In this document: one piece after another, positions 1-64,000 of the stretch
Numbering within the stretch: the first letter of the stretch is position 1
How the letters are laid out: each line of letters begins with the position of its first letter
Source of the DNA: Actinomyces slackii
Lineage (GTDB): Bacteria > Actinomycetota > Actinomycetes > Actinomycetales > Actinomycetaceae
Direction: 5' to 3'
NCBI RefSeq assembly: GCF_900637295.1
Contig: NZ_LR134363.1
Location: 372,001-436,000 of the forward strand
Length of the DNA stretch: 64,000 nucleotides
The notes under the pieces: model-generated
What the model was told of the DNA's origin: nothing
Seen by the model: the letters and a program-made list of their open reading frames with translations, nothing else
The model's database searches: none
Made by a program: the position numbers and the translations under genes

Positions 1-566
1 GCGGCGATGCGCCCGTCCAGGGTCATGGCGGTCTTGGCGGTGACGAAGGGGCGGCGGGAGCGGGCGCACTCCAGCCAGCGGGCGTTGAGGGCGGTGGCCT
101 CGGCCGCGAGCAGGCCGCTGCACACCTCGACGCCGGCAGAGCGCAGGGCGTGGGCGCCGGTGGCGGCCTGGGGGTTGGGGTCGTCGATGGCGTGGATGAC
201 GCGGGGGATGCCGGCCTCCAGGATGGCGCGGGTGCATGGTGGGGTGCGCCCGGTGTGGCTGCAGGGCTCCAGGGTGACGAGGAGCTGGGCGCGGGTGAGG
301 TCGGCGCCGGCACGGCGGGCGGCGGCGATGGCGTCGACCTCGGCGTGGGGCGTGCCTGCGCCCCGGTGGTGGCCGACGGCAACGATCTCGTCGTCGATGA
401 GGACGGCGGCGCCCACCAGCGGGTTGGCGCCACGGGGGCCGAGCCGTGCGGCGTCCAGGGCTCGGGCCATGGCGTCGCGCTCGGCCGGGGTCCAGGCGTC
501 GTGCTCGGCTGGCGCCCCAGCGGGGCGGCCCTCTGGGGGTGGGGGGCATGCTCCAGCGGTGCCCAT
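1..566 (-). CDS. ribD: Bifunctional riboflavin biosynthesis protein RibD, N-terminal deaminase part (runs off the left edge)
   Basis: The reading frame opens at ATG 566 behind a good Shine-Dalgarno (GGGGAGACGAG) and stays open to the window edge, so about 188 residues are visible. The fragment has the cytidine-deaminase-type zinc site of RibD: HAEVDAI near residue 76 and PCSHTGRTPPC near residue 105. The start of the reductase domain, FVTAKTAMTLDGRIA, lies at the edge. RibD converts the GTP-derived pyrimidine to 5-amino-6-ribitylamino-uracil phosphate in two steps (family knowledge). I found no FMN riboswitch in the 240 bases upstream. It is divergent from the ATPase gene at 808. Confidence 0.9.
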   Translation of the reverse strand, partial: MGTAGACPPPPEGRPAGAPAEHDAWTPAERDAMARALDAARLGPRGANPLVGAAVLIDDEIVAVGHHRGAGTPHAEVDAIAAARRAGADLTRAQLLVTLEPCSHTGRTPPCTRAILEAGIPRVIHAIDDPNPQAATGAHALRSAGVEVCSGLLAAEATALNARWLECARSRRPFVTAKTAMTLDGRIA

Positions 567-771
567 CTCGTCTCCCCTGTCTCGATGAATGATTAGGGTG
601 AGGATAGGCCAGCGCGATAGCCCGGTGCACGGCGCGCTGGCTCCGTGTGCCGTCGGGGGTTGCGCCTACCAGCGCCCGGGTCGTGGGTCTGGGATGCGGG
701 GAGCGGAAAGGTGGAGGAGACCAAGGCAACTCCAAACGAACCAGCGATCATGGAATTTTTTTCCGCTTCCG

Positions 772-801
772 TGGACAAGTTGAGGTTACATCGCGTATCT
801 T
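772..801 (+). promoter_or_regulatory. Promoter of the RloA-like gene, apparently leaderless
   Basis: TGGACA at 772-777 (5 of 6 to the -35 consensus), an 18-bp spacer, and TATCTT at 796-801, ending exactly 6 bases before ATG 808. No Shine-Dalgarno is present between them. The predicted transcription start coincides with the start codon. Confidence 0.6.
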
Positions 802-807
802 CGTTCC

Positions 808-2124
808 ATGTTGCTCGACGTCACCGTCTCCAACTTCCGGTGCTTCGCCGACGAGGCGCCCCTGTCCTTCGTGGCGCCATCACTGCGAACCCAGACTCCG
901 CGACCGCCTCAGACCTGGATCACATCCACCTACCGCGCCGCAGCCGTACTCGGAGCCAACGCCTCGGGCAAGTCCACGATTCTTGACGCTCTCCAGGTCC
1001 TGGGCGCCGCGGTAGCCACCCCGGGCACCCTGCTCTACCACCCTCACGCGATGGCTTCCGCCGATCGCCCCACGACGTATGACGTCAACTTCACGGCCGA
1101 CAACACCCGCTACCACTACGTGGTCGAGGCCCTGCCGTGGGGTATTCGATCAGAGACCCTGCGCTCCTACCCCAAGGGCACGTCGCGCCTCATGTTCTCC
1201 CGAGAGCAGAGCGGCCCGGAGGCCACCGTCACGGTCAAGACCGGTCCGAGCCTCAAGGGCCCCACCGCAGAGGTCAAGCGCCTCCTGACCTCGACCGACC
1301 TGATGCTGGCCGTCGCGGCGCGCTACAACCACTCCACCCTTCGACCGATCGCGCGCAGCATCCGCTTCGGAGCCGGCATCGTCGGCGTCAACCGCAGCGA
1401 ACAGGGTCGGGACGCCTGGATGCAGTGGGTGATGTCCCGCATGATCGAGGACCCCCAGCACTGGCCCGGCATCGTTCGGGCACTCACCCAGATGGCAGAC
1501 CTCGGCATCACTGACGTCGAGGTCCGCGAGCGGGAGATCCCACCGGAGCTCCTGGCGCGCCTGCGGGCACTCCTTGCCGCCGATGCCGAGGACGCTCCCT
1601 CTCAGATCCCCGAGGACGCCCTGCCCACAGTCATGCGCTCACTGGTCTTCACCCATGCCGCCCAGGACGGCTCCGCCTTCGAACTCGGAGTCGGTTCGCA
1701 GAGCACCGGCACCATGACCTGGCTCGCCACGGCCGCTCCGGCCGTAGCAGCTCTGGCACGGGGCGACCTCCTGGTCGTCGACGAGCTTGATGCCAGCCTC
1801 CACCCGGCGCTTACTGCGGCGGTCATCGAGATGTTCAAGAGCCCGGAGCTCAACACCACAGGCGCGCAGATCCTCTTCTCCACTCACGACACGACTCTCC
1901 TGGGCAACTCCCCGAAGAAGATTCTGGATCCCGGTGAGGTCTGGTTCTGCGAGAAGCGGGGCGCCTCGAGCGAGCTGTTCAGCCTGGACGACTTCGACTC
2001 GCGCCCGGGCAACAACGAGCAGAAGCGCTATCTGGCAGGTCGATTCGGCGCGATCCCGGACGTCGACTTCTCAGAGGTCCTGGCCTCCATCGACCTGTCA
2101 TCGGCCTTGCCACGGGAGGCCTGA
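808..2124 (+). CDS. AAA/ABC-type ATPase, RloA/AbiL-like defence ATPase
   Basis: A 438-aa soluble protein of the AAA_21 (SMC/RecF-like) ATPase class. Visible are an N-terminal beta strand motif (LLDVTVSNFRCF), Walker A GANASGKST near residue 50, Walker B plus D-loop VVDELDASLHP near 325, and the His switch FSTHDT near 355. It is followed after 3 bases by an RloB-domain gene. Such ATPase-RloB pairs accompany restriction loci and abortive-infection systems (family knowledge). The start at 808 is preceded by a leaderless-type promoter rather than a ribosome site. The exact biochemical role, probably control of the partner nuclease, is inferred. Confidence 0.8.
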   Translation: MLLDVTVSNFRCFADEAPLSFVAPSLRTQTPRPPQTWITSTYRAAAVLGANASGKSTILDALQVLGAAVATPGTLLYHPHAMASADRPTTYDVNFTADNTRYHYVVEALPWGIRSETLRSYPKGTSRLMFSREQSGPEATVTVKTGPSLKGPTAEVKRLLTSTDLMLAVAARYNHSTLRPIARSIRFGAGIVGVNRSEQGRDAWMQWVMSRMIEDPQHWPGIVRALTQMADLGITDVEVREREIPPELLARLRALLAADAEDAPSQIPEDALPTVMRSLVFTHAAQDGSAFELGVGSQSTGTMTWLATAAPAVAALARGDLLVVDELDASLHPALTAAVIEMFKSPELNTTGAQILFSTHDTTLLGNSPKKILDPGEVWFCEKRGASSELFSLDDFDSRPGNNEQKRYLAGRFGAIPDVDFSEVLASIDLSSALPREA

Positions 2125-2127
2125 ACT

Positions 2128-2721
2128 GTGGGCAGGAGTATCCAGCGACGGGGCAGCAGAAGGCGGACCCGAACAACGCTCCTCCTCGTCACCAACGGCG
2201 CGAAGACTGAGAAGGCCTACCTCGAAGCCCTCAAGAAACAGGTCTCTCACCAGTCGGGCCTCAGCATCAAGACGAGCTGGCAGGATGGCAAGGAGCCTGA
2301 GACCATCCTCGAGGATCTCCGACGGTCGCGAGGAGGCCTTGACGAGGTCGACGAGGTGTGGATCATCGTCGATCACGACGGGCAGGACCGCCGTAGGTTC
2401 CTCGACGCGTGCCGCCGCGTCAAAGGCACCAAGGTCTTCGGCGTCATATCTGTGCCCTGTTTCGAGGTCTGGCTCAACGCTCACTACGAGCAGGTGCGCC
2501 GGTACCAGGATCAGGAGCAAGCGCAGCGTCACTACCGTGAACTCACCGGACTATCCGCCAGGCAGGGCAAGGCCCTGCCCCAGGACTTCCCCTTCAACCG
2601 TTCAGCGGAAGCCGCGGAACGGTGCTGTCTCCAGGGCACGTCTCTCCCAGGGATCAACATGCAGGGTCCGTGCCCGTCGACGACGATGCCGCACCTGCTG
2701 CGGCGCCTCGGTCTGCTGTAG
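2128..2721 (+). CDS. rloB: RloB-domain protein, partner of the upstream ATPase
   Basis: 197 aa starting at GTG 2128, with GGGAGG at 2114-2119 inside the end of the ATPase gene as its ribosome site, so the two are translationally coupled. It shows the RloB layout: an N-terminal RRxRTTLLLVTNGAKTEKAYL strand-helix with a conserved TEK/Y, WIIVDHDG near residue 80, and VPCFEVWLNAHYE near residue 112. These acidic residues are thought to form a TOPRIM-like nuclease centre (family-level idea, not tested). It ends 67 bases before a 123-bp repeat element. Confidence 0.75.
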   Translation: MGRSIQRRGSRRRTRTTLLLVTNGAKTEKAYLEALKKQVSHQSGLSIKTSWQDGKEPETILEDLRRSRGGLDEVDEVWIIVDHDGQDRRRFLDACRRVKGTKVFGVISVPCFEVWLNAHYEQVRRYQDQEQAQRHYRELTGLSARQGKALPQDFPFNRSAEAAERCCLQGTSLPGINMQGPCPSTTMPHLLRRLGLL

Positions 2722-2788
2722 TCCGCTGGGGTCTTGCTGCGGCTCAGACCCCTCGCAGCGACACTCGCCAAGGTCCTGGCTCGCCAGT

Positions 2789-2911
2789 TTGTCCACCGTG
2801 AACAACTTTAACCGCCTCCGCACGCGACCTTGCCACCAGGAAACGCTCTGACCTGCGCATTCGCAATCGCGGCATACGGCGGCGGGTCTTAAAGTTGTTC
2901 ACGGTGGACAA
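2789..2911 (+). repeat. 123-bp element with 22-bp terminal inverted repeats, copy 1
   Basis: Left arm 2789-2810 begins TTGTCCACCGTGAAC; right arm 2890-2911 is its perfect 22-bp reverse complement. The interior holds a conserved GCTCTGACCTG segment and a GGCGGCGG run. The same element recurs at 36990-37112 (same orientation, same length) and at 44511-44634 (inverted). It contains no convincing gene. It fits a miniature inverted-repeat element or a structured intergenic repeat. No target duplication is visible. Confidence 0.85.
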
Positions 2912-3027
2912 GTCCTGTCCGCGGAGCCTTGAGCCCCCACGCCCGTCTCCGGGGCACCGCCCGGTCACATCTCGATCACTCCCCGGTGGTGACTCGTGAC
3001 GATGCCCGGCACCGGCCTCGCGCCGCT

Positions 3028-3033
3028 TAGGAT
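3028..3033 (+). promoter_or_regulatory. -10 box TAGGAT of the DrmD-like gene
   Basis: TAGGAT ends 7 bases before GTG 3041, the leaderless arrangement seen repeatedly in this window. This supports GTG 3041 over the upstream GTG 2996 or ATG 3002. No clear -35 hexamer is visible. Confidence 0.45.
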
Positions 3034-3040
3034 CATCCCC

Positions 3041-6000
3041 GTGACCACGGCCGCTCCCGCTCCCTCCTCGCTGGCTCCCCCAGGCACCGGGGCTCAGGGC
3101 CTTGACGTCGCTCCCGGCTCGGTGGTGCGCGTGCGCGACGAGGAGTGGCTGGTCACCCAGGTTGTCACCACGACCGACGGCATGCTCCTGACCGTCCAGG
3201 GCCTGTCCGAGCTCGTGCGCGACACCACCGCCCAGTTCAGCATCGGCCTGGACACGATCACCCCGGTGGACCCGCGCAGCACCCGCGTGGTCGCGGACAC
3301 CTCCAGCCGCCACCGCCTGTCGCGCCTGTGGCTGGAGGCGACCCTGCGCAAGACCCCGCTTCCTGCCTCCTCCACGGACCTGGCGGTGGTCGGCGACGTC
3401 CTGGCCGACCCACTGCCCTATCAGCTGGCCGCGGCCCGCCAGGCACTGGACCCCGCCAACCTGCGCCCGCGCATCCTCCTGGCCGACGCCGTGGGGCTCG
3501 GCAAGACCCTGGAGATCGGCATGATCCTGGCCGAGCTGGTGCGCCGTGGCCGCGGAGAGCGAATCCTCATCGTCACCCCGCGCCACGTCCTGGAGCAGAT
3601 GCAGCACGAGATGTGGTCGCGCTTCGCCCTGCCCTTCGTGCGCCTGGACTCGCTCGGCATCCAGCGGGTTCGGCGCTCGGTGCCGGCCACGCGCAACCCC
3701 TTCTCCGTCTACCACCGGGCGATCATCTCGATCGACACCCTGAAGTCAGACCGCTACCTCAGCCACCTGCGGCGCCAGCGCTGGGATGCCGTCGTCATCG
3801 ACGAGTCGCACAACATCACCAACCGGGGCACGCTCAACAACCGCCTGGCCGACGTCCTGGCCCGCCAGACCGACGCCCTCATCCTGGCCTCCGCAACCCC
3901 GCACAATGGCGACCCGCGCTCCTTCGCCGAGCTCATCCGCCTGCTGGAGCCGACCGCGGTCCACCCGGACGGCACGCTGGATGAGGAGGCGGTGCGCCGG
4001 CTCGTCATCCGCCGCCACCGCCACTCCCCGGAGGTGCGCGACGTCGTGGGCGGCCGGTGGAAGGAGCGGCTCACGCCGGTCAACCGGCTGGTGGAGCCCT
4101 CGCCCGCGGAGGACGCCGTGGCCGCGGAGCTGTCCCGCGCCTGGCTGCACCGGCCCGACGGCGCTGCGGCCCCGGGCCTGTCCCCGGGCCAGGCCCGGGG
4201 CGGGGACGCCTTGTTCTCCTGGACACTGGCCAAGGCCTTCCTGTCCTCCCCGGCCGCTCTCATCCAGACCATCGATGAGCGTATGTCCAGGCGCCGCTCC
4301 CGCGCGGCGAGCCAGGAGGCGCTGGCCTCCTCGGAGCAGTCCCGAGCCCTGGCCCGTCTGCGCGAGCTGGCCGCCTCGGCGAATACGACGAGCTCGGGCA
4401 AGTACCGGGCCCTGTTGGAGGAGCTGGCCCGCATTGGGGTCGGCCCGCGCTCCACCGAGCGCGTCGTCGTCTTCGCCGAGCGCATCGCGACCCTGACCTG
4501 GCTGGCCACCCACCTGCGCCGCGACCTGGGTCTGCCTGAGGAGGCGGTGCGGGTCATGCACGGCGGCCTGTCTGATGTGGAGCAGCAGGAGATCGTCGAG
4601 GCCTTCCGGCAGTCGCACACGCCGGTGCGCATCCTCGTCACCGGCGATGTCGCCTCGGAGGGCGTCAACCTGCACGCCCAGTGCCATGAGCTCATCCACT
4701 ACGACATCCCCTGGTCGCTCATCCGCATCGAGCAGCGCAATGGGCGCATCGACCGCTACGGACAGGAGACGTCGCCCCAGATCACGACCCTGCTGCTCAG
4801 CCCCTCTGATCCGGGTTTCTCCGGTGACGTGCGCGTGCTCACGCGCCTCATGGAGAAGGAGGACCAGGCGCACCGGGCGCTGGGCGACGCCGCCTCCCTC
4901 ATGGGCCTGTACTCCGGGGAGAAGGAGGAGAAGGCGATCCGTGAGGCGCTCCAGGCGGGGACGGATATCGACGACGTCGTCCCCGACGTGGACCAGGCCC
5001 TGGACCGCGACCCGATGGCGGCGCTCTTCGCCCGCCTGACCGGGACGGCGCAGGCGGATGAGGAGAAGGATCCTCACGATGCACAGCCTGCTGCTGACCG
5101 CGCCCTTGTCCCGGCGCCGTCGGCGACCAGCACCCTGTACGCATCGCAGGTGGACTACCTGCGCCAGGCACTGACAGAGCTCTACGAGAGGCCTGAGGAG
5201 AAGGCAGACGCGGCAACCGGCGGGGGCGGAGTCTCCTGGCGGGAGCACGGTAGCGAGCAGGTGGCCGAGCTCGTACCGCCGCCGGGGCTGCGCGCCCGTC
5301 TGGCGGTTCTGCCGCAGTCCTACCTGCAGGAGCGCAGGGTGCAGGAGCATCTGCTGCTGGCCACTACGCCCCGCAAGGGCGCGCGTCTCCTGGCGGAGGC
5401 GCTGCGGGATGACTCGGATTCCTCGTGGCCGGAGGCCCACTACCTGGGACCGCTGCACCCGGTGCTGGACTGGGCAGGCGACCGGCTTCTGGCGCGCCTG
5501 GGGCGTTCCTCGGTCTTCGCGGTTCACGGCTCGGTGGAGTCGCCAACCGTCCTGCTCCTGGGGACTTTGACGAACCGGGCGGGTCGGACGGTGTCCATGG
5601 TGAGTGTGAGCGTGGCCTTCCCCTACCTGGATGTGGAGGCGGCCCGCGCCGATATCGCGGCGGGGCACACGCTCACCCCCGTCTCAATGGTCACGGTGCA
5701 TGACTCTCCGTCGGCCATGCTCGCTGCGGCGGGCATCGAGCAGGAGCAGACGAACACGGGGGCGGTCTCCGACGTGGGGCTGCTGAGTGCGCTCATCGCC
5801 CCGGCGGTGGATGCGGCGCAGGATCAGATGAGCCTGACGATGAAGGCGGCAGCGGAGACAGCCCGGGCACGGGTGGCGACGTGGGCCGAGCGCGCGGACT
5901 CCTGGGACGACGACGCGGGCCGCCTCATCCAGAATCGCCACCTGCGCTCCCAGCGTCGCAGTGTCGATGAGGAGCGTGAGCTCATCGCGAAGCACTCGCC

Positions 6001-6079
6001 CGCCCACACCTTGATCCGGCCGCTGCTGGTTGTGGTGCCGCGGGATGTCGCCGGGGACGCAGAGGAAGGGGGCCGCTGA
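3041..6079 (+). CDS. drmD: SNF2/DEAD-type helicase, DISARM DrmD-like
   Basis: 1012 aa from GTG 3041 (1027 aa if GTG 2996 is used). Helicase motifs in order: PYQLAAARQAL, Walker A LADAVGLGKTLE near residue 150, DEAH-type VVIDESHN near 250, motif III LASATPHNG near 285, and C-terminal motifs VTGDVASEGVNLHAQC and QRNGRIDRYGQ near 545-575. This is the SNF2/HepA arrangement. The C-terminal 400 residues have no motif I recognise. Its stop overlaps the methyltransferase start by one base (TGATG), so the two are coupled. SNF2 helicase plus giant adenine methyltransferase is the drmD-drmMI hallmark of class 1 DISARM (family knowledge); the assignment by homology search is still needed. Confidence 0.75.
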   Translation: MTTAAPAPSSLAPPGTGAQGLDVAPGSVVRVRDEEWLVTQVVTTTDGMLLTVQGLSELVRDTTAQFSIGLDTITPVDPRSTRVVADTSSRHRLSRLWLEATLRKTPLPASSTDLAVVGDVLADPLPYQLAAARQALDPANLRPRILLADAVGLGKTLEIGMILAELVRRGRGERILIVTPRHVLEQMQHEMWSRFALPFVRLDSLGIQRVRRSVPATRNPFSVYHRAIISIDTLKSDRYLSHLRRQRWDAVVIDESHNITNRGTLNNRLADVLARQTDALILASATPHNGDPRSFAELIRLLEPTAVHPDGTLDEEAVRRLVIRRHRHSPEVRDVVGGRWKERLTPVNRLVEPSPAEDAVAAELSRAWLHRPDGAAAPGLSPGQARGGDALFSWTLAKAFLSSPAALIQTIDERMSRRRSRAASQEALASSEQSRALARLRELAASANTTSSGKYRALLEELARIGVGPRSTERVVVFAERIATLTWLATHLRRDLGLPEEAVRVMHGGLSDVEQQEIVEAFRQSHTPVRILVTGDVASEGVNLHAQCHELIHYDIPWSLIRIEQRNGRIDRYGQETSPQITTLLLSPSDPGFSGDVRVLTRLMEKEDQAHRALGDAASLMGLYSGEKEEKAIREALQAGTDIDDVVPDVDQALDRDPMAALFARLTGTAQADEEKDPHDAQPAADRALVPAPSATSTLYASQVDYLRQALTELYERPEEKADAATGGGGVSWREHGSEQVAELVPPPGLRARLAVLPQSYLQERRVQEHLLLATTPRKGARLLAEALRDDSDSSWPEAHYLGPLHPVLDWAGDRLLARLGRSSVFAVHGSVESPTVLLLGTLTNRAGRTVSMVSVSVAFPYLDVEAARADIAAGHTLTPVSMVTVHDSPSAMLAAAGIEQEQTNTGAVSDVGLLSALIAPAVDAAQDQMSLTMKAAAETARARVATWAERADSWDDDAGRLIQNRHLRSQRRSVDEERELIAKHSPAHTLIRPLLVVVPRDVAGDAEEGGR

Positions 6080-9000
6080 TGGCGGTGTCGGACGCGCTCG
6101 TCGTGGGCGAGGACTGGATCAGCGAGCACTACTTCACCACGGAGACCACGAAGGGGTCCTTCCTGGCCCGGGTGCTGGAGCGCCGTAAGGAGTGGGAGGC
6201 GCTGGAGAGGCCCGCCGACGGCGCCGCCCCGGTGGGGACTGCGCGCTCGCGCTTCCGCTCCGCCCGTCCCCGCCTGGAGGAGCTGCTCGCGGCTCTCCCG
6301 GCGGCCGACGACGAGGCGGCGGGCGAGGGCGCCCCGGTCACTCTCTCCGCTGCCGCACTGGATGCTGCCGCTGAGTTGGACACGCTGCTGCGCGAGGTCC
6401 TGGGCTTCGCCTCTGCCGAGTACCGGCTCACCGAGTGCGGTCCGGTGACGCTGGTGCGTCCCGTCGGTGATGACGGCCCGGCCCCGCTGGCGCTGGTGCG
6501 GGCCCGTCCGGCGGCCACGATCGAGGACCTGCTGGTCAAGGACGACCTGACTCTGGCTGAGCCCTGGGAGCCGGTGGACCTGGAGGACCCGGCGGCGTCG
6601 GCCGTGGAGGGGGCCGAGCCGGTGGAGTCTGTGTCCCGGGCGCTGTCGGCGCTCATGACCGATGAGCACGGTCCGGCCTTCGCCCTGGTACTGGCGGGGC
6701 GGTGGGCACTGGTCGCGGACAAGGAGCGGTGGCCGGAGGGCCGGTGGCTGGCGGTGGACGTCCAGCTCGTCGTGGAGCGCAATGAGGTCCGGCGCGGCGG
6801 CGAGGTGGAGCGGGCCCTGGCCTGCCTGGAGGCTGCCTCCCTGGTTCCCGGGCCGGAGGGCGAGACGTGGTGGGCGGCGACCATGGCGGACTCGGCAGCC
6901 CACACGGTGGGGGTGTCGAGGGATCTGCGCGAGGGTGTGCGCTCCTCGATTGAGGTCATCGCCAATGAGGTGGTGCGTCGTCGCGCCGCCCAGGGCCTAG
7001 CCCCGCTCCCCCAGGACCAGGCACAGCCGCTGGCTCTTCAATCGCTGCGCTTCATCTACCGGATCATCTTCCTGCTCTACGCCGAGGCGAGCCCGGAGCT
7101 GGGCGTGCTGCCGGTGGGGGCCGCGGAGTACGACGCCGGCTACGGCCTGGAGCGCCTGCGCGAGCTGTGCCTGCGGGAGCTGCATGAGGAGTCCTCGCAG
7201 TCGGGCACGCATGTCTATGAGTCCCTGAGCCTGCTGTTCCGCCTGGTGGACCGCGGTCACAACGCCCAGGCGGCAGCCGGCGAGGCCTTGGAGGAAGCGT
7301 TCGACGGCCTGGTCTTCCAGCCGATGCGCGCGGACCTGTTCCGCGACCAGGCCACGGCCCTCATCGATGAGGTGGGCCTGGGCAACGCGGCGATGCTGCG
7401 GGTGCTGCGCAGCCTGCTGCTGACCAAGGAGGGAGGCAAGGCCGGGCGCGGCTTCATCTCCTACGTGGAGCTGGGGATCAACCAGCTGGGCGCCGTCTAT
7501 GAGGGACTCATGAGCTATTCGGGGTCCTTCGCCACCGAGCGCCTGTGGGAGGTGGCGCCGGGCGGGGATGCCTCGAAGGGCTCGTGGGTGGTGCCCGAGG
7601 ATGTCATGGAGGGCCTGGAGGCCCAGGACTTCGTCATGACGACCGACGAGTCCACCGGGGAGCGCCGGAACGTCACCTATGAGAAGGGCGAGTTCGTCTT
7701 CCGGCTCTCGGGGCGGGACCGGCAGCGGTCGGCGTCGTTCTACACCCCGGAGGTGCTGACCCGCTTCACGGTGCAGCAGGCGCTGGCTGAGCTGTTGGAT
7801 CAGGACGGGCATGTCACCACTGCTGAGGAGGTGCTGGGCCTGACGGTGTGCGAGCCGGCGCTCGGCTCGGGGGCCTTCGCGATTGAGGCGGTGCGCCAAC
7901 TGGCGGAGCAGTACCTGTCCCGCAGGGAGCGCGAGCTGGGCGAGCGGGTGGACCCGGAGGAGCGTCCCCGTGAGCTGGCGAAGGTCAAGGCCTTCCTGGC
8001 GCTGCACCAGGTCTACGGGGTGGACCTCAATGCGACGGCTGTGGAGCTCGCGGAGGTCTCCCTGTGGCTGGACACAATGGTGGAGGGGCTGGCCGCGCCC
8101 TGGTTCGGGCTGCGGTTGCGGCGCGGCAATTCGCTGGTGGGGGCGAGGCGCGCCCTGTACTCGGTCTCCCAGCTGAAGAAGCGGGCGTGGCTGACGAACG
8201 CGCCGATCCCCGAACCGCTGCGCGCCGTGGCTGAGGCCATTGACGCCGACGACGGCGCCGCTCACCGCCTGGGTGGCGCCTTGGATGTGAGTGGCCGCAT
8301 CCATCACTTCCTGCTGCCGGCCAAGGGCTGGGGCAGTGCGGTGGAGGTGCCCAAGCAGGTGCGTGACCTGGTGGATGCTGACCGGCTGAGGGCTGTCAAG
8401 ACCTGGCGCAAGGAGATCACCAAGCAGCCGAGTGCGGCTCACACCAAGCGGCTGACGGCGCTGGCGCGGCGCGTGGAGGTTCTGTGGGAGTTGACGCTGC
8501 GGCGCCTGCGGGTGGCGGAGGCGGAGGCCTCCCGGCGGATCGACCTGTGGGGACGGGAGGCGGCATCCGACGACGGCTCGACGGTGAGCCGGGAGGAGAT
8601 TGAGGCCTACCTGGCGGACCCGAGTTCGGCCTACAGGCGGCTGCGCCTGGTCATGGATGCGTGGTGCGCCCTGTGGTACTGGCCGCTGACCACGAGTGTT
8701 CGGCCGCCCTCACTGGAGGAGTGGATCGGGGCCTTGGAGGGGCTGCTGGGCTATGCCGGAGCGGCCGGCCCGGCGAACGCCCAGACCCTGGATGAGGCGA
8801 CAACCTGGGCAGAGCTGGCCGACGCCGAGGACTGGGACCTCCAGTTCTCCAGCGCCCGTCGCGTGGAGGAGGTGGCGCGGGACAATCCATGGCTGACTGT
8901 GGTTCAGCAGCTGGCCGCCGAGCAGGGCTTCTTCCACTGGGAGCTGGACTTCGCCACGGTCTTCGCCCGTGGTGGCTTCGACCTCCAGGTGGGGAACCCA

Positions 9001-10833
9001 CCGTGGGTGCGGCCGCGCACGGACGTCAATGCTCTTCTGTCCGAGGGCGACCCGTGGTGGACTCTGACCAGCAAGCCGTCGGTTGCGGCGAAGGGCGAGC
9101 GCATGCCGCTCACTCTCGCCCGCGACGGTGTCCGCGAACTCGTTGTTGATGGCACAGTGGAGGTCATCGTCCTGTCCGAGATGTTGAGCGATGCCTCGGC
9201 GTACCCCCTGCTCAGCGGCCAGCCGGACCTCTACCGCGCCTTCATGTGCCAGGTCTGGGAGCACCAGAACAAGCAGGGCATCTCCAGCCTCATCCACATG
9301 GAGAGTCATTTCACGGATGCCAAGACTCCTGAGTTGCGTGCCGCTACCTACCGACGTCTACGTCGCCATTGGCAGTTCATCAACGAACTCCAACTCTTCG
9401 ACATTGATCATCACAACGCATACGGCGTCCATGTCTACAGCTCCGAACGAGTGTCGGCATTCCTGCATGCGACCTCGCTCTACCATCCTGACACAGCCCT
9501 CCGCTCCCTCCTTCATGACGGGAGTGACGAAGAGCCAGGCTTCAAAGATCCTCATACGGGCACATGGGACCTGCGCCCGCACGCGTCTCGCATCCAGCGT
9601 GTTGACGAGTCGGTGCTCCGGACATGGCAAGCGGTGACTGAGGCTGAGGACTGGCGATCGACCCCCATGGTCTCGACCGTCAATTCGGCCGCAGCTCGGA
9701 CACTGGCGATGCTGGCATCACATCCGCGCATCAGCAGTCTCGGGCTTGAGTTCTCGCGCGGATGGGATGAGTCCATCGACCGCCAGAAAGGTCGTTTCGT
9801 TCAGCGGTGGGGCGAAGCGTCGTGGGAGGACGCGATCCTTCAAGGCCCTCACATCCATGTGTCGACGCCTCTGTATAAGGCACCGAACGCGACGATGAAG
9901 CACAATCAGGACTGGACCTCGACGGATTTCGAAGCCCTGCCTGCGGATGCGCTGCCGGTCACCCAGTACAAGCCTGCGGGCGACCGCACCACCTACGACC
10001 GCCTCTACACCCACTGGGGCGACTCCTCCGCCCGCGACCACTACCGCATCGCCTGGCGCACTCAAGTGCCTTTGACTGGAGAGAGAACCCTTGCCCCCGC
10101 AATGATTCCACCCGGTTCAGCCCACGTCGATGGAGTGTTCTCCGCAGGGCTATCGCATGGCAGCACCCGCCAACTCGCAATCGCAGCCGGAGGCTTGAGC
10201 TCACTCCTAATCGACTTCTACGTTCGCTCACGAGGTCTCTCCCACATACGAGGATCGGCTGCCAACTCACTCCCCACCATCACCTTCGAGTCCCCCCTCG
10301 CGAACCGAATCCTTTCACGCATCCTCCGCCTCACCTGTGTCACGAAGGCTTACGCGGATCTGTGGACGGAGTGCTGGGAGGATGCCTTCCTGGCTGATGA
10401 GCCGATCCTGGAGCGTCATGACGAGCGCCCCATCGGCCCCGAATGGGCTCCTGATGTGCCGCTGCGTCGTGCGGAGGACCGCCGCAACGCCCAGGCGGAG
10501 ATCGATGTCATGGTGGCGGCGATGCTGGGCGTGCCGATAGAGGACCTGTGCACGATCTACCGCACCCAGTTCGCTGTGCTGTACGACTACGACCACGGCC
10601 GTGGCCAGGGGGCTTACCTCTATGACGCGAACGGCAGGCAGGTGCCGACTCCGGTCCGCCAGGCCTGGCAGAAGCGCCAGCGCCCGGACTCGAATGATGC
10701 CATGCCGTTATCTGAGCGCACCCACACCCACCCCGGTTCGGGAGTAAACTACACCTACAACCTCCCCTTCCACACCCGCGACCGCCAATCCGACTTCCGC
10801 CACATCCACGCCTCCTTTACCCATACGACATAA
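6079..10833 (+). CDS. drmMI: Large class I adenine-specific DNA methyltransferase, DISARM DrmMI/Eco57I-like
   Basis: 1584 aa, one of the two giant proteins of the island. The SAM-binding motif I CEPALGSGAFAIEA lies near residue 595 and the catalytic motif IV GNPPW near residue 972. The long spacing contains a helical insert. This layout, N-terminal helical region, methylase core and C-terminal target-recognition region (about 1200-1550), is that of Eco57I/PglX/DrmMI enzymes, which make N6-methyladenine. The region from about 9300 to 10370 has visibly lower GC and different codon use than the rest, consistent with an exchanged target-recognition segment (inference). In DISARM-type systems methylation marks self DNA while helicases act on unmarked DNA. 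The downstream partners are 13 kb away at 24006. Confidence 0.8.
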   Translation: MAVSDALVVGEDWISEHYFTTETTKGSFLARVLERRKEWEALERPADGAAPVGTARSRFRSARPRLEELLAALPAADDEAAGEGAPVTLSAAALDAAAELDTLLREVLGFASAEYRLTECGPVTLVRPVGDDGPAPLALVRARPAATIEDLLVKDDLTLAEPWEPVDLEDPAASAVEGAEPVESVSRALSALMTDEHGPAFALVLAGRWALVADKERWPEGRWLAVDVQLVVERNEVRRGGEVERALACLEAASLVPGPEGETWWAATMADSAAHTVGVSRDLREGVRSSIEVIANEVVRRRAAQGLAPLPQDQAQPLALQSLRFIYRIIFLLYAEASPELGVLPVGAAEYDAGYGLERLRELCLRELHEESSQSGTHVYESLSLLFRLVDRGHNAQAAAGEALEEAFDGLVFQPMRADLFRDQATALIDEVGLGNAAMLRVLRSLLLTKEGGKAGRGFISYVELGINQLGAVYEGLMSYSGSFATERLWEVAPGGDASKGSWVVPEDVMEGLEAQDFVMTTDESTGERRNVTYEKGEFVFRLSGRDRQRSASFYTPEVLTRFTVQQALAELLDQDGHVTTAEEVLGLTVCEPALGSGAFAIEAVRQLAEQYLSRRERELGERVDPEERPRELAKVKAFLALHQVYGVDLNATAVELAEVSLWLDTMVEGLAAPWFGLRLRRGNSLVGARRALYSVSQLKKRAWLTNAPIPEPLRAVAEAIDADDGAAHRLGGALDVSGRIHHFLLPAKGWGSAVEVPKQVRDLVDADRLRAVKTWRKEITKQPSAAHTKRLTALARRVEVLWELTLRRLRVAEAEASRRIDLWGREAASDDGSTVSREEIEAYLADPSSAYRRLRLVMDAWCALWYWPLTTSVRPPSLEEWIGALEGLLGYAGAAGPANAQTLDEATTWAELADAEDWDLQFSSARRVEEVARDNPWLTVVQQLAAEQGFFHWELDFATVFARGGFDLQVGNPPWVRPRTDVNALLSEGDPWWTLTSKPSVAAKGERMPLTLARDGVRELVVDGTVEVIVLSEMLSDASAYPLLSGQPDLYRAFMCQVWEHQNKQGISSLIHMESHFTDAKTPELRAATYRRLRRHWQFINELQLFDIDHHNAYGVHVYSSERVSAFLHATSLYHPDTALRSLLHDGSDEEPGFKDPHTGTWDLRPHASRIQRVDESVLRTWQAVTEAEDWRSTPMVSTVNSAAARTLAMLASHPRISSLGLEFSRGWDESIDRQKGRFVQRWGEASWEDAILQGPHIHVSTPLYKAPNATMKHNQDWTSTDFEALPADALPVTQYKPAGDRTTYDRLYTHWGDSSARDHYRIAWRTQVPLTGERTLAPAMIPPGSAHVDGVFSAGLSHGSTRQLAIAAGGLSSLLIDFYVRSRGLSHIRGSAANSLPTITFESPLANRILSRILRLTCVTKAYADLWTECWEDAFLADEPILERHDERPIGPEWAPDVPLRRAEDRRNAQAEIDVMVAAMLGVPIEDLCTIYRTQFAVLYDYDHGRGQGAYLYDANGRQVPTPVRQAWQKRQRPDSNDAMPLSERTHTHPGSGVNYTYNLPFHTRDRQSDFRHIHASFTHTT

Positions 10834-10896
10834 GGTCGGCGCCACGCGAACCACATCTCCATCACACGACCGATCAGTGGACAAGACAGGCGACAT

Positions 10897-12735
10897 ATGC
10901 ATCTCAAGCGCATAGAAGTTATGGGGTACCGTGCGTCCGCTAACGTACCAATCGTTTGTGAGCTGAGCGGACGCTTCTCTCTGATCCTTGGCGCCAATAA
11001 CTCCGGGAAAACGACGATCAACGAGGCAATCGCTCTGGCCCATCCACGTCGCTTCCCTCGACTCGCACCTATCGACGCAACAGCCTTGGGAGCCGCGCCG
11101 CGGTCAGTTCGCGTAGAGTACGAATTCGAAGCCGACTCGTCTCGCGAAGGCGCATTTGGACAGTATCGAAAGCGGCATGGACTCGCAGCGCCACGGTGGA
11201 GCCGTCCCCTTGAACGTTCACTCGGCCAGGTCCGCGCAGGCCAGCCCGTCGAGTTGGCCGACGAGCACAACAGCATTCGGCTCGTACACCTACCGGCTCT
11301 GCGGAATCCAGTCGACGATCTCTCAAGACGCGACGCCCGTATCCTCCTCGAACTGCTCCGCGCCGACGAACGTAGACACCCGGAAACCGGCGGACTTCGA
11401 TCTCTACGAGCCCAAGCCGAAGGCATGCTTGACTCACTCACCAGCCACTCACTCGTGAGGAGCGTCGAAGACCGCATCGCTGAGAACCTCAAAATCATCA
11501 GCGGCGGAGTCCAGGAGCATCACGCATTCGTAGGCACACAGACAGTCGATGACACCTACCTCGCCCGAGTGTTCGAAATGCTCGTCGCGCTCATCCCAGA
11601 CCGCGCGACCGCCCGGCGCTTGCAGGTGTCTAGCCTGGGCTATGTGAACCTGCTTCACATAGCCATCACCCTCGCCGGCATCCCAGATGCAGGAAGCACC
11701 TTACCGCCCGATGATCCGTCGAGTGGCAGCGGCGATGCAAACGAAGACGTAGGGAGCGATGATGAACGTGTCGAGGCTGCAAGAAAGAGGCTCGCCCAGA
11801 CGCAAGAGGCTGCGGATACCGATGCAGATTCGTTCTACCCGGAGCTCTTCCACGCCACGGTCTTGATTGAGGAGCCAGAAGCTCACCTTCACCCACAGCT
11901 TCAGTACGGCCTCATCCGCTATCTGCGCACCCTAGTCGAGGATCGCCCAGACATTCAGGTCATCGTGACGACGCACTCTACTGATCTCGCCGCCGCCTGC
12001 GATCCCGAGGAACTTGTCATCGTGCGAAAGGACGCTGAGAACCGCACAGTTTCACGCCGGCTCGCGGACCTCCCATTAAGCGACGACCTCAAGACCAGGT
12101 TGTTCCAGCAGACTCGTCTGCACCTTGATGCAACACGGTCAGCCGCCTTGTTTGCAGATCGAGTTCTCATCGTCGAGGGAGTCACGGAGGCCAGCATCCT
12201 CAGACTGCTCGGGCGGGCGTGGGCAGGTAACGACACACGACGAATCGGCTTCATCGACTCTCTCGCGATCCTTCCAGTCGGCCACAAAGTTGGGGAGTGG
12301 CCGATCCGCCTACTCGCGACACCTGGCCACGAGCTTGTCGTCCGCGTTGCTGCCATCGCCGACACGGACCGGCGCGGTACACCGCTGCCCGAACCACAGC
12401 CACCGGCCTGGCACACAGAGCTCGACCCGAGCTCCGCACGCTTCTACTGGTCCCGACCAACGCTGGAGCCCTCACTTGTCAGCGGGAACGAAGTCCTCAT
12501 CAAAGACGCTTTTACGGAATGCAACCTCGTCGCTCCTAACCCAGTAAGCGCCGAGACTATCGACCGGTTCTTTGCGAACCAATCGAGGCACAAGGCCAAA
12601 TTCGCGCTCGCACTCTCCCGGCTGATCGACCAGAATCTGAGTACTGTCGTCATCCCAGATCCCATCACCGCCATGTTCACCTGGCTCTACGACGGCACGG
12701 AACCAGGCTCGTCTCTCGCGGACGACATCATCTGA
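10897..12735 (+). CDS. gajA: OLD-family ATPase with TOPRIM nuclease domain, Gabija GajA-like
   Basis: 612 aa, close to the length of GajA proteins. N-terminal ABC-type ATPase with Walker A GANNSGKTT near residue 33, Walker B/D-loop LIEEPEAHLHP near 326 and TTHSTDL near 358. This is followed by a TOPRIM domain with LIVEGVTEASIL (catalytic Glu) near 424 and AIADTDRRG (DxD) near 486. In Gabija this protein is a nucleotide-regulated DNA endonuclease (family knowledge). It starts at ATG 10897, 63 bases after the methyltransferase, with an AGGCGA ribosome site. The UvrD-like gene starts 8 bases after its stop. Base composition falls from here rightward, suggesting separate acquisition from the methyltransferase. 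Confidence 0.82.
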   Translation: MHLKRIEVMGYRASANVPIVCELSGRFSLILGANNSGKTTINEAIALAHPRRFPRLAPIDATALGAAPRSVRVEYEFEADSSREGAFGQYRKRHGLAAPRWSRPLERSLGQVRAGQPVELADEHNSIRLVHLPALRNPVDDLSRRDARILLELLRADERRHPETGGLRSLRAQAEGMLDSLTSHSLVRSVEDRIAENLKIISGGVQEHHAFVGTQTVDDTYLARVFEMLVALIPDRATARRLQVSSLGYVNLLHIAITLAGIPDAGSTLPPDDPSSGSGDANEDVGSDDERVEAARKRLAQTQEAADTDADSFYPELFHATVLIEEPEAHLHPQLQYGLIRYLRTLVEDRPDIQVIVTTHSTDLAAACDPEELVIVRKDAENRTVSRRLADLPLSDDLKTRLFQQTRLHLDATRSAALFADRVLIVEGVTEASILRLLGRAWAGNDTRRIGFIDSLAILPVGHKVGEWPIRLLATPGHELVVRVAAIADTDRRGTPLPEPQPPAWHTELDPSSARFYWSRPTLEPSLVSGNEVLIKDAFTECNLVAPNPVSAETIDRFFANQSRHKAKFALALSRLIDQNLSTVVIPDPITAMFTWLYDGTEPGSSLADDII

Positions 12736-12743
12736 GCGCACCG

Positions 12744-14267
12744 ATGATTCGGCTAACAAACACCCAAGTGCTTGCCGCTGCCGCTCCTGATCGACTCGTC
12801 AATGTCATCTCAGCTCCCGGTAGCGGCAAGACGACTATCGCCGCCGAACGCTACGGCTACTTGCGATACCAGACGAGTGATCTTCGCGGCACTCTTGGCC
12901 TTACCTTCAACCGCGCCGCAGCCGTGGAACTGCGCCGCCGGATTGACTTTCGCTGGGGCGCGAACTGTATCAAGCCACCACATCGCGTTATCACCTTCGA
13001 CCACCTCCATGTCGAATTCCTCACTCATCTCCTCAACGGAGGCAAGATCACATGGCCGAATGGCGTTACTACCCTCGATGTCCGCGATGATTACCGAGGT
13101 GTCAAGGGTTTCCGTTTCCTTCAAGCCGGAAACTACGTTCGCGTCGCAGGCCTCGACAACAGACGTGTGGTCGTCTCCCAGAGCCGCAAAGTGACAAAAC
13201 CGGAGTCAGGTATCGGTAAGGTCGACCACCATCGAGCAGTACTCAACGTGGGGACGGTTAGCCACGAAGATATTCGCTCGATTCTTTGCGCGGCCATGCA
13301 GGTCGACGAGCTGCAGCAGGTCGCGGCCGACTGGCTGTCTGCGAACTATCGCGCGGCTATCATCGACGAAGTGTACGATGCGGACGATCTCGATCTCCGC
13401 GTTGCCTACCTGGCCGCCGAAGCCGGGCTGTCGGTCACCCTCATTGGCGATCCCCGGCAAGCACTCTACAAGTGGCGAGGCGCGAAACCGGAGATTGTGG
13501 AAAGACTGTTGGAAGGCACGTCCGATCAGTTCGTTGCGTACGAGCAACCAGAGTCCTTCAGGTTTGTCGGCGAGCAGATGCCTGACCTGGCAACGAATCT
13601 ACGTGCCGGCGTCGGTGCAACTCTACCTCGCACTGATAGTAGCGAGGTTGACGTCGCACTCGCCCGAAATTGGAGACAACTGTGGTCTGTCGGCGATAAT
13701 ATCCTTCCGCTCGCCTTCAAGACGGTTGATAACACGACGGATGCGGCGATGAACCTTCTCCTTGACGTTGTCACGCGTGCCCGCCTCGGCACGTCATCGC
13801 ACGGGCGCGAAGGGGCCATCATGAAGTTACGTCTCGATCGCGAGCAGTTTCAGGCTACGCAAGATGAGTTCTTTGCACCACTTATCGTAAAGTTATGTGC
13901 TGGCGAAGATGAAAGTCAAGTCCTTGGAGACCTTCGTGAAACTATCAAGAGTCTTGGCGGACACAAACCGATACGGCTTCCCGATAAGGAGGCCACTTTT
14001 CGACAGCAACTTTCTCAGCTTGCGGCTAGATTGAACCAAACAGCAGTAATTCCTGGCCTTACCGTCTTTCAAGCAAAAGGACGAGAGTGGCAACGAGTTG
14101 GAGTCGTGCTTTCCGAAGACCAACTCGCTGCGCTTGAGTCGGGACTTGAAGTAATAGAAGAGGAGCACTGTATCACTTACGTAGCGATCACCCGAGCCAA
14201 ACGGTTCTGTGGCCTCTTGTCCACCACTCCGAGTTCCGCGACTGCCCAACTCCAACTCGACATGTAG
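12744..14267 (+). CDS. gajB: UvrD/Rep-like superfamily 1 helicase, Gabija GajB-like
   Basis: 507 aa, the size of GajB. Motifs: Walker A SAPGSGKTT near residue 25, LTFNRAA near 52, Walker B AIIDEVYDADDLDL near 207, GDPRQALYKWRG near 236, VFQAKGREWQRV near 443, and motif VI YVAITRAKRF near 478. The Walker B lacks the usual DEAQD but keeps the DE pair. Its position directly behind the OLD/TOPRIM ATPase is the defining Gabija arrangement. GC is well below that of the neighbouring housekeeping genes. A third gene encoding a CHAT protease follows after 134 bases on the same strand. Confidence 0.82.
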   Translation: MIRLTNTQVLAAAAPDRLVNVISAPGSGKTTIAAERYGYLRYQTSDLRGTLGLTFNRAAAVELRRRIDFRWGANCIKPPHRVITFDHLHVEFLTHLLNGGKITWPNGVTTLDVRDDYRGVKGFRFLQAGNYVRVAGLDNRRVVVSQSRKVTKPESGIGKVDHHRAVLNVGTVSHEDIRSILCAAMQVDELQQVAADWLSANYRAAIIDEVYDADDLDLRVAYLAAEAGLSVTLIGDPRQALYKWRGAKPEIVERLLEGTSDQFVAYEQPESFRFVGEQMPDLATNLRAGVGATLPRTDSSEVDVALARNWRQLWSVGDNILPLAFKTVDNTTDAAMNLLLDVVTRARLGTSSHGREGAIMKLRLDREQFQATQDEFFAPLIVKLCAGEDESQVLGDLRETIKSLGGHKPIRLPDKEATFRQQLSQLAARLNQTAVIPGLTVFQAKGREWQRVGVVLSEDQLAALESGLEVIEEEHCITYVAITRAKRFCGLLSTTPSSATAQLQLDM

Positions 14268-14401
14268 ATCTGTTGACCTTTTCTTCGAAAGCGTAGATGT
14301 AAAGCGATGGTCCAACCCCAGAATTAATAAGGTTTTCGGGCATTTTCTGATGTGCAGCCCCGAAGTATTTATGGTACCAGCGAAAACCTAGAGGAGCTGA
14401 A

Positions 14402-15463
14402 TTGGGATCACAGCAGTACCGCAGAGAACTTGACCGCAAGCGGAAGCAACGCGTCGAGGCGGAGAAGAAGGCTGTTGAGTACCGGAATAAGGAGTCGCAG
14501 AAGCGTGCTGAAGCGGATAGGGCACATCAAGAGGCAATCAAGACCAAGAGCGCATCAGCACAGAAGGCAAAGATGAGCCGAGCTGCCCAGCGCGACCGAG
14601 ATGCCGCGTCCGCCGGACGCGAAGCTAACAAATGGCAGAAGAAGGCCTCCGACTATCGGAAACAGGAAGTGAATCTTCAGACCAAACTTGCGCGAGCAGA
14701 GCACTCTGAGGCCGAAGCAGCGGAACGCAAGCGTAAGCGAGAGCAAGCTGAGACCGATCGACGCACAGCCGCAGAACGCGCTGCAATTGAAGTACGCTTC
14801 GACCGCACTGAACATGCTGTCGGGGAAGTGCTCCGGAAACTACGAGCACCCAAGCCAGAGAAGTTGCGTGTGCTGTTGCTCGGAGCGTCCTCCGAAGGCG
14901 ATCTGCGCGTCGGTCGGGAGCAGAAGCGCATCCGATCCGCAGTCGAGTCTGCGCTGCACCGGGACCTGATCGAGCTCGATGTCCGTCCTGCCGCGACCGT
15001 GAATGATCTGCTGGATGGCATTACTAGGTTCCGTCCACATGTTGTGCACTTCTCCGGTCACAGTAGCGAAGATCTCATCGTCTTCGAACGCGACACCGAT
15101 GTGCTGCACAAGGGGCAGGACGTCACTGCGCACGCTTTCTTACGCGCGATCGCGGCCACCGACGACCCACCACTGCTCGTGCTGCTCAACGCCTGTAATT
15201 CCGCTGCTCAGATCGATCAACTCGTCGGTGACGCGGTCCCGTTCGCCATCGGAATGGCTGACAGCATCAACGACGAAGATGCCATTAGCTACGCCGCACG
15301 GTTCTACGCTTCCGTAGCGAACGGGCAGTCGGTACGCTCAGCGCATCTGTCCGGACAAGCTGCACTTGAACTAGCCGGCCTCGACAGTACTGAGCTTCCG
15401 ATTCTCGCCTCAGCTACAGACGTCGATCCTGGAGTCACGGTCCTGGTAGAGTCCGTCGGCTAA
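14402..15463 (+). CDS. Coiled-coil protein with C-terminal CHAT (caspase-like) protease domain
   Basis: 353 aa starting at TTG 14402; a strong GAGGAG at 14391-14396 decides this rare start. Residues 1-145 are highly charged (Lys/Arg/Glu/Ala-rich) and should form a long coiled coil. Residues 155-353 form a CHAT domain: RVLLLGASSEGDLR, HVVHFSGHSSE with His220, LVLLNACNSA with Cys265, and AIGMADSINDEDA. His220/Cys265 match the caspase-like dyad. CHAT proteases act as effectors in several bacterial immune systems (family knowledge). The position directly behind gajA and gajB, on the same strand and with similar base composition, suggests it is part of that system, either as an effector or as a sensor arm (inference). 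I do not recognise this coiled-coil/CHAT pairing as a described Gabija component. Confidence 0.78.
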   Translation: MGSQQYRRELDRKRKQRVEAEKKAVEYRNKESQKRAEADRAHQEAIKTKSASAQKAKMSRAAQRDRDAASAGREANKWQKKASDYRKQEVNLQTKLARAEHSEAEAAERKRKREQAETDRRTAAERAAIEVRFDRTEHAVGEVLRKLRAPKPEKLRVLLLGASSEGDLRVGREQKRIRSAVESALHRDLIELDVRPAATVNDLLDGITRFRPHVVHFSGHSSEDLIVFERDTDVLHKGQDVTAHAFLRAIAATDDPPLLVLLNACNSAAQIDQLVGDAVPFAIGMADSINDEDAISYAARFYASVANGQSVRSAHLSGQAALELAGLDSTELPILASATDVDPGVTVLVESVG

Positions 15464-15629
15464 CGATGCGCCCTGGGTTTCAATCTGCGATCAAGAGGCA
15501 ATGGACGCTGGGGCCTGATGGTGAGTATGTAATGCTTCGACTTCCACCCGGGTGCGGTAGTTGAGAACTGGACCGTCGAGTGTTTTTCGGACTGTTCTTG
15601 TTTTGTTATTATGCGACGATTTCGGGGCT

Positions 15630-15740
15630 CTATAGTTTGCGTTCGGCTTCGTTCGAAACGCGGCGGTAAGGCTCTGAATGAAGGCGTTTATAGTTGTACA
15701 TCAATTCAATCCAGGTTATGACAGCCCGGATGGCGCCGGC
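15630..15740 (-). pseudogene. IS3-family transposase (OrfB) C-terminal remnant
   Basis: The minus-strand peptide ITWIELMYNYKRLHSEPYRR, ending in a stop at 15630, matches the C-terminal end of IS3-type OrfB transposases (W-x-x-x-x-YNxxRLHS). Only about 37 codons are recognisable, and the preceding sequence is unrelated. The flank near 15555-15580 may hold the old element end. The rest of the 15464-15833 gap contains no other gene I can support. Confidence 0.55.
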
Positions 15741-15833
15741 GGGCAGCCGGAAGGAAGACAGGACCAGAGCGAGCCAGGTCACGGCGACGACCATGCTCTT
15801 CTGCGTCTGCACGCGCTGCTCCTCCCACCCCTG

Positions 15834-17464
15834 TCAGACAGCCTTCGGGGGCAGCGCAGCACAAGGCGGGCGCGGCTGACTCAAAAGCGGATCGTGCTCG
15901 CGCTCGTCGTCCGGCAGGTTCATCGCCGTGCGCAGCAATGAGAGGGTCCGCTCGACAGTGCGCCCTCGGTCGGTCCCCTTCTTGACCCGCTTGAGCTCAA
16001 CGGGAACAACGCGCTCTCGCGTCACGATCTCCACATGCTGCCCGGAATTCTTGAGCCCGGAGTCGACGACGTAACGCAGGTCCGTCAGAGGCGACAGGCC
16101 ATCCAGCCCTTTAGCCGTCACCAGATCACGACGTGTCACGAGCCCCCACCGACTCTTGGTGACGACGAGATGTTCGGAGCTCTCACCGATCTCCACCAAA
16201 GCGAGAAGACCCTCGCCTGCTGGAAGCAGCCACCGCAGCGCCTCGCACAGGTTCTCCATCACGTCGGCGTCTCCGTCCCAGATCTCGGGGACCAGTGGCT
16301 CAGGCGCGGCGAGGCGCGCGTCGTTGAAGGAGTCGATGGCTTTATCGATCATGCCGACGGCTTCACGAAGCGTCGGTCTCTCGGACCTCCCCTCGATCCC
16401 AGGAACCGGGACCTTGGCCAGGACGCCGCTAGCCTTATCCTCGACGAACCTCTTCACTTTACCGGCACGATCCGGGTTCTCCTCGTCGACCAGGATGAGA
16501 TGCGCTCGCGACCGGAGGAAGGGGACAGCCGCCATCACCTCCGCCTCACGCCTGTACAGGTCACTCTGAAGCTCCTGAACCCGATGTCTCATCAGGACCT
16601 CCTCCGTACCCGCGGCGGTGAGCGCACCGATAGTCATGAGCCCGACGAGATCACACGCCCACCACACCGCGACAAGCGCACCGAGGTCGGAGGCAATCCG
16701 ACCGCGCGCGTCGATCAGCGCCGCAGCACTCTGCGTGCTCCCCTCCTGGTGTTTCTGAGCCTCACTGAGGTACCGCTGGTACATCTTCCCCAGGTCGCCG
16801 CGACCGGCAAGCGTGTCGATCCTCTTCCGCGTCTCAGCGTCGTCGAACCCGCACTCGCGGCTCTCCTCATACGTATTGCGCACATCATGGAGAAGCGCCG
16901 TGAGGTCTGCGCGATCCCGCTCCACCAGCTCCGCGCGAAGCGCGTCGATCTTGCTCTCGATTCGTGCTGCCGTGGATGCGAGCGCGTATGCCTGGGCGCT
17001 AATCGCAGCGAGTGCCACGGCAGGTCCCAGGCCCGCAAGGACTGTCACCGCCTGCGCGCTGGTGGCGGGGAGCCACCGGACGGACTGCGTGAACCTCCCT
17101 CCCCCGCTGGCCAGCGTCCCAAGGTTCCACCCGCCCGAGACGACGGGGCGGTGGTCCTGAGCGCCTGGTGCGTCTCGGGCGCCAGCCTCACGAGCCCGCG
17201 AGCGCGCAGTGCCGACTGCGCCCCCTGTGCCACGAGATTCACCCCGGTCAGAGAGCCGGCGATCAGACCTGTCAGGTCGGGCACACGCGCGGCATCGACG
17301 TCGAGCACCTCGGCGCCGTCGAGAGCCTCCAGGTCGATCCCTCCGTAGGCGGCCAGCACCCCGGGCAGGACCTCGATGAGCGCCCCCGTGGGCTCCGATT
17401 CGGCCACCAGCGACCCGTCGGGCCCAGCGTTACCGCTATCGGCCGTCGTCTCGTTCATCGCCAT
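15834..17464 (-). pseudogene. Frameshifted gene of unknown function with a hydrophobic segment
   Basis: Two minus-strand frames join into one protein. The first opens at ATG 17464 (MAMNETTADSG) and reads to about 17130; the second continues with GWNLGTLASGGGRF and VTVLAGLGPAVALAAISA to the stop at 15834. One missing or extra base between about 17118 and 17150 separates them, so the gene is either dead or carries a sequencing error. Repaired it would give about 540 aa: an N-terminal soluble part, a short hydrophobic segment after the junction, a helical region, a second hydrophobic stretch (LGALVAVWWACDLVGLM), and a charged C-terminal half. I do not recognise the family. It sits between Gabija-type genes and a nitroreductase and is read against both. 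Confidence 0.6.
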
Positions 17465-17626
17465 GTCCGCCCTCGGCTCGCGTCCCGGTGTTCTCCAACA
17501 TCCCATCCTCGCACCCGGTGGCGACCCGTCGGGCATCGAACCAAAGGGCAGCCGCCGGCCGCACCACTTCTCCCCAACCCCGCCAGGTCGTACGATCGGC
17601 GTACGCAATAGACGGAGTGGTTTCTC

Positions 17627-18289
17627 ATGCCCATCACCGACGCCATGCGTACCCGGCACGTGGTGCGCCAATACCTTGATACTCCCCTCGACGACGTCGC
17701 CGCTGCCCTGCTAGCCCGCGTCGAGGAGGCCAACGCCTCCCACGGCACGGACATCCGCCTGCTGGCCGGCAGCGCGCGCGTCTTCGGACCGCTGTGGGGC
17801 ACGGTGCGAGCCCGTAGCGTGCGCAACTGCCTGGTCATGGCCGGCCCGGACACGCCTGACCTCGACGAGCGACTCGGTCACGCCGGCGCTGGCCTCATGC
17901 TCGCCGCGCAGGAGCTCGGGCTCAACACATGGTGGGTCGGCGGGACCTTCTCCAAGAGAGCAGCCGCCAGGGCCAGTGGCGCCACGGGGCGGGTGGTCGC
18001 CGTCGTCGCCCTCGGTTACGGCGCCACCCAGGGCACCGCGCACGACTCCAAGCGCCCCGAGGAGGTCGCCTCCTACGAGGGCGAGCCCCCAGCGTGGTTC
18101 ACTCAGGGGGTCGAGGCGGCACTGCTCGCGCCGACCGCCTTCGGCAAGCAGGCCTTCACCCTGGCCGGCAGGGACGGCGAGGTGATGATCACCTGCGAGG
18201 AGGGCGACTACGCGGGCCAGGACCGCGGCATCGTCAAGTACTTCTTCGAGGTCGGCGCCGGCCGCGACAACTTCCGCTGGGCCTCTTGA
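17627..18289 (+). CDS. Nitroreductase-family protein (putative FMN oxidoreductase)
   Basis: 220 aa from ATG 17627, preceded by a weak GGAG. It starts with AMRTRHVVRQYLD, the R-S/V-x-R-x-F/Y-type opening of nitroreductases. The typical LGHAGAGLMLAAQELGLNTWWVGG helix, which packs on the flavin, lies near residues 85-110, followed by VVAVVALGYGATQGTAH and a C-terminal half resembling the putative TM-nitroreductase subgroup. It would be a cytoplasmic flavoprotein using NAD(P)H on an unknown substrate. There is no link to defence that I can see; it looks like an old chromosomal gene caught among insertions. Confidence 0.75.
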   Translation: MPITDAMRTRHVVRQYLDTPLDDVAAALLARVEEANASHGTDIRLLAGSARVFGPLWGTVRARSVRNCLVMAGPDTPDLDERLGHAGAGLMLAAQELGLNTWWVGGTFSKRAAARASGATGRVVAVVALGYGATQGTAHDSKRPEEVASYEGEPPAWFTQGVEAALLAPTAFGKQAFTLAGRDGEVMITCEEGDYAGQDRGIVKYFFEVGAGRDNFRWAS

Positions 18290-18326
18290 CCAGTCCTGCC
18301 TCTCGGCGGGCGCACGCCCCTGCCGC

Positions 18327-18400
18327 ATGACCCGCTTCTCAGCGATGCTGGACGCCTGCGTGCTCGTCCCAGTGACGCTCGCCGACACTCTCCGGAGGCT
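18327..18400 (+). pseudogene. Duplicated 5' fragment of the PIN-toxin gene at 19358
   Basis: About 70 bases are almost identical to the beginning of the PIN gene 1 kb downstream (both encode MTRFSAMLDACVLVPVTLAD). After about codon 23 the similarity stops abruptly and the frame runs into unrelated sequence. It shows that a second PIN module, or one rearranged by recombination, once stood here. Confidence 0.75.
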
Positions 18401-18433
18401 CCCTACGGAAGGGAAGGGCACGGGGCATGCGAC

Positions 18434-18634
18434 CTACTTGTCATCATCCCGATCAGCAGGATCACGTTGGCTGTTGCTGTCGAGGCAGTCGCGTCCGGCG
18501 TCGGTGAGCCGGTAGCGCTGGAGGCGGCTGGTTGGCTTGTCCGGGATCGTCCGCTCCAGCGACCCGGCGTCCAGCAGCGGCTGTACATGACGGTTGAGGG
18601 CACGGGTCTGATTGACGATGCCGAGTACCTCCAT
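18434..18634 (-). pseudogene. C-terminal winged-helix remnant of an AlbA_2/RecG-like ATP-binding protein
   Basis: The minus-strand reading contains LLDAGSLERTIPDKPTSRLQ followed by RYRLTDAGRDCLDS, the signature end of Fic/AlbA_2 'divergent AAA' proteins with a C-terminal winged helix. No upstream part of such a gene remains beyond 18634. It is a fragment, unrelated to the intact family member at 62488 in its exact sequence. The rest of 18290-18842 holds no supported gene. Confidence 0.6.
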
Positions 18635-18829
18635 CAGCTGCGCCCCAGCCCCTGGGACAGGTGCCAGGACATCGCGGTCGGCTCCAAGGGTGACAGTTGC
18701 GCAGGCATCCTGGCCCGGCCCCGGGACGGAATGCTCGGCTGGTCACATGCCCAAGTGGAGCCCGCGCCGCCGACCTGGCTGTCGGCGAACACACACCTCA
18801 CGGGCTTTCAGTTTTTTCGATTTCTTGGT

Positions 18830-18835
18830 TACTGT
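18830..18835 (+). promoter_or_regulatory. -10 box TACTGT of the PIN antitoxin-toxin pair
   Basis: TACTGT ends 7 bases before ATG 18843 with no ribosome site between, the leaderless pattern. The -35 region is T-rich (18811-18824) without a clear hexamer. Confidence 0.45.
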
Positions 18836-18842
18836 GTGTGTC

Positions 18843-19340
18843 ATGAGCGCTACGACCACGATGACGCACTCGACGACCCTGCCCCCTGAGGACCTCGAGC
18901 CCATGCTCGACCTGTCCCACTTCCTGGACCAGGTGACAGAGCCGGCCGCGCTTCTCGGGCCCGACGGTCAGACCGTCGGCCTCCCATTGGAGGCTTACCA
19001 GGTCCTCAGTGACGTCGTCCGCGCCATGTCGCAGGGCCGAGCGATCACCGTCGCGCCCGTCGACCAGATGCTGACGACCCAGGAGGCCGCGGATTTCCTC
19101 GGCATCAGTCGCCCTACCCTCGTCAAGCTCTTGGAATCCGGTCGAATCCCCTTCGAGCGCCCCACAGGAGGCAGGCACCGCCGGGTCCGGCTCGTTGACG
19201 TCGTCGAGTACCAGCGCCAGTCCGCCCAGGAGCGCAGCGACGCCTTGGACGCCATGACTCGCGAGGCGGTCGAGGCTGGCCTGTACGACACCACCGCAAC
19301 GGACTACACAGCCGCCCTGCGACAGGCCCGCAAGGGCTGA
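18843..19340 (+). CDS. Excisionase-type helix-turn-helix antitoxin, partner of PIN toxin
   Basis: 165 aa from ATG 18843. Residues about 75-125 carry an excisionase/MerR-type DNA-binding motif: LTTQEAADFLGISRPTLVKL, RIPFERPTGGRHRRVRLVDV. An N-terminal SpoVT/Phd-like part and a C-terminal acidic helix (ATDYTAALRQARKG) could contact the toxin. The PIN gene starts 17 bases after the stop. Excisionase-like regulators paired with PIN nucleases form a common actinobacterial type II toxin-antitoxin module. It probably represses its own leaderless promoter. Confidence 0.8.
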   Translation: MSATTTMTHSTTLPPEDLEPMLDLSHFLDQVTEPAALLGPDGQTVGLPLEAYQVLSDVVRAMSQGRAITVAPVDQMLTTQEAADFLGISRPTLVKLLESGRIPFERPTGGRHRRVRLVDVVEYQRQSAQERSDALDAMTREAVEAGLYDTTATDYTAALRQARKG

Positions 19341-19357
19341 CGGGACGACGCGCCGAC

Positions 19358-19939
19358 ATGACCCGCTTCTCAGCGATGCTGGACGCCTGCGTGCTCGTCC
19401 CAGTGACGCTTGCTGACACTCTCCTCAGGCTCGCCGAGGACGGCCTCTATCGCCCCTTGTGGAGCACTCGGATCATCGCCGAGACAGTCCACGCGATCGA
19501 ACAGGTTCATCCCCAGCTGCCCATCGACGCCATCCAACGCCGAGCCGCAGCTATGGACGCCGCCTTCAGTGATGCCTCAGTGACCGGCTGGGAGGCGCTG
19601 GAACCAGCCATCAGTCTGCCCGATCCGGACGACCGTCACGTCGTGGCAGCCGCCATCATGGGCCGTGCCGACGTCATCGTCACCAAGAACATCAAGGACT
19701 ACCCACCAGACACTCTCGAACCATGCCACATCGAGGTTCAGAGTCCCGACGTCTTTCTCCTCCACCAACTCGACCTGGCTCCCTCCACCGTCATGTCCGC
19801 ACTGCAGCGACAGGCGCGCTCCTCGCACAGACCGCAACTCACCCTCGAGACCCTGCTCGACCACCTCGCCCTCTGTGGCGCCCCAGCCTTCGTGCGCGCC
19901 GCGAAGGCACAAAGATGGCGGCTCTCTGCGGACGACTGA
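19358..19939 (+). CDS. PIN-domain toxin (VapC-like ribonuclease)
   Basis: 193 aa. The PIN acidic residues are visible: Asp9 (MLDACVLVP), Glu42 (IIAETVHAI) and Asp91/Asp92 (DPDDRHVVAAAI), followed by IVTKNIKDYP. PIN toxins are Mg-dependent ribonucleases. A C-terminal extension of about 50 residues goes beyond the usual PIN fold. The stop codon lies one base before the terminal repeat of an ISL3 remnant, so the true C-terminus may have been altered by that insertion. The first 23 codons are duplicated at 18327. Confidence 0.85.
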   Translation: MTRFSAMLDACVLVPVTLADTLLRLAEDGLYRPLWSTRIIAETVHAIEQVHPQLPIDAIQRRAAAMDAAFSDASVTGWEALEPAISLPDPDDRHVVAAAIMGRADVIVTKNIKDYPPDTLEPCHIEVQSPDVFLLHQLDLAPSTVMSALQRQARSSHRPQLTLETLLDHLALCGAPAFVRAAKAQRWRLSADD

Positions 19940-19940
19940 T

Positions 19941-20664
19941 GGCTCTTCCGCTTTGAGGGTCAGGCCTCCGGCGTGGATAAGCGAGTTGGCCATGTAGTGG
20001 GTGAGGTTGCGGAAGCCTTGGGCGATGCCGCATAGGTGGTCCAGGCGTCCATTAATGGCTTCGGCGGGTCCGTTGGAGGAACCGGGGTGGTCGAAGTAGA
20101 CCAAGATGTCAGCCCGCCGCCGGTTCAGGGGCCGTCCGAGCCTGGCGATCTCGTCCACGCCCGCCGGGACGTCGGTGCCCGCCCACGCCGCCCTGTGATG
20201 GCCTACTGGACGCGGTGGCGGGCTTCGTCGAGGGCCTGGCCTGCCAGGGACACCACGTGGAAGGGGTCCATGACCGCCCTGGCCGCCGGGAGCTGCTCGG
20301 CGGTGGCGGTCTTGTAGCTGGTGAAGCCGTCCATCGCCACACAGTCGGCGCAGAACAAACGCTGGTCAACAGGCCTGATGACAAGACGGGCCTCGACGAC
20401 CAGCTCGCCTACATCAATGAGGCGTTGGCCTGTGGTGCGGAGACCCAGGGCCCCAGACCGAGTAGGGAATCGGGATCGATCGGCGCGAAGCGCACCCCGG
20501 CCAGGGCGCGCGCGGTACCTTCAACATGCGTCAGGGTCCTCCGGCAGACGATGGATAGCTCAACAACACCCATAGCCCACACCAGGACCCCTACGCCCCA
20601 CCGCCCTCGTACGCTCACAACCTCGCACCCAGCACCCCACCCACACCCCTAAACACGAAGAGCC
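19941..20664. mobile_element. Degenerate ISL3-family insertion sequence
   Basis: Both ends are recognisable: GGCTCTTCCGCTTTGAGGGT at 19941 and, reading inward on the minus strand from 20664, GGCTCTTCGTGTTTAGGGGT; 15 of 20 positions agree and the GGCTCTTC start is typical of ISL3. At 724 bp it is about half the usual length. No flanking target duplication is visible, so the ends may come from different insertions or a deletion. It lies exactly between the stop codons of the PIN toxin (19939) and SduA (20667). Confidence 0.8.
19955..20390 (-). pseudogene. ISL3 transposase remnant, interrupted
   Basis: Minus-strand fragments read VAMDGFTSYKTATAEQ, MDPFHVVSLAGQALDEARH, then an in-frame stop and frameshift, then ILVYFDHPGSSNGPAEAING and GFRNLTHYMANSLIHAGG. 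These are the catalytic-core and C-terminal motifs of ISL3 DDE transposases. The N-terminal half is missing; 20400-20644 holds no recognisable part of it. Confidence 0.8.
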
Positions 20665-20666
20665 AC

Positions 20667-21902
20667 TTAAGCATCGCCAATCTGCTTACGGAGCGCCTCA
20701 GTCATAGTATACAAACGCCGCATCAGGTCATCGTAAGTGATGATGTCCATGATGCCACTGCCGCCTCTTCGAGTGAACTCGAAGTCAAATCTCTGCTCGT
20801 CGGTCAGATTGTCATCACGGCCGGCCAGTATGTACGCCTTCGGATTGACGATCTTAACCCGAGGAGCATTCGCAAGCTCTTTATCGAGCCGCTTTTGAAT
20901 TGCCTCCTCAGTACTGACTCCACCACAGTTAAGATAGAACAAGTACTTCTCACACTGGACAACAGCGCCTGCTAATTCTCGTTTAGGTATGTAGTTATCG
21001 CGATAGCGGCCCCGAGACACGAGACAATCGGAAAAGGGCTTTTTAATCTCGAGGATATCAATGGTTCCAGCTGAATCAACGAGCACCATATCCACCTCTC
21101 TACGCACCTCCTTGCCGGGACGCGAGAATCTCTCCTTAATCTTCACTCCTTCCAGTACACACACATACCGAGGAAACATTAAACAGAAGAGCCGGGCCAC
21201 CTCAACCTGCCAGTCGCGCTCGGAGTAGCTCTCGACATCCGCAAGCATCTCCTCAAAGCGTTCGCGGACGAACGTGAACTTCTCGAGCTCCATCTCATTG
21301 ACGATCATCGAGGTTCGCCTCGCGGGATAGCGAGTAGATTTTTTGGCATTCAGGTGCCGCTGGAGCTTCCGCTCCGCCTCGCCAGCACTCTCATAGTACT
21401 CCTGCACAATACGACCCACTCGAGCATCAACGTACAGCCTGCATTCAGTTGACGTGGGAAATCTTTTAAGAAGCATCCAAAACTCCTCCTCAGGAATGGC
21501 ATCTGAACGTCCCCCTCCAATCACGATCTGACGGCATGCAACGCGTTCAATTCTTCTGAATACGGAAATATTGCGCTCGGCGACAAATATCCCCTGAGAC
21601 AGATCGATCGATTGTGCAATGAGAGCATCGTGATTGATCCCAAGAACATCTGCACGGATTCTCCAGTATTCACCGTCTACCACACCAATACGAAAGTCTC
21701 TAAAGTCATCAGAGTCTTCATCATCGCTTTCACCGTTTACACTGTGGACATTCTCGATGAGATCATCTCGATTGAGCGAGAAAACTCTCTTAAAACCAAC
21801 TTGTCCATCGCGCTTCAGGCGTTCATCAACCCATCCGGCCGGCTGCAACTCGGAGAAATAGCGCAAAACCAGTTCGTTTCCTGACTCAACGAAGATGATC
21901 AC
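20667..21902 (-). CDS. sduA: Shedu nuclease SduA (DUF4263)
   Basis: 411 aa from GTG 21902, chosen because GGAGG lies just upstream and the GTGA overlap couples it to the gene before; an upstream in-frame start at 21941 would lie inside that gene. The C-terminal half holds the DUF4263 PD-(D/E)XK core: REVDMVLVDS with Asp271, then DILEIKKPF with Glu285 and Lys287. The N-terminal about 200 residues probably form the sensing domain. Shedu is a single-protein anti-phage nuclease in its simplest form (family knowledge). The gene is strikingly AT-richer than its neighbours, indicating transfer. It ends 2 bases from the ISL3 remnant. Confidence 0.85.
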   Translation of the reverse strand: MIIFVESGNELVLRYFSELQPAGWVDERLKRDGQVGFKRVFSLNRDDLIENVHSVNGESDDEDSDDFRDFRIGVVDGEYWRIRADVLGINHDALIAQSIDLSQGIFVAERNISVFRRIERVACRQIVIGGGRSDAIPEEEFWMLLKRFPTSTECRLYVDARVGRIVQEYYESAGEAERKLQRHLNAKKSTRYPARRTSMIVNEMELEKFTFVRERFEEMLADVESYSERDWQVEVARLFCLMFPRYVCVLEGVKIKERFSRPGKEVRREVDMVLVDSAGTIDILEIKKPFSDCLVSRGRYRDNYIPKRELAGAVVQCEKYLFYLNCGGVSTEEAIQKRLDKELANAPRVKIVNPKAYILAGRDDNLTDEQRFDFEFTRRGGSGIMDIITYDDLMRRLYTMTEALRKQIGDA

Positions 21903-22306
21903 GATGCCTCCAGATTGAACAGACGGAACGGCCAGGTACAATTAGAGATGTGGGCAATCAGTTCTCCGTTGATCAGGTACTCGCATGCCGTGCCGTTGAG
22001 GCGATCAAACAATTCCAGCAGAGCTGCCCGGGGTGGCGGAGACTGGCAAAGAATGAAACGATAACATCGAATGATGTCGTTTCCGCCGTCGCAATTGCAG
22101 CAAGCCTTCGTGCCGTCGGCGAAGTCAACAAGGGAAGCACTGCGGTGGCACTCAGTTATATTCAGCACTCGTGCCATCCACTCGGGCGCGCGAATGACGG
22201 AAGTTAGAAAATCATAGCTTTGGAGAAATTCGACATGCCCCCTGCGCGCAGACGCGGCCGGATCCGACGTCGACGGGACGGGTGGAGCAGGGGAGACCGC
22301 GGTCAT
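21899..22306 (-). CDS. Small Cys-containing protein coupled to SduA, function unknown
   Basis: 135 aa from ATG 22306. A -10 box TAGAGT (22313-22318 on the minus strand) ends 6 bases before the start, so the operon seems leaderless. The stop overlaps the sduA start by 4 bases (GTGA). The first 20 residues are Pro/Ser-rich and probably disordered; the rest has six Cys (ITECHRS, KACCNCDGG, IIRCYRF, ILCQSPP among them) and no motif I recognise. Tight coupling and shared low GC suggest it works with SduA, for example as regulator, activator or self-protection factor (inference). Confidence 0.7.
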   Translation of the reverse strand: MTAVSPAPPVPSTSDPAASARRGHVEFLQSYDFLTSVIRAPEWMARVLNITECHRSASLVDFADGTKACCNCDGGNDIIRCYRFILCQSPPPRAALLELFDRLNGTACEYLINGELIAHISNCTWPFRLFNLEAS

Positions 22307-22475
22307 ACCGACACTCTAGTTGTTTTCTCAATGCCACTGTGATCGGTTCCCAGTCTCTCGGTAACCGTACTGCAATTGAGACCTGCTGCACCAGGGTCAC
22401 GACCGACCTGAGCACCGCGACCACCGCGCTGTGCAACGCCGCCACATGACGCCGAGCACCAACCCAGATATCACC

Positions 22476-22504
22476 TAGACGCAATATCACTCCTGGGATA
22501 TATT
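22476..22504 (+). promoter_or_regulatory. Promoter/operator of the HigBA-like pair
   Basis: TAGACG (22476-22481), 17-bp spacer, TATATT (22499-22504), ending 6 bases before GTG 22511. An inverted repeat ATATC-N8-GATAT (22484-22501) covers the -10 box, and a GATATC palindrome lies at 22467-22472. These are candidate binding sites for the downstream antitoxin. Confidence 0.5.
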
Positions 22505-22873
22505 ATGGACGTGCGGTGGACAGTCGAGCTCTCTGACGAGGTCTTGGCCTGGTATCAGGGGCTGAGCCCCGAGGGCAAGGCGGCGGTTGGTCGCGTGCTC
22601 TCCCGTCTGGAGGAGTCAGGCCACATGCTTGGGATGCCGTTGTCGAGGCAGCTCGGTGGTGGCCTGCGTGAGCTGCGATTCACGTGCGAGGGCGTGGCGC
22701 GGCGGATCACCTACGTGCTCGACCCCGAGCGCCACGCCGTCACGCTGACAACGTTCCGTAAGCAGCGTCGCAACGAACGGGCGCAGATCCTGCGGGCCCG
22801 CCGGGCTCAGGCGGCTCACGAAGCCGATCGAGCCACCGCCGAGGAAGCCAGAAGGAAGGAGAAGCGATCATGA
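22505..22873 (+). CDS. HigB/RelE-superfamily toxin (phage Gp49-like)
   Basis: 122 aa if ATG 22505 is used, 120 aa from GTG 22511; the promoter geometry (TATATT 6 bases before the GTG) favours GTG. The RelE-like fold is evident: LSDEVLAWYQGLSPEGKAAV, PLSRQLGGGLRELRF, RRITYVLDPERHAVTLTTF then RKQ, a typical HigB/Gp49 series with a basic C-terminal tail. Such toxins cleave mRNA on ribosomes. The antitoxin gene overlaps its stop (ATGA). Toxin-first order is usual for HigBA. Confidence 0.85.
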   Translation: MDVRWTVELSDEVLAWYQGLSPEGKAAVGRVLSRLEESGHMLGMPLSRQLGGGLRELRFTCEGVARRITYVLDPERHAVTLTTFRKQRRNERAQILRARRAQAAHEADRATAEEARRKEKRS

Positions 22874-23175
22874 AGACCACGCCGTTCAGGCAGGCTGAGG
22901 CCGAGGCCCTGGCCTCCATGACCCCAGACGAGCGAGCCCGCTTCAACGCCGCCGAGGCGGAGGAGGAGACAAGGCTCCAGCTTGCCGAGCTCGTCTACAC
23001 GGCTCGCACACGGGCCGGACTGACCCAGACCGAGCTGGCCGAACGCATGGGCACCAAGCAATCAGTCATCTCTGCCGTTGAGAACGGAGGACAGATCCCC
23101 TCAGTGTCGACCCTCCGGCGTATCGCCCACGCACTGGACCTGAACCTCACCATCGACATGGCCGCCGCAAGCTGA
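22870..23175 (+). CDS. HigA-like XRE-family antitoxin
   Basis: 101 aa, overlapping the toxin by 4 bases with an AAGGAG ribosome site. A Cro/CI helix-turn-helix spans about residues 40-95 (ARTRAGLTQTELAERMGTKQ, SVISAVENGGQIPSVSTLRR). The N-terminal segment is acidic and likely wraps the toxin. It probably binds the inverted repeat at 22484-22501. Confidence 0.88.
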   Translation: MKTTPFRQAEAEALASMTPDERARFNAAEAEEETRLQLAELVYTARTRAGLTQTELAERMGTKQSVISAVENGGQIPSVSTLRRIAHALDLNLTIDMAAAS

Positions 23176-23184
23176 CCACATACA

Positions 23185-23259
23185 CGCCCCACCACGGAGG
23201 ACGAGACTTGCTCCGTAACTGGCTCCTCCGGTCTGAGGGTATGGGCGTAGTGGTGGGCG
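23185..23259. terminator. Possible bidirectional terminator between convergent toxin-antitoxin pairs
   Basis: CGCCCCACCAC (23185-23195) and GTGGTGGGCG (23250-23259) can pair across a loop containing GGAGGA/TCCTCC, forming a long hairpin between convergent higA and mazF. No U-tract is present. Confidence 0.3.
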
Positions 23260-23287
23260 CGCGGGGGTAGGACGGGCGCCGAGGCTT

Positions 23288-23626
23288 TCACAGATCCAGG
23301 AGCAGTCCGAGCACCTCACGAATCTCGCTGAGGAGAACTGGTCCTACGACTCCTCGGTTCCCAGAAAGCCGCGCGACGGAGACAGACCGCACATGCTGAC
23401 ACTGCGCTGCTGAGGGGGCTGTGAGCTGGTTCTGTCCATCGGGTTCGATGTAGACCTCCGCCCCGCTGGGCCGGATGGTCCGGGTCAGCGGGACCACGTG
23501 CACTACGTTGGGATCGCCTTGCAAGATGCCGTCTGCGGTGACGACGACGCCGGGGCGGCGAGGACCCGCTTCACTCCCGATGGGTGTGCCAAGGTCGACC
23601 TCGACGATGTCACCCGAGCTCAGCAT
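23288..23626 (-). CDS. mazF: MazF/PemK-family endoribonuclease toxin
   Basis: 112 aa from ATG 23626 (an in-frame ATG at 23644 is also possible). The MazF core is clear: GDIVEVDLGTPIGSEAGPRR, PGVVVTADG, VVPLTRTIRPSGAEVYI, CQHVRSVSVARL. MazF toxins cut single-stranded RNA at short motifs. The antitoxin precedes and overlaps by 17 bases. Confidence 0.88.
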   Translation of the reverse strand: MLSSGDIVEVDLGTPIGSEAGPRRPGVVVTADGILQGDPNVVHVVPLTRTIRPSGAEVYIEPDGQNQLTAPSAAQCQHVRSVSVARLSGNRGVVGPVLLSEIREVLGLLLDL

Positions 23627-23807
23627 TGAGCCAAGCCTTCTCATCCGGGTCCAGGTCGGCGTTCAGATCGCGGCCTATCGACAGCTGGCGCAAGGCGCGC
23701 AGGGCGCGATCCACGGTCTGGTCAACGCTTTCGTCGTGCTGCTTGGCTAGCCGCGTGATGCGGCGGTGCGTCTGCCGGCTCACGCGAATGGTGGTGGTCT
23801 CGCTCAT
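23610..23807 (-). CDS. Ribbon-helix-helix antitoxin, MazE-like partner of MazF
   Basis: 65 aa from ATG 23807. SETTTIRVSRQTHRRITRL followed by two helices is the ribbon-helix-helix DNA-binding fold; the acidic tail (DLDPDEKAWLNAELG) would bind the toxin. The start sits 7 bases behind a TACATT -10 box with no ribosome site, so the mRNA appears leaderless. Confidence 0.8.
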   Translation of the reverse strand: MSETTTIRVSRQTHRRITRLAKQHDESVDQTVDRALRALRQLSIGRDLNADLDPDEKAWLNAELG

Positions 23808-23814
23808 GCGTTCA

Positions 23815-23845
23815 AATGTAGACGGTGTAGATGAATCCGTCTACA
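23815..23845 (-). promoter_or_regulatory. MazEF promoter embedded in a perfect operator palindrome
   Basis: TGTAGACGG (23817-23825) and CCGTCTACA (23837-23845) form a perfect 9-bp inverted repeat. On the minus strand the right arm holds the -35 (TAGACG, 23838-23843) and the left arm most of the -10 (TACATT, 23815-23820), with a 17-bp spacer. A ribbon-helix-helix antitoxin bound here would block the promoter. Confidence 0.65.
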
Positions 23846-24005
23846 GGCGAGGTGCTCGCCTGATCTCTTCCGGCCTCTCCTGGGCGAGCAAAGACGTATA
23901 TCCACCACCCAGGGGCACTCTGGCTGTCACACCCCTGCGATAACCTCAGCCACAAGGCGCTTCGCCGACGACGCCACTGCCCGCTCACAACCCGCACGAC
24001 TCGAC

Positions 24006-27000
24006 ATGCCGCTCCTGCTGCCCTCGCTCCAGGCCGAACGCATCCGGCGCTCGGTCGTCGACTACCTGTCGACGACCTTCGCGCTGACGGATGCCGAGCC
24101 CCGGCGCGCCCTGGCCGAGTTCCTGGAGGACGGGCAGCAGGGCGTCTTCACCGGCCCCTTCGCCCGCCTGCGCCTGCCGTATGTGCCCGCGAGCGCCCGC
24201 TCCGACGCCCTCGACTGGGACCCCGGGCTCAATCCCTACCGCCACCAGGAGGACGCCTACCGGCGCCTGACCACCAAGGGCGGCCACCGCCCCCAGCCCA
24301 CCCTCATCACCACCGGCACCGGCTCGGGCAAGACCGAGGCCTTCCTCCACCCCGTGCTCGACCACGTCCTGCGGGCCCGCGCGGAAGGCGTCACCGGCCT
24401 CAAGGCCCTCATCCTCTACCCCATGAACGCCCTGGCCTCCGACCAGGCCGGCCGCCTCGCCCACCTGCTGACCTCCGACCCCGCCCTGGTCGGCATCCGG
24501 GCAGCCCTCTACACCGGCGACGCCTCGGCCACCCCCACCACGCACGTCGCCCCCACCTCCCTCATCACCGACCGCCACGCCATCCGCCACGACCCGCCGG
24601 ACATCCTGCTCACCAACTACAAGATGCTCGACCAGCTCCTCCTGCGGCCCGAGGACCGCGAGCTGTGGCAGGCCTCCGCCGCCTCCCTCACCTACCTCGT
24701 CCTGGACGAGTTCCACACCTACGACGGCGCCCAGGGCACCGACGTCGCCATGCTCCTGCGCCGCCTCGGCCTGGCCCTGCGCGCCCATCTGCCCGCGGAC
24801 GATCCCCGCCAGGAGGACTACACCCGCTCCCCGCTCGGCCCCTTCTGCCCCGTCGCCACCTCCGCCACCCTCGGCGACGGCGACCCCACCCGGATGCTCG
24901 GCTTCGCCCGCGACGTCTTCGGCACCGACCTGGCCGACGAGGCCGTCATCACCGAGACCCGCGCCAGCCTCGGCACCTGGGCGGAGCCCCACCAAGCAGC
25001 CACCGCAGCCCTTGGCCTGGCCGAGCACGCCCGCCGCCTCGCCGACCTGCCTGCCGAGGACTTGAGGCGCCTTGCCGACGTCGCCGAGCAGCCGGCCACC
25101 GAGCCCGAGCAACTTCTCAGCAGCGTCGCCTCTGTCCTCTACGACATCCCGGATGACCCGCGCGCAAGCCTCACCGCATCCGACCTCGCCCACGCCATCC
25201 AGGCCCACCCCGACGTCCTGGACCTCATCCGCGACGCGGAGCATGCCGCACCCCTGACCGAGCTCGCCGGCAGGCTCCTCACCCCCGCCCAGCTCACCGA
25301 GCCCGCTGTCAGCCGCCGAGCGCTGGCAGCCCTCCTCGCGGCGCTCTCCGCCATCCGGGCGGGTCTTGACGGCGGTCCCGACCGGGGCGCCGTCGGCGTC
25401 GAGGTCACCATGTGGGTCCGCGAGGTCACCCGCGTGGACCGCCTCCTCGACGCCCGCCCCGCCTTCCGCTGGGCGGACTCCCCCAGCCAGCAGGCCCAGG
25501 ACGCCCCGGCGCGTCCCGCCCTGTACTGCCGCTCCTGCGGCCGCTCCGGCTGGGGCATCGTCCTGGCCCCCACCGGGCAGGGAGAGAAGGCCGACCAGAG
25601 CCATGCGCGCCGCGACCGGCTCGCCGGCGACACCCGCTTCCGGGCGCTGCTGGCCGCCCCCGGAGAGGAGGCCGACTACCGCAACCGCATCACTGCCGGC
25701 GACCCCAACCCGCAGGCCCACCACCCCGGCCTGCGCTGGTACTCGGTCACCGACCGCGAGCTGCTCACCCGCATGCCCGCGGAAGACTCCCTGGAGGCCC
25801 GTGAGGGTCACTACCTGCCCGTCCTCGTCCTCACCGGTGACGAGCGCACCATCGCCGAGGACACCACCCGGGACGTCTGCCCCTCCTGCGGGGCCAGGGA
25901 CGCCATCCGCTTCCTCGGCTCGGCGGTCGCCACCCTGCTGTCCGTCAGCCTCACCACGCTCTTCGGCGACGACGCCCTCGACAATGCCGACAAGCGCGCC
26001 CTCATCTTCACCGACTCCGTCCAGGATGCCGCCCACCGGGCCGGCTTCGTCGACCAGCGCTCCCACACCATGAGCCTGCGCTCCGCCCTGCGCGGTGCTC
26101 TCACCACGGAGACAGACCTGCCCTCCTGGGCCGACGCCGCACTGGAGGCGGCCAGCCCCAGCGCCTTCGACCGCTACCGCCTGGTCCCCGCCGCCCTGTC
26201 CGACCACCAGCAATTCACGCCCTACTGGGCCCCCAAGGCCACGGCCAGCAAGCGCCGCACCGCCGCCGGCTATGTGCGCCGTCGGCTCCTGTTCGACATG
26301 GCCCTGGAGGTGGGCCTCCAGTCCACCTACGGGCGCACCCTGGAGGCCACCGGCTCCCTCACCGTCCATGTGGACGTCGGCTCTCCCGCCGACCTCGCCC
26401 GGATCGCCCGGGCGGCCCTCGGGGAGGACGGCGCGCCCGCCGCCCTGCCCGGCCTGGAGGCCGCCACCGAGACTGCACTGCTCACCTGGGTGCGCGGCAC
26501 CGTCGAGCGCATGCGCCGTGAGGGCGCCATCGACCACGAGTGGCTGGAGCGCTACAAGAAGGAGGACGGCAGGCGCCTGTGGATCTGGTTCAAGCGCAGC
26601 CGCAAAGAGGGACAGCCAGCCTTCCCCGCCGGACGCTCCGCACCCTCCTTCCCGCAGGTCGGCGGGCGCATCGACACCCGCCACTCGGCCTTTACGCAGG
26701 TCTCCTCCACCCAGTCCTGGTACGCCACCTGGACCCGCAAGTGCCTGGGCGTCACCCCCACGCACGCCGCCCGCCTTGCCTCCTCGCTGCTCGCGCACCT
26801 CGCCCAGGCCGGAGTCCTGTCCACCACCCGCACCGTCTCCGGCGGCACCGTCTACGGCATCCCCGCCGAGAGGGTGCTCGTCACCCCATGGTCGGCCGAC
26901 GACGGCGAGGACCTCCTCCTGGTGTGCGACACCTGCCGCAGCCAGCTTCCCGCCGCAGCGGCCACCACCAGCCAGCTGGACAGCGCCCCCTGCCTGGTCG

Positions 27001-30000
27001 CCCGCTGCCCCGGGCACCTGAGGGCCACCCACCACCCCGGGGACAGCTTCTACCGCGCCATGTACGCCGCCGCGCATGTGCGGCGGGTCGACGCCCGCGA
27101 GCACACCTCACTGCTGGAGGCCACCGAGCGCGCCGCCGTCGAGGCCGGCTTCAAGCGCCCCGTCCAGCAGCCCGGCGACCCCAATGTCCTCGTGGCCACC
27201 CCCACCCTGGAGATGGGCATCGACATCGGTGACCTGTCCACGGTCATGCTCGGCTCCCTGCCGGAGACGGTCGCCTCCTACGTGCAGCGGGTCGGGCGCG
27301 CCGGTCGCCGCAGCGGCTCGGCCCTCGCGCTGGCCTATGTGCCCGGGCGCGTAGGCCAGATCCGGCTCCTGGAGGATCCCGCCCGGCTGCTCGACGGCGC
27401 CGTCGCCCCACCGGCCACCTACCTGGGTGCCGAGGAGATCCTGCGCCGCCAGTTCCTCGCCTACGTCATCGACACCCTCACCCGCGAGAGTCACCCGGCC
27501 GTCCCCGGAGGAGGCCGCGGCCGGGGCACGGCCCGCACGGCCTTCGATATGCGCGGCCAGGGCACCCTCATCGCCGCCATCACCGAGCGGATCGCTCGCG
27601 ACGGCGCCCTGCTGGCGGCGGCCTTCACCGCCACCTTCGCCAACCGCACCCCGGCGCTGGGCCGCCTGACCTCCTGGGCCAGTAACGACGGCGGGGCCGG
27701 GCCTCGCGCCATGCTTGAGCGGGCGGCCACCGAGCACCGCGCCGAGGTGGAGCAGCTGCGTCACCAGGACCAGCAGATCGAGGCGGCCCTGCCCGAGCTC
27801 ATCGCCGCCACCGAGCGGCCCAATCCCACCGAGGAGGACCACCGGGCCCGGCGTGCCGCCGAGGGCGCCCGCAAGGCCATCGCCGCCAGGCTCATCGACG
27901 TGGAGCAAGAGTTCTGGGTCGCCGCCCTGGAGAGGCACGGCGTTCTGCCCAACTACGCCCTCATCGATGACGCGGTCCGCCTGTCCGCCCGCGTGTCCTG
28001 GCGAGACCCGGAGAAAGATGAGTTCAACACCGAGCCCCACGACATCGACCGGGCCTCGGCCCATGCCCTGCACGAGCTCGCCCCCGGGACGGTCTTCTAC
28101 ACCCGCGGCATGGAGATGAGCATCGACGGCGTCGACTCCTCGGGCCTGGCCGAGCAGGCGCAGTGGTGGCTGACCTGCTCCTCCTGCGGCTACGTCAAGA
28201 TCCACGATCCGCAGGAGCACCCGCCGGCCGCCCCAGGGCAGTGCCCGCGCTGCGGGGACACGGCCATCGCCGACGTCGGCCGGGCGCGGCGCGTCCTGCG
28301 CCTGACCCGGGTCTTCGCCGACGTCGCCAAGGACGACGCCCGCATCGGTGACAGCCGGGACGAGCGGGCGGCGATGCGCTTCGAGGTTCATCCCCTGGCC
28401 GACCTCGACCCCTCACGCACCGAGCGTCAGTGGAGCGTGGATGCCACCGGATTCGGGATCAACCGGTTCCGGAGCCTGCCCCTGCGCTGGCTCAACACCG
28501 GTCGGGCCCTGCCGGGGCAGTCGGTGGACCAGGTCGGCGGCACGCCGGTGCGCGCCCGCGGCTTCCGCCTGTGCGAGGCCTGCGGGAAGCTCGACACGAG
28601 CACCGGGGCCTCCTCACCGCGTGAGCACCGCGCCTGGTGCGAGCACCGCAGCGATCCGCGCGAGCACGTCATCCAGGTGGACCTCATGCGCGACCTGACC
28701 ACCGAGGCCATCGCCCTCGTCCTGCCCCAGGGCTTCGCCTCCGACCAGCCGGGCGTCGCCTCCCTGGCAAGCGCGCTGATGCTCGGACTGGAGATCACCA
28801 CCGGCGGCGCCCCCGACCACCTGGGCATCCTCAGCGCCCCCTACCCCGTGCTCCGGGGCGCCCCCGGCGAGACCCGCCCCGCCCTCCTGCTCCATGACAC
28901 CGTTCCCGGAGGCACCGGCTACCTCACCGACCTCGGGGAGCCCGCCGCGGCGTGGGGCCTGCTCGTGCGCACCGCCCAGCGCCTGGAGACCTGCCCGTGC
29001 GCCGCCCAGGGCAAGGACCTGTGCCACAACTGCCTCCAGCCGCACGCGGCAGGAACAGCGGGTACGACGGGCACAGCGAGCTCGGCCGGCACGGCGTCGG
29101 GAGAGGTCTCGCGCGCCTCGGCTCTGCACGCCCTGCGTCAGCTCCTCGGCCTGGAGGCGGGCGAGCCGGCCACCGACCTCGACCCGGCCGAGCCCCGATG
29201 GCGGGTCACCGACGAGCCCGTGCGGGCCGGCTACGGCGAGAGCCCCCTGGAGGTGCGCTTCCGCAGCGAGCTCAAGGACAGACTGTCAGCGGATATGGCC
29301 GTGCGGGTGAGCGGCGACCCCTCCGGCGCACCGGCCCTCGACCTGGACGGCGGGCGCTGGCGGGTGCGGCCCCAGGTGGACGCCCTGGGACGGACCCGGC
29401 CCGACTTCACCGCCCTGCACGCCAGCGGGCGCGCCCCCATCGCCATCTACACCGACGGGCTGAGCTACCACGCGAGCCGCGAGCACAACCGTCTGGCCGA
29501 CGACGCCACCAAGCGCGCCGCGCTGCGCGCCCACGGCTACCGCGTCATCGCCGTGGCCAAGGACGACCTCGATGGCCCGTGGAACCCGAGGTGGCTCGAC
29601 GACAACGCCGCAGCGGCCCTGAAGAACGGCAGCCTGGGCGCCGCCCGCGCCAGCGCCATCACCGACGAGGCGATCGAGGTCTGGCGCGGCGGCCCCATGA
29701 CGCTCCTGGCGGCCATGCTGCGTGACGACGCCACCGGCGCCAACGCCCAGGCCGTCGCCCTGTCCGCCCTCGCCGACTCCCTGTGGGGGCCGCTCATCCT
29801 CGGCGCCGCCGGGCACACCGCCTTCTTCGGAGGCGCCACCCTGCGCTACACCGCTGCCGCGCGCCCCGAGGCGAATCCGCTCTGGGAGGCAGTCCACGCC
29901 CTCCTCCCCGACGAGAACCTGCCCGATCCGATCGCCCCGACCACGGCAGCCTCAGGGGCGATCTTCAGCGGACCGCACTTGGCCCTGGCGATCCAGACCA

Positions 30001-30512
30001 GCGACTCAGCCACCACCGGGATCGCCCTGGTCATCGACGACTCGAATGAGGCGCTGGCCTCGCCCGAGCACCGGGACGCCTGGCTGACATGGCTGCGGTT
30101 GAGCAACGTCCTTCCCCTGGCGGGCGCCTCTGTGACGATCACGACGACGAGCCTGGCGCTGGAGGAGCTGCGGGCGCGCGCCGAGGCCAGCGGCTCCGAC
30201 TCGGGCTCAGACCAGGCCGCCATGGCGGCTCTCGGCTGGGACAGGGTCGACCGGGAGCTGGCCGATCCTCAGGTTCTCGCGCTCCTGCCTCACCTGGCGG
30301 CCGCCGGGGTGCGCTTCGAACGGGAGGGCCAGGAGGAGGCCGACGGCGTCATGACGGACCTGTCCTGGCCCGCCCAGCGAGTCGCCGTCGTCGTCGAGCC
30401 GGAGGATGAGGCGGTAGAGGCCCTCGAGGCCGCCGGCTGGCGTGTCACAGCCGTGGGGGATGATGGTGCCGTCACCGCCGCCGAGATCCGCTCGCTCCTG
30501 GAAGGACGCTGA
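24006..30512 (+). CDS. Giant DEAD/DEAH helicase with DUF1998 and C-terminal PD-(D/E)XK-like nuclease domain (DISARM DrmA/B- or Druantia DruE-like)
   Basis: 2168 aa. N-terminal helicase with Walker A TTGTGSGKTEAF near residue 104, DEFH box VLDEFHTYDGAQGTDV near 235, EMGIDIGDL near 1070 and QRVGRAGRRSG near 1095; a long insert between the two RecA-like halves holds Cys pairs (CRSCGR, CPSCGA, CDTC). The DUF1998 region follows: CSSCGY/CPRCGD near 1390-1420, HDTVPGGTGYLTDL near 1630 and CPCAAQGKDLCHNC near 1665. After a Gly/Thr/Ala linker comes a Vsr/DUF559-like fold: ESPLEVRFRSEL near 1745, RPDF near 1800, YTDGLSYH near 1815, KRAALRAHGYRVI. It is a helicase-nuclease acting on DNA. It pairs with UvrD after one spacer base and probably with the SNF2/methyltransferase genes 13 kb upstream. 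DruE is the main alternative name. Confidence 0.75.
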   Translation: MPLLLPSLQAERIRRSVVDYLSTTFALTDAEPRRALAEFLEDGQQGVFTGPFARLRLPYVPASARSDALDWDPGLNPYRHQEDAYRRLTTKGGHRPQPTLITTGTGSGKTEAFLHPVLDHVLRARAEGVTGLKALILYPMNALASDQAGRLAHLLTSDPALVGIRAALYTGDASATPTTHVAPTSLITDRHAIRHDPPDILLTNYKMLDQLLLRPEDRELWQASAASLTYLVLDEFHTYDGAQGTDVAMLLRRLGLALRAHLPADDPRQEDYTRSPLGPFCPVATSATLGDGDPTRMLGFARDVFGTDLADEAVITETRASLGTWAEPHQAATAALGLAEHARRLADLPAEDLRRLADVAEQPATEPEQLLSSVASVLYDIPDDPRASLTASDLAHAIQAHPDVLDLIRDAEHAAPLTELAGRLLTPAQLTEPAVSRRALAALLAALSAIRAGLDGGPDRGAVGVEVTMWVREVTRVDRLLDARPAFRWADSPSQQAQDAPARPALYCRSCGRSGWGIVLAPTGQGEKADQSHARRDRLAGDTRFRALLAAPGEEADYRNRITAGDPNPQAHHPGLRWYSVTDRELLTRMPAEDSLEAREGHYLPVLVLTGDERTIAEDTTRDVCPSCGARDAIRFLGSAVATLLSVSLTTLFGDDALDNADKRALIFTDSVQDAAHRAGFVDQRSHTMSLRSALRGALTTETDLPSWADAALEAASPSAFDRYRLVPAALSDHQQFTPYWAPKATASKRRTAAGYVRRRLLFDMALEVGLQSTYGRTLEATGSLTVHVDVGSPADLARIARAALGEDGAPAALPGLEAATETALLTWVRGTVERMRREGAIDHEWLERYKKEDGRRLWIWFKRSRKEGQPAFPAGRSAPSFPQVGGRIDTRHSAFTQVSSTQSWYATWTRKCLGVTPTHAARLASSLLAHLAQAGVLSTTRTVSGGTVYGIPAERVLVTPWSADDGEDLLLVCDTCRSQLPAAAATTSQLDSAPCLVARCPGHLRATHHPGDSFYRAMYAAAHVRRVDAREHTSLLEATERAAVEAGFKRPVQQPGDPNVLVATPTLEMGIDIGDLSTVMLGSLPETVASYVQRVGRAGRRSGSALALAYVPGRVGQIRLLEDPARLLDGAVAPPATYLGAEEILRRQFLAYVIDTLTRESHPAVPGGGRGRGTARTAFDMRGQGTLIAAITERIARDGALLAAAFTATFANRTPALGRLTSWASNDGGAGPRAMLERAATEHRAEVEQLRHQDQQIEAALPELIAATERPNPTEEDHRARRAAEGARKAIAARLIDVEQEFWVAALERHGVLPNYALIDDAVRLSARVSWRDPEKDEFNTEPHDIDRASAHALHELAPGTVFYTRGMEMSIDGVDSSGLAEQAQWWLTCSSCGYVKIHDPQEHPPAAPGQCPRCGDTAIADVGRARRVLRLTRVFADVAKDDARIGDSRDERAAMRFEVHPLADLDPSRTERQWSVDATGFGINRFRSLPLRWLNTGRALPGQSVDQVGGTPVRARGFRLCEACGKLDTSTGASSPREHRAWCEHRSDPREHVIQVDLMRDLTTEAIALVLPQGFASDQPGVASLASALMLGLEITTGGAPDHLGILSAPYPVLRGAPGETRPALLLHDTVPGGTGYLTDLGEPAAAWGLLVRTAQRLETCPCAAQGKDLCHNCLQPHAAGTAGTTGTASSAGTASGEVSRASALHALRQLLGLEAGEPATDLDPAEPRWRVTDEPVRAGYGESPLEVRFRSELKDRLSADMAVRVSGDPSGAPALDLDGGRWRVRPQVDALGRTRPDFTALHASGRAPIAIYTDGLSYHASREHNRLADDATKRAALRAHGYRVIAVAKDDLDGPWNPRWLDDNAAAALKNGSLGAARASAITDEAIEVWRGGPMTLLAAMLRDDATGANAQAVALSALADSLWGPLILGAAGHTAFFGGATLRYTAAARPEANPLWEAVHALLPDENLPDPIAPTTAASGAIFSGPHLALAIQTSDSATTGIALVIDDSNEALASPEHRDAWLTWLRLSNVLPLAGASVTITTTSLALEELRARAEASGSDSGSDQAAMAALGWDRVDRELADPQVLALLPHLAAAGVRFEREGQEEADGVMTDLSWPAQRVAVVVEPEDEAVEALEAAGWRVTAVGDDGAVTAAEIRSLLEGR

Positions 30513-30513
30513 T

Positions 30514-32976
30514 ATGCCGACCATCGTATGGCCCAGCAGTAGGCCCAAGGACGCCATCAGCCGGGATCCATCGCTGCGCGCCAAGATCGGCCCCTTCATC
30601 ACCAAGCTCTCCGGCGGGGCCACCAGCGTGGGTCTGCACGTGGAGCCCATCCGGGGATCCGTCGATCGCCGGGTGCGCACCGCCCGGGTCACCGACTTCT
30701 ACCGGGCTGTGCTCTTCGAGCTCGACGGAGGCGGCCAGCGCGTCTACGTCGTCTACGGCATCTGGCCGCATGACGAGGCCATCGCGGTCGCCAGAACCGT
30801 GACGGTCGGCATCAACCCGTACAACGGCGCCGCTCAGGTGACCGATGTCCGCGACGGCGTCGGCCAGGATGGTCAGGCGGTTGAGGAGGCACGGCGAGAC
30901 GCCCGCCAGCGGCTGGCCGATGCGCGCAGGGAGGCCGAGGAGATCGCGCGCGAGGCCGCGCGCATCGAGGCTGACAACGCCGAGGCGCGCCGCCGCATGG
31001 AGGAGGCCGGCGCGCCCGCCCCAGCAGGGCGAGTGGCAGGGGCGGAGGCGACTCCCGGCGTCGTCGTGGCGACGCGTGACAACCCTCCAGCGTGGCCCGA
31101 CGGCCTGACGGTGGAGTCGCTGCGCGATGAGCTGGGCATTGATGTCCGCTTGGCGGCTGCGGCGCTCGCCGCGACCCGCGAGTCAGAGCTGCTGGACCTG
31201 GCCGCTACCGCCGAGCCCTCCTGGCAGGGTGAGGCGCTGCTGGCGCTGGCCACTGGCTCGGACATTGAGGATGTCCGCGAGAACTTCGAGCTCCGGCATC
31301 CGCGGGACGTCACCACCGAGCAGCCCACGGACGAGGAGGTCATCGCCGGGCTGCGCACTCGGGCGGCTCGCTCCGCCTTCACCTGGTTGGAGACCGATGA
31401 GGATCTGCGCCGCGCCATCGAAGGGCTGACCTTCGCGCAGTGGCAGCTCTTCCTCCACCCGCAGCAGCGGTTCCTGGTTGAACGTCGCTGGAACGGTCCC
31501 ATGAGGATCTCCGGCGGGGCGGGGACGGGCAAGACCGTGGTGACCGTGCACCGGGCCGCCGACCTGGCCAGGCGGCATGCTGAGGCGGCTGAGAGCCAGC
31601 TCCATGGGTTGGGCTCGGAGAGTGCCCCGCGGATCCTGCTGACGACCTTCACGCGCAACCTCGCCGACGACCTGCGGCGGCAGGTGGCGCAACTGGCCCC
31701 AGGGGTGACGTTCGCGGAGAAGGTTGGCGAGCCGGGCCTGCTTGTCTCCGGTCTGGACAAGGTGGCCCGTGCCATCCTCCAGCGCGCCGGGGAGGACATC
31801 GCGCCGGTCGCTGAGCGTGTGCTGGGGCGGCGTCGCACCAGGGTCCTGACCTATGCCAGGAACGATCTGTGGCAGGACGTGCTCGCGCTCGCCGGGGACA
31901 AGCTGCCCCCTGATCTGCAGTCGGCGGATTTCCTGGCCTCGGAGTACGAGCTGGTGGTGCTGCCGCAGCATGTGACGACCCTCCAGCAATATGTGCGAGT
32001 GCGTCGGCCTGGCCGGGGGGTGTCCCTGGATCGTCGCAAGCGGGCCGCCGTCTGGTCCGCCATGGAGCGGTACCGGGACCGCTGCACAGAGTTGGACGCC
32101 ACCTCCTTCGCCGAGCAGCTCGCCCTGGCAGCTGCTTGGCTTGATGACGAGGCCGGCCGGGGAAGCGCCCGGCCCTACCAGCACGTTCTGGTCGATGAGG
32201 CGCAGGATCTCACTCCCTCTCACCTGCTGCTGCTGCGCGCACTGGTTGAGCCGGGGCCGGATGATCTCTTCCTCGCCGAGGACTCTCATCAGCGCATCTA
32301 CGGCAAGAAGATCGTGCTCAACCATTACGGGATCAATATCCGAGGGCGGTCGCGGCGGCTCACCCGCAACTACCGCACGACGCGCCAGAACCTCGCCCTG
32401 GCCTTCGGGATCCTTGACCAGGGGGTCTATGAGGACATGGAGGGTCAGGCGGAGGAGCACCGGTATCTCTCACCGAGGTCGGGGCCGGAGCCTGTCCTGC
32501 TGCACGCCGACTCCAAGGCGGAGGAGCTGGATGCTGCGGCGCAGTTGCTGCGCCGATGGCTGGAGGATGACTTCGAGCACCAGGGCGCGGAACCGGGCGC
32601 CGCGGGCGCGGAGAGCCTGGCGATCCTGGTGCGCGACCGCTACCAGCGGGACGCCGTCGTCACCGGGCTGGCCGAGCGCGGCATCGAGGTCCGGCCGGTG
32701 GACCGGGAGGCGGTGGGGCGTGGCAGGCCCGTGGTCATGACCATGCACCGCGCCAAGGGGCTGGAGTTCCGCAAGGTGCTGCTCTTCGACGTCTCCAAGG
32801 CCTCGATCCCGCGCGCATTGCGGGATCAGCAGTACTCGGATGCCGACCGCGCTGACGCCCTCCTGCGCGAGCGCTCCCTGCTGTACGTCGCCGCGACCCG
32901 CGCCCGCGACCACCTGGCCGTCTCCTGGACCGGGGAGCCGAGCCCCTTGCTGGAGGGGATCGTGGACCTCGGGTAG
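30514..32976 (+). CDS. UvrD-like helicase with N-terminal RelE/ParE-like domain
   Basis: 820 aa from ATG 30514, behind GGAAGGA and one base after the previous stop. Residues 1-95 resemble a RelE/ParE fold (RVTDFYRAVLFEL, VYVVYGIWPHDEAIAVAR). Residues about 110-165 are a charged coiled coil. The superfamily 1 helicase follows: ISGGAGTGKTVVTVHRAA near 335, LVDEAQDLTPSHLLLL near 560, YRTTRQNLALAF near 622, MTMHRAKGLEFRKVLLFD near 745, and YVAATRARDHLAVSW near 790. It is co-transcribed with the giant helicase and takes the place that a PLD nuclease (DrmC) has in standard DISARM. The RelE-like part could tether it to ribosomes, RNA or another protein (inference). Confidence 0.8.
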   Translation: MPTIVWPSSRPKDAISRDPSLRAKIGPFITKLSGGATSVGLHVEPIRGSVDRRVRTARVTDFYRAVLFELDGGGQRVYVVYGIWPHDEAIAVARTVTVGINPYNGAAQVTDVRDGVGQDGQAVEEARRDARQRLADARREAEEIAREAARIEADNAEARRRMEEAGAPAPAGRVAGAEATPGVVVATRDNPPAWPDGLTVESLRDELGIDVRLAAAALAATRESELLDLAATAEPSWQGEALLALATGSDIEDVRENFELRHPRDVTTEQPTDEEVIAGLRTRAARSAFTWLETDEDLRRAIEGLTFAQWQLFLHPQQRFLVERRWNGPMRISGGAGTGKTVVTVHRAADLARRHAEAAESQLHGLGSESAPRILLTTFTRNLADDLRRQVAQLAPGVTFAEKVGEPGLLVSGLDKVARAILQRAGEDIAPVAERVLGRRRTRVLTYARNDLWQDVLALAGDKLPPDLQSADFLASEYELVVLPQHVTTLQQYVRVRRPGRGVSLDRRKRAAVWSAMERYRDRCTELDATSFAEQLALAAAWLDDEAGRGSARPYQHVLVDEAQDLTPSHLLLLRALVEPGPDDLFLAEDSHQRIYGKKIVLNHYGINIRGRSRRLTRNYRTTRQNLALAFGILDQGVYEDMEGQAEEHRYLSPRSGPEPVLLHADSKAEELDAAAQLLRRWLEDDFEHQGAEPGAAGAESLAILVRDRYQRDAVVTGLAERGIEVRPVDREAVGRGRPVVMTMHRAKGLEFRKVLLFDVSKASIPRALRDQQYSDADRADALLRERSLLYVAATRARDHLAVSWTGEPSPLLEGIVDLG

Positions 32977-33095
32977 CCCGGACCATCATCATGATCCGCG
33001 CACGACGACCGTCACCCGGGTCCCGTGCTGTCCTCGCCCGCCGGCACGATCATGCATCTGCAGCATCCCCGAGGACCAGACCGCTGGAGGCCGTG

Positions 33096-33380
33096 TTACA
33101 GGAGTTGGTCGTGGCTTCCGGTGCGGGCCAGGACGAGGGTGCCATCGCTCTCGATGGTGTAGAGGAGGAGCCAGTCGGCTGCGATGTGCAATTCACGGTA
33201 GGCGGAGAGGTTGCCCGTGAGTTGGTGGTCCCGATGCTGTCTGAGCCAGTCGGCACGGCGGTCCGCGACTGCTTGGATCGCGGTCTTGAGCGCCTCCATG
33301 TCGTAGTGCTTGCGCTTGAGCCGTTTCACGTCGCGCAGGAAGGCCGGCCGGTAGGCGATCTCGCGCTCAGGCACGGTCAA
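33096..33380 (-). CDS. YafQ-family type II toxin
   Basis: 94 aa from TTG 33380 (GTG 33374 would give 92 aa). AYRPAFLRDVKRLKRKHYDM, LTGNLSAYRELHIAADWLLL, YTIESDGTLVLARTGSHDQL is the YafQ series, including the terminal His of the active site (GSHDQL). YafQ toxins are ribosome-dependent mRNA endonucleases. The antitoxin gene overlaps upstream by 14 bases. It is convergent with the UvrD gene. Confidence 0.88.
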   Translation of the reverse strand: MTVPEREIAYRPAFLRDVKRLKRKHYDMEALKTAIQAVADRRADWLRQHRDHQLTGNLSAYRELHIAADWLLLYTIESDGTLVLARTGSHDQLL

Positions 33381-33621
33381 TGAGGTCCATCAACTCGTCG
33401 ACGTCTCGGACCTTGACAGCGGACTCGGCCTCAGCCTCGCGGATCGCGTCGACGTAAGGGGTGAGACTGGGTTGGAAGGGCAGCCTCTGGTCGTGGACGA
33501 TCTGGTTGAGGAACATGTTGATCGCGGTGGGCATGTCGATGCCCATCCTGTCCAGGGTCCTTGTGGCCCGCTCCTTGAGCTGGCGGTTGGTGCGCACCTG
33601 GATGCGAGTATCGAGTTCCAT
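33367..33621 (-). CDS. RelB/DinJ-family antitoxin
   Basis: 84 aa from ATG 33621 with a GAGGGTAGGGTG ribosome region. MELDTRIQVRTNRQLKERA, LDRMGIDMPTAINMFLNQI is the RelB/DinJ ribbon-helix-helix domain, and the C-terminal helix (VKVRDVDELMDLIDRA) binds YafQ-type toxins. It is read from a promoter at 33658-33685. Confidence 0.88.
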   Translation of the reverse strand: MELDTRIQVRTNRQLKERATRTLDRMGIDMPTAINMFLNQIVHDQRLPFQPSLTPYVDAIREAEAESAVKVRDVDELMDLIDRA

Positions 33622-33657
33622 CACCCTACCCTCCGCTTGTGGGGCTATCGTACTCTC

Positions 33658-33685
33658 ATTGTACTCACTGAAGAGAGGAGCGCAA
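33658..33685 (-). promoter_or_regulatory. Promoter of the DinJ-YafQ pair
   Basis: On the minus strand TTGCGC (33680-33685), a 16-bp spacer, and TACAAT (33658-33663). GTACTC occurs twice around the -10 (33650-33666), a possible antitoxin site. Unlike many genes here, this one has a leader of about 30 bases with a ribosome site. Confidence 0.55.
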
Positions 33686-33689
33686 CGAG

Positions 33690-34488
33690 CCGCCACTCAC
33701 GTGGAGCGCCCACGATGCCAGTCCTGGTAGGAGGCCGAAGGGCGGCTAGTCCTTGCTTGGCGAGAAGGGGACGGGGGACCCCGCTCTGCGAAGCCTCGGC
33801 TGGCGACGTTCCGCATAACATGGCCCGTCGTATCCTCGGCATCTCAGATCATCCCGCCTCACTCGCTCCTCAACGCCTCGCGTCCCATGCCCAAGCGAGT
33901 ACGGAGACACCCGGGTCCCGCATGGAGGGAGATCCAGGCCACCACAACTGCGGTCCAGGCCCACTGACCCTTGGACCAGAAGGCGGTCAGGCCCGCTCCC
34001 CAGCACCGGCACGGCTGTGTCCTGACAACAACCCTGGCGAACACCCCCGGAGCCGGCACGACGGGCGCGGCAGGCCTGCCCACCGTCCGCCTCTGCTGTC
34101 ATGGCAAGGAAAGGACCGGCCCTGGACTCCCACCGGCGTGGGCGGCGGAACCGGTCGTATTGCACTGATCCTACCCGCTCGACTTAGCGGTTGGACAGTG
34201 CGACGAGCCCCATCTTGGCTGCCCGCGCGCCACGGGCCAACGCCATCGGGCTCCGCACCTGTGCCCGCACAAACAGGCCATACACCGACACCCACCCGAG
34301 CCAATGCGATCCCATCGGGCCGGGCCAACTAACGGCGACAACAGCTGCACCAATAATAGGCGGGGCACTTGGGTTGGAAACCGCACACCACGCTCCTTCA
34401 TTTGTTGGGAATCCAACATACACACTAAACACACCCGTCAAACGTCACAATACGAGACAGCCACTCTCCTGCACTAATGCGAATCAGA
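33690..34488. other. Gap without a convincing gene
   Basis: No frame here has both a good start and family likeness. A minus-strand frame from TTG 34441 to 34184 (85 codons) is hydrophobic (PIIGAAVVAVSWPGP, HWLGWVSVYGLFV) and may be a piece of a decayed small membrane protein; another hydrophobic stretch, WAWTAVVVAWISLH, lies on the same strand near 33950 in a different frame. GC drops sharply to the right of about 34340, where the low-GC segment begins. Confidence 0.3.
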
Positions 34489-36162
34489 TCAGTCTCGCGA
34501 GTCATTCTCTTTGACCTGAAGGCTCTCAGCGATGTCACATAGAGCCTGACGTAAGGACACCCCTTCTTTCTCTCGCCTATCGGCGATAAGTCGATTCGGA
34601 TCAATCCACCATGAGTTGGACCACGCATTCCGGAGTCGGTTCACCTTCCACTGCCAGAAATTCGGCCGGCAATCAGAGGCTTCCGACGCGGGCGAATCGA
34701 CAATAACGGCCTCTGCGGGGACAATAAGATTCACAATGGCATCGAGATCCTCAGAACTCACCTCAAGACTTGGCGATTCGCATTCGTATTCAATGATCTC
34801 CCGAAGTGTTGATTGCGCCCGAGAATGAAGAGAAATATCGACAAAAACCTCCAGGGAGTTCAATCCCAGACACCGTGACACCCACCTCCTTTTAGCGCAC
34901 TTTGGTAAACGACCTAGGCAATAGCCAAACAGAGGAGCTATCCAGTGAAGACAGACCGCCCATCCGATTGTCGCCCTAAAAAAGTCTCCCCATGTAGGAA
35001 ATCGGCAAAGAACTTCGAGTGCCCCGACAGACACCGCCCCAATGAGCGCTACGACAACACCCATGAGAAACAGCAGAGGAAGCCAGACGTCAATCACTCC
35101 CTCATTGCGGTGCATGATCACGCCGGGAATTTCGGTTACTGACATCAATGCGAAACAAAGACCAATGACTCCGATCACCATCGCGACAATGATCGTAATT
35201 TGTAACACTTGCTGCGTACGGACATCAACGAAGAGCCTCCACGTCGCTAGTATCGCCGGTCCAACGAGGACGTAGCGCACAAAGAGAAGTGATAGAGCGC
35301 ACCATTTGCGGCGACCGAGTTCGCGAGCGTTAGGCAACTTTTGTCGTTTTCTCTCAGTAACCCACCACACAGTCAAGTAGGTGAAATTTGACAAACTTCT
35401 AGCATAACCAATCAAACCACCACCCTTGGAGGGTGAGGTCATCAATGATAGCACTAGAATGCAAAATGAAAATGCAGCCAACAAGGTCGCGATTACCATC
35501 TCGTCAGCGTGACCTAAAAGTTTCTCGACAATCAAACTGAACCAATACAGACATGCGATCGCGCCTGACGCGAAACCAATAATTGTTACCATGAACTTAA
35601 TACCGGTATCACGAAGTTCAGCCTGCATAAGCTCCTTTACCCAAGCTCGGTGAACGGATGCATCCTCTGGGCGTGGACGGCGGCGCCAGGAGACGAACGC
35701 CAACGAAAGGGCGAGCATAGCAACAGTATTTTCTGCCACCCAGAGTTTTTCTCGAAGCCACTCGCTACTGAGATAGTCAGCCGCGCCCACAAAAGCGCTC
35801 CAAATTGCACTGATATCTTGCGTTGACGATTGTGTCGGGAACGACCTATACGCGGCAGCTGGGATAAGCAATAAAAAGACAAAGGATACACAACCGATCA
35901 GCACTGTAATTATCTTTGTTGCAATCACTCCGATGCTAGCCGACTCCAGAATGTCAGCACCCAGAATTGAAGGATTCTGCGCTCCTCGATCACCAGGTTG
36001 CATGGACGGTGGTACATTCTCAGAGAGTCGAAACGGGAGAGGATCCTGCGGCTCCTCACTTATCGACTGCGCTTCATTGCTCAGTTGTTGGGATCTTCTT
36101 AACAGACGATTCATGATGGTTCTCATGGCATTCATGGTAACAGGAGAGGCAAGACAAGTCAT
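34489..36162 (-). CDS. Low-GC multi-spanning membrane protein of unknown function
   Basis: 557 aa from ATG 36162; a TAGTTT -10 box ends 7 bases before this ATG, favouring it over ATG 36135. The first 75 residues are soluble. Hydrophobic segments follow near residues 80-100 (IITVLIGCVSFVFLLLIPAA), 150, 195-215, 225-245, 295-315, 325-345, 360-385 and 395-415: about seven or eight membrane spans. The last 130 residues are a soluble, acidic tail. GC is far below the chromosome average and codon use is different, a clear sign of transfer. I recognise no family. Its place at the edge of a defence island suggests, but does not show, a membrane effector. Confidence 0.7.
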   Translation of the reverse strand: MTCLASPVTMNAMRTIMNRLLRRSQQLSNEAQSISEEPQDPLPFRLSENVPPSMQPGDRGAQNPSILGADILESASIGVIATKIITVLIGCVSFVFLLLIPAAAYRSFPTQSSTQDISAIWSAFVGAADYLSSEWLREKLWVAENTVAMLALSLAFVSWRRRPRPEDASVHRAWVKELMQAELRDTGIKFMVTIIGFASGAIACLYWFSLIVEKLLGHADEMVIATLLAAFSFCILVLSLMTSPSKGGGLIGYARSLSNFTYLTVWWVTERKRQKLPNARELGRRKWCALSLLFVRYVLVGPAILATWRLFVDVRTQQVLQITIIVAMVIGVIGLCFALMSVTEIPGVIMHRNEGVIDVWLPLLFLMGVVVALIGAVSVGALEVLCRFPTWGDFFRATIGWAVCLHWIAPLFGYCLGRLPKCAKRRWVSRCLGLNSLEVFVDISLHSRAQSTLREIIEYECESPSLEVSSEDLDAIVNLIVPAEAVIVDSPASEASDCRPNFWQWKVNRLRNAWSNSWWIDPNRLIADRREKEGVSLRQALCDIAESLQVKENDSRD

Positions 36163-36615
36163 GTGTCAAAAACTAGCCGATCGGTGCAATTAACTCTACA
36201 AAGACGCGGAATCATACCTAGGATGACTTCGCCGCCTCGTTCACAGTTACGAGAGCGGACCTCGATATCAGAACATCGATGGCGGGCACAACGCCTCGTC
36301 TTCACCTAACGATCCGGGATTGCTATCACCGGTCGTCACGCAAAGTCGATCACTCACTAATAGAATCTAAATACACTAGGCGGGGAAAGCCTAGATAAGG
36401 TATTGAAACGCAAACTCCCTGATGGAGATAAGGCGGTTTATTCAGGTCAACAATACAACCAAAGCGCCAGTTATCTCAAACACGTCTCCGCTCACTCGGT
36501 TCTCATCACCAAGATCATCTCCGCCACCCTGGTCATCCTCCGCCTCAACAACGCATCCTGGTGAGAACGACTCATGTGTTGTTCTTGTTGGCCGGGGAAG
36601 AAGAAGGAGGCGAGC
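36163..36615. other. Low-GC intergenic stretch, no supported gene
   Basis: AT-rich sequence continuing the base composition of the membrane-protein gene. A possible 53-codon frame from TTG 36403 to 36564 ends in a hydrophobic segment (VLITKIISATLVILRL), but its ribosome site is poor and I do not call it. The -10 box of the gene to the left lies at 36170-36175. Confidence 0.3.
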
Positions 36616-36759
36616 GTGGCGTCCAAGCCGGGAGGCCGGCACGTCAAGGTCAAGAAGGACAAAGTCACGGCCCGGCAGGGGAGCGAACTACTGAACTCTC
36701 TCGCTCGCCTGGTCCGGGCCGTAGGTGTCCTTGTTGACGCCCTCGGCCGGTGGTTCTAG
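36616..36759 (+). CDS. Small cationic, amphipathic protein (47 aa), function unknown
   Basis: GTG 36616 sits 5 bases behind AAGAAGGAGG, one of the best ribosome sites of the window. The product starts ASKPGGRHVKVKKDKVTARQ and ends SLARLVRAVGVLVDALGRWF: a very basic front and a C-terminal amphipathic helix. A 10-bp hairpin follows 16 bases after the stop. An upstream in-frame ATG at 36574 would add MCCSCWPGKKKEA. The make-up fits a small membrane-active peptide, but there are no export or modification genes next to it. Its identity is unknown. Confidence 0.45.
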   Translation: MASKPGGRHVKVKKDKVTARQGSELLNSLARLVRAVGVLVDALGRWF

Positions 36760-36775
36760 CTGAATCATCAGCCTC

Positions 36776-36809
36776 GGGGAGCCATCCGGGTGACGCCGAA
36801 TGGCTCCCC
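36776..36809. terminator. Hairpin downstream of the small ORF
   Basis: GGGGAGCCAT (36776-36785) and ATGGCTCCCC (36800-36809) pair perfectly over 10 bp with a 14-base loop. There is no U-tract; it could end transcription of the small ORF or act in either direction. Confidence 0.5.
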
Positions 36810-36989
36810 ACCGGTATGCGTTCCGGCCACGCGGCTCGTCAACGAGCCGACGAGACTCATCGTGGATGCCCGCGAAGTCCGCGGTTCGTGACAGGCATGG
36901 GAAGTGCTCTGCCGGGCACCCCCGGGGTCGTGCCCTCCACCCGCTAGCAGGCCGCGCCCTGCCCCCAGACAGCCCGCCGCCTTGCCGGT

Positions 36990-37112
36990 TTGTCCACCGT
37001 GAACAACTTTAACCGCCTCCACGCTCTATCAGTCACTGGAAAACCGCTCTGACCTACATGTTTACAAACGCGGCAGGCGGCGGCAAGGCTTAAAGTTGTT
37101 CACCGTGGACAA
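36990..37112 (+). repeat. 123-bp element with 22-bp terminal inverted repeats, copy 2
   Basis: Arms at 36990-37011 and 37091-37112 differ at one of 22 positions. It has the same length and orientation as the copy at 2789, sharing the interior GCTCTGACCT segment and GGCGG run. Together these two copies bracket the 34-kb defence island. Confidence 0.85.
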
Positions 37113-37180
37113 CCTGCACCGCCAGGAGACCCCAGCGGGCATCGCCAGCGGCGGTCGGGTGAGCGGTCAGGCCAGGCGTC

Positions 37181-37386
37181 GCACATTCATCTACCAGGCC
37201 CACAGCAAGAATCGTTGGAATCCCAACGATCTGTCTCCGCACGCACCTCCGCCGACAGGGATGAATGTGCGTGGGCGTCGCTCATGCACATTCATCCTTG
37301 CGCGGCGCCGGAGGCGCAGACGACGAATCCGCAGAATCACGCGGATCTCCCGGCCAGCACTCAGGCCCAGGCCACGAATGAATGTG
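37181..37386. promoter_or_regulatory. Cluster of CACATTCAT motifs with a 12-bp hairpin
   Basis: GGATGAATGTGC (37259-37270) and GCACATTCATCC (37286-37297) form a perfect 12-bp inverted repeat. The core GCACATTCATC also occurs alone at 37181-37191, and GAATGAATGTGT at 37376-37386. Four copies in about 200 gene-free bases suggest a protein-binding or structured-RNA site. No partner is apparent. Confidence 0.4.
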
Positions 37387-37405
37387 TAACCCCAGCCCCG
37401 GTAGG

Positions 37406-37558
37406 TCATGCCAGCCCGAGGTCCGCCTTGACCTCGCACCAAGGAACGGTGCTCTGCTCGGCGACCTCCACTCGAGCGGCCTGGGCCGCCGCGATATCCG
37501 CCAGATCCTCCGCCTCGGCCAGGCGACCATGCGCGACGGTGGTGCTCATGCCGATCAT
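37406..37558 (-). pseudogene. Probable antitoxin remnant (Phd-like C-terminal end)
   Basis: A 50-codon minus-strand frame from ATG 37558 reads MSTTVAHGRLAEAEDLADIA near its start and ends EQSTVPWCEVKADLGLA. That ending is the common tail of actinobacterial Phd/YefM-type antitoxins. No N-terminal DNA-binding part and no toxin gene are next to it, so it is likely a leftover or a very short protein. Confidence 0.4.
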
Positions 37559-37645
37559 GCTGCAGAGCATGACCGACAACCGCGGAGATGTACATCCTTC
37601 GCCGAGGTACCCGAGCCATCCTCACGCCTGCGGCACACTTGCCCC

Positions 37646-40501
37646 GTGCCCATCCCGCCCCCGGGCCTCCTGCCCGGCCCACCGCAGGCGCCCACCCGCG
37701 ACCTCACCGCGCTGCTGGAGTCCATCGGCGCGCGCGACGGCAGGCTGGTCCACCTCGAGCGCACGCCGGCCCGCCAGGCCCGCCACGGCGACTGGCCCGA
37801 CTGGGCCACCCCCTCCCTGATCACCGCCTACCAGGCCATCGGCATCACCCGCCCCTGGACCCACCAGGCCCAGGCCGCCGAGGCCCTCCACCGCGGCCAC
37901 CACACCGTCATCGCCACCGGCACCGGCTCGGGCAAGTCCCTGGCCGCCTGGCTGCCCGCCCTGTCCGGCATTCTCGCCGCCCAGGCGCCCCCAGCCCCCG
38001 CCACCTCTGGCTCATCCACCACCGGCCCCTCCACCGGCCACCGCATCTCCGCCCACGGACGTCGCCCCACCACCCTCTACCTCTCCCCCACCAAGGCCCT
38101 GGCCGCCGACCAGGCCGCCGCCCTGGACCGTCTCATCGCGGCCCTGGATACCACCCCGGCCGCCCTGTCTACCCCGGCCCCCGGCGCGCCCGAGGCCGGC
38201 TCCACCACCGTTCCCACCACCGGCCGGCCCGACCCCACCCAACCCACGATCCGCACCGGCACCTGCGACGGGGATACGCCCTTGGCCGAGCGCGATTGGG
38301 TGCGCGCCCATGCCGATGTCGTGCTGACCAACCCCGACTTCCTCCACTTCTCCCTCCTGCCCGGCCATGAGCGCTGGACCCGGTTCCTGCGCTCCCTGCG
38401 CTACATCGTCATCGACGAGTGCCACGCCTACCGGGGGATCCTCGGCGCCCATGTGGCCCTGGTCCTGCGCCGCCTGCTGCGCCTGGTCCACCGCCTGCGC
38501 CCCGACGCCCCCGCCCCCACGGTCCTGTGCGCCTCGGCCACCACCGCCGAGCCCGCCCTGACAGCTGCCCGCCTCATCGGCGTTGCCCCGCAGGAGGTCG
38601 TCGCCATCACCGACGACGGCGCCCCCGCCGGGGAGCGCACCCTGGCCCTGTGGCAGCCTGCCCTGCGCGACCCCTGGGCACTGCCCCTCCCGGCCCCCGC
38701 CGCGGCCTCCACCGATCCCACCGCCGACCATGCCCCTCCCGCTGACACCGGCGACCCCGACGCCGACCCCGCTGCCCGCCGCTCGGCCCTGGTCGAGGCC
38801 TCCGAGCTACTGGTGGACCTCATGAGCGCGGGCGCCCGCGCCCTGGTCTTCGTGCGCTCGCGCCGCAGCGCCGAGATCGTCGCCGAGCACGCCCGCCGCA
38901 CCCTGGGTCTGTCCCTGCCCGAGCTCGCCGACGCCGTGGCCGCCTACCGGGGCGGCTACCTGCCCGAGGAGCGGCGCGCCCTGGAGACGGACCTGCGCTC
39001 GGGCCGTCTGCGGGCCCTGGCCACCACCAGCGCCCTGGAACTGGGCATCGACGTCACCGGCCTGGACGCCGTCCTCATCGCCGGCTGGCCGGGCACCCGC
39101 GTCTCCCTGGGCCAGCAGGCCGGGCGCGCGGGTCGGGCGGGCAGCCGCGGCCTGGCCGTCCTCATCGCCAGCGACAACCCCCTGGACGCCTACCTCGTCC
39201 ACCATCCCGAGGCGGTCTTCGCCGCCCCGGAGGCCACGGTCTTCGACCCGGCCAACCCCTATGTCCTGGCCCCGCACCTGTGCGCGGCCGCCTCTGAGTC
39301 CCCGCTGAGGCAGGAGGACCTGGCGCGCTTCGGCCTGGAGGACGACTCCCTCCTGGTCGAGCTGGCCTCCCGCGGGGCTCTGCGCCGCCGCCCGGCCGGC
39401 TGGTTCTGGAACGCGAGCCTGCCGGGCCGCGCCCAGGACCTGACCTCCCTGCGCGGGGACGGGCCGCCGCCGGTGCCCGTGGTCGATGCGGCCACCGGCG
39501 AGGTCATCGGCACCGTGGACGGGGCGGCCGCCGATTCCACGGTGCACGACGGCGCCGTCTACGTCCACCAGGGGCGCACCTATGTCGTCGAGGAGCTGAC
39601 GGCCGACGCCGCACTGGTGCACCAGCGCTCGGCAGTCGGCTACCGCACGCGGGCCCGCTCGCGATCCACCGTGCGCATCCTGGCCGAGCGGGAGCGCCAG
39701 GTCTGGGAACTCCCGACCGATTCTCCCGCCACGGCCCCAGCCACCGCCCCCGCTGCCTCCGCCCCCTCCACGGTGCCCGCTGCATCCGCCGGCTCCGCCA
39801 CCCCCGCCGTTCCCTCCACGGCGCCCGCCACCTCCGCCGGCTCCCCCGTCGCGCCGCCGCCCGGAGCCTCAACCGGCGGAGCCCCACCCGGCCCAGCCGT
39901 CGCTCCCGCCCCAGCCACGCCCGACACCCCGCCGGCCTCCGTCACCTGGTCCTTCGGCTCGGTGGAGGTCACCAGCCAGGTCACCGGCTACGTCACGCTG
40001 GCCACTCCCGGGATGGAGGTGGTCTCCCAGCACTCCCTGGAGATGGAGGAGCACACCCTGCCCACCGCGGCCGTGTGGTGGACGATCCCCCTCGACGCCT
40101 GCCGGGCCGCGGGGATCGGCCCCGACTCCCTGCCCGGGGCGCTGCACGCCGCCGAGCACGCCTCCATCAGCCTGCTGCCCCTGCTGGCCACCTGCGACCG
40201 CTGGGACATCGGCGGGCTGTCCACCGACCTGCACCCCCAGACCATGGCGCCCACGGTGTTCGTCCACGACGGCCATGCCGGTGGCGCGGGCTTCGCCGAG
40301 CGGGGCTTCCGGGCGGGCCGCCAGTGGCTGGAGGCGACGCTGGCCGTCATCGAGGACTGCCCCTGCGCCACCGGCTGCCCCTCCTGCGTGCAGTCCCCCA
40401 AATGCGGCAACAACAATGAGCCCCTGGACAAGGCCGGCGCCATCGCCCTGCTGCGCATGATCCTGAGCACCACTTGCCCTGCCGTTGCGTCAGGCCGCTA
40501 G
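37646..40501 (+). CDS. DEAD-box helicase with DUF1998, MrfA/Hrq1-type DNA repair helicase
   Basis: 951 aa from GTG 37646, with a CACACT -10-like box 6 bases upstream. Walker A ATGTGSGKSLAAW near residue 90, DECH box VIDECHAYRG near 256, FVRSRRSAEIVAEHA near 410, LELGIDVTGLDAVL near 465, QQAGRAGRAGSRG near 490. A Pro/Ala/Ser/Thr linker of about 75 residues (691-765) interrupts the C-terminal part. The DUF1998 zinc site follows: HDGHAGGAGF near 874 and four Cys in CPCATGCPSCVQSPKC near 905-920. MrfA-type proteins are 3'-5' helicases acting in repair of crosslink-type damage (family knowledge). It is a chromosomal gene, distinct from the giant helicase of the island. Its TAG stop forms part of the next gene's -10 box. 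Confidence 0.82.
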   Translation: MPIPPPGLLPGPPQAPTRDLTALLESIGARDGRLVHLERTPARQARHGDWPDWATPSLITAYQAIGITRPWTHQAQAAEALHRGHHTVIATGTGSGKSLAAWLPALSGILAAQAPPAPATSGSSTTGPSTGHRISAHGRRPTTLYLSPTKALAADQAAALDRLIAALDTTPAALSTPAPGAPEAGSTTVPTTGRPDPTQPTIRTGTCDGDTPLAERDWVRAHADVVLTNPDFLHFSLLPGHERWTRFLRSLRYIVIDECHAYRGILGAHVALVLRRLLRLVHRLRPDAPAPTVLCASATTAEPALTAARLIGVAPQEVVAITDDGAPAGERTLALWQPALRDPWALPLPAPAAASTDPTADHAPPADTGDPDADPAARRSALVEASELLVDLMSAGARALVFVRSRRSAEIVAEHARRTLGLSLPELADAVAAYRGGYLPEERRALETDLRSGRLRALATTSALELGIDVTGLDAVLIAGWPGTRVSLGQQAGRAGRAGSRGLAVLIASDNPLDAYLVHHPEAVFAAPEATVFDPANPYVLAPHLCAAASESPLRQEDLARFGLEDDSLLVELASRGALRRRPAGWFWNASLPGRAQDLTSLRGDGPPPVPVVDAATGEVIGTVDGAAADSTVHDGAVYVHQGRTYVVEELTADAALVHQRSAVGYRTRARSRSTVRILAERERQVWELPTDSPATAPATAPAASAPSTVPAASAGSATPAVPSTAPATSAGSPVAPPPGASTGGAPPGPAVAPAPATPDTPPASVTWSFGSVEVTSQVTGYVTLATPGMEVVSQHSLEMEEHTLPTAAVWWTIPLDACRAAGIGPDSLPGALHAAEHASISLLPLLATCDRWDIGGLSTDLHPQTMAPTVFVHDGHAGGAGFAERGFRAGRQWLEATLAVIEDCPCATGCPSCVQSPKCGNNNEPLDKAGAIALLRMILSTTCPAVASGR

Positions 40502-40504
40502 GCT
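40474..40504 (+). promoter_or_regulatory. Promoter of the ABC exporter operon, overlapping the helicase stop
   Basis: TTGCCC (40474-40479), a 19-bp spacer, and TAGGCT (40499-40504), whose first three bases are the TAG stop of the helicase gene. The box ends 6 bases before GTG 40511; no ribosome site is present. Confidence 0.5.
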
Positions 40505-40510
40505 CTTCCC

Positions 40511-42244
40511 GTGCTTATCAGCCTGCTGCGCCTGTACGCGCGCCCCTACCTGGGACTGCTCCTGGGCGTTCTGGTTCTCCAGTTCGCCCAGGTCATGGCC
40601 TCCCTGTACCTGCCGCGCCTCAACGCCACCATCATCGATGAGGGAGTCGCCACCGGCGACGTCGGCCTGATCTGGCGCACCGGCGGCCTCATGCTCCTGG
40701 TCTCGGTGGCCCAGGGCGCGGGCACGGTCCTGGCCACCTACCTGTCGGCGCGGGCCGCCATGAGCATGGGGCGCGACCTGCGCGGCGCGGTCTTCGAGCG
40801 GGTGGGGGACTTCTCGGAGCGGGAGATCTCCGCCTTCGGCGCGGGCTCCCTGATCACCCGCAACACCAATGACATCCAGCAGGTGCAGATGCTGGTCCTC
40901 ATGAGCTGCACCATGCTGGTGACGGCCCCGGTCATGGCCGTCGGCGGCGTCATCATGGCCGTGACTCAGGCGCCGAGCCTGTCCTGGCTCATCGGCATCT
41001 CGGTGCCGGTGCTGCTGGTCACCGTGGGCCTGGTGGTGCGGCGCATGGTGCCGCTCTTCCGCAGCTATCAGGAGAAGCTCGACGGGATCAACCGGGTGAT
41101 GCGCGAGCAGCTCACGGGCATCCGGGTCATCCGCGCCTTCGTGCGCGAGGAGGTCGAGGCCGAGCGCTTCGACGGGGCCAACCGGGATATCGCCTGGGTG
41201 GGCGAGCGGGTGGGTCGCCTGTTCATCCTCCTGTTCCCCCTGGTCATGCTCATCCTGGATGTCACCATCGTGGGTGTCCTGTGGTTCGGGGGCCACCAGA
41301 TCGAGAGCGGGGATGTGGAGGTCGGGACCCTCATCGCCTTCATGGCCTACCTCATGCAGATCCTCATGGGCATTGTCATGGCCAGCTTCATGACGATCAT
41401 GATCCCGCGCGCCGCCGTGTGCGCCGAGCGCATCGGGGAGGTCCTGGCCACCGACCCCTCCCTGGAGGTGGCGCCCGACGCCGTCGAGTCCTTCCCCACC
41501 CCGGGGACCGTCGAGCTGCGCGGGGTCACCTTCTCCTACCCCGACGCCCAGGAGCCGGTCCTGGAGGACCTCAGCTTCATGGTCCCGGCCGGCTCGACGA
41601 CGGCGATCGTGGGCTCGACCGGCTCGGGCAAGTCCACGGTGGTCTCCCTGCTCACGCGCCTGGTGGAGGTCTCGTCGGGCAGCGTGCTCATCGGCGGGGT
41701 CGATGTGCGCGCCGCCGAGCCGGAGGCGCTGTGGGAGCAGTTCGGCCTGGTGCCGCAAAAGCCCTTCCTCTTCGCCGGGACGGTGGCCTCCAACCTGCGC
41801 CTGGGGCGCGAGGAGGCCACCGATGAGGAGCTGTGGCAGGCCCTGGAGGTGGCGCAGGCCCGCGATTTCGTGGAGCGGATGGACGAGGGGCTGGGCTCCT
41901 CGATCGCCCAGGGCGGCACGAATGTCTCGGGGGGCCAGCGCCAGCGCCTGGCCATTGCCCGCGCCCTGGTGCGCCGCCCCGCGATCCTCGTCTTCGACGA
42001 CTCCTTCTCCGCCCTGGATGTGTCCACCGACGCCCGCCTGCGCGCGGCCCTGGGGCCGGCCACCCGCGGCGTGACGAAGATCGTCGTGGCCCAGCGGATC
42101 TCGACCATCACCGGCGCGGACCAGATCCTCGTCCTGGACTCCGGGCGCCTGGTGGGCCGCGGCACCCATGACGAGCTCCTGGCCTCCAGCCCGGTCTACC
42201 AGGAGATCGTCTCCTCCCAGCTCGGAGCGGAGGCCGCAGCATGA
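40511..42244 (+). CDS. ABC exporter half-transporter, degenerate-site subunit
   Basis: 577 aa: six membrane spans (residues 1-300) fused to an ATPase. Walker A GSTGSGKST near residue 368, signature VSGGQRQRLAIA near 475, Walker B LVFDDSFSALD near 494. The second acidic residue of Walker B is Asp instead of the catalytic Glu, the mark of the inactive site in heterodimeric exporters. The next gene starts inside its stop codon (ATGA) and carries a normal Walker B Glu. The pair should form one heterodimeric multidrug or lipid exporter. Confidence 0.88.
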   Translation: MLISLLRLYARPYLGLLLGVLVLQFAQVMASLYLPRLNATIIDEGVATGDVGLIWRTGGLMLLVSVAQGAGTVLATYLSARAAMSMGRDLRGAVFERVGDFSEREISAFGAGSLITRNTNDIQQVQMLVLMSCTMLVTAPVMAVGGVIMAVTQAPSLSWLIGISVPVLLVTVGLVVRRMVPLFRSYQEKLDGINRVMREQLTGIRVIRAFVREEVEAERFDGANRDIAWVGERVGRLFILLFPLVMLILDVTIVGVLWFGGHQIESGDVEVGTLIAFMAYLMQILMGIVMASFMTIMIPRAAVCAERIGEVLATDPSLEVAPDAVESFPTPGTVELRGVTFSYPDAQEPVLEDLSFMVPAGSTTAIVGSTGSGKSTVVSLLTRLVEVSSGSVLIGGVDVRAAEPEALWEQFGLVPQKPFLFAGTVASNLRLGREEATDEELWQALEVAQARDFVERMDEGLGSSIAQGGTNVSGGQRQRLAIARALVRRPAILVFDDSFSALDVSTDARLRAALGPATRGVTKIVVAQRISTITGADQILVLDSGRLVGRGTHDELLASSPVYQEIVSSQLGAEAAA

Positions 42245-44475
42245 CCACCGACCCCTACCGCAGCACTGGACAGCCTGAGCGCCCTGAGCTCCCCGGCGAG
42301 GCTCGCGAGCAGGCCCCACCGCCCCCCGGGCACTCGGCCCCGCCCATCCGCGGTCGCTCCGTGCCACCGGCCCCGCCCCCGCCGATCGAGCCCTCCGGTG
42401 GGACGACGCCGTCCCCTGCGTCGCCCACGACGCGGCCCATGGCGGAGCCCGCCGGCCCCGACGCAACCGGATCGCCGCAGTCTGTCCGCGCCGCCGCGCC
42501 GTCGGGTCGTGATGACGATCTCAGCGATGAGGACCTCCGGCTGGCGGCCGAAGCCCAGGCCGGCTCCGATGACTGGATGTCCGGCCCGCCCCCGGGCAAG
42601 GCCGAGGCCTTCTGGCCCTCCTTCAAGCGGATGCTCGGCCTGCTGACCGACTTCAAGCCGACGCTGGCGGTCATCGCCCTGGCCAGCATCATCGCCGTCG
42701 TCCTGTCGGTGGCCGCCCCCAAGGTCCTGGGCGAGGCCACGAACGTCATCTTCGAGGGCGTGCTGTCCAGCGCCATGTCCGGCACCACGAAGGAGGCGGC
42801 CGTGGCCGCCCTGGAGGAGCGCGGCATGGGGGACATGGCCGACATGCTCCGGGCCCTGGACATCAGGCCGGGCGAGGGCATCGACTTCGTGCGCCTGCGC
42901 GGCATCCTCCTGTCAGTCCTGGCCCTCTACGTGGGGGCGGCCTTCCTCAACTGGCTCGAGGGCTACCTGCTCAACCAGATCACCATCAAGTCCCTCTACC
43001 GCCTGCGCTCCCAGGTTGAGGACAAGATCCACCGCCTGCCCCTGAGCTACTTCGACCGCATGCAGCGCGGCGAACTGCTCAGCCGGCTGACCAACGACGT
43101 CGACAATGTCACCAACACCCTCCAGCAGTCCCTGTCCGGGGCCCTGACCTCGATCCTGACGATCGTGGGCGTGCTGGGCATGATGTTCTCGATCTCCTGG
43201 AAGCTGGCCCTGGTGGCCCTCATCATCGTCCCCCTGTCGGGGCTGGTGTTCGGGATCATCGGGCCGCGCTCCCAGAGGGCCTTCACCCGCCAGTGGGCCC
43301 GCACCGGTCGCATCAACACCCGCGTGGAGGAGTCCTTCTCCGGCCACGCCCTGGTGCGCGTCTACGGGCGCACGGACTGGACGCGCGAGTCCTTCGCCCA
43401 GGAGAACGAGGAGCTCTACCAGGCCGCTCTGAAGGCCCAGTTCCTCTCGGGGATCATGATGCCCATCCTCATGGTCATCGGGAACCTGTCCTATGTGGCC
43501 ATCGCCGTGGTGGGTGGGGCCATGGTGGCCTCGGGGAGCCTGCGCCTGGGCGACGTGCAGGCCTTCATCCAGTACTCCCAGCAGTTCTCCCAGCCGCTGA
43601 GCCAGCTCGGCGGCATGGCCACGGCCGTGCAGTCGGGCACGGCCAGCGCCGAGCGGATCTTCGAGCTGCTCGACGCCGAGGAGGAGACCCCCGACGCCGG
43701 CGAGTCGGCGGGCGGCGTCCCGGCGGGGGCGCCCGCGGGCCCCGGTGTCATCGAGGTCGAGCATGTGCGCTTCTCCTACTCCCCGGACACCGAGCTCATC
43801 CGCGACCTGTCCCTGCGAGTCGAGCCCGGGCACACCGTGGCGATCGTGGGACCCACTGGCGCGGGCAAGACCACCCTGGTCAACCTGCTCATGCGCTTCT
43901 ACGAGGTCGACGCCGGCCGCATCCTGCTCGATGGGCGCGACACCGCATCGATGACGCGGCACGATGTGCGCCGTCGGACCGGGATGGTGCTCCAGGATCC
44001 CTGGCTCTTCGAGGGCACGATCCGCGAGAACATCCGCTACGGGCGCCCCGGGGCCACCGATGCCGAGGTGGAGGCGGCCGCGCAGGCCTGCTTCGTCGAC
44101 CACATCATCAAGGCGCTGCCGCAGGGCTATGACACGGTGCTGGAGGAGGACGCGGCCAATATCTCGGCCGGGGAGCGCCAGCTGCTGACCATCGCCCGGG
44201 CCTTCGTGGCCGGGCCGTCGGTGCTCATCCTCGATGAGGCCACCAGCTCGGTGGACACCCGCACCGAGCTGCTGGTGCAGCGGGCCATGAATGCGCTGCG
44301 CCAGGGGCGCACGAGCTTCATCATCGCCCACCGCCTGTCCACGATCCGCGACGCCGACACGATCCTGGTCATGGAGCACGGCGACATCGTCGAGCAGGGC
44401 AGCCATGACGAGCTCCTGGCCGCCGGCGGGGCCTACGCCCGCCTGCACGCCAGCCAGTTCGCCGAGGACGCCTAG
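42241..44475 (+). CDS. ABC exporter half-transporter, catalytic subunit
   Basis: 744 aa. A Pro-rich, charged cytoplasmic extension of about 125 residues precedes six membrane spans. ATPase: Walker A GPTGAGKTT near residue 540, an unusual signature ISAGERQLLTIARAF (SAGER in place of SGGQ) near 640, and Walker B LILDEATSSVDT with catalytic Glu near 665. The altered signature faces the altered Walker B of the partner, as known for TM287/288-type exporters. It overlaps the upstream gene by 4 bases and is followed by two dispersed repeats. Confidence 0.88.
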   Translation: MTTDPYRSTGQPERPELPGEAREQAPPPPGHSAPPIRGRSVPPAPPPPIEPSGGTTPSPASPTTRPMAEPAGPDATGSPQSVRAAAPSGRDDDLSDEDLRLAAEAQAGSDDWMSGPPPGKAEAFWPSFKRMLGLLTDFKPTLAVIALASIIAVVLSVAAPKVLGEATNVIFEGVLSSAMSGTTKEAAVAALEERGMGDMADMLRALDIRPGEGIDFVRLRGILLSVLALYVGAAFLNWLEGYLLNQITIKSLYRLRSQVEDKIHRLPLSYFDRMQRGELLSRLTNDVDNVTNTLQQSLSGALTSILTIVGVLGMMFSISWKLALVALIIVPLSGLVFGIIGPRSQRAFTRQWARTGRINTRVEESFSGHALVRVYGRTDWTRESFAQENEELYQAALKAQFLSGIMMPILMVIGNLSYVAIAVVGGAMVASGSLRLGDVQAFIQYSQQFSQPLSQLGGMATAVQSGTASAERIFELLDAEEETPDAGESAGGVPAGAPAGPGVIEVEHVRFSYSPDTELIRDLSLRVEPGHTVAIVGPTGAGKTTLVNLLMRFYEVDAGRILLDGRDTASMTRHDVRRRTGMVLQDPWLFEGTIRENIRYGRPGATDAEVEAAAQACFVDHIIKALPQGYDTVLEEDAANISAGERQLLTIARAFVAGPSVLILDEATSSVDTRTELLVQRAMNALRQGRTSFIIAHRLSTIRDADTILVMEHGDIVEQGSHDELLAAGGAYARLHASQFAEDA

Positions 44476-44510
44476 CGGCGGGGCGCGAAAGGGCCGGCGA
44501 TGGCAGCACT

Positions 44511-44634
44511 GTGTCCGCCGTGAACAACTTTGAGACTCTCCTCCGCCTACCGAATTCACAAATACCCAGGTCAGAGCGCCTTTCCGGTGCTGGATCCATG
44601 AGCGGAGACGGGCAAAGTTGTTCACGGTGGACAA
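44511..44634 (-). repeat. 123-bp-family element with terminal inverted repeats, copy 3 (inverted)
   Basis: Arms at 44511-44532 and 44613-44634. Read on the minus strand, the interior again shows GCTCTGACCT and a GGCGGAGG run, so this copy is inverted relative to those at 2789 and 36990. The arms are less perfect (GTGTCCGCCG at the left end). Confidence 0.8.
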
Positions 44635-44664
44635 CGTCAGCGGGAACGACACCGGGGCGGCGCG

Positions 44665-44782
44665 GACGAGCCTCTGCGTCGCCGACGAGCCTTTGCGTAG
44701 ACGACGAGCCTTTGCGTCAATCACCCCTGTGCTAACCCCAGTTCGATGACGCGAACCCTCGTCCGATACGCAGACCCTCGTC
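44665..44782 (+). repeat. 118-bp dyad of 19-bp repeats, copy A
   Basis: Three 19-bp units reading GACGAGCCTTTGCGTAGAC or close (44665, 44684, 44703), a 23-bp centre (44722-44744), then two units in the opposite sense (44745, 44764). The same structure, inverted and with an identical centre, lies at 57018-57135. No coding function. It sits 30 bases from repeat copy 3. Confidence 0.85.
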
Positions 44783-44809
44783 GTCGACGCCGGCCCATCG
44801 TGCCCGCCG

Positions 44810-47245
44810 TCAGTCGGCCATGAGGCTGTGGGCGCTGATCCTGGCGATGGGGCGCGCGGCCAGAGCCGAGGCGGCCACCGCGGCCAGCACCACCGCTGCG
44901 CCGAGGACGAGGGCCGGCCAGGCGGGAATGCCCACCGTGACCCGCATGATCCCCACTCCGGAGAGCATGGCGGTCAGCAGGGGGCGCACAAGGGCCAGCC
45001 CCGCCAGGCAGCCGACCAGCGTCCCGGTGATCAGGGGCGGCAGGATGGACCATCGCACCCGAGCCGCCGCCTGGCGCGCGGTCATCCCCAGGGCCTTGAG
45101 CAGGCCCGACTCGGTCCGCGAGCGCGCCACGAGCGAGCCCGTCATGAGGCCGACCACGAGGACCACGGCCAGGGCGGTGGAGATCATGAGCACCGCGGAC
45201 AGCAGCGGGATCATCGACAGGTAGCTGCCGACCTGGACGGCCATGGCGTCTCGCATGTTGACCACCTGGTAGTCGGAGCCCAGGTCTTCCTGCAGTTGTG
45301 CAGCCACTGCCGCGGCATCGGCGCCCTCCTCGACGAAGACCCCCACTCCACTCAGGCTCGCCTCGGGCGCCAGCTCCGCATAGGCCTGCCGGGTCATCAT
45401 CGCGAATCTCCCGAAGTTGGCGGCCCCGCTGGCCAGCCCGGTGACGAGGTAGTCGTGGGAGTCGCCGGACAGGCCCACCGTCCAGGTGTCGCCGACCTCC
45501 AGGCCCAGGCTGCGGGCCAGGCCGGGTCCCAGCACGACCTCATTGGGCTGGCGGGCCGAGCGCCCCTCATAGACCGGGCTGGTGGGCAGTTCCTCCGGCT
45601 GGTCGACGACGACGATCATCACCCCGCCGCCATCGATGGTCTCCGAGCGGTGGTCCATGGGCAGGGCGGCGGCCACCTGCGGCATGCCGCTGGCGCGGTT
45701 AACGGCCTGCTGGACCTGGTCCGGGTCCGTGGCGGTGACGCTCACCTGCTCCATGACACCGCCCAGGAGCAGGGACAGAGCGTTGTCCCGCAGTGCGAGC
45801 GTCCCCAGCCCGCAGGCGGAGAACACCGAGGCCATCGCGCAGGCCGCGGACACGACGGCGATCAGGGAGCTGCGCCCCGGGGCGGCGAGGATGGCCTTGA
45901 GGCCGAGCAGCATGGCCAGTGGGCCCCGCGTCCGTCCCAGGGGCAGGCGGGTGCGGGTGAAGGCGTGATCGGCCTGTCCGCCGCGCAGCGCCTCCACTGC
46001 GCTCATGCGCCCCGCGCGGCGGGCGGTGAGCGCGTCGGTGAGCCAGATGATCGCGCCGACCCCTGCGGCGCATCCCGCCAGGATGACCGGGTCGGGGTGC
46101 GCCTGCCAGGAGATCCCCGTCTGGGCGCGCAGCATGGTGGACAGGTGTGGCAGGACGGCGTGGCTGAGCACCGCCCCGATCAGGGCGCCGGCCGCGCCCA
46201 CCAGGGCGAAGCCGGTGACCATGGGCCGCGTCACCCCGCCGGTTGTCATGCCCATGGCGCGCAGCATGCCCACGGCCTCCAGGTCCTCACGGATTGCCGT
46301 GCGCAGCATGAAGGCCAGGACGAGGACCACCACGGCGGTGATCATCGAGGAGAACAGGAGGACGACGACGGCCATGAGCCCCACTGATGTCTCATTGGCC
46401 ATGCTCACGGTGCGGCGGCTCATGCCCCAGACCTCGGTGATGCCCTGGTCCTCGGTGGCCTGGGCGATCGCCGCCTCCGGCCTGCTGCCCGGATCCTCAA
46501 GTCGGGTCTTGATGAGCACGGAGGGCACCGGGATGGTGCCCGTCTGGGCTCCGGCACTGCTGGCGGCCGGGTCGGCGCTCAGCTCCAGCATGTCCTGCTG
46601 GGCCCGGGCCTCCAGGGCCCGGTAGTCGGCCTGGGGCACTCCGAGCCATATCTGCCCCAGGGGCGGCATGCCGCCGTAGGTGGCCTCGACGAATCCCTGG
46701 ATGTGGAAGCGGCGCTCGCCGGCGGGCGTGCTCAGGACCAACTCGTCGCCGAGCTCGTATCCTCCTGCCGCCTGGAGGGTCAGGGGCGCCCAGACCGGGT
46801 TGTCCACGGGCCAGGCGGCCTGGGTGACCACCTCCCGGCGCCCCATGTCGGGGGTGGAGTCGGCGTCGTAGAAGACGAAGGACGAGGGCAGGGTGTCCTC
46901 GCCGTAGGGGATGGATCCGCTGATGGCGACCATCGGGTCGGCCTCCACCTCGGTGACCCGGTCGTCGCGGCGCAGGGCGGCCTCGACGGCGTCGGCCCGC
47001 TCGTCGCGGGGCAGGAGGACGACGGCGTCGGGCGTGCGCCAGTCATCGGCCTTGGCCTCCAGGTAGGCGCCGTGCTGGGTGATCATGACCAGGGCGGTGG
47101 TGATGAGCAGTCCCGCGATGAGGCAGAGGATGGTGATGGCCGCGACCAGGCCGGGGTGCTTGCGCAGCGCGCGGCGGATGAGGAGGAGGGAGGCCGACGG
47201 CGGCGGCCCGGGGCGGAGGATGCGGCGGGTCGGCACGCTCACCAC
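44810..47245 (-). CDS. FtsX-like ABC transporter permease
   Basis: 811 aa from GTG 47245 (or GTG 47242), overlapping the stop of the ATPase gene. Topology: a membrane span near residues 33-55, a large extracellular domain, three spans near 285-400, a loop with a second N-terminal-type span near 460, a second large extracellular domain, and three spans near 665-800. This duplicated FtsX layout is that of MacB/BceB-related permeases for peptides or lipoproteins. With the ATPase, response regulator and kinase genes upstream it should form a stimulus-regulated export or resistance unit. Confidence 0.83.
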   Translation of the reverse strand: MVSVPTRRILRPGPPPSASLLLIRRALRKHPGLVAAITILCLIAGLLITTALVMITQHGAYLEAKADDWRTPDAVVLLPRDERADAVEAALRRDDRVTEVEADPMVAISGSIPYGEDTLPSSFVFYDADSTPDMGRREVVTQAAWPVDNPVWAPLTLQAAGGYELGDELVLSTPAGERRFHIQGFVEATYGGMPPLGQIWLGVPQADYRALEARAQQDMLELSADPAASSAGAQTGTIPVPSVLIKTRLEDPGSRPEAAIAQATEDQGITEVWGMSRRTVSMANETSVGLMAVVVLLFSSMITAVVVLVLAFMLRTAIREDLEAVGMLRAMGMTTGGVTRPMVTGFALVGAAGALIGAVLSHAVLPHLSTMLRAQTGISWQAHPDPVILAGCAAGVGAIIWLTDALTARRAGRMSAVEALRGGQADHAFTRTRLPLGRTRGPLAMLLGLKAILAAPGRSSLIAVVSAACAMASVFSACGLGTLALRDNALSLLLGGVMEQVSVTATDPDQVQQAVNRASGMPQVAAALPMDHRSETIDGGGVMIVVVDQPEELPTSPVYEGRSARQPNEVVLGPGLARSLGLEVGDTWTVGLSGDSHDYLVTGLASGAANFGRFAMMTRQAYAELAPEASLSGVGVFVEEGADAAAVAAQLQEDLGSDYQVVNMRDAMAVQVGSYLSMIPLLSAVLMISTALAVVLVVGLMTGSLVARSRTESGLLKALGMTARQAAARVRWSILPPLITGTLVGCLAGLALVRPLLTAMLSGVGIMRVTVGIPAWPALVLGAAVVLAAVAASALAARPIARISAHSLMAD

Positions 47246-48027
47246 CCCATCTCGGTCAGGAAGGCCGTCAGGGCCGTCATGCGCTCATCCCGGGAGCCTG
47301 ACAGGGCGAGCTCCTCGCCGATGCGCCCGTCGCGCAGGTAGAGGAGGCGCTCGGCCCGGCAGGCCGAGGGCAGGTCGTGGGTGACCATGACGATGGTCTG
47401 GCCGTCGTCGTGCACCTGGCCGAGGAGGTCGAGGACGGAGGCCGAGTGCGCCGAGCCGAGCTGGCCGGTGGGCTCATCGGCGAAGACGACGGCGGGCCGG
47501 TTCATGAGGGCCCGGGCGATGGCCACGCGCTGGGCCTCCCCGCCGGAGAGCATGCTGGGGGTCTTGGACCAGTCCCGCTCCGGCAGGCCCACACGCTCCA
47601 GGAGCTCGCCGGCCCGGCGGGACAGTGCTCGGCGGTCGTGGCTGATGAGCAGGCCCACGACCAGGAGGTTCTCCAGGACGCTCAGGGAGTCCAGCAGGTG
47701 GATCCGCTGGAAGACGAAGCCGCAGTGGCGGCGTCGGAAGCGGGCCAGTTCGTCCTCGCCCAGGCCCGTCAGGTCGGTTCCCTCCAGGGTGACGGTGCCC
47801 AGGGTGGGGCGGTCCAGTCCGGACAGCGCATGGAGGAGGGTGGACTTGCCCGCCCCCGAGGGGCCCATGATGACGGTGAAGGAGCCCTTCTCGACGCTCA
47901 GGTCCAGGTTGCGCAGCACATGCTGCTGGGCCCCGCCCACGGAGAAGGTCTTGGAGAGCCTGCCCGTGGTGATCACCGGGGCGCCGCGCGGTCCCTCGTC
48001 ACTCCCCGGCCCACTGGTCTCTTCCAT
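47239..48027 (-). CDS. ABC transporter ATPase of the FtsX-type permease (LolD/MacB class)
   Basis: 262 aa from ATG 48027, chosen because AGGAGG lies 8 bases upstream; ATG 48051 is a weaker alternative. Walker A GPSGAGKST, FVFQRIHLLDSLSVLENL (Q-loop), signature MLSGGEAQRVAIARAL, Walker B VVFADEPTGQLGSAHS, H-loop VMVTHDLP. It is translationally coupled to the permease gene (GTGGTGA). A gap of 245 bases separates it from the histidine kinase gene and may hold a promoter controlled by the response regulator. Confidence 0.88.
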   Translation of the reverse strand: MEETSGPGSDEGPRGAPVITTGRLSKTFSVGGAQQHVLRNLDLSVEKGSFTVIMGPSGAGKSTLLHALSGLDRPTLGTVTLEGTDLTGLGEDELARFRRRHCGFVFQRIHLLDSLSVLENLLVVGLLISHDRRALSRRAGELLERVGLPERDWSKTPSMLSGGEAQRVAIARALMNRPAVVFADEPTGQLGSAHSASVLDLLGQVHDDGQTIVMVTHDLPSACRAERLLYLRDGRIGEELALSGSRDERMTALTAFLTEMGW

Positions 48028-48272
48028 GGTCGTGACCTCCTGCCGCGTCATCCTGCGCTCCTCTCCTGTGCCTGCCGTGCCGCCTCGCATTGCTGCCGCC
48101 TCGCACTGCTGCCCGACGCTACGGGGAGCGCCGGGCCGAGGTCCTGACGAAACTCCTGCGATTCGCCTACGATTCATGCCGACGCCGGGCAGCGCCGTCT
48201 GCGCGTCGTCGAGCGGCCACGGGGCTGCGGGCCTGAGCGCTCCATTGGGCTGCACGGGCCACAGCCGACCTG

Positions 48273-49618
48273 TCAGGCCAGCGGCACGGTGAGGGTGACT
48301 CTCAGTCCTCCGGCCTGGGGCAGGCTGGCGCGGATGTGGCCGCCCATGCGCTCCATGAGCTGGGCGCAGATGAACAGGCCCAGCCCGTGCCCGGGCGTGC
48401 CCGCGGCGTTGTCACCGCGCTGGCCCCGGGCGAGGATGAGGCCGATCTCGCTGGCCTGGACGCCTGGGCCGGAGTCGGTCAGGCTCAGCTCCAGGCTCTC
48501 GCCGTCGAGCCGGCCGGTGACCTCGATGGGCGTATCGGCGTACTTGTAGGAGTTCTGCACGATGTTGTCCACGACCTGGGCCAGACGACGCCGGTCGGCG
48601 CGCACCAGCACCGCCGGCAGGACGCCGATGCGGGCCAGGCCCCGGTGGTCGGCCTGGCGCACCAGGTCGGCCAGGACCTGGCTGCTCATCTCCTCGGGTG
48701 TCACGCCCAGGGCGGCGATCTGGCTGTCGTGGGCGTGGAAGAGGTCGCCGATGAGCGCATCGACCTGGCGGCCCTTGGCCTGGATGACGGCCAGGCGCTC
48801 AGCGTCGGCCGGGGAGCGCGCCGAGAGCTCCAGGAGCTCGGCGGTGGCGCAGATCGTGGCCACGGGGGTGCGCAGGTCGTGGCCGATCTCGGCGATGAGG
48901 GCCTCCTTGGAGGCCCGCTCCTCGGCCTCCCGGCGCCGGGCGGCCGCCAACTCGGTGCGCAGCAGGTCGAAGCTCTGGCTCCAGGCCCCGAAGGCCTGGC
49001 CGCGCTCGACCTCCAGCGGTGCCGACAGGTCGCCGTCGGCCACTCGGGCGGCGAATCGCTCCAGGCGGGTGAAGGGCGCCAGCACGCGGGCGTGCAGCCA
49101 GGCCAGCAACGCGGCCATCAGTGCCACGGCGACGACGAGGGTCCCCGCCCCCGCCCAGGCGACCTGGCGCTGGTGGGCCTCCAGCGCGCCAGGTGGTCGT
49201 CGTCGACGAATACCCAGGCCACGACCCGGTCCTCGACCACCACCGGTGCGGCCAGGGGCCGGTGCTGCGCGCTCCATCCCAGGACCGTCAGGTTGTCGGC
49301 GGTGGTGGGAGGCGCCCCGGAGCCGCTCGGGGAGGGGGCAGGGGATGCCCCGGGGTCCTGGACGGGGCCGGTCGGCTGCTCACTGGAGCCAGCGAGCCGC
49401 AGCGGGCGGCCCTGGGCGTCCACCACGAGGAGGCCGTCGGTATCCGCCAGGCCGGCGCTGCCGGGGTGGGGCCAGACCGCGGCCAGGCGATGGGCGACGT
49501 CGTTGGCGCGGGCGGGGTCGGCGGCTGGGAGATCCCGTGAGGCCAGGGCGCCCAGGACCGCCAGGCCCACGGCGAGGGTCAGGGCGAGCAGCACGACTGC
49601 GGCGCCGAGCGCGCGCAT
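48273..49618 (-). pseudogene. Sensor histidine kinase, interrupted by a frameshift
   Basis: Starts at ATG 49618 (MRALGAAVVLLALTLAVG, a first membrane span), continues through an extracellular sensor part with a Pro/Ser-rich loop to VVAWVFVDDDHLA, then one base is missing near 49177-49196. The other frame carries on with LEAHQRQVAWAGAG, the second membrane span, a HAMP-like segment, H-box IGHDLRTPVATICA, N-box VDNIVQNSYKYA and G-boxes DSGPGV, GHGLGLFI. Repaired it would be about 447 aa. It shares one base with the response regulator stop (TGATG). Either the kinase is inactive in this strain or the base is a sequencing error; the intact remainder makes the second quite possible. Confidence 0.8.
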
Positions 49619-50364
49619 CAGGGCGCCTCGAAGAGGTAGCCGCGCCCCCAGACCGTGCGGATGTAGGTCGGGGAGTCGGGGTCGGGCTCGACCCGGGTGC
49701 GCAGGCGCCGCATGTGGGCGCTCAGCGTGCCCTCGCTGGTGTACTCGTCTCCCCATACGGCGCGGATGATCTCCTCCTTGGTGCGCACGGCGCCGCGATG
49801 GGCCACGAGGTGGCGCAGGATCCTGTCCTCCAGGGCGGTCAGGTGCACCTCATCGCCGTCCAGGTAGGTGCGGCCGGTGGAGGCCTCCACGCGCAGGCGA
49901 CCATCGTCGAAACCCGGCGTGGGAGGCGGCCCGGCCGGGTCGGCTGGATCGGCTGGATCGTCTGCTTGGTCGACGGCGGGCGCAGTGCCGCCGGCGGCGG
50001 TGCGCTCCAGGGCGCGGCGCACCTTGGCCAGGAGCACGGCCAGGGAGAAGGGCTTGGTGACGTAGTCATCCCCGCCCAGGGACAGGCCCTGGACCTGGTC
50101 GACGTCGGAGGCTCTCGCCGAGACGAAGATGATCGGCACCTGGGAGATGGCACGCAGCCGGCGGCACAGCTCATAGCCGCTCATGCCGGGCAGGCCCACG
50201 TCCAGCAGCACGACGCCGGGCGCGCGCCAGGAGGCCGCAGCCAGGGCGGATTCGGCGTCCGGGCAGTGGTGGACGCTCAGTCCGAAGGCCTCGAGGTAGT
50301 CGCGGACCGCCGCGGCGAGGTCGGCCTCGTCCTCGACCAGCAGGACCTCGGTGTCTGCGCTCAT
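49618..50364 (-). CDS. OmpR/PhoB-family response regulator
   Basis: 248 aa from ATG 50364. Receiver domain: EVLLVEDEADLAAAV with the acidic pair, phospho-acceptor VVLLDVGLPGMSG near Asp52, VSARASD, VTKPFS with the conserved Lys near 103. A Pro/Asp-rich linker is followed by a winged-helix DNA-binding domain: LTALEDRILRHLVAHRGA, VWGDEYTSEGTLSAHMRRLR, YIRTVWGRGYLFE. It pairs with the adjacent kinase. The likely target is the ABC-FtsX operon downstream and perhaps the ABC genes upstream. Confidence 0.9.
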   Translation of the reverse strand: MSADTEVLLVEDEADLAAAVRDYLEAFGLSVHHCPDAESALAAASWRAPGVVLLDVGLPGMSGYELCRRLRAISQVPIIFVSARASDVDQVQGLSLGGDDYVTKPFSLAVLLAKVRRALERTAAGGTAPAVDQADDPADPADPAGPPPTPGFDDGRLRVEASTGRTYLDGDEVHLTALEDRILRHLVAHRGAVRTKEEIIRAVWGDEYTSEGTLSAHMRRLRTRVEPDPDSPTYIRTVWGRGYLFEAP

Positions 50365-50417
50365 GGGCCCAGCAAAGCACAACGCGGGGCCACGACGCCT
50401 CATCAGCGGTTACCGGA

Positions 50418-51536
50418 TCACAGGACGATCGGCCATGCGGCCAGCACGACGGCGAAGGCCGCCAGGCTGGGGACGTACTTCCGGGGGTGGCGGAGTACCT
50501 CGCGCTCTGACTTCCATGAGGTCAGGGGCCTGTACCGCTCGAGAATCATGGCGGCCGCTGAGGCGACGATCGACGCGATGACGATGACAACGAGGGTCGC
50601 ACGAGGATGGGGAACAGCCTGCATGGGCGCGAGCGTGACAAGGACGGCGCACAGGACGTAGAAGACGGCGAGGTGACTGCCGAAGCGCAGCAGCGTCAGC
50701 CATGCCCGTGGCGCCGTGGTGATCACCAGCAGAGTACTTGGATGCCTGGAGAAGTAGGAGTTCAACGGGGTGTTCTGAAACACCACGATGAATCCAAGCA
50801 TGAAGGGCACGCTCTGCGCTTGGAGCATGAGGTTGAAAGCAATTCCAATACCGAGCATTCCCAAGGAATTGATCGCAGTCATCCGTGAGGTGAGGATCTC
50901 ACCGACAACAAGGCTGGAGCCGGCCAGGCGGGGGACGCGGGTCGGCCTGCTGCTATCGCCACTGAGATCGATGGCGGCGGCCACGCATATGGCTCCTGCG
51001 ACAGAGGCGATCGCTGCCGCATAACCTGGACCCAGGTAGATGACCACGATGACCAGGCCCGCCAGGACTGCGGCAGCGCTGAGCCGATGGCGGCGAGCCG
51101 CACCGCTCCAGACGATGAGGAGGACCGGGGCGAGTCCGAGTCCGAGGGCGAGGAGGATCCCGGCGTCGATGAGCGATCCGGCCGCACTGGTGACGATGAA
51201 GACGGTGGCGGGGAGCAGGGCCTCGATGAGGACGAGGAGCATCCCCAGCACCTGGACTGCGCGAGTGAGGTCCGCCATGGGGAGTGGGAACCGCATGAGA
51301 TTCTGCCATCGGCCACTGCGAACCCATGTCCACGCCACCGTGGACACGGCTCCCGATGTCGCCATGATGATCCCGAGCGCCGCGCCTCTCTCATGGATGG
51401 TGACGCTGACGTTCATCCCGACCCATAGCGCGACCCCGGTCATGACGAGGCCGGAAAGAAGGAGTCTCCAGCCGAGGAACTCACCGGCAACGGCCTCAAC
51501 GGCCAGCATCCTAGGAGATGAGGGAGACCACATCAC
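50418..51536 (-). CDS. Integral membrane protein, probable ABC-2-type permease
   Basis: 372 aa. GGAGGA stands just upstream of GTG 51536/ATG 51533, so a start overlapping the ATPase gene by 26 bases is preferred; ATG 51509 directly after that gene's stop is an alternative. About nine to eleven hydrophobic segments are visible (for example WRLLLSGLVMTGVALWVGM, GIIMATSGAVSTVAWTWV, GAICVAAAIDL, IVVIVIASIVASAAAMIL). No strong family motif; the position behind an ABC ATPase identifies it as that transporter's membrane part. Confidence 0.7.
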   Translation of the reverse strand: MMWSPSSPRMLAVEAVAGEFLGWRLLLSGLVMTGVALWVGMNVSVTIHERGAALGIIMATSGAVSTVAWTWVRSGRWQNLMRFPLPMADLTRAVQVLGMLLVLIEALLPATVFIVTSAAGSLIDAGILLALGLGLAPVLLIVWSGAARRHRLSAAAVLAGLVIVVIYLGPGYAAAIASVAGAICVAAAIDLSGDSSRPTRVPRLAGSSLVVGEILTSRMTAINSLGMLGIGIAFNLMLQAQSVPFMLGFIVVFQNTPLNSYFSRHPSTLLVITTAPRAWLTLLRFGSHLAVFYVLCAVLVTLAPMQAVPHPRATLVVIVIASIVASAAAMILERYRPLTSWKSEREVLRHPRKYVPSLAAFAVVLAAWPIVL

Positions 51537-52209
51537 GAGAGTCCTCCGGTGTTGCGAAGGGGCCGGTCATCGTCCCGGAGGACAGGACGAACAGACGCGT
51601 CGTGCATCTGGTGAACGATTCCGCGATATGTGAGCTGAGCAGGACGCACTGGCCGTGCGAGGCCGCGTCGACGATCCGCTGATAGAGGTACTCCGTGGAG
51701 GCGAAATCGAGGAAGTCCACTGGCTCATCGAGAAAAAGGATGTCCACCTGCGTGTGGAAAGCGGCGATGAGACTCGCCTTCTTGCGCGACCCGCTGGACA
51801 ACTGAGAAAAAGGTGTGCCGCGATACTCACCGAAGTTAAAACCCTCGACAAGCTCATCGAGCAGTCGCGCGCGCTTCCTGCTGCTGTATGCGCGATCCAG
51901 GAATCGCACGAAGGTGTCGAGCGACCACGTCGGGAATGATGAGTCATCAGCAAAGGACAGGTATCGCTGCTTCATGAAGGCCGAATCGGCCGGATCAATC
52001 GACCTGCCGCGGTATCTCAACGCCTTGATCGAGCACCCTCGGTGGGCTTGGCACAAGGCCTTGAGAAGTGTTGTCTTCCCGGCGCCATTGATGCCGATCA
52101 GACCAACAGCCTCCCCTGCCACCAGGCTCAACGAGACGTCCTCAACTACCGGCTTCCGGCGATCATACCAGGCTGTCAAGCCTTCCAACTCAAGAATGGA
52201 CCTCGCCAT
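51511..52209 (-). CDS. ABC transporter ATPase
   Basis: 232 aa from ATG 52209. Walker A GINGAGKTT near residue 38, Q-loop region KQRYLSFADDSSFPTWS, signature QLSSGSRKKASLIAAF near 140, Walker B ILFLDEPVDFLD near 160, H-loop LLSSHIAES. The signature is SSGS rather than SGGQ. It belongs to the ABC-2/antibiotic-exporter class. It is preceded by a 65-aa membrane-protein gene and followed by the permease. Confidence 0.85.
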   Translation of the reverse strand: MARSILELEGLTAWYDRRKPVVEDVSLSLVAGEAVGLIGINGAGKTTLLKALCQAHRGCSIKALRYRGRSIDPADSAFMKQRYLSFADDSSFPTWSLDTFVRFLDRAYSSRKRARLLDELVEGFNFGEYRGTPFSQLSSGSRKKASLIAAFHTQVDILFLDEPVDFLDFASTEYLYQRIVDAASHGQCVLLSSHIAESFTRCTTRLFVLSSGTMTGPFATPEDSRDVVSLIS

Positions 52210-52259
52210 GCCAAATCCTCAAATTCAGTTCGCGTTCACACAGGCACCTCTATTCAGCT

Positions 52260-52448
52260 TCACTCGTTCCGGTTCTTAAAAAAACTAACAGCAGAGAAGC
52301 CCAAGAAAATGAGGCCAACTAGCAAAAATAGAATGGCGAATATGGTATCACTATCGACGAAGTTCTTCGCCGCCACGATCATGAACATTAGACCAATGAG
52401 AGCGCGAATCGCGGCACGCACCCCCGAAGGACGTTCAGACTGCGACAT
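52260..52448 (-). CDS. Small two-span membrane protein (62 aa)
   Basis: ATG 52448 lies 5 bases behind AGGTGG; ATG 52457 would add three residues. SQSERPSGVRAAIRALIGL starts a first span, followed by IFAILFLLVGLIFLGFSAV as a second and a basic end (FFKNRNE). It is the first gene of the ABC ATPase/permease operon. It might be an accessory subunit, an immunity protein or the transported peptide itself; the sequence does not decide. Confidence 0.65.
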   Translation of the reverse strand: MSQSERPSGVRAAIRALIGLMFMIVAAKNFVDSDTIFAILFLLVGLIFLGFSAVSFFKNRNE

Positions 52449-52489
52449 GACATCCACCTTCCTCGTCGAGAAGATCGGCTTGCCTCAAC

Positions 52490-52519
52490 AGCGTACAGCC
52501 GGACGGCCGGAGAAATCAA
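52490..52519 (-). promoter_or_regulatory. Promoter of the small membrane protein/ABC operon
   Basis: On the minus strand TTGATT (52514-52519), 18-bp spacer, TACGCT (52490-52495), leaving a leader of about 35 bases with a ribosome site. Between 52520 and 52844 I see no gene. Confidence 0.5.
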
Positions 52520-52844
52520 TGCGGAAACGACAGCAGAAGACACCATCGGGGCTAAAGTCCCGCTCTTCATGAACGCAACCTGATCGTCCAGTAAAAGCGA
52601 CTCGCACGTTCATGATGCAACTTCCGGTCTTGGCGCCGCTACTCAATACTGACATTCATCAATACCCGCCCCTGCAGTATTTCGCAAGGTTGAGATCACT
52701 CAATTCAGCACCTACGGGGGCTCTCCCCGAATGACAGTAAGGCCCCTCCTGACGGCAGCGTCGTCACCAGTCCACCACCTGCCAAATCCCTGGGAAGACC
52801 CTGACCAGGGCCGAAGCCCGCAGACCCCCGCACCCGCCTGCTCC

Positions 52845-52850
52845 TAGACT
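52845..52850 (+). promoter_or_regulatory. -10 box TAGACT of the GT87 gene
   Basis: TAGACT ends exactly 6 bases before GTG 52857 and no ribosome site is present, so the mRNA is probably leaderless. No good -35 hexamer is visible. Confidence 0.5.
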
Positions 52851-52856
52851 CTCCCC

Positions 52857-54233
52857 GTGCACACGACCCGCTCGGCAGCGCGGATGGGCGCGAGCCTCCT
52901 CGCCTCGCCCCTGACCGCCCTCCTCGGCTGGGCCGGCCTGCTCATCGCCGCGTGGGTCTCCCTGACCGACAACGGAGCCTGGGTCTTCAAGCTCGACTCC
53001 TTCGTCTACTACTACGCCGTCCTCCAGTGGCACGACGGCGGGAGCCTCTACGAGTGGTACGCCAACCCCGCCCAGTCCCTGTGGCCCTTCACCTACACTC
53101 CCCTGGCCGCATGGCTCATCACGCCCCTGACACTGCTGACCTACGAGTGGGCCACGGCGCTCCTGGTGGCCGCCACTCCCCTCTGCGCGGGCCTGACCGC
53201 CTGGGCCGCCCTGCGCGCCCTGGCCGGTGATCGCCCGGGGCCAAGCACTCCACGACCGAGCACTCCACAACGCCGCGCCCTCATCCGCGGGGCGGCCCCC
53301 TGGGTGGGGCTCCTGGGCGTCATGCTCCTGGAGCCCTTCCCCAAGACCATGGAGTACGGGCAGGTCAATGCCATCCTCATGGCCCTGGTCGCCGTCGACC
53401 TCCTCCTCGTCCCGGAGCGATCGCGCTGGCGCGGGGCTCTCAGCGGTCTGGCCGCCGCCATCAAGCTGACCCCCGCCATCGCCGTCCTGGTGCTGCTGGC
53501 CCGTGGGGAGTGGCGGGCCGCGGCCACCATGGTGGGCAGCGCCGTCGGCCTGACCGCCCTGGCGGCCCTGGCCAGCCCCACTGAGACCTGGGACTTCTTC
53601 ACCTGGGCCATGTGGGACTCGGGTCGGGCGGGCTTCGCCGACTACTCCGGCAACCAGAACCTCAAGGGCGCCATCGCCCGCGGCCTGCCCGAATCGCTGT
53701 GGACCCCCGCCTGGGCGGCCTGCGCCGCGGCTGCCGTCCTGGCGGCCTGGCTCCTGTGCCGACGGCTGGACGCTTTGCGATCCTCTCAGGCCGGCGCCCT
53801 ACTGCCTAGCCCCTCCCCTGCGGTCACATCGCAGACCGGCACCCCGCTGACCGGCTCGGACTCCGCACCCACCCCATCAGCCCCCTGGGACGACGGTCTC
53901 ATCCTGCTTCTGCAGGTCTGCGCTGTCATGACCCTAGGACTGCTCATCTCCCCTATCTCCTGGTCCCACCACTGGGTGTGGTCCCTGCCCTCGATCATCG
54001 CCCTGGGCGCCGCATCCTGGCGCTGGTACTCCACCAGCCTGGGGGTCGCCGCCCTGGCCGGGGCGATGGTCTTCATCGTGGCGATGCAGTGGTGGTTCCC
54101 CGAGCAGAACCATGTTGAGCAGGACTGGCCCACCTGGGCCAAGGCCGTGGGCTCCTCCTACACGTGGTGGGCCCTGGGCTCAGGGGTCACTCTGGCCCTC
54201 GTTGCCGGGCGCCGCGCCCGACGCAGCGCCTAA
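52857..54233 (+). CDS. GT87-family polyprenol-phosphate mannosyltransferase (membrane glycosyltransferase)
   Basis: 458 aa with about ten to twelve hydrophobic segments. The GT-C type catalytic Asp is visible in the first outside loop: KLDSFVYYYAVLQW (Asp near residue 45), followed by DGGSLYEWYA, WPFTYTPLAAWL and the conserved PFPKTMEYGQVNAILMALV. Such enzymes add alpha-1,2-mannose from polyprenyl-phosphate-mannose to cell-envelope glycolipids or glycans in actinobacteria. The TAA stop forms the -10 box of the next gene. Confidence 0.85.
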   Translation: MHTTRSAARMGASLLASPLTALLGWAGLLIAAWVSLTDNGAWVFKLDSFVYYYAVLQWHDGGSLYEWYANPAQSLWPFTYTPLAAWLITPLTLLTYEWATALLVAATPLCAGLTAWAALRALAGDRPGPSTPRPSTPQRRALIRGAAPWVGLLGVMLLEPFPKTMEYGQVNAILMALVAVDLLLVPERSRWRGALSGLAAAIKLTPAIAVLVLLARGEWRAAATMVGSAVGLTALAALASPTETWDFFTWAMWDSGRAGFADYSGNQNLKGAIARGLPESLWTPAWAACAAAAVLAAWLLCRRLDALRSSQAGALLPSPSPAVTSQTGTPLTGSDSAPTPSAPWDDGLILLLQVCAVMTLGLLISPISWSHHWVWSLPSIIALGAASWRWYSTSLGVAALAGAMVFIVAMQWWFPEQNHVEQDWPTWAKAVGSSYTWWALGSGVTLALVAGRRARRSA

Positions 54234-54236
54234 GAT
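54231..54236 (+). promoter_or_regulatory. -10 box TAAGAT overlapping a stop codon
   Basis: TAAGAT begins with the TAA stop of the mannosyltransferase gene and ends 6 bases before GTG 54243, again without a ribosome site. Confidence 0.45.
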
Positions 54237-54242
54237 CGCCCC

Positions 54243-55421
54243 GTGCCCCTTTCCGACATCGCCCGCGCCGTCGAGGACCGCTTCCACCGCGACTCGATCC
54301 CCGTGCTCAAGCGCAAGGGATGGCGCCCCCGCGTCATCCCCTACAACGGCTATGGCACCGCCGGGAACGCGCAGGCCACCGCAGCGGCCGGCCCCTCCGG
54401 CCCTTCAGGCACTACCAGCGGGCAGTCCATGGCGCGCGTCCTGGCGCGCATGGTCATGCGCCCCCCGAACGCCCCCAAGGAGGGCCCGCTGTTCGTGTCC
54501 CTGCCCGAGCGCCTGCCGGCCAGCCCCTCCCAGGCGCGGGACATCGCGGTGACGAGCCTGGCCGAGGCCCAGCGCGGATGGCGGGTCTTCATCGATGCCC
54601 CGGTGCCCTACCTGCCGGTGACGGTGCGCGTCGGCTCGCGCAGCGTGCGCACGCGGGCCGATCACAACGGCTACATCGACGTCGTCGTGCGCGACCACGA
54701 CCTCGCGCCCGGCTGGCATGAGGCGCAGATCGACGCCGCCGGGGCCGGCACCGTGCGCTGCGGGCTGCTCATCGTCCCCCCGGGCCCGCGCCTGGGCATC
54801 ATCTCCGACATCGACGACACCGCCATGGTCAGCCATGTCCCGCGCGTGCTCGTGGCCGCCTGGAACCAGCTGGTCAAGCACTCCTCAGCCCGTGAGCCGG
54901 TTCCCGGCATGGCCCAGCTCTACCGGCAGATCCAGGCCGCCAACCCCGGCACGCCCATCATGTACCTGTCCACGGGGGCCTGGAATGTGGTGCCCACGCT
55001 GCGCGCCTTCTTCCGCCGCCACGGCTTCCCCGACGGCCCCGCCCTCATGACGGACTGGGGTCCCACCAACACCGGATGGTTCCGCTCGGGCATCGAGCAC
55101 AAGCGCACCGAGCTGCGCCGGCTCATGATCGATCTGCCGGAGATCACCTGGCTGCTGGTGGGCGACGACGGCCAGCACGACCCTCTCATCTACGGCGAGG
55201 CCGCCCGCCAGCACGCCGATCGGATCGCAGCGGTCGCCATTCGCCGCCTGACCCCCGCCCAGCAGGTGCTGGCCGGCGGGCTGACCGTCCACCCCATGGG
55301 CATCGGCCCGGAGGCGCGCACCCTGGCTGAGGCGGATGTGCCCGTCGTCGTCGGGACCGATGGGTACGAGCTGGCGCGCCTGCTGCCGCCCGAGCTGCTG
55401 ACCACCGCCGCCTACCGCTGA
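54243..55421 (+). CDS. DUF2183 (App1-type) phosphatidate phosphatase-like protein
   Basis: 392 aa. The HAD-type catalytic signature IISDIDDTAMVSHVPR lies near residue 188, followed by YLSTGAWNVVPTLRAFF (motif II) near 242, LMTDWGPT near 265, HKRTELRRL (motif III Lys) and LLVGDDGQHDP (motif IV) near 305. This is the App1/DUF2183 family; yeast App1 is a Mg-dependent phosphatidate phosphatase. An N-terminal beta-rich part (residues 70-175) precedes the catalytic domain. The stop is shared with a hairpin that also covers the stop of the convergent transporter gene. Confidence 0.87.
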   Translation: MPLSDIARAVEDRFHRDSIPVLKRKGWRPRVIPYNGYGTAGNAQATAAAGPSGPSGTTSGQSMARVLARMVMRPPNAPKEGPLFVSLPERLPASPSQARDIAVTSLAEAQRGWRVFIDAPVPYLPVTVRVGSRSVRTRADHNGYIDVVVRDHDLAPGWHEAQIDAAGAGTVRCGLLIVPPGPRLGIISDIDDTAMVSHVPRVLVAAWNQLVKHSSAREPVPGMAQLYRQIQAANPGTPIMYLSTGAWNVVPTLRAFFRRHGFPDGPALMTDWGPTNTGWFRSGIEHKRTELRRLMIDLPEITWLLVGDDGQHDPLIYGEAARQHADRIAAVAIRRLTPAQQVLAGGLTVHPMGIGPEARTLAEADVPVVVGTDGYELARLLPPELLTTAAYR

Positions 55422-55439
55422 GGGCCACCCGCCCCTCAG
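55418..55439. terminator. Hairpin over two convergent stop codons
   Basis: CTGAGGG (55418-55424) and CCCTCAG (55433-55439) form a 7-bp stem with an 8-base loop. One arm contains the TGA of the phosphatase gene, the other the TGA of the transporter gene, so it may serve both. Confidence 0.45.
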
Positions 55440-56362
55440 ACGCTCACGCCGATGAGGTGGCCGATCCCCCAGGTCACGGCCATGGCCAGCGCTCCACCGA
55501 TGACCACGCGCAGGACGGCGGGCCGCACGGGCGCGTCGCCCAGGTGCGCCGACACGGCCCCGGTGATGCCCAGGCCGATGAGCACGGAGAAGAAGGTGAC
55601 CGGGATCTGGACGGACACGGGGATGAGGATGATGGCCAGCATCGGCAGCAGCGAGCCGATGGTGAAGGCGACGGCGCTGGACAGGGCCGCGTGCCAGGGG
55701 TTGGTGTAGTCGTCCTCCCGCAGGCCCAGCTCGGCATCCAGGTGCGCGCCGACGGCGTCGTGCGCGGTGAGCTCGAGGGCCACCGTCATCGCCGTGGCGG
55801 GGCTCAGGCCCTTGGCGCGGTAGTGGGAGGCGAGCTCATCGATGCCGGCCTCGGGGTCATGGGCGAGCTCGGCGCGCTGGCGCGCCACGAGGGCCTTCTC
55901 GGTGTCGGACTGGGTGGAGACCGAGACGTACTCCCCAGCCGCCATGGACACGGCCCCGGCCAGGATGCCGGCCACGCCAGCCGCCACGATCGCGCCGGTG
56001 TTGGTGGGCGCGGCGGCGGCCACGCCGATGACCAGACCGGCGACGGACACGATGCCGTCGTTGGCGCCCAGCACCCCGGCTCGCAGCCAGTTCAGCCGGG
56101 AGGCGAGCTCCGAGGCGCTGCGGGAGCCGCTCGAGCCGTCCTGGGCATCGCCGGGCCCGGAGTCGGCGGGGGGCTGCCCGGGCGAGTCAGCGGTCCCCGT
56201 GGGCTCGGCCGACGCGGTAAGGCCGATGTGCAGCAGCTCGTGGGAGGTGGGGCAGGTCAGGGGCAGCCGAGCATCGATGCTGGGCATGCCGGTAGGAGCT
56301 CCGGGCAGTGGGCCGGTCCCTGCGTCTAAGGGGCTCGGGGCGAGGGTCGTGCGTGCGTTCAC
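55436..56362 (-). CDS. VIT1/CCC1-family iron/manganese transporter
   Basis: 308 aa from GTG 56362; a TACTGT -10 box ends 6 bases upstream of this GTG, which supports the long N-terminus (about 85 extra residues, Pro/Gly/Ser-rich). LNWLRAGVLGANDGIVSVAG near residue 92 is the typical VIT opening, followed by five membrane spans. A cytoplasmic segment (TQSDTEKALVARQRAELAHD, ASHYRAKGLS, LGLREDDYTNPWHAA) carries Glu/Asp-rich metal-site residues. It likely exports or stores Fe2+ or Mn2+. Confidence 0.87.
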   Translation of the reverse strand: MNARTTLAPSPLDAGTGPLPGAPTGMPSIDARLPLTCPTSHELLHIGLTASAEPTGTADSPGQPPADSGPGDAQDGSSGSRSASELASRLNWLRAGVLGANDGIVSVAGLVIGVAAAAPTNTGAIVAAGVAGILAGAVSMAAGEYVSVSTQSDTEKALVARQRAELAHDPEAGIDELASHYRAKGLSPATAMTVALELTAHDAVGAHLDAELGLREDDYTNPWHAALSSAVAFTIGSLLPMLAIILIPVSVQIPVTFFSVLIGLGITGAVSAHLGDAPVRPAVLRVVIGGALAMAVTWGIGHLIGVSV

Positions 56363-56368
56363 GTCTCA

Positions 56369-56397
56369 ACAGTAGAACCAATCAATCCTTCTGTATA
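56369..56397 (-). promoter_or_regulatory. Promoter of the VIT-type transporter gene
   Basis: On the minus strand TATACA (56392-56397), a 17-bp spacer, TACTGT (56369-56374), then 6 bases to GTG 56362. The region is AT-rich compared with its surroundings. I see no clear metal-repressor box. Confidence 0.5.
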
Positions 56398-56594
56398 GCA
56401 AAGGAAGTCTTACCTCATGAAGGACTGCCTGCCCTGCCCTCCCCTCGCCCCTTCGCGGCGGGCGGAGGGCGCCGATCATCGCGACCCGCCCCAGACCGGT
56501 AGGGTCTTGCCCCAGGAAGGCGCCGACTCAAGGCGCCCTGGCCAGGGTCTCCCTGGCAGAGCCGCAGATCGAATCACGACACCAGGAGGCACTC

Positions 56595-56900
56595 ATGGCC
56601 GGCAAGCTCCCCTTCCTCATCGGACTCGGCGCGGGCTATGTGCTGGGCACGCGCGCGGGCCGGGCCCAGTACGAGCGCATCAAGGCCACGGCCACGCGGG
56701 TCACTGAGCAGCCCTTCGTGCGCGAGAGGATGGACGCCGCCTCCGCCCGTGTGGGCCGGGCCGTGCGCTCCCAGGGCGAGGCCGTCGCCGAGAAGGTCGC
56801 CGAGGCCGTCAAGGAGCGCCTCTTCTCCAGCCCCGCCCAGCGCTCCGAGCCCGCCTCCCCCGTCCAGGTCGACGACGCCCAGCTGCGCCCCCTGGACTGA
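56595..56900 (+). CDS. YtxH-like small protein
   Basis: 101 aa with a perfect AGGAGG ribosome site 5 bases upstream of ATG 56595. LPFLIGLGAGYVLGTRAGR is the Gly-rich membrane segment of YtxH-like proteins. It is followed by a long amphipathic helix (RIKATATRVTEQPFVRERMD, VAEKVAEAVKERLF) and a short acidic tail. YtxH-type proteins are envelope or stress-associated; the role here is unknown. A 38-bp tandem repeat begins within its stop codon region. Confidence 0.8.
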   Translation: MAGKLPFLIGLGAGYVLGTRAGRAQYERIKATATRVTEQPFVRERMDAASARVGRAVRSQGEAVAEKVAEAVKERLFSSPAQRSEPASPVQVDDAQLRPLD

Positions 56901-57000
56901 GCCGGGCCGGCGCCGCCGAGCCGAGGCGGTGCCCCTGAGCCGGGCCGGCGCCGCTGAGCCGAGGCGGTGCCCCCGAGCCGGGCCGGCGCCGCTGCCCCCG
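56899..57000 (+). repeat. Tandem 38-bp repeat, about 2.7 copies
   Basis: Units starting GAGCCGGGCCGGCGCCGC at 56899, 56937 and 56975 with a period of 38 bases. Each unit is self-complementary in part (GCCGGGCCGGC), so the transcript would be strongly folded behind the YtxH-like gene. Confidence 0.8.
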
Positions 57001-57017
57001 CCACCCGAGGCGCCGAC

Positions 57018-57135
57018 GACGTGCCTTTGCGTATCGGACGAGGGTTCGCGTCATCGAACTGGGGTTAGCACAGGGGTGAATGACGCATACCCTCGTCGTC
57101 GACGCAAACGCACGTCGTCTACGCAAAGTCTCGTC
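57018..57135 (-). repeat. 118-bp dyad of 19-bp repeats, copy B (inverted)
   Basis: Two 19-bp units (57018, 57037), the 23-bp centre (57056-57078, identical to that of copy A and including GGGGTTAGCACAGGGG), then three units in the opposite sense (57079, 57098, 57117). Length and layout equal those of copy A turned round. It lies in the gap between the YtxH-like gene and the convergent TRIC-like gene. Confidence 0.85.
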
Positions 57136-57285
57136 TGCCACCCCGCCTGTCAGCGCAGGCGGGATGGCACGGGTAGGGCGGGGCAGCGCGGGCCGGGTGG
57201 CGCAGGCGCGGGCCGGGTGGCGCGGGCGCCGGCGGACGGCGCGCGCCGGGGCCAGAACCGCGCCGGGGCCAGGACCGCTCACGGG

Positions 57286-58044
57286 TCAGGCGTGGTCAGC
57301 AGGACCCGCCTCGCCAGCAGGACCGGCCTCGCCAGCAGGCTTGTGGGCGGGGCCGCCCGCTGACATACCTGACATGCCTGACCTGTCCGCGAAGACGGGG
57401 AGCTTCCAGGAGCGCCAGTAGGCCAGCAGGCACAGCCCCGCCCCCATGGCGGTGGAGGCGAGCATGGCGTAGGCATCGGGCAGGCCGGCGTGGATGGCCG
57501 CCACCTGGGTGCCCGCGGCCACCAGGGCGGGGACCGCGTAGAGCTTGTTGCCGCCGAACACCGCGGGGGTCTGCCCCACGGCGACGTCGCGGATCATGGA
57601 TCCGCCCACAGCCGTCAGGCAGCCCAGCAGCAGTGCCGGCATGACGCCCAGCCCATTGACCAGGGCCTTGGAGGCGCCGGTGGCCGCCCAGCAGCCCAGC
57701 ACGACGGCGTCGGCCACCACCAGCATGCGCCGGGCCGGCCGGGAGCGCAGTGGCACGAACCAGGCCACCGCCGCACCCAGGCAGGCCGTGTACAGGTAGT
57801 AGGGGTCGGTCAGGGCGACGGGCGGGCCGGCCTGGATCATGAGGTCGCGCAGGACGCCCCCGCCGGTGGCCGTCAGCATGGCCAGGACGATGAAGCCCAC
57901 CAGATCGAAGCCCTTGCCCCGGGCGATCAGCCCGCCCAGGATCCCGTTGAGCAGCACCCCGCACAGGTCGATCACCCGGAAGGTGTCCGACAGCGCCTGC
58001 GGGGCCTGAAGCGCCGCGGGCAGCTCACCGGCGTCCAGGACCAC
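57286..58044 (-). CDS. TRIC/UPF0126-family trimeric cation channel-like membrane protein
   Basis: 252 aa from GTG 58044 with AGGAGG just upstream. It has two repeats of three membrane spans: VIDLCGVLLNGILGGLIARG and FIVLAMLTATGGGVLRDLM in the first half, DAVVLGCWAATGASKAL and LLLGCLTAVGGSMIRDVAVG in the second. The twin TATGGGxLRD/TAVGGSxIRD motifs mark the YicG/UPF0126 family, related to TRIC potassium channels and to some glycine transporters. Confidence 0.85.
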   Translation of the reverse strand: MVLDAGELPAALQAPQALSDTFRVIDLCGVLLNGILGGLIARGKGFDLVGFIVLAMLTATGGGVLRDLMIQAGPPVALTDPYYLYTACLGAAVAWFVPLRSRPARRMLVVADAVVLGCWAATGASKALVNGLGVMPALLLGCLTAVGGSMIRDVAVGQTPAVFGGNKLYAVPALVAAGTQVAAIHAGLPDAYAMLASTAMGAGLCLLAYWRSWKLPVFADRSGMSGMSAGGPAHKPAGEAGPAGEAGPADHA

Positions 58045-58217
58045 CTCGTTCCCTCCTCATCCTGCTCCCATGACGTCCATGACCCACGGCCGGAGCGGGC
58101 GCCGCGGCCGGCCCTCGGCCCCATGGGCGCGACGGCGGCGCAACCCTAACCGACCGCGACCCGCCCAGCCGTGTTCTCCCGGGGAACATCGGGTTTTCAG
58201 GTTTTCCGAAACCCCGG

Positions 58218-58247
58218 CTGGCACGCTGATCGCCCAGCGGCCATGAT
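58218..58247 (+). promoter_or_regulatory. Promoter of the CDF transporter gene
   Basis: CTGGCA (58218-58223), an 18-bp spacer, CATGAT (58242-58247), then exactly 6 bases to ATG 58254; the first base of the -10 deviates from TAnnnT. Leaderless arrangement. Confidence 0.4.
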
Positions 58248-58253
58248 CGCGGG

Positions 58254-59171
58254 ATGTCCTCACCGCGATACGCCCCGCCCAAGGACCTGAGCAAGTACGC
58301 CTGGCTGTCCATCGCCGCGGCCCTGGCCACCATCGCGCTCAAGGGCTTCGCCGCCTGGCTGACCGGCTCGGTGGGTCTGCTCTCGGATGCCGCCGAGTCC
58401 GTGGTCAACCTCGTGGCCGCCGTGGTGGCCCTCATCGTCCTGAAGATCTCCATCAGGCCGGCCGACGACGACCACCAGTTCGGGCACTCCAAGGCTGAGT
58501 ACTTCTCAGCCGTCATCGAGGGCGTCATGATCTTCGTGGCGGCGGCCTTCATCATCATCTCCGCCGTCGAGCGGATCATCACCCCGGTCATGCCCGAGCA
58601 GCTGGGGGCGGGCCTGATCATCTCCACCCTCGCCTCCCTCCTCAACGGCGCCGTGGCCTGGGTGCTCTACCGCACGGGCCGCCAGGAGCGCTCCCTGACC
58701 CTGGTGGCCGACGCCAAGCACCTGGCCACCGATGTCGTGACCTCCGGGGCCGTCCTGCTGGGGGTGGCGCTTGTGGCGATCTTCCAGTCCCCCGTGCTCG
58801 ACGCCGTTGTGGCCCTGGGGGCTGGGCTCAACATCATGTGGACCGGCTTCACGCTCATCCGCGAATCGGTGGCCGGGCTCATGGATGCCGCGCCCTCGGC
58901 CCAGGCCGTGGCCGTGGTCGAGGAGGTCCTGGAGCGGCACCGGCGCACCGGGGTCATCGACTTCCACGCGGTGCGGCTGCGCGAGGCCGGCAACCGGCGC
59001 TTCATGGACCTCCACGTCCTGGTCCCGGCGGCCTGGAGCGTCAAGCAGGGGCACGACTTCACCGAGGAGATCATCGATGAGCTGGTGGCGGCCGACCCCA
59101 CCCTGCGCATCTCGGCCCACCTCGAGCCGATCGAGGACCCCCGCTCCTACGAGGACCAGGCCGACATCTGA
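58254..59171 (+). CDS. Cation diffusion facilitator (CDF) metal exporter
   Basis: 305 aa, six membrane spans. LTGSVGLLSDAAESVVNL near residue 45 and DDDHQFGHSKAEYFSAVIEG near 75 carry the paired His/Asp metal site of CDF proteins; a second site motif, LVADAKHLATDVVTSG, lies near 152. The C-terminal cytoplasmic domain (GVIDFHAVRLREAGNRRFMD) has the ferredoxin-like fold of the family. It exports Zn2+, Fe2+ or Mn2+ in exchange for protons. CutC follows after 78 bases. Confidence 0.9.
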   Translation: MSSPRYAPPKDLSKYAWLSIAAALATIALKGFAAWLTGSVGLLSDAAESVVNLVAAVVALIVLKISIRPADDDHQFGHSKAEYFSAVIEGVMIFVAAAFIIISAVERIITPVMPEQLGAGLIISTLASLLNGAVAWVLYRTGRQERSLTLVADAKHLATDVVTSGAVLLGVALVAIFQSPVLDAVVALGAGLNIMWTGFTLIRESVAGLMDAAPSAQAVAVVEEVLERHRRTGVIDFHAVRLREAGNRRFMDLHVLVPAAWSVKQGHDFTEEIIDELVAADPTLRISAHLEPIEDPRSYEDQADI

Positions 59172-59214
59172 AGGCGGCATCTGGAGGCGGCTCCGCTTCC
59201 CTCGCCCAGTGGTG

Positions 59215-59243
59215 TTCACAGAGACTCTCAACCATGAAAGACT
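59215..59243 (+). promoter_or_regulatory. Promoter of cutC
   Basis: TTCACA (59215-59220, 5 of 6), 17-bp spacer, AAGACT (59238-59243), then 6 bases to ATG 59250. Leaderless arrangement. Confidence 0.45.
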
Positions 59244-59249
59244 CGCCGC

Positions 59250-60170
59250 ATGAATGCAACGAGGCTCACCAGTTCCGCTCCCTCCCTGCGCCGCCACACC
59301 ACGGCCAACCCCCTGGAGCCCACCTGGCGGCGCCCCGAGCGGATCGTGCTGGAGACCTGCGTGGAGGATATCGAGGGCGTGCGCCTGTCGGCCCGCCTGG
59401 GCGCCGACCGCGCCGAGCTCGGCGACAACCTCGCCGCCAGCGGCACGACGCCGTCCATCGGCACTGTTGAGGCCGCGATCTTCGCCGCCGCCGAGCAGGT
59501 TGACGAGCGCCGGGCCCTGGCCGGGGCGCACTGGGCCCGCACCGCGGCGGCCGCGCCCTTCGGGCTGCGCGTGCTCATCCGCCCGCGGGGAGGCGACTAC
59601 GTCTACGACTCCGATGAGGGCCGGGCCATGATCGCCGATGTGCGGCGCATCGCCACGCTGGCGCGGGAGATGAGCGAGTTCACCCGCCCCCAGGCCACGG
59701 GCGGGGCCGGCACTCACCTGCCGCCCGCCGTCGAGCTGGGATTCGTCATCGGGGCGCTGACCGCCGACGGCGCCGTGGACCGCGGGCTGGTGCGCCTCCT
59801 GGTGAATATGGCCGACGGCGCCCCGATCACCTTCCATCGCGCCTTCGACTCCTGTCGCGATACCGCCGAGGCCTACGGGGATCTGGGGGGCCTGGGCGTG
59901 GATTATGTCCTGACCAGCGGCGCGGCCCCCACCGCCGCCGAGGGCGCCGAGGTCCTGGCCGGCCTGGCCTCCTCTCAGGGGCCCGCGGTCATCGCCGCAG
60001 GCGGGGTGCGCCCCGCGGATGTGGCCGGCCTGGTGGAGCGCACCGGCGTGCGCGAGGTGCATATGCGCCTGGCCCGCGCCGGGCTGGAGCCCGGCGAGCC
60101 GCAGCGCACCGACCCTGACCTGCTGCGCAGCGCCGTCGAGACGATTCACGCCGTGCCGGCGCCCGCCTGA
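59250..60170 (+). CDS. cutC: CutC-family copper homeostasis protein
   Basis: 306 aa TIM-barrel protein. Family motifs: ERIVLETCVEDIEGVRLSAR, GADRAELGDNLAASGTTPS, VLIRPRGGDYVYD, VELGFVIGALTADG, ITFHRAFDSC, VDYVLTSG, GPAVIAAGGV, EVHMRLAR. The Pro-Arg-Gly-Gly-Asp and His-Arg-Ala-Phe-Asp signatures are complete. CutC was linked to copper tolerance; its enzymatic role is unsettled (family knowledge). Confidence 0.92.
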   Translation: MNATRLTSSAPSLRRHTTANPLEPTWRRPERIVLETCVEDIEGVRLSARLGADRAELGDNLAASGTTPSIGTVEAAIFAAAEQVDERRALAGAHWARTAAAAPFGLRVLIRPRGGDYVYDSDEGRAMIADVRRIATLAREMSEFTRPQATGGAGTHLPPAVELGFVIGALTADGAVDRGLVRLLVNMADGAPITFHRAFDSCRDTAEAYGDLGGLGVDYVLTSGAAPTAAEGAEVLAGLASSQGPAVIAAGGVRPADVAGLVERTGVREVHMRLARAGLEPGEPQRTDPDLLRSAVETIHAVPAPA

Positions 60171-60272
60171 CCCACTCCCTTCACCCCACCGTGCGCTGGA
60201 GCGCTATCACGCTGGCAGCGCAATCGGTCGGGGTGCCCAGACGCAGTCGACAAATATTCCCATGCTCTGCTT

Positions 60273-60278
60273 TAGGTT
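60273..60278 (+). promoter_or_regulatory. -10 box TAGGTT of the hydrolase gene
   Basis: TAGGTT ends 6 bases before ATG 60285. TCGACA (60247-60252) resembles a -35 box but the 20-bp spacer is long. Confidence 0.4.
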
Positions 60279-60284
60279 AAACAC

Positions 60285-61100
60285 ATGAGCGACGTCCGAA
60301 TTGACACCCCCCGAGGAATCACCTTGGCGGGGACCTTCCTCCTGCCCGAGGGCGCCGCTCCCCTCGACCCCGGGCACGAGCCCTCCGTCTCCGATCCTGC
60401 GGCGGAGCGCGAGGAGGGCGTGGTGCTGCTGGCCCACGACTTCCTCACCGACCGCCGGGGTCTGGACGGCCACCTCGACCAGGTCTCCGCCGCCTACCGG
60501 GAGGCGGGTCTGGCCACGCTGGCCATCGATTTCTCCGGTATGGGGCAGTCCGATGACGCCGTCATCACCCTGGGCGGCCAGGCCGAGGACCTGCGGGCCG
60601 TCAGCGGCTGGTTGGCCCAGCGCGGCTACACCCAGCAGGCCATCCACGCCAATGGCTTCGGCGCCACGGCGGCACTGGTGGGGCGCCCCGAGCAGGTGCG
60701 CACCGCGGTGCTGGTGGGGGCCGTCGTCGGGCCGCAGTCGATCCTGTGGGAGGAGGTCTTCTCCCCCGAGCAGCTCGATGAGCTGGCCCGCCACGGCCTG
60801 ACCCGGATCGTGGATGACAACCCCAACCCCCGCGCCTGGAACGTCCTGTCCAAGGAGACCCTGGCCGATGTCTCCATGCAGGATCCGGCCACGACGATGG
60901 CCGACGCCCCCTGGCCGGTGCTCATGATGTACGGGGTCCTGGCCTCCGAGATGCCCGACGCAGCCGCCCCCGCCGCCGAGGGCTTCCCCCTGCTGCCCGA
61001 CGGCAGCCAGCTGGTCCAGGTCTCCGCCGATTCCACCGCCGAGGCCCGGGCTGAGGCGGCCCGCCTGGGCGTGGAGTGGGTGACCAGGCGACTGAGGTGA
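60285..61100 (+). CDS. Alpha/beta-hydrolase-fold protein without the usual Ser nucleophile
   Basis: 271 aa. GVVLLAHDFLTDRRGLD (oxyanion-type His-Asp), LATLAIDFSGMGQSDD and the strand-turn-helix HANGFGATAALVGRP lie where hydrolases have G-x-S-x-G; here the nucleophile position appears to be Gly within N-G-F-G. A C-terminal segment, PVLMMYGVLASEMPDA, sits where the acid residue normally is, and no catalytic His is obvious at the end (ARLGVEWVTRRLR). It may be a non-catalytic member or use other residues. Confidence 0.75.
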   Translation: MSDVRIDTPRGITLAGTFLLPEGAAPLDPGHEPSVSDPAAEREEGVVLLAHDFLTDRRGLDGHLDQVSAAYREAGLATLAIDFSGMGQSDDAVITLGGQAEDLRAVSGWLAQRGYTQQAIHANGFGATAALVGRPEQVRTAVLVGAVVGPQSILWEEVFSPEQLDELARHGLTRIVDDNPNPRAWNVLSKETLADVSMQDPATTMADAPWPVLMMYGVLASEMPDAAAPAAEGFPLLPDGSQLVQVSADSTAEARAEAARLGVEWVTRRLR

Positions 61101-61143
61101 GAGCGGGGCTGCCCCAGGGCGTCGTCGGCCAGCCGGGAGCCCG

Positions 61144-62196
61144 TCAGTGGCCCTGAGGGCGCTCGGTGAGGTGGACGACGACGGCCCGGTGGTCTGAGCC
61201 CGGCAGGTCCAGCACCTCGCCGCTGCGGGCCTGCCAGGCGCCGGGGTCGATGAGGACGTGGTCGATGGTGGCCCCCATGAGGGTGGTGCCCGTCGCGGTG
61301 GGCCAGGTGGCCAGGCCGCCGATGCCGGCCTGCTCCCCGGCACTGACGCACTCGTGCAGGTCGCGCAGCGGGGCGTGGTCGCGGGTGGCGTTGAGGTCGC
61401 CGACCAGGATGAGGCCGGGGGCAGGCGCCTGGCACAGGGAGGCGACGACGGCGGTCGATGAGCGCCACAGGCTCATGTAGCCGGGGACCGGGGGGTAGGT
61501 GTGAGCACCGATGATGACCGGGCCGGTGCCGTCCACCGGCTCGAGGCGGACCAGGCCGCGCCCGGCGCCCTGAGGCCCTTCGACCTGCCGGAACTGCCCA
61601 AGATGCGAGGCCACGAGCACCGTGGTGGCGCGCACGGGATCGATACCGCCGTCCTCGGGCTCCGTGTCCTGCCATCCGGGCGCGCCGACGGCCGTGTAGA
61701 CGGTGAAGTCCTCGGTGGTCAGCATGCCGGCGAGCGCCTGACCGTAGTCCTCGCTGGTCTCGGTCAGGACGATGATGTCGGCACTGGCCGTGGTGGCGGC
61801 CGTGGCGACGTCCCGGGCGGGGACGTCCTCGCGCTCGGTGTTGAGGTTGAGCACGGTCAGGCTGTCCTGGGGGGCCTCGGAGCGCGGGCTCAGGCCCCGG
61901 GAGACGATGATGCCGCCGTGGACGAGGGCGACGATGAGGAGCACCGCGGCCAGCGAGCCCGTGCGCAAGCCCGGGCGGTGAGCGCCGGGGCGGGCCAGTC
62001 GACGGCGCAGCAGGGCGATCCCCAGCACAGCCAGGCCCAGCAGCGCCCAGCCCACGACCTGGAAGGAGCGCAGGGCGATCAGTTGGGCCATGAAGGGCTG
62101 CATGGTCGCCGGCGGCCAGATGCTCATTAGCGCCACCAGGGCGATCAGGGCGGCCACAGCCCATCCCAGGGCGCGACGGCTCAGGAGTCGAGTCAT
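61144..62196 (-). CDS. Membrane-anchored endonuclease/exonuclease/phosphatase (EEP) family protein
   Basis: 350 aa from ATG 62196 (TTAGGT lies 6 bases upstream). Three membrane spans in the first 105 residues (ALGWAVAALIALVALMSIWP, FQVVGWALLGLAVLGIALL, SLAAVLLIVALVHGGIIVS) are followed by the extracellular EEP domain: LTVLNLNTERED, VLTETSEDYG, IGAHTYPPVPGY, LVGDLNATRDHAPL, ATIDHVLIDP, GSDHRAVVVHL. All metal and catalytic residues of the DNase I/sphingomyelinase fold are present. It likely hydrolyses an extracellular phosphodiester. Confidence 0.87.
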   Translation of the reverse strand: MTRLLSRRALGWAVAALIALVALMSIWPPATMQPFMAQLIALRSFQVVGWALLGLAVLGIALLRRRLARPGAHRPGLRTGSLAAVLLIVALVHGGIIVSRGLSPRSEAPQDSLTVLNLNTEREDVPARDVATAATTASADIIVLTETSEDYGQALAGMLTTEDFTVYTAVGAPGWQDTEPEDGGIDPVRATTVLVASHLGQFRQVEGPQGAGRGLVRLEPVDGTGPVIIGAHTYPPVPGYMSLWRSSTAVVASLCQAPAPGLILVGDLNATRDHAPLRDLHECVSAGEQAGIGGLATWPTATGTTLMGATIDHVLIDPGAWQARSGEVLDLPGSDHRAVVVHLTERPQGH

Positions 62197-62364
62197 GGTG
62201 GCACCTAACCAGAGGCCGCCGCGGCCCGCCAATCACCGCCGGGTGCCATTGTCCACACCGGAGGTGGGCCAGGGCCTCGTAAACCCTGGAGCCGGGCTGG
62301 GCCGCCAGCGTCGGCCGCGTGGGTCGCATGGGCCGCACGGGCCGGCCCGTCGACACCCAACCGC

Positions 62365-62394
62365 TTGCCTTACCAAGTTCCTGCCTGGTAGAGT
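62365..62394 (+). promoter_or_regulatory. Promoter of a candidate small RNA
   Basis: TTGCCT (62365-62370), 18-bp spacer, TAGAGT (62389-62394). Transcription would start near 62401, with no start codon at that point. Confidence 0.45.
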
Positions 62395-62400
62395 TTGCGC

Positions 62401-62470
62401 CGGTAGCTAGAGATGAAAGAGTTCTCCGAGCACCGATTCGTAGAGCCCCGCACCCGGTGCGGGGTTTCTT
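62401..62470 (+). ncRNA. Candidate small RNA of about 70 nt with terminator
   Basis: A promoter at 62365-62394 is followed about 50 bases later by a strong GC hairpin CCCCGCACC/GGTGCGGGG (62446-62464) and TTTCTT, a classic intrinsic terminator. No gene on the plus strand lies between or ends just before. The adjacent plus-strand sequence is antisense to the downstream end of the AlbA_2 gene only beyond 62488. No known RNA family recognised. Confidence 0.4.
62446..62470 (+). terminator. Intrinsic terminator
   Basis: CCCCGCACC and GGTGCGGGG (62446-62464) followed by TTTCTT. In the other direction it could also end the minus-strand gene whose stop lies at 62488. Confidence 0.6.
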
Positions 62471-62487
62471 CGTTCAGCACCCGCCCC

Positions 62488-63996
62488 TCATCTTGCGAAC
62501 GTCTGCGGCGTATCGTGATACGTATCCGGAAGTACATAGGCGCGGTTTCGGCTCTGTGGAGGCGCGGTGGCGACGATGAGCCCGCGGCTCACAAGCTCAC
62601 GGAGGAGCGGCCTCAAGGCACCGAGGCTCCTGCCCGTGGCCTCAGCGATCTCCCGTGCGGTGAGCGCTCGCTCAGTTCCCAGAACAGAGAGGACCGCCAA
62701 CTCAGCAGCATCGACATCCTCTGACGCGGAGCGGGCCAGGCGCACTACCACATGATCAATGGTCGAGGCGCTGTAGTTGGGATCCGGGAGGCCCCACTCC
62801 CTCATTCGGCTGATCATGAGGGGAACTCCGGAGCCCTGGTTCTCGCAGACAGTTGACTCCCCATCCGGCATGGGAACCACCGTGAGCAGACGGACGAGAT
62901 CCTCATTGCGCGATGCCGAGCGCCCCTCGGCGACGTTCTCCTTGGTCCGATCCCCCCAGAATCCGCCGGGGCTCGTCACCTCCACACGATCCGGGTAGAC
63001 GTCCACGGCCACCTGCTGCCCCCGCACATAAAGAGAATAGTCGCGATGCATGACAGCATTGGCGATCGCCTCGCGCAACACATCCTCAGGGAGCTCGGTG
63101 ACATCACTGCCGCGCGTCCCCACGACCACGCGCTGCGTGCGCAGGTTGCGGAGAACCGCATGCACGGCGTCGTCAATGGCCTGCGAAATCGGGCCATCAC
63201 AGTTCTGCCTGTCAACAAATCTGACTGCAGGATCGTGCGACTTCTGCCTACCGGGGTGGACGGTGACATCAATGGTGAGCTGTGGGAACTCCTGCTGGGG
63301 GTAGATCCCAAGGGTGAGGTATCCCGCCAGGGTCGGCTCGCCTTCGGGGGTCAGCACGTTGATGCGCTTGAGCGCCCCGGCAATATCGTCATCCGCGATG
63401 CCCGTCAGCGCCCGGGACCTGCGGCGCAGGCGAGCGATGAGCCGGTCAATGGCCTCGGGGTCGAGATCGTCGATGCTCCGACCCGGCACGGGCTGCCGGT
63501 CGATGCGCTCCGTGCGGTGCCGACTGCTCAGCAGGTAGACCTCATAGGGCGTCAGGTGCTTGTCCGCGTCACCCACGCGCTTGTAACTGCCCCGCTCGAT
63601 CCCCTGGGCGACGACGTAGCAGGGCATCGGCGCGCCCTGGACCTCCCGCAGGGAGATGACCTCCAGGACGACGACGCTCGCGCCATCGACCTCACTGCGG
63701 CGGATCGTGTGGGGAGGAATCGGACTGACCTTGGCCTGCGCTCCCGCCGCATTATCCAGGCCGGCCGCCAGGCTGTCCCGCACCCGCCGCGCATCGAAGC
63801 CCGGGGCAGGCGCAAAGCCGCTGACCTCATCCAGACCAAGGATGATGAGTCCGCCCTCCGTATTGGCGAAAGCGGATACCGAGTCCCAGACACTCTTGGG
63901 GAGCCCGCGTCCGGCCGCCTTGACTTCAACACGCGCATCATCTTCGCCCTGCCTGCGGATACGGGCCACGTGATCAGTGAGAGTCCCCTCAGTCAT
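62488..63996 (-). CDS. AlbA_2-domain (Schlafen-like) ATP-binding regulator with RecG-like C-terminus
   Basis: 502 aa, complete, starting at ATG 63996. AlbA_2 domain at the N-terminus: DARVEVKAAGRGLPKSVWDS, FANTEGGLIILGLDE. The middle part (TPEGEPTLAGYLTLGIYPQQ) and the HATPase_c_4 region (LREAIANAVMHRDYSLYVRG, YPDRVEVTSPGGFWG, VCENQGSGVPLMISRM) are those of the ATP-dependent helicase RecG-related family. A winged helix ends the protein (LTAREIAEATGRSLGALRPL). These are thought to be transcriptional regulators or nucleic-acid-binding switches. A remnant of another member lies at 18434. Confidence 0.87.
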   Translation of the reverse strand: MTEGTLTDHVARIRRQGEDDARVEVKAAGRGLPKSVWDSVSAFANTEGGLIILGLDEVSGFAPAPGFDARRVRDSLAAGLDNAAGAQAKVSPIPPHTIRRSEVDGASVVVLEVISLREVQGAPMPCYVVAQGIERGSYKRVGDADKHLTPYEVYLLSSRHRTERIDRQPVPGRSIDDLDPEAIDRLIARLRRRSRALTGIADDDIAGALKRINVLTPEGEPTLAGYLTLGIYPQQEFPQLTIDVTVHPGRQKSHDPAVRFVDRQNCDGPISQAIDDAVHAVLRNLRTQRVVVGTRGSDVTELPEDVLREAIANAVMHRDYSLYVRGQQVAVDVYPDRVEVTSPGGFWGDRTKENVAEGRSASRNEDLVRLLTVVPMPDGESTVCENQGSGVPLMISRMREWGLPDPNYSASTIDHVVVRLARSASEDVDAAELAVLSVLGTERALTAREIAEATGRSLGALRPLLRELVSRGLIVATAPPQSRNRAYVLPDTYHDTPQTFAR

Positions 63997-64000
63997 GGCG

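Follow-up and report, generated by a model that had tools for sequence, protein, structure and literature searches.

Behind a Gabija-type gajA-gajB pair in Actinomyces slackii lies a gene for a coiled-coil protein with a CHAT domain (here coil-CHAT), and the locus raises the question of whether this protein is a third component of Gabija or an independent gene that happens to be its neighbour. A sequence-only reading of the window, by which we mean the whole 64,000-nucleotide stretch analysed (NZ_LR134363.1, positions 372,001 to 436,000), had proposed a three-gene defence system in which a caspase-like protease adds a suicide or regulatory step, and had expected the CHAT gene to recur beside gajAB in other genomes.

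The Gabija pair and the CHAT gene behind it

The features described here all lie on the + strand of the window. An AbiL-like pair (808-2124 and 2128-2721) is followed by a gene for a DrmD-like SNF2-family helicase (2996-6079; PADLOC DrmD, 7e-92), which overlaps by one base a type IIG restriction-methylation gene (6079-10833; PADLOC REase_MTase_IIG, 1366 bits) upstream of gajA; with these neighbours the Gabija pair of the window forms part of a defence island. The gajA-like gene (10897-12735, 612 aa) encodes an OLD-family ATPase with TOPRIM that matches the PADLOC GajA model (E 7.3e-50), Pfam AAA_15 (1.8e-21), an OLD-like TOPRIM model right at the cut-off, and the OLD nuclease 6p74 (1.6e-14). 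Adjoining it after 8 bases is the gajB-like gene (12744-14267, 507 aa) for a UvrD-type helicase, which matches PADLOC GajB (3.7e-29) and UvrD-helicase (2.3e-20) and has solved GajB chains (1.8e-9) among its best PDB sequence matches. GajA contains the strings GANNSGKT, LIEEPEAH, LIVEG and ADTD, and GajB contains SAPGSGKT, IIDEVYD, LIGDPRQALYKWRGA and ITRAKRF, which we take to be Walker, TOPRIM and helicase motifs. With matching models and open frames, the GajA-like and GajB-like pair claimed from sequence stands, and the best reading of these matches is an ordinary Gabija, which would work beside the CHAT gene as it usually does.

The coil-CHAT gene (14402-15463, 353 aa) begins with TTG after a gap of 134 bases (14268-14401), and its frame, like those of gajA and gajB, is open and on the same strand. 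A ribosome binding site, GAGGAG (14391-14396), lies 5 bases before the TTG. In seven copies borne by conjugative elements, in which the preceding frame is divergent, GAGGAG or GAGGAA occurs at the same position with a TTG (five) or GTG (two) start. This recurrence indicates that the GAGGAG site and the TTG are genuine in the window gene, as the sequence-only reading had held, and the CHAT gene therefore carries its own start along. A scan of the gap gave no sigma-70-like promoter pattern, a result of little weight in an actinobacterium, and it gave no terminator pattern on the + strand either, so that transcription may continue from gajB into the CHAT gene. The G+C contents of gajB (0.562) and CHAT (0.59), whose likeness the sequence-only reading had pointed out, are indeed similar, but the likeness is not diagnostic; gajA stands at 0.603, the gap at 0.44 and the window at 0.679.

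Structure prediction gave a CHAT protein model with an N-terminal helical hairpin at residues 3-145 (helices 3-47 and 51-145; 14402-14836) and a caspase-like CHAT domain (14855-15460) that is closest to SAVED-CHAT (PDB 8tl0), with the match beginning at residue 152. Of the 45 aligned proteins, the window's counted in, 44 retain the proposed dyad residues His220 (codon 15059-15061) and Cys265 (codon 15194-15196), and the sole exception (L067) lacks both. The window protein itself has no Pfam match at E 0.1, and PF12770 matches 19 of the 45 aligned proteins, the window's excluded; 15 relatives from several genera are 64-82% identical to it along the whole length. By its predicted model and its conserved His/Cys pair, it is a coiled-coil CHAT protein of caspase-like fold and a putative protease, which bears out both the dyad and the fold that had been proposed.

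Co-occurrence of coil-CHAT and gajAB

A search of 84,980 species yielded 78 distinct CHAT loci, which derive from two peptide patterns (best 80 of 87 confirmed stretches). In the sequence examined around each of them, a gajB relative, sought in frames of at least 60 residues at E 1e-4, was found at none of the 78, with less than 4 kb upstream covered in eight (L024, L043, L054, L055, L064, L069, L074 and L082); an OLD-like protein (32%) occurs at one locus only, L016. Across the order (396 genomes), CHAT is present in 10 genomes (E 1e-12 or better, five of the ten being just 32-40% identical), GajA in 11, and both in a single one, the window's own, with at most five CHAT or three GajA candidates scored per genome. 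This genome set overlaps the set of CHAT loci, G632 being L010 by coordinates and G273 being L031.

We also read eight gajAB loci, which hold the CHAT gene in the window, a remnant of it in G024, and none in the other six (G630, G687, G723, G296, G113 and G100), where CHAT is absent from the 5.5-8 kb downstream of gajAB. The nearest of these six, G630 (GajA 71%, GajB 62%), has a gene for a 308-residue non-CHAT protein after gajB. The PADLOC GajB profile was swamped by housekeeping UvrD-type helicases in the 396 genomes and was left out of the counts, and its three strongest other matches (L157-L159) were left out of the neighbour reading; a GajB protein search of 297 genomes was swamped likewise, and its four strongest places, one of them the window, were used. 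The CHAT gene thus failed to recur with gajAB in other lineages, and a three-gene Gabija was rejected on the three counts together (gajB at 0 of 78 CHAT loci, both genes in 1 of 396 genomes, and no CHAT at 6 of 8 gajAB loci). The CHAT gene is probably a neighbour of Gabija and not its partner, and the tempting but weak claim of a caspase-armed Gabija is thereby removed.

Within the genus (49 genomes), gajB occurs in two genomes and CHAT in the same two, at one site, which is the pattern that the sequence-only reading would favour, but the copy in the second genome, G024, is only a remnant. The gene order of G024 is that of the window (helicase 61%, type IIG 73%, GajA 77%, GajB 68%), with a CHAT piece behind gajB (residues 267-349, 72%); because this remnant lies beside open gajA, gajB and type IIG genes, CHAT is dispensable there. 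A large gene further downstream is common to both genomes, and together with the shared order it makes the site identical. The 415-base gajB-CHAT interval of G024 has no similarity to the gap of the window; by eye, its other strand resembles an insertion-sequence fragment.

Judging by the alignment, the two CHAT copies probably do not form a sister pair. They stand apart in a tree of 61 rows and 83 columns, and forcing them together lowers the log-likelihood by 31.0 (AU p 0.0283); this quick tree covers 61 of 182 sequences and leaves 32 of 55 inner branches unresolved, and with so few columns and so many unresolved forks it is suggestive only. Shared vertical descent of the two copies is disfavoured by the AU test, but since the site is syntenic the test does not settle that question, and two acquisitions at one site or a replacement are both possible. 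The window copy is nearest P0001 (93%) and the G024 piece nearest P0008 (90%), and gajAB could adjoin these nearest copies, which are on metagenome contigs outside the neighbourhoods read.

Mobile carriage and other neighbourhoods

A single type of conjugative element accounts for 26 of the 78 CHAT loci; each of these has two or more out of four recurrent neighbour families that mark the type, and the four families include a TraG/T4SS coupling protein (E 2.9e-27). As judged with a codon-position gene caller, whose orientation calls are rough, the frame before CHAT is divergent in most of these 26 loci, and over all 78 the gene before CHAT is divergent in 47, on the same strand in 30 (within 150 bases in 13) and lacking in one. 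A convergent neighbour family (c3) directly follows CHAT in 19 of the 26 conjugative-element loci. CHAT matches are also found in 63 plasmid records, and a plasmid search with the N-terminal part, with the low-complexity filter on, gave three. At the four plasmid copies that were inspected, the neighbours include integrase, relaxase and recombinase genes as well as hypothetical ones, and the annotation, which is incomplete, shows no same-strand gene within 600 bases of CHAT and no recurring partner gene. On the plasmid L214, restriction-type genes lie 2-5 kb from CHAT.

Elsewhere the neighbours vary. CHAT follows type III restriction genes at L016; at L022 the neighbour families in common point to the same arrangement, there with transposase-like frames intervening. 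At L053, where gajAB is absent, CHAT is preceded by a pair of helicase (49%) and type IIG (47%) genes, and at L070 it lies two frames before an LmuB-like gene. No copy was found in 50,697 phage records, and 24 stretches of viral contigs that fit a pattern yielded none confirmed as CHAT, an absence that neither supports nor excludes a role in defence. Coil-CHAT is a mobile cargo gene, independent of gajAB in other genomes.

A hairpin shared with coil-TIR proteins and a proposed role

The N-terminus of the window protein matches the profile of the coil-TIR protein PDC-S66 (PADLOC candidate PDLC05062) at 4.7e-7, with the match ending at residue 128, and the PDC-S66 hairpin matches 41 of the 45 aligned CHAT-family proteins. 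In L123, the PDC-S66 member that was read, the coil is followed by TIR_2 (PF13676, 2.9e-19), and every one of the 23 proteins listed with this coil has a TIR domain; at 52-99% identity to L123, these coil-TIR proteins are one close group. When the hairpin profile of the CHAT family was set against that of the TIR family in hhalign, 115 columns aligned almost gap-free (scores 63.4 and 65.0, probability 97), against 15.2 for the best of 120 column shuffles (60 free and 60 heptad-class-keeping) and 9.6 for a reversed profile. The hairpin reappears in a predicted coil-TIR model (helices 3-48 and 52-139), where pLDDT is 84-97 in the blocks to residue 110 and the remainder is poor (mean 71.3). By these comparisons the hairpins of coil-CHAT and PDC-S66 are homologous. 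The CHAT hairpin of L216 (Halobacillus) scores higher with the TIR-type than with the actinobacterial CHAT-type profile (46.1 versus 23.2 bits), as does that of L153 (38.9 versus 31.0 bits), and that of L211 fits the CHAT type (40.2 versus 7.8), all with composition uncontrolled. Given the homology and the TIR-type fit of L216 and L153, the hairpin appears to be a module joined to TIR or CHAT. The odds seem about even that one hairpin recognition module, present in at least two phyla, is common to two single-gene immune proteins, one with a TIR NADase and one with a CHAT caspase, and that conjugative elements and plasmids carry coil-CHAT about as a portable form of caspase immunity.

The reading that we favour, at a probability of roughly 0.6, is that coil-CHAT is a self-contained single-gene sensor-effector, often mobile-borne and no third Gabija component, whose CHAT domains, once clustered by a trigger, stop or kill the cell. 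We propose this mechanism because of the analogy with SpbK and SAVED-CHAT. The N-terminal hairpin would sense a trigger, oligomerise, or both; a component of an invader, such as a phage protein or the product of a competing element, would bind and cluster the hairpins; the CHAT domains so brought together would meet, turn active and cut host proteins; and the infected cell would stop growing or die. The role would probably be abortive infection. For coil-CHAT we infer each step beyond the predicted fold, from the sensing and clustering to the proteolysis and the death of the cell, and also defence itself.

Four other explanations bear on the locus. That CHAT is an arm or regulator of gajAB in this lineage, supplying a suicide or release step, would suit the single strand, the 134-base gap with no terminator pattern, and the two genus genomes that have both genes at one site, and even separate acquisitions of the two copies (AU p 0.028) could mean repeated recruitment; the counts at CHAT loci, across the order and at gajAB loci nevertheless speak against it, as does the decay of CHAT in G024 where gajAB is still open, and we consider it highly improbable. 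Somewhat better placed, and compatible with a single-gene sensor-effector, is the idea that the DrmD-like helicase, type IIG, gajA and gajB genes are one co-inherited defence operon to which CHAT came later as a passenger. A type IIG gene lies directly before gajA in the window and in G024, G630 has one of another subfamily upstream of gajA with helicase pieces between, and L053 has the helicase and type IIG genes before CHAT in a place without gajAB. Five of the eight gajAB loci, however, have no type IIG match in the ~4-5 kb covered upstream of gajA; eight loci are few, and defence genes tend to lie together in any case, which leaves this operon possible yet doubtful.

Carriage at a recurring place in one conjugative-element type (26 of 78 loci) and on plasmids would also fit a protein that serves the mobile element and not the host, as a post-segregational or exclusion device. 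This seems unlikely, as copies also lie near restriction, Gabija and LmuB-like genes, the hairpin is common to a defence candidate, and the four plasmid copies have no recurring partner gene by their incomplete annotation. The whole-length conservation among the 15 relatives in several genera is what one might expect if the protein were a regulatory protease that acts on a specific substrate and plays no part in conflict, but the patchiness (10 of 396 genomes), mobile carriage and decay in G024 fit a cargo gene better and make such a protease very unlikely.

Among known systems, Gabija supplies the same two upstream genes, with CHAT not tied to gajAB elsewhere. PDC-S66, listed as an uncharacterised candidate in the part of PMC12482510 available, has like coil-CHAT an N-terminal hairpin of similar length with the turn at the same position, but it ends in TIR, whereas the C-terminal half of coil-CHAT is CHAT and lacks the TIR domain that marks PDC-S66. 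SAVED-CHAT, solved as an activated filament according to the title of 8tl0, has SAVED before CHAT, and coil-CHAT has the predicted hairpin in that place. In excerpts of PMC12847820, the N-terminal domain of SpbK of ICEBs1 binds a phage portal protein and the TIR domains become clustered; SpbK is, like coil-CHAT, the product of a conjugative-element gene with N-terminal recognition and C-terminal effector domains, a likeness of architecture, and its effector is a TIR NADase in place of CHAT. The same excerpts cite type IV Thoeris as having a TIR-activated caspase-like protease. A CHAT protease as defence effector is also described in passages on Borvo and on TPR-CHAT of type III-E CRISPR (review PMC10952713; PMC10028731), although TPR-CHAT, unlike coil-CHAT, acts together with a CRISPR effector that is guided by RNA. 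EAD or ternary conflict systems, as summarised in parts of PMC8195603 and PMC10907252, combine one adaptor domain with varied effectors, including caspase-like, CHAT and TIR; since this principle is already published, the idea of a hairpin module is less surprising, but in those systems the adaptors connect a sensor and an effector that are separate proteins, and the hairpin of coil-CHAT is fused in one small gene. Among the matches listed from open-licence PubMed Central, seen in part and with no preprints, we found no description of a coil-CHAT family, of coil-CHAT beside Gabija, or of a hairpin shared by TIR and CHAT proteins. Coil-CHAT would be a new variant among fused sensor-effector proteins.

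In place of a caspase-armed Gabija stands a testable alternative, a widespread single-gene caspase-like protein whose front end has its homologue in a TIR defence candidate. Should both hairpins respond to one kind of trigger, a single screen could identify it for the two effector classes and uncover a route by which bacteria connect sensors to caspase-type death. The PDC-S66 N-terminal matches that were read exclude L151 and G603. One match, L147, is a long coiled coil with an M23-type peptidase-like end by eye, so the PDC-S66 profile also catches unrelated coils; another, L146, is by eye a hairpin in a 148-residue frame that has no effector.

Restriction genes upstream of the CHAT gene

The coiled-coil CHAT gene of the window (14402-15463, plus strand) lies behind a run of consecutive genes at 2996-14267 that encode a DrmD-like helicase, a type IIG enzyme, GajA, and GajB, and upstream of the helicase is an AbiL-like pair at 808-2721 (AbiLi, 7.8e-76; AbiLii, 3.2e-18). 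A type IIG gene also precedes gajA in G024, the second genome of the genus with gajB, whose CHAT gene is a remnant; in G630, where gajAB has no CHAT gene within the 5.5-8 kb read downstream, a type IIG gene of another subfamily lies upstream of gajA.

Restriction genes before CHAT genes in other genera

A helicase and type IIG pair is followed directly by a CHAT gene in Corynebacterium sp. MSK008 (L053, 2456-11056), with 49% and 47% identity, respectively, to the window counterparts, and gajAB is absent at this locus. At two Nesterenkonia loci (L016, 319-11062, and L022), both a DrmD-like helicase gene and restriction genes of type III precede the CHAT gene; at L016, an OLD-like gene, apparently split into two frames, lies in between.

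CHAT remnant, plasmid matches, and downstream genes

Only residues 267-349 of the CHAT gene are left in G024 (L118, 9466-10129), where the gajAB and type IIG frames are open. By eye, this remnant sits behind a stretch resembling an insertion-sequence fragment. Staphylococcus plasmids carry CHAT-domain matches (34.9% over residues 176-349, a comparison confined to the CHAT-domain part of the protein).

Immediately after the window CHAT gene, a short minus-strand frame (15630-15812) resembles, by eye, the end of an insertion-sequence transposase. Farther downstream, three small-gene pairs (22505-23175, 23288-23807, and 33096-33696) have the look of toxin-antitoxin modules on visual inspection.
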